DNA from: Waddliaceae bacterium | GTDB taxonomy: Bacteria; Chlamydiota; Chlamydiia; Chlamydiales; GCA-2709385 | Direction: 5' to 3' | Length of the DNA stretch: 19,387 nt | Assembly (NCBI GenBank): GCA_002709385.1 | Contig: PAQS01000043.1 | Span: 1-19,387 of the forward strand | In this document: in pieces, positions 1 through 19,387 of the stretch | Layout: every line of letters begins with the position of its first letter | Numbering within the stretch: the stretch's first letter is position 1 | The notes under the pieces: model-generated | Told to the model about the DNA's origin: nothing | The model's input: the letters and a program-made list of their open reading frames with translations, nothing else | Database searches by the model: none | Position numbers and translations under genes: made by a program

Positions 1-1826
1 CCTCGGATGTCCGGCTCGTTGATCAAAATGTCAGCGGGCGGCTCGATCTTTTCGTTGTAAAGATTCTTAAGAATCCACGAGCCGCGATGGATCGGTGACG
101 TGGCGAAGTCCGTGGAAGTGAGCTTGAGGAAACCGGCCTGCGCAATGAGCCCGCCACGTTCGCTGCCCTTGGGCAGTTTCACCGGCACAAACGCATCGCC
201 TTTCACAGCGGGCAGGCCGTAGAACCGGGCGAGGCGGTCATTGGCCATGACGAAGTCCGAGTCGATGAAATGTTTCATGCTCAGGCTCTTTTCGAGTATA
301 TGGCGAAAAAGCTCGCGGCCTTCGCGGCCCATGGAATCCACTGTCATGCGGCGTACGTTTTTGAACACGCGCACGTCCGGCCCGAAGTCGTCCACCTTAT
401 CGCGTTGCAGCCATTGGCGCGTGAAATCCTCGATGAAGCGGCCGGCTTTGGGGTCCTTGAGCAGGCGCTCAACCTGAGCCGAGGGATCCTTGGCAAGCGC
501 ACCCGACCGGGCGGCCGCCAGCAACGCGGCGTCCGGCACGGAGTTCCACAAAAAATAGGATAACCGATGCGCCCGCTCCACATCCGTCAATTCATCCGAC
601 TCCGCCTTGTAAATGAAATGTGGCGAGGTCAGCAGGGTGATTAACACACTGCGCGCCATGGCCACGGGGCCGGCCGCCCGTTGCTTTGCGGCGATGGCCA
701 CGACCACCGGCCGATCCTTCAACGGCAACGGCCGCTGCGTGAGCAACAACGCCAGGTGATCCACCAGCTCGTCCGGTTTCATGTTGGGTCGGGGGAGGAT
801 GGCCTTCATCGCGGCGGTCGGCCATTGCTCCGTCAACGGGCCGGTCACTTTCATATGAGAGAACCGCATGGCGGGACCGTTGTGCGGTTTCTTGGCCAGA
901 CTCCTGCCCGGCACTCGGGCGCTATCGAAGGTGAAGGCTAACCTATCGCCCGCCTTGAGGGTGAGCTCGGTCGTAAACCCTTTCGAGCCATGCGGCATGG
1001 GGATGCGGCGGATCATCCGAAAGCTGGTCGGATGACGGCCGTCCCCCAGGTTGATCCCGATGACCTCGCCTTCTTTGGATTTCTCCGAATGCGCCCTCAC
1101 TTCGAGCCGGTATGTCCCGAAGGCGGGAATCACAAATTGATCGTGGCGCTCCGGGTCGATGGAGAAATGCAGGTTGCTGCGGTAGGGGCGAAAGCCCGTG
1201 AGAACATAATCGTCCCCATCGCGGTAATCGCCACCGCCGCCGGTTGCAAAGTTTTTGCTGCCGTGGAAATGTCGCGCATCGAATTCCCACGTCCTCGTCT
1301 CGGGCTTGGCATTCGGCAACACGCGCTCGGCGATGAAACGCGCGGTCTTGAGGTAGGCCATGACTTGATGCGGCGACATCAGGTGCGCCTCGCCAAACTT
1401 GTCGAAGCCGTGCTCCACGTGATCGGGCGGCAGCAGGCCGGTGAAATCAAAATCCACGCCAAAAAGATCCCGCATCGTGTGGGTGTACTCAGCACGAGTG
1501 AGTCGCTTGAGGGGGTTAATCGGGCGCTGGGTGAGAATGTGTTTCTGAATAATTTGCAAGGCACCCGCCCGAGCTGCGGCCGTGGGCTGTGGCGCCTTCT
1601 CAGGCGGCATTTCACCAGCCTCAAGCACGGCTGCAATGGTCTCCAGCAACTCCTCATTGGCGAACAAGGCGGCCACCGGCCGGTCCAGCCGCACCTTGCC
1701 CTTTTGTTGTTTTGGGCCGTGGCACTTGACGCAGTTTTGGGCGAAGAATTGTTCCAGCTCGGGTTCCGCGTGGAGCGTTACCGGCAGGAGAAAGCTCAGC
1801 AGCAGTATTGCGCAGGGCAGACGCAT
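1..1826 (-). CDS. DUF1592-family secreted cytochrome-like protein, C-terminus cut by window edge
   Basis: I translated this open frame from the ATG at 1826 to the window edge: 608 codons with no stop. It begins with a signal peptide (about residues 1-20, ending LHA), followed by a single haem-binding motif C32-V-K-C-H36. A DUF1587-like segment (RLTRAEYTHTMRDLFGV, from about residue 108) follows, then a beta-rich, probably carbohydrate-binding middle part. The DUF1595/DUF1592 region (RAHRLSYFLWNSVPDAALL, about 410 onward) and the start of DUF1588 (ERGGLIAQAGFL, about 535 onward) come next. The rest of DUF1588 and DUF1585 would lie beyond position 1. The family is common in Planctomycetota, exported, and of unproven function; the haem motif suggests electron transfer. 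Its ATG overlaps the stop of the preceding DUF1552 gene by one base (TAATG), which suggests translational coupling. Family assignment is confident; biochemical role is not. Confidence 0.9.
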   Translation of the reverse strand, partial: MRLPCAILLLSFLLPVTLHAEPELEQFFAQNCVKCHGPKQQKGKVRLDRPVAALFANEELLETIAAVLEAGEMPPEKAPQPTAAARAGALQIIQKHILTQRPINPLKRLTRAEYTHTMRDLFGVDFDFTGLLPPDHVEHGFDKFGEAHLMSPHQVMAYLKTARFIAERVLPNAKPETRTWEFDARHFHGSKNFATGGGGDYRDGDDYVLTGFRPYRSNLHFSIDPERHDQFVIPAFGTYRLEVRAHSEKSKEGEVIGINLGDGRHPTSFRMIRRIPMPHGSKGFTTELTLKAGDRLAFTFDSARVPGRSLAKKPHNGPAMRFSHMKVTGPLTEQWPTAAMKAILPRPNMKPDELVDHLALLLTQRPLPLKDRPVVVAIAAKQRAAGPVAMARSVLITLLTSPHFIYKAESDELTDVERAHRLSYFLWNSVPDAALLAAARSGALAKDPSAQVERLLKDPKAGRFIEDFTRQWLQRDKVDDFGPDVRVFKNVRRMTVDSMGREGRELFRHILEKSLSMKHFIDSDFVMANDRLARFYGLPAVKGDAFVPVKLPKGSERGGLIAQAGFLKLTSTDFATSPIHRGSWILKNLYNEKIEPPADILINEPDIR

Positions 1827-3049
1827 TATGACAACACCTTAAACGCTCCGGTGCTTTCCCCGAACTGGTCGTGTTCGGCACCGAAGAGTTGGAGCAAGCC
1901 GAGGTACAGGTTGCTCATCGGTACGTCCTGCTTTCTCCAATGACCGGCCGTCTTCATCCGGGTGTCGAACACCAACGCTGGCAGGTCGTCGAAATTATGA
2001 GAGTTGGCGCTGCCCATGGAAGCGGTAAGGAGCGTGGTGGTTTGAGCAAACAACGAGCCGTTGCCCACCTGGCGTTTTTTCATGGTGGTGAGTGCCGCGC
2101 TGATGCGCTTGAGTATGGCGTGCTCCAGCATGAGCAATTTTTTGATCTTTTCCGGCTTCTGGCCGTGGTGGGAAAGGTCGTGATAGTTACCGCTGAGGTC
2201 CGGTTCCTTGAAGCCTTCCCAAAACGGAATTTGCACCGTAACCGCACGCGTCGAATCGGTTTGAAGCGCCAGCACGGCAAGATCCATCAAGGTGCCGACG
2301 TAGTCGTCCACCGACTTGCGGTCGAAATTCTCGATCTCGTAATCCACTTGCGGCTTGGAGCGGTCGGCCCAGTAGGCGCGTCGCTTCACGGTCTGCTCCA
2401 CTTCGCGGACCGAGGTGAGATACTCGTCCAGCTTTGCCCGGTCGGTGGCATTGAGACGCTTCTCCATGGACCTGGCCTGGGCGAGAACCGCATCGAGAAT
2501 GCTGCGGTCCTCGGCGAGTACCTGCTGCTGCGTCTTTTCGTCTTCGTCGACCTGAAAGAGCAGGTTGAAAATCCTGCGGGGCGAATCGATCTGCTTAACC
2601 GGCAATCCGTGCTTGTCCCAGGAGATCTGTGAGAAGTTCAGGTTCTCACCTGCCTGAAAGACCAGCGACTTGAAGCGCGTGTCGTCCCCAATCAGATCGG
2701 CGACCGCCTGGTCAATCGATAGCCGGTTCCTGCGGTGCAGCTTGTTGAAGTAACCGGAGAGAATGCCCACGCAAGGCGTGTGTCCGAAACCGTTCTGCAC
2801 AGCCGGGTTGTCGAGTCCGCTGAAGACTTTCAGGTGATCAAAGTGATCGGACAACTCGTCCAGCAGGGGCGGCGCCTTCTCGATTGCGCCGTCCGCCATC
2901 GGGATCAACTCGGGCTGATAAAAGCTGAGGTGATTAACGATCGTGAGCAGACGCCGCGGCGAATCCGCCTCGCTCATCTGCCCCAGGCTCTCCATGCGGG
3001 GGAGGAGCAAGGCAACCCCGGCTCCCTTGAGGAAGGTACGTCTTTTCAT
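1826..3049 (-). CDS. DUF1552 (HXXSHH) family exported protein
   Basis: This 407-residue protein starts with a twin-arginine-like leader (K-R-R-T-F-L-K-G followed by a hydrophobic run), so it is probably Tat-exported. The family signature is intact: H290-D-L-S293-H294-H295. A helical middle region (about 170-225) precedes it. The family function is unknown; it is usually encoded beside DUF1592 cytochromes, as here, where its stop overlaps the ATG of the next gene (TAATG at 1828-1824). The start at 3049 is supported by a purine-rich AGGCGG about 5 nt upstream and by the correctly placed twin-arginine motif. It is clearly divergent from the two other DUF1552 proteins in the window, which are close relatives of each other. 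A gap of 40 nt separates it from the upstream sulfatase, so co-transcription is likely. Confidence 0.93.
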   Translation of the reverse strand: MKRRTFLKGAGVALLLPRMESLGQMSEADSPRRLLTIVNHLSFYQPELIPMADGAIEKAPPLLDELSDHFDHLKVFSGLDNPAVQNGFGHTPCVGILSGYFNKLHRRNRLSIDQAVADLIGDDTRFKSLVFQAGENLNFSQISWDKHGLPVKQIDSPRRIFNLLFQVDEDEKTQQQVLAEDRSILDAVLAQARSMEKRLNATDRAKLDEYLTSVREVEQTVKRRAYWADRSKPQVDYEIENFDRKSVDDYVGTLMDLAVLALQTDSTRAVTVQIPFWEGFKEPDLSGNYHDLSHHGQKPEKIKKLLMLEHAILKRISAALTTMKKRQVGNGSLFAQTTTLLTASMGSANSHNFDDLPALVFDTRMKTAGHWRKQDVPMSNLYLGLLQLFGAEHDQFGESTGAFKVLS

Positions 3050-3089
3050 GATTCCGCCTGTGTTGATGAGGTTTCAACTTTCATAGCCA

Positions 3090-4805
3090 TCAATTCTTCT
3101 TGCTGTCTATCTTTCGCTGCTCCCGCCGCGGCTTACGCGACGGCCCGTCAGGTGATTCAGATTTGCGTGACCGCTTCGGCCGCTTCCTGGCGCCCTTGTA
3201 GTCCATCACGATATTGCGGAGCCGTCGAAACACATCGCCCGTTCCCTCGGCCGAGGCCGCGTTGCCGCCCGGGACGAACTCGCCATAAGGCCGGTCGGGG
3301 AACTGCTTGAGTGACGCGGTGAGCTTCGCACGCATGTCTCTAAGCGTGGCTCTGTGCTTTGGACTTCCTGCCAGGTTGTCTTGGGCTTCGGGGTCCTTGC
3401 GCAGATCATAGAGTTGATCGGCACTGATGGCGTCGGGGTGTTTATCCCACGAACGTGAGACGCCGCCGCTGAGACCGAGGACCGATTTGATGGTGCGTTT
3501 TTCGCCGGCACGAATGCCGGCGAGTTGGTCCTGTGTGTAGCGCAGCGCGATGTAGCCGTAGTCTTTGGTCATCACGGCACGCGCGGCGCCCATCTCGCAA
3601 TAGACGTGGTCGCGCACAGCCTCTTGAGGCGACTTGAAAAGCGGCCTCAAGCTCACGCCGTCGTGGTGGTATCCCTTGGGAAGTTTCGCGTCTGCCAGCT
3701 CGAACCAGGTCGGCACGAAATCCGTGTTCTGGATCAGCTGATCGCAGACCACGCCCGCCTTCATGCCCGCTGGCCAGCGCATCAGGCATGGCACCTCGGC
3801 GCCCCGGAACTTCTGCAGCGACCCCTTGTTGTTCGAGCCATGGTCGGCGATGAACAGGACCACGGTGTTGTCGGCGATCTTCAATTCATCGAGCTTGTCC
3901 AGAATCATGCCCAGCGTGTCGTCCATCCACAGGTAGCCCGCTTCGTCCTCGCTCAACCCCGCCTTCTGGATACGTTGCATGACCGTCTTGCGCGTCGCGA
4001 ACGCCGGGTCGCGATCGACCATGCCCTCGCCGGTCACGCGCGGGTGTTCCAGCGACTTGTGCCAGCTCCTGTTCGGGCCGTGCAACAGTGTCGTCGCATA
4101 GTGCAGGTAAAACGGTTGATCCTTGTGCTGCTCGATGAACTCGACGGCCGCTTCGATCGTCCACTCGGGGTTGTGCATCTGGAACGGCGTTTTGGTGTTC
4201 GACCAGTAGATGTGCTTCGCCCAGGTGAAGCCGCGCTCCTTGACGAGTTCACGGTGACGCTTCTCGTTTTCGTTCTGCTTCCGATTGATCTCTTCGGAAT
4301 AAGCCACCCCCTTGGGGACGTCGTGCAGGCCGAGCTTCTTCAGCCGCTCCTTATCCTTCTCGTCCCCACCGACGTGGTATTTCCCGACAAACCCCGTCGC
4401 GTACCCGTTCTTCGCGAGGACGGCCCCGACGTTCATGTTGTCCTCTTCCAGCGCGACGTTAAACCCGGGCGAGGTCTGTGTGCCCCTGGGAAACAGTTCG
4501 GTGAACTCATGGGAGTAGGACGAACTGGCGCATCGACCGGTCAGGAATGTGTATCGCGACGGCGTGCAGACCGTGCTGGTGACGAAGGCGTTGTCGAAGC
4601 GCATACCCTCGCGCGCCAGCCGGTCGAGGTTTGGGGTAAGCACCTTACCGCCGTAGGCGCTGGTCTCTGGCTTGTCGTAGTCGTCGACGAGGAAAACGAT
4701 GATGTTAGGGCGCGGCGCCGCGGCGGCCTCTGGCTGGGTCAGCGCGGCAAAGGACAACACAGCCAGAGCGACGCTCGCGATCCGCATCAACAGCGTGTGA
4801 ATCAT
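3090..4805 (-). CDS. Secreted Cys-type sulfatase (arylsulfatase family S1)
   Basis: This 571-residue sulfatase should hydrolyse a sulfate ester, probably on a polysaccharide, outside the cytoplasm. An N-terminal signal peptide (about 1-30, ending AAAA) precedes the fold. The metal-binding Asp pair is D41-D42 in NIIVFLVDDYD. The formylglycine motif is canonical, C80-T-P-S-R84, followed by YTFLTGR. Other family landmarks are GKYHVGG (a variant of GKWHLG), LLHGPNRSWH, ADHGSNNKG and KFRGAEVPCLMRWP. The last 35 or so residues are very basic (repeated K/R/S) and outside the usual fold; they may bind polyanions, but that is inference. The start codon overlaps the stop of the upstream fused esterase-sulfatase gene (ATGA, 4805-4802), so the two are probably translationally coupled. 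The local GC content, counted over 3721-3840, is 78/120, much higher than in the sulfatase half of the upstream gene. Substrate unknown. Confidence 0.95.
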   Translation of the reverse strand: MIHTLLMRIASVALAVLSFAALTQPEAAAAPRPNIIVFLVDDYDKPETSAYGGKVLTPNLDRLAREGMRFDNAFVTSTVCTPSRYTFLTGRCASSSYSHEFTELFPRGTQTSPGFNVALEEDNMNVGAVLAKNGYATGFVGKYHVGGDEKDKERLKKLGLHDVPKGVAYSEEINRKQNENEKRHRELVKERGFTWAKHIYWSNTKTPFQMHNPEWTIEAAVEFIEQHKDQPFYLHYATTLLHGPNRSWHKSLEHPRVTGEGMVDRDPAFATRKTVMQRIQKAGLSEDEAGYLWMDDTLGMILDKLDELKIADNTVVLFIADHGSNNKGSLQKFRGAEVPCLMRWPAGMKAGVVCDQLIQNTDFVPTWFELADAKLPKGYHHDGVSLRPLFKSPQEAVRDHVYCEMGAARAVMTKDYGYIALRYTQDQLAGIRAGEKRTIKSVLGLSGGVSRSWDKHPDAISADQLYDLRKDPEAQDNLAGSPKHRATLRDMRAKLTASLKQFPDRPYGEFVPGGNAASAEGTGDVFRRLRNIVMDYKGARKRPKRSRKSESPDGPSRKPRREQRKIDSKKN

Positions 4806-6940
4806 CGTCTCAAGGCTTCCTTTTGATCTTCGTTAATCATTCCTGGGGTAACTGTTTCCCACCATCTGTCATATGCCTTCCTCAGGGTTTCTACAATTTG
4901 AGGATGCTCAACGATAACGTTTTTTGTTTCGCCGGGGTCCGTGCTGAGGTCGTAAAGCTCCTCGTTATTCACCAGCGTGAATCGTTTGTTCTGGATGGAA
5001 ACTCTGGCGTGTTTCGATTGGGCGGCCTGACCCTGTTTCCAGGCACCAACGTGGTGAACCAAATGCCGGTCGTCGTCCCAATCGGCCGCGGGGTTCTTGA
5101 TCAGGGGAACCAGACTGCGCCCCTCGACCTGTTTCTTGATCTGCTCGGTCAAAGGAGCACCGGTCATTTCCAGAAGGGTCGGCATGATGTCCATCTGGCT
5201 TGTCAGCGCTGCGCTTTCTGAACCACCCTTAATACCGCCGCCCGGCCATCTGAAGAAAGCAGGCACCCGGGTTCCGCCCTGATACGGTTGCCCCTTGCCT
5301 TTCTTCATCCCTGCATTGTGTATTTGTGCGGTTCCCGAAGCGCCATTGTCACTCGCTATGAAGATGAACAAGGTCTCATCAGCGATCCCCCACTTTTCGA
5401 GTTGCCTAATCATCTCGCCGATGCGCCTGTCAATGTTTTCAACCTCCCAATAGATCTTCGCAATCTGTACTGTCATTTCCGGATGGGTACCAAGAAATTT
5501 TTTGTAATCTTCATTCGGCATATCACTCGAATCTTCTTTGAAAGGGCCGTGGGGTGATTTGGGTGGGAGATAAACGAAGAAGGGTGTCTTTGCCTGCCGT
5601 TGAACATCGATCCATTCTGTCGCTTTTTTGAAAAATAGATCTGTAGGATATGTACCAGCCATTCTCTGCGATTTTCCATTGTGAGAAATGGTGGCTGCCA
5701 TTCTCGCGCCCTTTTCGTACATCCAGCACTCATCAAACCCACGATTCTCGGGACGGTAAGGCCCTTCCTTGCCCAAGTGCCACTTGCCAAAAATGCCAGT
5801 GGTATACCCGGCTTTTTTAAGGGCTTGTGGCAGAGTGATCGTATCCAGGCTCATGCGCTCACGCATAAGGATGGTATGGGTAACACCGCTCATAAATTCA
5901 TGGCGACCACCCATGAGTTGCGCACGGCTGGGAGAACATCTTGCGCTGCTGTGATACCGCGTGAAGAGCAAGCTTTGTTTCTTAAGGGCATCGACATTTG
6001 GGGTCTTGATGACAGGATTACCGAAACAGGAATGATTACCGTAACCCGAATCATCCGGCATAATAATGATGATGTTTGGCTTGGAGTCTTTTAAAGGTTT
6101 TGCTTCGACTCCTATGGCGTTCTTTTTCTTCTTCTCTTGGGTGTTCTCTTTCTTGTTTTTGTTCTTCTCGATTTCTTGGGGCGCTCGATCTCCGGGCCTG
6201 CCGTTTTCCGCGGGCTCCTTCCCGGTCACCAGCGCGTGGCCCTGGCGTGCAAAGCGTCGGCCGAGCGTGATGTAGCCTTCCGGCCTGTTGTAGTGAACGG
6301 CGTTGATGATCTTTCCGTCGACCTCTCTGTCGTTCAGATCATCGACGTCGACCCACGCGCCGCGAGCGTCTTCATCGGCAATCTCACGTTGTACTTTCCG
6401 TACTGCCACGCACGATGGTCTATCCAGAGCGTAATCCCCGATTCGGCCGATGACGATGTTCATGTCGGGGCGCTTTAAGTCGCGGCGCAGTTTGGAGATC
6501 AACAGCTTTAAAGCATCTTTGTATGCGGCATGCGCGCCGCCATTGGCATCGCGTTCACCCTGCATCCAGCAGAAGGTGACCGAAGTCAGCTTAGGGTGCT
6601 TCTTCAGCATCGCCTGATACTGATCCAGGATCGGCTGATAGAACTGGACTCCTTCGCCTTTCGTGATTCTTTGGATGCGTTTGGAATCCAGCCCCTTCTT
6701 CTTTGCGATATCTTCCCACTCCTTAACCCATCTGCATATCGGCTGGCCGCCCTTGGCCACCTTGATGTAAACGACCTTCTCGCCCTGGAACAGCTTGTTG
6801 GCCTCCGGCATGAAACCTGTTTTCGGATTCATGCCCGCCATGTTGGATTGTCCTGAGAGTATGAACAAATGAACGGGCCTGTCTTCTCCGAAGCCTGTTG
6901 AGGCTGTAAGGAGTAGTATTAGGGCAATTGCTTTTCTCAT
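4802..6940 (-). CDS. Fused SGNH-type acetylesterase (SASA family) and sulfatase
   Basis: One uninterrupted 712-residue frame carries two enzymes. A signal peptide (about 1-18) leads into a sialate-O-acetylesterase-like domain (about 22-240) with the nucleophile motif G30-Q-S32-N-M-A-G, W125-M-Q-G-E-R-D131, and a probable catalytic H216 in NAVHYNRPEGY. A charged Lys/Glu/Asn-rich linker follows (about 255-286). Then comes a complete sulfatase domain with D296-D297, C335-S-P-S-R339, FGKWHLGKEG, PPKSPHGPF, ASDNGASG and GGTRVPAFFRWPG. No hydrophobic signal lies between the domains, so one Sec leader would export both, arguing for a true fusion. Expected activities are removal of O-acetyl groups and sulfate esters from one glycan. 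Base composition changes near the junction: about 57% GC at 6301-6420 (68/120) and 43% at 5461-5700 (104/240). It overlaps both neighbours by 4 nt (ATGA). Domain identities are confident; joint substrate is inferred. Confidence 0.93.
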   Translation of the reverse strand: MRKAIALILLLTASTGFGEDRPVHLFILSGQSNMAGMNPKTGFMPEANKLFQGEKVVYIKVAKGGQPICRWVKEWEDIAKKKGLDSKRIQRITKGEGVQFYQPILDQYQAMLKKHPKLTSVTFCWMQGERDANGGAHAAYKDALKLLISKLRRDLKRPDMNIVIGRIGDYALDRPSCVAVRKVQREIADEDARGAWVDVDDLNDREVDGKIINAVHYNRPEGYITLGRRFARQGHALVTGKEPAENGRPGDRAPQEIEKNKNKKENTQEKKKKNAIGVEAKPLKDSKPNIIIIMPDDSGYGNHSCFGNPVIKTPNVDALKKQSLLFTRYHSSARCSPSRAQLMGGRHEFMSGVTHTILMRERMSLDTITLPQALKKAGYTTGIFGKWHLGKEGPYRPENRGFDECWMYEKGARMAATISHNGKSQRMAGTYPTDLFFKKATEWIDVQRQAKTPFFVYLPPKSPHGPFKEDSSDMPNEDYKKFLGTHPEMTVQIAKIYWEVENIDRRIGEMIRQLEKWGIADETLFIFIASDNGASGTAQIHNAGMKKGKGQPYQGGTRVPAFFRWPGGGIKGGSESAALTSQMDIMPTLLEMTGAPLTEQIKKQVEGRSLVPLIKNPAADWDDDRHLVHHVGAWKQGQAAQSKHARVSIQNKRFTLVNNEELYDLSTDPGETKNVIVEHPQIVETLRKAYDRWWETVTPGMINEDQKEALRR

Positions 6941-7167
6941 TTGATCGCTTTCTTGCTGTCTTGAAGTATTGAGCTTGCCGCCCCATTCGCGTCGGCGAAA
7001 CGATCGATCCGCTGCGTCGGGATGTCCCTGGAGCCGAATGGGCCGGTGTCGGCATAACCCAGATCATCAATGAACAGCAGAATGATGTTGGGCCGCTGCT
7101 CCTGGGCTTGCAATTCAGAAAACACGGAGCAGGCCAGAAAAAACAGTAAGAGGAAACGTACGCTCAT
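6937..7167 (-). pseudogene. Truncated sulfatase N-terminus (76-codon remnant)
   Basis: The frame encodes a good signal peptide (MSVRFLLLFFLACSVFS, then ELQAQ) and the first strand of a sulfatase, RPNIILLFIDDLGYADTG, with the metal-binding Asp pair. It continues to IPTQRIDRFAD, equivalent to the usual TPNIDRLA segment, and then changes to an unrelated tail, NGAASSILQDSKKAIK, and stops. The CxPSR active site and some 400 residues are absent, so it cannot be a sulfatase. I chose the ATG at 7167 because AAGGA sits about 6 nt upstream and the leader fits; in-frame ATGs at 7182 and 7215 would lengthen it. Its stop overlaps the ATG of the esterase-sulfatase gene (ATGA, 6940-6937). It is most simply a deletion product of an earlier sulfatase gene, but its intact leader and overlap mean it could still be translated and serve as a coupling leader. 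Confidence 0.75.
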
Positions 7168-7233
7168 CGGATTCCTTTTCATGATGCTCGCGATGCGGCT
7201 GGAAACGACCTGCACGCAGCAAACCCAACAGAC

Positions 7234-8520
7234 TTAAGCCTGCAGCTCCTTGACGACGCCCGTACTGTCGCCATGTCGTTCGGCGTTGATGTCGAGGCCC
7301 TGCAGTATCGTCAGCCACACATTGCACAGCGGCGTGTCCTTCGGCAGGACGAGGTGCTGGCCCAGCTTCAGGTTGGCTCCGCCGCCGGTGAGGATTGTCG
7401 GGCAATTGGTCAGGTAATGGATCGAGCTGATGTTCGAGCCGAAGGCCACGGCCGTGTGGTCGAAGAGGCTCGATCCGTCGGCTTCCTTCGTGGCCTTGAG
7501 CTTGTCGATCAGGCGGGCAAGCAGTTCGCTGTGGGTCTTGTCACGCACCTTCGAAGCCTCCATGCGTTCGCCAGGTGAGTAATGGCTCACATTGTGGGCA
7601 CTGGGTTTGAGATCGAGACTTTGCAGCAGGCTCTGACCGGGCATGCGATAGCTCAGTGCGCGGGTGCTGTCCGTCTGCAGCGCGGCAACGATCAGATCCT
7701 GCATGATCTCGATCTCGGCCTTCCCCTTCAGGCCGGGTTCCGGTTCGTCGAGTGGAGCCTTCGCCTTGGGGACTTCGAGCCAGGCTTCTTCCTTCTTGAG
7801 ACGCGTCTCGATGTCACGGATACCCTGGAAGTATTCGTCGAGCTTGTCGTTATCGGTCTTGGTGAGACCGCGCTGCACGCGTCTGGCCTGGGTGAGGACT
7901 GCGTCCAGGACGCTGCGGTTTTCGGCGATGGCGGCCTGGCGTTGTTCCAGCGGCATGTCATCCGGCGAGAAGAGCTTGTGGAAAACCTGAACCGGGTCGT
8001 CCTGGCCGGCGACCGGTTTGCCGCGCTGATTCCATGCCAGCGAGAGCCCGGGACCGTGTCCTTCCAGAGTGGAGGCGTTGAGCTGGATCGAGGAGAAGCG
8101 AGTGTCCTGGCCCAGATGTCGCGCGACGACCTGGTCAGCCGAGATGCTGTTGGCCATGTTCTGACCGGGTACGGAATAGCGATTGGCCCCCGTGAGCCAG
8201 AAAGTGCTGCCCCAGTGAGCTTCGTTGGAGTACTGGTTCGCACAGCCCTGCACCACGGTGATATCGGACTGGTGACGGGACAGCGGGGAGAGCCCCTCGG
8301 AGAGTTCGTAGTCGCTGCCGGTGTGGCCCTGGTCAGGAAACCAGGTTTCTTTGGTCACGCCGAACCCAATGCTGAGAAAGACGCATCGTTTGGGCGGCTT
8401 CGCAGGCGATTTATCTGCGGCCGATGCGAAACGACGGAAACCAATGGAATCCAACGCGGGCAGCGCAATCAAGGCTCCGGTTCCACGAAGAAACCGGCGA
8501 CGATTGATTGGTGTGTTCAT
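7234..8520 (-). CDS. DUF1552 (HXXSHH) family exported protein, paralogue without an adjacent DUF1592 partner downstream
   Basis: This 428-residue protein has a twin-arginine leader (N-R-R-R-F-L-R-G followed by GALIALPAL), suggesting Tat export. It is a close paralogue of the protein encoded at 12201-13496: 45 of the first 60 residues are identical by my count, and both end in RHGDSTGVVKELQ plus one residue. The family signature reads H309-N-V-S312-H313-Y314, so the last histidine of HXXSHH is tyrosine, the same change as in its paralogue. Unlike the other two DUF1552 genes it is not followed by a DUF1592 cytochrome; downstream is the truncated sulfatase. Upstream lie a palindromic repeat and the EF-hand gene. 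Function unknown; it probably arose by local duplication. Confidence 0.93.
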   Translation of the reverse strand: MNTPINRRRFLRGTGALIALPALDSIGFRRFASAADKSPAKPPKRCVFLSIGFGVTKETWFPDQGHTGSDYELSEGLSPLSRHQSDITVVQGCANQYSNEAHWGSTFWLTGANRYSVPGQNMANSISADQVVARHLGQDTRFSSIQLNASTLEGHGPGLSLAWNQRGKPVAGQDDPVQVFHKLFSPDDMPLEQRQAAIAENRSVLDAVLTQARRVQRGLTKTDNDKLDEYFQGIRDIETRLKKEEAWLEVPKAKAPLDEPEPGLKGKAEIEIMQDLIVAALQTDSTRALSYRMPGQSLLQSLDLKPSAHNVSHYSPGERMEASKVRDKTHSELLARLIDKLKATKEADGSSLFDHTAVAFGSNISSIHYLTNCPTILTGGGANLKLGQHLVLPKDTPLCNVWLTILQGLDINAERHGDSTGVVKELQA

Positions 8521-8563
8521 ATCTTAAATCCTGAAATGAATTCCTTTATCTTACTCGGAAGAC

Positions 8564-8625
8564 AGGCAGAGGAATGAGGGCAAAGGAATGATTCCAACTT
8601 ATTCCTCTGCCCCATTCCTTTGCCT
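8564..8625. repeat. Palindromic repeat, intergenic copy 1
   Basis: The left arm (8564-8589) and right arm (8601-8625) are inverted copies that match apart from a few purine differences and one indel, around an 11-nt loop. Each arm is itself two tandem units of the form GGCARAGGAAT. A second copy with the same arms is at 12104-12188. This copy lies between the EF-hand gene and the second DUF1552 gene. It has no run of T after the stem in the direction of transcription, so a simple intrinsic terminator is unlikely; it looks like a REP or MITE-like dispersed repeat. Confidence 0.85.
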
Positions 8626-8667
8626 CATTATGCACTATTTGACCACCTTCCGATTGCCTGATGTTCT

Positions 8668-9408
8668 TCATCTTCGCAGGATGGAGTCGATGAAGCTGGC
8701 CAAATCCGAAACCGAGAGGTCACCGGAGCGGTCTTTGTCTGCCCTCTTAAAGAAGGTATCCAAGTGAGCCGTGGAGCCAAGGAACTTCACGAATTCCTGC
8801 TTGCTGAGGACACCATCGGAGTTGGCATCGGATTCCGCGTGCCATTCGGCGGGAGTTTTGCGGGAGATCCTATACCACTTGATGCCCTCGAGCTTCGGTG
8901 CGAATTCCTTCAGATTGAGTGTGCCTGACTTGTCTTTGTCCGCTTTTCCAAATCCGACTGGGCCGTGCTTGGGTGAACGGTAAATGGCGGTCGCGTATTC
9001 GACATAGGAAAGCTCGCCGTCGCCATTGCGGTCAGCCCACTTGTGCAACTCTGCAGGTGTCATGGTGAGCATTTTGGCGCTGGGCTTGAGATTCTCCTTG
9101 GGGATGGGAAGCGTGACCCAGAGCTGATGGCATTGCCCCTTGGAATCGACGCCGGCGCGAAAGAAAAAGCCCGCTTTGATTTCCTTTTTCGCCTTTAGGA
9201 AGCTGACGTAGGTGATCTTGGTTTTGTCGTTGAGCATGAACGTCCGGTTTTTCCTGCGGTAAGTGATGGTGATCTTGTTTCCGTCGACGGCTTCAATAAT
9301 TCCGTGAAGAGTCTGAATGCCACGCGATTCTTTCTTCTGAGCGGCAACTCCGCTGGCGGCAACGCTCAGGCAGATAGCGACGATGATGAATGTCCGGCTG
9401 GTTTTCAT
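8668..9408 (-). CDS. Secreted four EF-hand calcium-binding protein
   Basis: This 246-residue protein has a signal peptide (about 1-23, ending GVAAQ). A small beta-rich N-terminal part (about 30-105) includes GIIEAVDGNKITITY, which resembles a short OB-like or nucleic-acid-free structural module but is not recognised. Four EF-hand loops follow: D126-RNGDGELSYVE, D157-KDKSGTLNLKE, D194-ANSDGVLSKQE and D224-KDRSGDLSVSD, each with acidic or Asn residues at the usual ligand positions. EF-hand proteins of this type are common in planctomycete secretomes, but their partners are unknown. The neighbouring sulfatases are calcium-dependent as a family; a shared calcium theme is only inference. It sits 60 nt downstream of the DUF1592 gene and is probably in the same transcript. 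The start at 9408 puts the signal peptide at the N-terminus; no clear ribosome-binding site is visible. Confidence 0.92.
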   Translation of the reverse strand: MKTSRTFIIVAICLSVAASGVAAQKKESRGIQTLHGIIEAVDGNKITITYRRKNRTFMLNDKTKITYVSFLKAKKEIKAGFFFRAGVDSKGQCHQLWVTLPIPKENLKPSAKMLTMTPAELHKWADRNGDGELSYVEYATAIYRSPKHGPVGFGKADKDKSGTLNLKEFAPKLEGIKWYRISRKTPAEWHAESDANSDGVLSKQEFVKFLGSTAHLDTFFKRADKDRSGDLSVSDLASFIDSILRR

Positions 9409-9468
9409 GGAATAGATTTCTTGTGGATATGAGTGGTAGTGGATTTCGCCAGAAATCCCGGTGTCCCA

Positions 9469-12204
9469 TTACTTCGATTGAAACGGCTTGCTTTGGACGA
9501 GGGCGTGGATGAATTCACGGACGGCGTATTGCTTGTCTTTTGACGCGACCAGGATTTCGTTGGCCAGATCTTCATCGGTAAATCCGAACGGACGACCGAG
9601 ACCGTACTCGATCAGGGCTTCTGTGAAGCCACGGGCGAAATCATCCTTATGGTTGGTGGCAATCAACTCACGCAGTTCAAAGAAATCGGCAAATGCCGGA
9701 CCGTTGTGGAAAGCGCCGGACGCATCAATGGGGGTACCGGTTCTGCTGGGCACCATCTGGCCTTTTCTGTTCTTGGTGTATCGGCGTTCGTTGCTGCGCC
9801 ATTTGCCGGCGGCGTCGAAGTTTTCGAGGCCAAAGCCAATCGGATCAATCTTGCGATGGCAACTGGCGCACTGCGCTTCTTCCATGTGCGTAGCGAGTTT
9901 TTCCCGCTTGGTGAGGGGCTTGCCGTCCAGTCGCGAAAGCTGTGGCACATTGGCCGGAGCCGGGGGCGGTGGCGAGTGCAGTAGATGGCGCAGCACCCAG
10001 GCCCCGCGTTCGACGGGGCTGCTCTCTTTGCCGTCGCTACCCATCGCATTAATCGCGGCCATTCCCAGGAATCCACCGCGCGGAGAATCTTCAGGCACGG
10101 TGACTTTCCGATAGCGATCACCTGCGACGCCTTTCAAACCGTAGTGTGTGGCCAGAAAACCATTGACGATGACATAATCGCTCTTGAGTAAATGCTGCAG
10201 CTGTCCCTGGTCCCTGGATCGCAAGAGATGCAGGATGGATTGGTAGACCTCCTCGCGGGCTGCCGCGCGCATGCTTTCGTCGAACTCGCGATGTTCTTTG
10301 GCATCAAACTGGAAGAAGTCCAGACGCTTCATGTCCAGCCACTGATGGGCTAGACCGGAAACGAAGTGGTGCGCTTTCGGGTTCTGAATCAAACGATCCA
10401 CTTGTCTCAGCAAGTTGACAGGATCACGCAGTTGCTTCTTCTCTGAGAGCGCAATCAGTTGGGCATCCGGTGGGGAACTCCAGAGGAAATACGACAGTCG
10501 CACGGCCAGTTCGAGATCGTCCAATGCACGAGGAGCGCCGTCCTGCCCGGGCTCCTTCATGAAGAGGAACCGTGGCGATGCCAGAATCATGCTCAGCGGT
10601 TTTCGAATCGCCACGTCGAACTTCTTGTCGATCACCAGTCTGTTTTTGAAAACGGCCACCAGGGAATCGATGAACTCGGGGTTGGGTTCACGGGAGCGAA
10701 ACGCTTTGACGGCAAACTGTTGGAGAATGTTCCTGGCCCGTTTCGTTTTGTCGCGATCCGGGCGGTTCGCATCAAAGATCTGATCGAGCGGACTGGGATC
10801 CCCTTGCGGCAACGGGCCTTCGATCTCAACCCAATCGACCCAAATCGAAGGCTCATGGCCATAACCGTTGCGATTCATCGCCGGGTAAAAGTAATGCTTC
10901 CTCAAAGGCCCCCATGCCGGCTGACGTTCCCTGATCGCAAATTGTCGTGTTGTATCCTTACCCACCGCTACCTGGGTCTCGATCAATTCCGGATTGGCCG
11001 GACTGCCGGTAACGTGCAGCGCCTGCAGGGGAAAACCTTCGAACTGTCCTCTGGCAAGTCCCTTGACGGCGGGGTAGCCTAGTTCGAGGAAGTGACGAAA
11101 AGCCGGCGACTTTTTGGTGACCCCCGCCTTGATTCGCAACGTGTACGTTCCGACGGGCATGTCGCCCGGCGGCGCTATTACGATCTTGGCGGAACCCATG
11201 GTCAGCTGAAGCCAAGTGCCTGTCTCACTATGAGGAAGACCGGCGTAGTGCTTGTCGTAGGGAGCCGCTTTGGGAAAAAAATTCGCTGCACTAAAATAAG
11301 TTTTGAATCCATGATCCTTCGGGTCGGGGGCTCCTTTCAGCTTTTTAAGGTGACGGTCAATTTTACGGTAGAGCTGCAGGCGGTTACCCTTTGTGCCCAT
11401 CTGGGCTTCAAAGTTTTTGTTCTCTGGTAAGGCGAGAGCTTTCTCCAGTTCCGCATCCAGCGCCTTATGGCGTTTCAGGTATTCCTCGTTTCGCTCGACT
11501 CTCTGTCTCAAGGCGACGTTGAGCGTTTTTTCCGGCTCCACGCGATAGACAAAAGGCTTTGCCGTTCGAGCCGCTCGCCGCTCATAGAACTCCTCGATGG
11601 CGTGGTGCCCGAGTTTCAGATACTGCTCGAACTTGTCGCTGGAGAGAAAAAGCGAAGCTCCCACCGTATCAAAGTCGCCGGAGTCGCCATCATCGGGAAG
11701 GAGTTCCTTACCGAGTCGCACCCCCAGCAAGCTCTCGATACTGTTCTGGTAGTCGCGTTTGTTAAGCCGTCGCATGGTGATCTTGCCACCCGAGTCGGAC
11801 AGCACTTTGCGGGCGGTGACCATCGTGAGCGACAGATCATCCAGAAAATCCGCTTTCTCTTTGTTGACAGGCTGTTTGGAATCTTTCGGCGGCATCTCTC
11901 CGGAATTCAGTACACCTAGCACCTTCTGCCAGAGTTCCGCCTGCTCGATGGTGGTGATGCGGAAGGGCAGTGTTTCGAGATCGACTTTGCCTTCCTGCGT
12001 CTCAGAGTCGTGGCAATCGAGGCAGTGTGCTTTGAAGAAGGCCCGGTGCTTTTCCGGAAGTCGTGCTTCGGGCGGCGCGGCGAAGGTTGTGGAAACAGTG
12101 GCGATCAGGCAGAGGAATAGGGGCAAAGGAATAAAGCTCCTGTCCCCAAACATGCATGAATTCCTCTGCCCCCATTCCTTTGCCTGATTGAGTATTGAAT
12201 TCAT
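9469..12204 (-). CDS. DUF1592-family secreted cytochrome-like protein with two CxxCH motifs
   Basis: This full-length 911-residue protein has the family order. A haem motif C61-L-D-C-H65 comes first, then DUF1587-like (about 142-200, RRLNKRDYQNSIESLLGV). A beta-rich, possibly carbohydrate-binding middle follows (about 340-475), then DUF1595 (about 488-550), DUF1592 (about 558-685, VRLSYFLWSSPPDAQLI) and DUF1588 (about 705-800). A second motif C779-A-S-C-H783 is followed by RKIDPIGFGLENFD, and DUF1585 (about 835-911) closes the protein. Two c-type haems are possible. Its ATG overlaps the stop of the upstream DUF1552 gene (ATGA, 12204-12201). The N-terminus is odd: residues 6-34 are encoded by a palindromic repeat, which supplies the leader's hydrophobic core (IPLPLFLCL). 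An ATG within the repeat loop at 12153 is an alternative start giving a more standard leader. Function of the family is unproven. Confidence 0.93.
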   Translation of the reverse strand: MNSILNQAKEWGQRNSCMFGDRSFIPLPLFLCLIATVSTTFAAPPEARLPEKHRAFFKAHCLDCHDSETQEGKVDLETLPFRITTIEQAELWQKVLGVLNSGEMPPKDSKQPVNKEKADFLDDLSLTMVTARKVLSDSGGKITMRRLNKRDYQNSIESLLGVRLGKELLPDDGDSGDFDTVGASLFLSSDKFEQYLKLGHHAIEEFYERRAARTAKPFVYRVEPEKTLNVALRQRVERNEEYLKRHKALDAELEKALALPENKNFEAQMGTKGNRLQLYRKIDRHLKKLKGAPDPKDHGFKTYFSAANFFPKAAPYDKHYAGLPHSETGTWLQLTMGSAKIVIAPPGDMPVGTYTLRIKAGVTKKSPAFRHFLELGYPAVKGLARGQFEGFPLQALHVTGSPANPELIETQVAVGKDTTRQFAIRERQPAWGPLRKHYFYPAMNRNGYGHEPSIWVDWVEIEGPLPQGDPSPLDQIFDANRPDRDKTKRARNILQQFAVKAFRSREPNPEFIDSLVAVFKNRLVIDKKFDVAIRKPLSMILASPRFLFMKEPGQDGAPRALDDLELAVRLSYFLWSSPPDAQLIALSEKKQLRDPVNLLRQVDRLIQNPKAHHFVSGLAHQWLDMKRLDFFQFDAKEHREFDESMRAAAREEVYQSILHLLRSRDQGQLQHLLKSDYVIVNGFLATHYGLKGVAGDRYRKVTVPEDSPRGGFLGMAAINAMGSDGKESSPVERGAWVLRHLLHSPPPPAPANVPQLSRLDGKPLTKREKLATHMEEAQCASCHRKIDPIGFGLENFDAAGKWRSNERRYTKNRKGQMVPSRTGTPIDASGAFHNGPAFADFFELRELIATNHKDDFARGFTEALIEYGLGRPFGFTDEDLANEILVASKDKQYAVREFIHALVQSKPFQSK
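12104..12188. repeat. Palindromic repeat, copy 2, lying inside a coding region
   Basis: The arms are 12104-12132 and 12160-12188, 29 nt each, inverted with only a few purine mismatches, around a 27-nt loop. The core arm AGGCAGAGGAAT followed by GGGGCAAAGGAAT matches copy 1 at 8564-8625. Here the repeat lies within the first 34 codons of the DUF1592 gene and is read through in frame. The flanks extend the palindrome by three bases (ATC/GAT), which copy 1 lacks. Confidence 0.85.
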
Positions 12205-13496
12205 CCCTGCAGCTCCTTCACGACGCCGGTGCTGTCGCCGTGACGATCGACGTTAACACCGACACCCTGCAACATAGTCAGCCAGACATTGTTCAGCGGT
12301 GTGCCTTCATTGAGGACAAGGTTCTGCCCCAGTTTAAGATTGGCTCCCCTGCCGGTGATCAGCGTGGGCGGGTTTTCGAGATAATGAATGGAGCGAATGT
12401 TGGAACCAAAGGCCAAAGCGACATGATCAAAGAGCCTGCTGCCATCGGCTTCCCTGGTGGCTTTTAACTGATCGATCAATCCGGCCAACAATTCGCTGTG
12501 CGCCTTGTCCCTCGTCTTCGAAGATTTTTCCGTGACTGCACCGGGGCGATAATGACTCACGTTGTGAGCGTTACCGTTCAGCCCGAGGCTCCTCAGCAGA
12601 CGTGACCCGGGCTCGCGGTAGGTAATGACCCGCGTGTTGTCCGTCTGCAAGGCAGCGACCATGAGCTTGTACATCATCTCGATTTCGCTGCGCCCTACCA
12701 AAACGTTATCCGGTTCTTCAAGCGGAGCTTTAGATTTAGGCACATCCATCCATTTTTCCGCTTTGCTCAGCCGAGTTTCGATGTCACGGATACTTTGGAA
12801 ATACTCGTCCAGCTTGTCAGTATCATTCTTCGTCAACCCGCGCTGCATGTCCTTCGCTTCGATGAGCACGGAATCCAGGACACTGCGTTCTTCGGCCAGC
12901 ATTGCTCGACGCTGTGCGAGAGGTATGTCATCTGCCCCAAAGAGTTTGAGGTAGGTTTCCAACAGGGAGTTCCACGCCGAAAGAGGCTTCCCCCGTTGGT
13001 CCCAGGCTAGGGAAGTTCCGGGGCCATGCCCGTTCCTGTCGTCAGCGTCCGTGCCCAGTTGGATTGAGGTGAAGCGGGTATGCTCACCAAACTGGGCGGC
13101 GGCAACCTGATCGGCGGAGATAGTGTTGGAAAAGGACTGGCCGGGAGTGCCGTATTGATTCGCTCCCGTCAGCCAATAGGTGCTTCCCCAGTGTGCCTGG
13201 CGACTGAAGTGATGCTTACATCCCTGGACGATCGTGAAATCGCTTTTATGACGGGCCAGTGGCTTCAACCCCTCGGGCAGCTTGTAGCCCACTCCTTTGT
13301 CGTTGATGTCGGGAAACCAGGTTTCAGAGGTGACACCATAGCCAATGCCCAGAAAGATTATTCTTTTGGGCGGCTTTGCGGGTGTTATATCCGCAGCCGA
13401 AGTGAAGCGGCGAAAACCGATCGATTCCAACGCCGGCAGCGCGATCAGCGCCCCCGCTCCACGAAGAAGGTGGCGGCGGTTGAATGGTGATTTCAT
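12201..13496 (-). CDS. DUF1552 (HXXSHH) family exported protein, paired with DUF1592
   Basis: This 431-residue protein starts with a twin-arginine-like leader (N-R-R-H-L-L-R-G, then GALIALPAL). The signature is H311-N-V-S314-H315-Y316, with tyrosine at the last position of HXXSHH. Other conserved stretches are AHWGSTYWLTGANQYG, ISADQVAA, NGHGPGTSLAW and FDHVALAFGSN. It is closely related to the protein at 7234-8520 and more distant from that at 1826-3049. Its stop codon overlaps the ATG of the DUF1592 cytochrome gene by 4 nt, so the two products are probably made together and may form a complex. The gene begins 24 nt after the upstream sulfatase-like gene ends. Biochemical role unknown. Confidence 0.94.
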   Translation of the reverse strand: MKSPFNRRHLLRGAGALIALPALESIGFRRFTSAADITPAKPPKRIIFLGIGYGVTSETWFPDINDKGVGYKLPEGLKPLARHKSDFTIVQGCKHHFSRQAHWGSTYWLTGANQYGTPGQSFSNTISADQVAAAQFGEHTRFTSIQLGTDADDRNGHGPGTSLAWDQRGKPLSAWNSLLETYLKLFGADDIPLAQRRAMLAEERSVLDSVLIEAKDMQRGLTKNDTDKLDEYFQSIRDIETRLSKAEKWMDVPKSKAPLEEPDNVLVGRSEIEMMYKLMVAALQTDNTRVITYREPGSRLLRSLGLNGNAHNVSHYRPGAVTEKSSKTRDKAHSELLAGLIDQLKATREADGSRLFDHVALAFGSNIRSIHYLENPPTLITGRGANLKLGQNLVLNEGTPLNNVWLTMLQGVGVNVDRHGDSTGVVKELQG

Positions 13497-13520
13497 TGTT
13501 AGTCTCGTAGGTCAATGACT

Positions 13521-14930
13521 TTATTGTTTGTTACCGCCGGCGCGTTTTCGAGGCTTCCGGTTCGTCTTTGGAGCGGCGGGCGTAAACTTACCGACTTGGC
13601 GCTCATTGGGAACATACCACTCGTCCAGAAGTTTACTGAGCTGTTCTGCCAACTCTGGATTCTTGGCAGCGAGGTTGTTTTCTTCTTTGGGATCTGACTT
13701 CAGATCGTAAAGCTGAGGCTTTCCGCTGGTTGGCGGATACTTCATCTTTCCAGGCGCTCCGTCATAGGTCAGCAGCAGCTTGTCATGGCCTTTGATAACC
13801 CAGCGATACAACAGTGACGCCTGAGGGTTCTCGATGTCGGCGATGTCGTGAGCGAACGATTCGCCGAACAACGTATCTCGCTCGATGGTTTTTCCCGACT
13901 TCAGTTCGGACAGAAGATTGAGTCCCGGGAAGTCGTGCGGTCCTGTTGCTCCGGCGGCGGCCAGAACGGTGGGGACGAAATCGATCGACGAACAGAGTTC
14001 TGGACGGTCGGCCGCAGGAATCGTTCCCGGCCAGCGGAACATAATGGGCGTTCGTGTGCCGTGTTCGTTCGGGCTGCGTTTTGAACGCGGTGCGTAGCCG
14101 CCCTGTTCGGTCTGAATCCAGCCGTTGTCGCACACGTAGAGCACGAGCGTGTTTTCTTTGATCCCCGTCTCATCAATGTGATTGACGAGTGCTCCGCAGG
14201 TTTCATCAAACCATTCACACATCGCGTAGTACTTCGCGATCCGCTCGTGGACTCCCTTCGCCTTGTACTTCTTGAGCAGTCGTGCCGGAGGAGTGTGTGG
14301 CGTGTGCGGCATGAACGGCGCGTACCAGACAAAGAACGGCTTTTCAGCAGCCACACTTCGATCGATGAAATCAGTGACCGGTTTGAGCCCGCTCCGGCCG
14401 ATTCTCAGTCCGGCATCGCCGTGTCGACCGCGTGGATTCGGAAACCCATCAGTCATCCCCTCAGTGAAGCCGCCTCGCTGATACGATCCTTCCCACCACT
14501 TGCCGCTCTGGTGACTGACGTATCCCTTCTCTGCCAGCCACTTCGGCAGCGATCCGGTCTTGTCAATGTGAGAAATCAGCAGTTCACGCGCGTTCTTGCC
14601 CGCTTTCTCAGCGTGAGCTTTGTTTTCTGGAGTGTTCCTCGGATCGTTTCCGGTCGTCTTGTTCTGATGTGAATAGAGACCGGTTATCAGCGTCATCAGC
14701 GAGGGACGGCACAACGCAGTCGGAACATACCCGCGCCGAAACAACGCACTTTCCAATGCAAGCTTATCGAGGTTCGGCGTCTCGATTTCCGGATGCCCCA
14801 TAAACCCATAGTCGGTGTAACCTTGGTCATCGGAAAGGATCAAGACGATATTCGGCGGTGTGTCGGATTCGGCGTACGCGAATGAGCAGGCCAGGAGTAC
14901 GGAACAGAGGGTGGTTATTGATTTCGTCAT
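13521..14930 (-). CDS. Secreted sulfatase-fold hydrolase with non-canonical CRPSL active-site motif
   Basis: This 469-residue protein has a signal peptide (about 1-20, ending FAYA) and the sulfatase fold: NIVLILSDDQGYTDYG with D34-D35, TPNLDKLALES, FMPHTPHTPPARLL, VCDNGWIQTEQGGY and EHGTRTPIMFRWPG. The position of the formylglycine motif reads C74-R-P-S-L78, then MTLITG; the usual arginine is leucine (codon CTG). The usual GKWHLG segment reads GKWWEGSYQRGGF, so the sulfate-contacting histidine is tryptophan. The cysteine remains. By family knowledge the arginine is part of the recognition sequence for formylglycine maturation, so this enzyme may be matured differently, be inactive, or act on another ester such as phosphate. 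A Lys/Arg-rich tail ends the protein. It lies 117 nt downstream of the DUF1080-haem gene and just upstream of the DUF1552 and DUF1592 pair. Confidence 0.92.
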   Translation of the reverse strand: MTKSITTLCSVLLACSFAYAESDTPPNIVLILSDDQGYTDYGFMGHPEIETPNLDKLALESALFRRGYVPTALCRPSLMTLITGLYSHQNKTTGNDPRNTPENKAHAEKAGKNARELLISHIDKTGSLPKWLAEKGYVSHQSGKWWEGSYQRGGFTEGMTDGFPNPRGRHGDAGLRIGRSGLKPVTDFIDRSVAAEKPFFVWYAPFMPHTPHTPPARLLKKYKAKGVHERIAKYYAMCEWFDETCGALVNHIDETGIKENTLVLYVCDNGWIQTEQGGYAPRSKRSPNEHGTRTPIMFRWPGTIPAADRPELCSSIDFVPTVLAAAGATGPHDFPGLNLLSELKSGKTIERDTLFGESFAHDIADIENPQASLLYRWVIKGHDKLLLTYDGAPGKMKYPPTSGKPQLYDLKSDPKEENNLAAKNPELAEQLSKLLDEWYVPNERQVGKFTPAAPKTNRKPRKRAGGNKQ

Positions 14931-15014
14931 GTTTGTTGTCGCAGGCTTCCTAAACTTAATCGTACTCTTAATCTCGACTCGCGATTGCTCCGAGTCAGGC
15001 TACGTTAAGCCAGA

Positions 15015-15032
15015 GGAATTCTGGCGAATTCC
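15015..15032 (-). terminator. Short hairpin after the DUF1080-haem gene, possible weak terminator
   Basis: GGAATTC, a TGGC loop, and GAATTCC form a perfect 7-bp stem about 16 nt beyond the stop codon at 15048. No T tract follows in the direction of transcription, so it may only slow RNA decay or be chance. A second small inverted repeat, GACTCG with a 9-nt loop and CGAGTC, lies at 14976-14996. The rest of the 117-nt spacer shows nothing recognisable. Confidence 0.25.
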
Positions 15033-15047
15033 AAGATGGCATTTTCT

Positions 15048-16532
15048 TTACTTGCGGAAATACTCATATTTGGGATCGCCGCCGCTGATGAGGTAGGCGA
15101 TTAGGTCGAGAATTTCGTCCTTGGTCATTCGATTGAACAAACCGGTTGGCATTGGTGAGGTTTTTGAAACGATCAGTTCTTCGATTGTGTTGCGGTCGAT
15201 GTTCACTCGCTTGTTGGGATCGGAGAGGTCGGTGTTGAGCGTGAGGCGATCACTACTTAAGTTCACGACCACACCCGTGTGAGCAAGACCGTCCTCGGTA
15301 ATGACAGACACTGCAGAAAACTGGTCGTTGATAACCTTGCTGGGATGGATCACCTGATCGAGCAAGTCGTGAGCCGAATAACGACGACCCGCAGTCGTCA
15401 GGTCGGGCCCCGTCATACCTCCCTGATTTCGAAAGCGATGGCAGGCAAAGCATCCACCCGCCGCGAACATCTTGCGGCCATTGCGGAAATCTCGTTGCTT
15501 TAGGTTCGTACGAGTTGCTTGTGACAATTCATCTAACGTCCATTTCGTCTCTGACCGGCCTGCGAAGATCGCGCCGAGGTTTTCCAGCGCGGACTTCTGT
15601 ACCGGTTTCTTCGCGAGAATTTCTTTGAGTGACTTCTTCTGAGTTTCACTGAGCGAGGCGACCGCGTCGTCCCGGATGAACTGAATGAATTTTGCGAAGC
15701 TGGCTCCGCCGCGGTAGTTCGCGGCCTTGAGGAACCACTCGAAGTAAGCCGTGTGCAGTTCGTCGGTCCAGCCGGCCTTTTTCGTCACGGCATTGATAGC
15801 AGCCTTGGCGTCTTCGCCTTTGAGATGCCGCAAGCGGATGTCTTTGAACTCGACGGTCATCGGTTTTCCTCGGTGGAGCTGTAACGCGAGAATCCCCTTC
15901 CGTTTGGCCTCCGGATGATTGTCCGTCAGGTCCATCGTGGTGACGCCGTTGACCTGATGGATCTGCCGGTTGCCGACCGCGATGATTGTCAACTCGTTCC
16001 ACTCGGTATCAACGAGCTTTTGATCTTTGTTGCCAACTTCACCGACCACCTTCGGTTTTCCATCGGCACCGACGACGACTCTTTGGAAACGACGGGCGAC
16101 AATCCCCCGCCACTTCTCGGCATAGAGCATCCCGAAGTACTCTGGCTTCGGATGCAAATCAGCCTGATATCCTTTGACGGCAAAGTCTTCAGGATTCCCG
16201 AACAACTCGCTACGGTATTGAACGCCCGAGTTATTGCCGGCAAAGCGAACCTTCGCCTTGAACTCAAAGTCGGCGACATCACCACCTTGCCAGACGAGGA
16301 ACGTGTTGCTTTGCGTTGGCTTGTCCTTGGTCGTCTGCCCGAAGATCGCGCCATCCTTAACGGACCAGAACTCCGTTTTCCCGGCCCAGCCGGAGAGGTC
16401 TTTGCCATTAAAGATCGATTGAAATTCGAGTTTGTCTGGAATCCGTGCTCCGGCAGGCTGTTCGCCGAATTCCTGTGCGTTGACAGTGGCGGTAAGTACA
16501 GGAAGCAGCATCAGTGTTGAGAGTAGTTTCAT
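15048..16532 (-). CDS. Secreted DUF1080 (3-keto-disaccharide hydrolase-like) protein with C-terminal haem domain
   Basis: From the ATG at 16532 the protein has 494 residues and a clean signal peptide (MKLLSTLMLLPVLTATVNA). An in-frame GTG at 16544 would add four residues; residue numbers here count from that GTG. The DUF1080 domain (about 40-240) contains FNGKDLSGWAG, WSVKDGAIFGQT, NNSGVQYRS, KGYQADL, WNELTIIAVGN and VEFKDIRLR, a concanavalin-like sandwich that binds or cleaves glycosides in related proteins. A helical linker follows. The C-terminal haem domain of the Pirellula/Verrucomicrobium type (about 355-490) has C365-F-A-C-H369 and a candidate axial methionine M465 in SPMPTGLF. The combination suggests sugar chemistry linked to electron transfer, but this is inference. 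The gene lies 262 nt downstream of the lectin-like gene; that spacer holds a 27-bp hairpin and could contain an internal promoter. Confidence 0.92.
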   Translation of the reverse strand: MKLLSTLMLLPVLTATVNAQEFGEQPAGARIPDKLEFQSIFNGKDLSGWAGKTEFWSVKDGAIFGQTTKDKPTQSNTFLVWQGGDVADFEFKAKVRFAGNNSGVQYRSELFGNPEDFAVKGYQADLHPKPEYFGMLYAEKWRGIVARRFQRVVVGADGKPKVVGEVGNKDQKLVDTEWNELTIIAVGNRQIHQVNGVTTMDLTDNHPEAKRKGILALQLHRGKPMTVEFKDIRLRHLKGEDAKAAINAVTKKAGWTDELHTAYFEWFLKAANYRGGASFAKFIQFIRDDAVASLSETQKKSLKEILAKKPVQKSALENLGAIFAGRSETKWTLDELSQATRTNLKQRDFRNGRKMFAAGGCFACHRFRNQGGMTGPDLTTAGRRYSAHDLLDQVIHPSKVINDQFSAVSVITEDGLAHTGVVVNLSSDRLTLNTDLSDPNKRVNIDRNTIEELIVSKTSPMPTGLFNRMTKDEILDLIAYLISGGDPKYEYFRK

Positions 16533-16579
16533 CAATTTGGTCACGTTGGTTCACTTGAGAACGGGAGTGTTGAATTGGC

Positions 16580-16619
16580 AATTCGGCCGCATTTATCCGC
16601 TACCGATCATGGCCGAATT
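16580..16619. promoter_or_regulatory. Inverted repeat upstream of the DUF1080-haem gene, possible operator
   Basis: AATTCGGCC at 16580-16588 and GGCCGAATT at 16611-16619 form a perfect 9-bp dyad with a 22-nt spacer, about 50-90 nt upstream of the start codon. The position suits a regulator-binding site or an element in the 5' leader. No convincing -35/-10 boxes were identified, and chance occurrence cannot be excluded. Confidence 0.25.
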
Positions 16620-16707
16620 TAACGCGGAAATCGTACAATTTCAGAGAATTCCTGACCGTTATGGATTTCGGGGAGTACTGGATGCCTTATCCGGCCGTAG
16701 GCCCGCG

Positions 16708-16769
16708 AATACAAGCACGAAGCGCAAGCGAGTGTCCAAACCCACTCGCTTGCGCTTCGTGCTTGTATT
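16708..16769. repeat. Perfect 27-bp hairpin, dispersed-repeat type
   Basis: The arms 16708-16734 and 16743-16769 are perfect inverted complements around an 8-nt loop (TCCAAACC). The right arm includes CACTCGCTTGCGCTTCGTG. It lies between the lectin-like gene and the DUF1080-haem gene. From memory, the arm resembles a sequence dispersed through planctomycete genomes; I could not search. As a strong stem it may affect termination or mRNA stability, though no T tract follows it on either side. Confidence 0.85.
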
Positions 16770-16806
16770 GCGCGGATGTCCCAGAAAATGGTGCTGTCCA
16801 GTTAGT

Positions 16807-17481
16807 TCACCCTTCACAATTCCAGAGACGGACAGAGTCAAACACGATTCGGCAGCCCGGGCCTCCTTTCCAGGTGAATCTTGGACCGAGCTTGTCTTTT
16901 TTGTTGATGATGGTGACCTTCTCGTGCTCGTATGACTTGCTGTGGCCGTTGACGTTGATTCTGAGCGTTCCGAGTTTGTACTCGATGACCAAGTCGATCC
17001 ACTCGTTGAGTTTCATCTTTGACTTGGGCTCACTGAAAGCAGGACCGTCCGGCAGTTGAATTCGGTGGCCTCCTCCCTTGATGTAGTTGAATTTGATCAT
17101 GTGGTGGCCGATTTGAAGAATGGGTCGGCCGGTTGTGAGTTCTTTCTTCTCGCACTTGTACCGCAGGTGGCAGACAAACTTTTTGGGAATGCGATTGAGG
17201 TGCACAACTGGTTCCAGTCCTAGATGGTGATCGCGTTTGAGGACCTTTATAGCCTCTGCCTTCGATTTGAACCGTGCAGTCACAAGCAACTTGCCATCCT
17301 TGATTTGCCGGTCCTTCTTCGGAATACCCCATCGCTCCCGATTGTATTTCCCGGCAAAGTCGTCGGAGTAGATAAGCTTGCCTTTCTCAAACAGATGAGA
17401 CTTGAATGCCGGATCGGCGGCGCGCGTACATGCACATATCGCGAAGAAAAGAACGGCTGTGAATGTGATTGCGTATTTCAT
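16807..17481 (-). CDS. Secreted concanavalin/lectin-like (DUF1080-like) protein
   Basis: This 224-residue protein has a signal peptide (about 1-21, ending RAA) and then one beta-sandwich-like domain. Features typical of DUF1080 or LamG-like proteins are LIYSDDFAG, WGIPKKDRQIKDGKLLVTA, NEWIDLVIEY, GTLRINVNGHSKSYEHEK and a C-terminal FDSVRLWN strand. It is likely to bind a glycan, or possibly to cut one; no catalytic residues can be assigned with confidence. The leader contains cysteines (AICAC), but they do not form a good lipobox, so I expect a soluble secreted protein. It follows the anti-sigma gene by 46 nt and is probably the first structural gene under that regulator. Family assignment is moderate. 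Confidence 0.85.
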   Translation of the reverse strand: MKYAITFTAVLFFAICACTRAADPAFKSHLFEKGKLIYSDDFAGKYNRERWGIPKKDRQIKDGKLLVTARFKSKAEAIKVLKRDHHLGLEPVVHLNRIPKKFVCHLRYKCEKKELTTGRPILQIGHHMIKFNYIKGGGHRIQLPDGPAFSEPKSKMKLNEWIDLVIEYKLGTLRINVNGHSKSYEHEKVTIINKKDKLGPRFTWKGGPGCRIVFDSVRLWNCEG

Positions 17482-17527
17482 GGTTTAAGGTTCGTGATTA
17501 TCTGTCGAGTGCTGTTTTCCCTCGGTA

Positions 17528-19105
17528 CTAATCCAGTTTGGGCGTATTCAATACTTTCCAGATTGCGTCTTCCGCGATCGAAAAAGATCCCATTGTCTTC
17601 TGTTCCAGATGATTGACCAACCGTTCAAACTCCGCAGTCTCTTCGGCACTCGGAGCTTCGGTCAGAAAGAGCGGCCATTTCGGCTGGCCCCAGAATGTCT
17701 CCTCGTAGTTTTCACCTTCCCGCTCGACGAGTAGCAGACCGGATGTAAGATTGCCTCCGACGTCTCCGAATAGGAAGTCAAGTTGCACGGAGTCCCCGTT
17801 CATTTCGATCCATTCGCTACAGGCGAAACCAGCCCGTGCAATCAGACATGGCAGAGCAGGATTGTCAGTGCGTGGGATTCCAAGTTCCCTGAATGAAGAA
17901 TCACGCCGCGATCCTTCGAAGACAGGCTTTCCATCAACCGCAACCAGCAGGTGATTGTCCGCGTAACCCCAGAACCGATATCGTCCCGGGCGCGGCGGAA
18001 GAACCTGGCCGTGGTACCACGCCATCCAGCCGCCTTCGCGAAAGTACGGCGCGAGGCCAGTCCGGTCAGGGAACTCGTGAAAGGCTCCCGAGATACCTCG
18101 GAAACTGAGCGGCTCGCCTTGATGGAATTTTTCCAGACAATCGCGATCGCGAAAATTCGACTGGATCAGCGGCAACAGTTCGCGTCCAATCACATCTTCC
18201 GCGAGACGTCCTTTAGCAATCGGGTTGGCGTAACCAAGAACAATACCGTGCAGCGAGTTGCCACTCGGCTTGGTTGCCTTTAGAGAAAGCTCGGGCAGCG
18301 CCAAAGAGAGACGAGACGGCATCCGCCTCTTGACTTTGCCAGTTCGATCAAACCGGGCGAACTCTCCTTCGTGCATCAGGTCGACAGACTTGCCATCGTG
18401 ATCGTCTACCGAGATCTGCCCATCGAGAACCAGAACTTCAGAGCCCTTCGCGCCGGCCGTGACAACAAAACTCGTCCCCAGATCAACAAACTTTCGCTGA
18501 ACCGTATCGACAACAAACCCCACACCCTGTGGTGGCACAACCAGTTTGACCTGTCCTTCATGAAGCGACACTCGCTGATTGCTGTCCAGCTTCATCCGCA
18601 GTGGAGCCGTCGCGACTACATGTACGCCCGTTTCACGAAACGCTAGTTCGATCAACCCTTGTTGCATTGCAAGGTCTTCGCCAGCGAACAGTTCCGTTCC
18701 ATCAACGACAATGCGATCCTCGCCGGCCGTGCCTTCCCCCTCGATTCGAATCACCCGAGCGATGCCACGTTCGGTTTCCGACGGTGTTTCATCCGATTCA
18801 CGAAACCAGCCAAGAGCAGCAACGACCAGCGCAATTGTCGTCACCGCCAGCCACAGTGGCGTAAGCTTCAAGCTTGCGGGTGCCTGGCGGTCTGCCAAGT
18901 TTGTTTCGTCCGCGGAATGCTTAGGCCACGGAGTCGCCGCATCCGACGCGAGCTGTTGCCATTTCGCGTCAATGGTTGCGAGCGACCGCAGTGTGGCCCG
19001 AGCTTCGGCGTTGGCCCGCAGAAGTTCCTCTAGCGCTTCGAATTCATCCGGCGAGATCACGCCGTCCAAATAACGATGTAGCAGATTGAGTTCGTTTTCC
19101 GTCAT
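17528..19105 (-). CDS. Membrane-anchored FecR-like anti-sigma protein with PA14-like C-terminal domain
   Basis: I take the ATG at 19105 (525 residues, MTENELNLLHRYLDG); it overlaps the sigma stop by 4 nt (ATGA). A GTG at 19138 would add 11 residues inside the sigma gene and is less likely. The cytoplasmic N-terminus (about 1-55, ISPDEFEALEELLRANAEAR) resembles the sigma-binding part of planctomycete anti-sigma proteins, with no zinc motif seen. One transmembrane helix is at about 82-101. A FecR domain follows (about 115-250: LFAGEDL, VVATAPLRM, VDLGTSFVV, VLVLDGQISV). A PA14-like domain (about 320-480: WMAWYHGQVL, GRYRFWGYADNHLLVAVDGK) would lie outside the membrane. PA14 domains often bind carbohydrates, so this protein may sense a glycan and release the sigma factor. 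The sensing ligand is inference. Confidence 0.88.
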   Translation of the reverse strand: MTENELNLLHRYLDGVISPDEFEALEELLRANAEARATLRSLATIDAKWQQLASDAATPWPKHSADETNLADRQAPASLKLTPLWLAVTTIALVVAALGWFRESDETPSETERGIARVIRIEGEGTAGEDRIVVDGTELFAGEDLAMQQGLIELAFRETGVHVVATAPLRMKLDSNQRVSLHEGQVKLVVPPQGVGFVVDTVQRKFVDLGTSFVVTAGAKGSEVLVLDGQISVDDHDGKSVDLMHEGEFARFDRTGKVKRRMPSRLSLALPELSLKATKPSGNSLHGIVLGYANPIAKGRLAEDVIGRELLPLIQSNFRDRDCLEKFHQGEPLSFRGISGAFHEFPDRTGLAPYFREGGWMAWYHGQVLPPRPGRYRFWGYADNHLLVAVDGKPVFEGSRRDSSFRELGIPRTDNPALPCLIARAGFACSEWIEMNGDSVQLDFLFGDVGGNLTSGLLLVEREGENYEETFWGQPKWPLFLTEAPSAEETAEFERLVNHLEQKTMGSFSIAEDAIWKVLNTPKLD

Positions 19106-19387
19106 GATTCGTCCCCGGCCAAGGCCAGCGTCATACACCGATGCAATTCCATCCGAATCCTCGCGAGCAGTTGATACAACGAGCCCTCGGTCCGCCCAAG
19201 CTGAGCAGCCATCTCGCGAATGGTCGTGCCCTTCAAGTACGCCGCCAACGCCAGCTCACGCCGTTCGCGTGGAAGCTTTCCAACACAGTCATCCAAGGCC
19301 CTCAATTGCCGCTTACGCAGAGGCAACTCGTCGGCCCCTTCGTCGGCCAACAGTTGAATAATATCTTCCGCCAACACCAGCCGATCA
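19102..19387 (-). CDS. ECF RNA polymerase sigma factor, C-terminal part (5' end beyond window)
   Basis: The frame runs from the window edge (first whole codon CGG at 19386, reading R-L-V-L-A-E-D) to TGA at 19102. It contains sigma region 4: KLPRERRELALAAYLKG followed by the helix-turn-helix TIREMAAQLGRTEGSLYQLL and ARIRMELHRCM. This matches ECF sigma factors of the Rhodopirellula/Verrucomicrobium type. Region 2 is outside the window, so the gene is simply cut; an internal TTG at 19377 is not a credible start. It overlaps the downstream anti-sigma gene by 4 nt. It probably directs transcription of its own operon and perhaps of the genes to the left, which is inferred from gene order only. Confidence 0.9.
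   Translation of the reverse strand, partial: DRLVLAEDIIQLLADEGADELPLRKRQLRALDDCVGKLPRERRELALAAYLKGTTIREMAAQLGRTEGSLYQLLARIRMELHRCMTLALAGDES

Follow-up and report, generated by a model that had tools for sequence, protein, structure and literature searches.

How does a dispersed, normally intergenic palindrome come to be read as part of the signal peptide of a large cytochrome-like protein, and do repeats of this kind supply export signals more generally? The questions are raised by a window of 19,387 bp, the whole of contig C43 (G000:C43) in a 3.15-Mb assembly, where a palindrome lies among the first codons of a gene (9469 to 12204, minus strand) for a 911-residue protein with the Pfam domains PSCyt1, DUF1587, DUF1595, DUF1592, DUF1588, and DUF1585. 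The short dispersed palindrome now encodes most of the hydrophobic core of what is predicted to be the export signal of this protein. As argued below from the sequence and its relatives, the repeat very probably entered the signal-peptide codons in frame and was tolerated, with export of the protein presumably continuing.

Two palindromes in the window

Each of the two window palindromes is built from four exact GGCARAGGAAT units, two in tandem per arm. The core of the leader copy, delimited by its units, folding, and translation, spans 12108 to 12184 on the minus strand (ORF codons 7 to 33), with units at 12108-12118(+), 12122-12132(+), 12160-12170(-), and 12174-12184(-); a 4-nt extension (ATCAGGC...GCCTGAT) brings the full palindrome to 12104 to 12188, or codons 6 to 34. 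The second copy (8565 to 8624; units at 8565-8575(+), 8579-8589(+), 8601-8611(-), and 8614-8624(-)) is intergenic, between an EF-hand gene (8668 to 9408) and a DUF1552 gene (7234 to 8520), and differs from the first in loop and spacing. Allowing at most one mismatch, GGCARAGGAAT occurs nine times in the window against 0.79 expected, a number reached by none of 200 shuffles; eight of these matches are exact, and all eight lie within the two palindromes. Single-stranded DNA folding of the two palindromes on the two strands gave z scores of -4.3/-5.2 and -6.3/-6.0, matched by 0 of 200 shuffles, and the arms pair along their full length. Unit positions and folding thus bear out the initial annotation, which had placed two such palindromes at these sites. 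Rfam held no match for the palindrome.

The leader palindrome is read in frame, and the order along the gene is the near arm QAKEWGQRNS, the loop CMFGDRSF, the far arm IPLPLFLCL, and the native IATVSTTFA. The polar and basic part is read from the purine-rich arm (GGCAAAGGAATGGGGGCAGAGGAAT; 12160 to 12184, minus strand) and the hydrophobic core from the pyrimidine-rich arm (12106 to 12132, minus strand; codons 25 to 33). The ORF translation therefore agrees with the earlier reading that the repeat is translated in frame and that one arm supplies IPLPLFLCL; the "left arm" named there is left on the plus strand only and is the distal arm in the direction of the gene. Inspection and hydropathy alone suggest that the mature protein is preceded by an n-region, a hydrophobic core, and an A-x-A-like cleavage region, with a hydropathy peak of 2.63 compared to 2.09 to 2.45 in relatives; the repeat-containing leader may still work.

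Source of the contig and distribution of the repeat

The window contig is misbinned. Its GC content is 56.0%, compared to 35 to 41% for 19 other sampled contigs of the assembly, and its tetranucleotide profile correlates with the mean of the sampled contigs at an r of -0.17, compared to 0.77 to 0.99 for those contigs themselves. Gene content suggests that the contig came from a verrucomicrobial or planctomycete bacterium. No other contig of the assembly yielded a match to the repeat unit or a DUF1592 homologue, neither was found in 24 genomes of the same order, and a 16S search of the assembly gave no match. The assembly holds only the two window copies of the repeat because the window contig does not belong to it; it is not the host genome, and looking for the repeat in the "same genome" is void as a test. 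A misbinned contig can conceal the real host of a repeat family. Two side observations concern the same assembly: a stretch of another contig (L244; G000:C47:1-12000) has an unusual tetranucleotide profile, with an r of 0.77 with the rest, and is possibly foreign or mobile DNA, and a window ORF (4802 to 6940) joins a SASA-type sialic-acid-specific acetylesterase domain and a sulfatase domain in one frame.

Scanning a collection of 84,980 species for a unit pair plus a facing unit returned at least 119 stretches, and the hosts among the matches listed are, by record title, Verrucomicrobiota (some as Akkermansia, Opitutaceae, or Pedosphaera) and Planctomycetaceae. The repeat is dispersed, as had been supposed: unit-pair matches number 228 (114+114) in one 7.9-Mb verrucomicrobial MAG, 124 (65+59) in another, and 147 (70+77) in a planctomycete MAG, with 0 to 15 per strand in fifteen other genomes. 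Among 392 genomes drawn from one phylum and 387 drawn from the other, only the centre genome contained it, so the family is rare and patchily distributed. In the two richest genomes the repeat is longer and oriented, with degenerate further units alongside, and in the planctomycete genome G036 tandem arrays of the unit, with a step of 14 to 15 nt, occur as well. Contigs C23, C36, C37, C55, C58, and C66 of G036 (L272, L275, L277, L278, and L282) carry tandem arrays and satellites with periods of ~126 and 290 nt, several of them at contig ends.

The repeat mostly ends in YA/GGC...GCC/TR. Flanks of 26 copies gave no target-site duplication (a match length of 1.08 compared to 0.96 +- 0.27 in permuted pairs, with 0 of 26 reaching 5 nt), and insertion by transposition is therefore unsupported. 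A RAYT partner is likewise unsupported, since none of 30 Y1_Tnp loci (flanks to ~1.5 kb) from the repeat-bearing genomes G025, G026, G029, G036, and G040 contains a unit. A literature search with the unit sequences gave only apparently unrelated papers among the 20 listed of 177, and no description of the family was found.

Evidence for an insertion

Eleven DUF1552-DUF1592 gene pairs in the genomes G253 and G359 share a tight junction: DUF1592 starts within the stop of DUF1552 (as ATGA or GTGA), with an AAGGAG-like site upstream, and the DUF1552 protein ends in KELQA or a similar sequence. The window has the same arrangement: its upstream DUF1552 gene (12201 to 13496, minus strand) ends in VVKELQG, its TGA overlaps the DUF1592 ATG as ATGA, and a Shine-Dalgarno-like AAGGAG stands at 12213 to 12218 (minus strand), the position kept in relatives. 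From the start to the CxxCH heme motif, however, the eleven relatives have 34 to 37 residues and the window, with the same start type, has 60. The net excess of 23 to 26 codons fits one 77-nt core, which makes insertion into a preexisting leader well supported. No GGCARAGGAAT unit was found at any of the 16 homologue loci scanned. A maximum-likelihood tree groups the window protein with three short-leader relatives that have the same junction at 100/100, and planctomycete orthologues with 54 to 60% identity have short leaders and the same mature start (for example, MTRFIITTCIAFCSLSSFAQA followed by APPEARLPEKHRAFFKAHCLDCH). The initial annotation had proposed that the repeat landed in, or was adopted as, a secretion signal, and the comparison with relatives upholds a landing in an existing leader: orthologues lack the extra residues, and no start is found downstream of the repeat. 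Against an insertion counts the rather short leader, ~16 residues, that deleting all 77 nt would leave. The nearest relatives are ~60% identical in protein and so allow no empty-site comparison for the breakpoints or the original leader.

Assemblers can be confused by inverted repeats, and this contig is already misbinned, which raises the prospect that the two palindromes misjoined unrelated DNA. We regard such an artifact as most improbable, since both flanks of the leader palindrome belong to the same operon as in relatives, with the DUF1552 end GDSTGVVKELQG on one side and, across the palindrome, the mature DUF1592 protein APPEARLPEKHRAFFKAHCLDCH, and since the two copies are unlike in loop and spacing and the reading frame is intact.

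DUF1592 genes are numerous in the genomes used for comparison. At least seven strong homologues per genome were seen at G253:C1 (~2.12 to 2.25 Mb) and G359:C12, mostly in a one-contig cluster, and in most of the cases examined a DUF1552 gene comes immediately before.

Translation start and RNA structure

Between the palindrome and CxxCH there is no ATG, GTG, or TTG, and the palindrome is therefore necessarily translated if the protein is made. Two in-frame ATG codons come into question, the probable ancestral one in the conserved ATGA overlap (12202 to 12204, minus strand) and one in the hairpin loop (12151 to 12153, minus strand). The loop ATG is present as had been reported, and a compact leader beginning there is conceivable; it is less likely than a start at 12204, where the conserved Shine-Dalgarno-like site and the stop/start overlap are kept. 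In the competing account, the palindrome itself brought a new start, giving MFGDRSFIPLPLFLCLIATVSTTFA, and the upstream part became 5' leader RNA. A codon-usage gene caller did choose ATG 12153, which would yield a compact 25-residue leader, and a purine-rich AGAGGA precedes it by 8 nt. AGAGGA is base-paired within the hairpin stem, however, whereas the retained AAGGAG and ATG 12204 lie mostly outside the main RNA stem, and MFGDRSF has a low net charge for an n-region. A new start is thus possible, if rather unlikely, and translation likely begins at ATG 12204, as the sequence context suggests.

The RNA hairpin near this start is very stable (-62 kcal/mol for 141 nt; z -4.7), and its place right after the start codon would also suit a different account, in which the palindrome persists for its role as an RNA or DNA control hairpin, damping or processing the message of the operon, and encodes protein only incidentally. 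The second window copy occupies the short spacer that precedes another DUF1552 gene of the same strand, and copies elsewhere are mostly intergenic. These copies, however, have no fixed context, lying between tandem, divergent, and convergent genes alike; relatives of the operon lack the palindrome, and Rfam, as noted, does not contain it. We consider a control function decidedly improbable.

Composition of the palindromes as coding DNA

The insertion would have been eased by a property of the arms. Among 71 distinct palindromes, 80% of six-frame readings are stop-free; shuffled sequences reach 29%, and palindromes whose purine arms were shuffled reach 45%. Counting all ORFs that read through a palindrome proved uninformative, because the palindromes are open in most frames. 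With all frames pooled, the first eight residues of the 71 palindromes have on average a charge of +1.27 and a hydropathy of -1.97, and the last eight a charge of 0 and a hydropathy of +1.29. A palindrome is approximately its own reverse complement, so either orientation reads as polar-basic followed by hydrophobic. The shuffled purine-arm control gave a similar pattern of charge and hydropathy, and the bias therefore comes from strand composition and not from selection for coding. The new observation is that polypurine/polypyrimidine arms encode a polar-basic and then a hydrophobic stretch in any frame and in either orientation. This simple argument lends itself to testing in further palindrome families, RU-2 and RPE among them.

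Do the repeats supply export signals?

The initial annotation had suggested that repeats of this kind, if found at other leaders, could be a source of new export signals and had proposed counting their overlap with the first 50 codons of exported proteins. Gene positions around 125 palindromic copies outside the window, assigned with a home-made gene caller, speak against this as a general process: the first 120 nt of called genes contain none of them, one copy overlaps a gene start and three others the end of a gene, a single copy sits within a gene, and the remainder are intergenic or at contig edges. In 26 cases the reading frame of a gene, followed backwards, stays open across a palindrome, and all but two of these have a called start 31 to 450 nt downstream, so some leaders could be missed.

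The one copy at a gene start contributes to a leader. At L064:3312-3372, in an uncultured Verrucomicrobiales bacterium, the palindrome forms the start and n-region (MNRQRNKRMNNKRTNSFAPIPLP...) of a sulfatase predicted to be exported, and the sulfatase start overlaps the upstream stop; judged from its translation, this is a real second leader case. Two further copies are RPE-like in-frame copies and candidate insertions, one in the gene of an NB-ARC/AAA-type ATPase (L144:1472-1525), upstream of the ATPase domain, and one in the DUF3418 region of hrpA (L090:2519-2569), within a HrpA stretch (826 to 943) that phmmer leaves unaligned to solved HrpA chains. A DUF1592 paralogue of G359 (L190) has 79 residues before CxxCH, and its extra stretch contains an unrelated 61-nt palindrome, TGTCCC...GGGGACA (G359:C12 ~178,650-178,715, equal to L292:18648-18713), in frame and with a z score of -4.55. 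This palindrome is also dispersed: the 786 kb sampled contain five further matches, each placed between genes by the caller used above. It lengthens the n-region and leaves the hydrophobic core untouched. Two unrelated palindromes in the leaders of one family suggest that leaders at tight junctions are permissive ground, in a sample too small for a rate.

Could the repeats nonetheless furnish export signals in general and be selected for such use? Two leaders with GGCARAGGAAT palindromes (the window and L064) and a third with an unrelated one (L190) point that way, as does the coding bias of the arms, which would fit an n-region together with an h-region. The window case was picked for its leader position, however, and one further case is no excess among copies that are nearly all intergenic, which makes this reading very improbable. 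Another reading holds that palindromes with polypurine/polypyrimidine arms are preadapted as signal peptides or N-terminal anchors in any frame and orientation, and that tight operon junctions of exported proteins in the superphylum are recurrent landing sites where repeats replace or rebuild leaders; we think it quite unlikely to hold.

We see the leader insertion instead as a tolerated accident and not as a programmed supply of export signals. A normally intergenic palindrome with two GGCARAGGAAT units per arm would have entered the DUF1592 signal-peptide codons in frame. With translation still starting at ATG 12204, the purine-rich arm would give a long polar n-region (NQAKEWGQRNS...DRSF), and IPLPLFLCL together with the native IATVSTTFA would restore a hydrophobic core and an A-x-A-like cleavage region, such that export of the protein may persist. 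Three circumstances probably made the insertion tolerable: leaders accept nearly any hydrophobic stretch, the palindromes are poor in stop codons, and any frame or orientation gives polar-basic and then hydrophobic residues.

Comparison with known repeat systems

Several families of palindromic repeats invite comparison. REP elements and REPINs, which are associated with RAYT transposases, are short intergenic palindromes that reach high copy numbers in some genomes (PMC3733652, PMC2817692, PMC3116915), and the present repeat resembles them in these respects. Unlike theirs, however, both window copies lack the GTAG and CGTC tags and their complements, and the 30 Y1-transposase loci taken from repeat-bearing genomes are free of units. 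Of the marks of a MITE, terminal inverted repeats are present, and target-site duplication was not found in the 26 copies. Membership in the REP/RAYT systems or among classical MITEs is thus unsupported. PARCELs are tandem 25-residue coding repeats within ORFs (PMC2996958); they share with the window family palindromic DNA that encodes peptide segments and a patchy distribution, whereas the window family is dispersed and mostly noncoding.

Rickettsia palindromic elements (RPE; Ogata 2000, reviewed in PMC2229807) and the coding palindromes of Wolbachia are dispersed stem-loops found between genes and in frame within conserved genes, with open frames. The window family is similarly a dispersed palindrome with an intergenic majority and in-frame copies (the window DUF1592 gene, the L064 sulfatase, the L144 ATPase, and the L090 HrpA), most of its frames stay open through the palindrome, and the host protein is intact around the insert. 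It differs in its hosts, which are Verrucomicrobiota and Planctomycetota, in having a 60- to 77-nt core of tandem 11-mer units instead of the 105 to 146 bp of RPE, in the mostly intergenic position of its copies, and in an insert that falls in a leader; the likeness described here is one of architecture and placement.

The nearest precedent for the finding itself is the Yersinia RU-2/YPAL element of 168 bp in YPO1552, a small putative protein (Delihas 2007, PMC2759123). The window differs from it in host and in its shorter palindrome, and here a conserved operon junction marks the original start. With a fixed upstream stop, Shine-Dalgarno site, and start, the window offers a well-anchored case of repeat DNA taking over the core of an export signal while the gene stayed unbroken, and its leader could be used to test how much change leaders tolerate and how repeats turn coding. 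The observation is real, largely explained, and moderately interesting: in a repeat family for which no description was found, the leader insertion is a clear example of a type of event already known.
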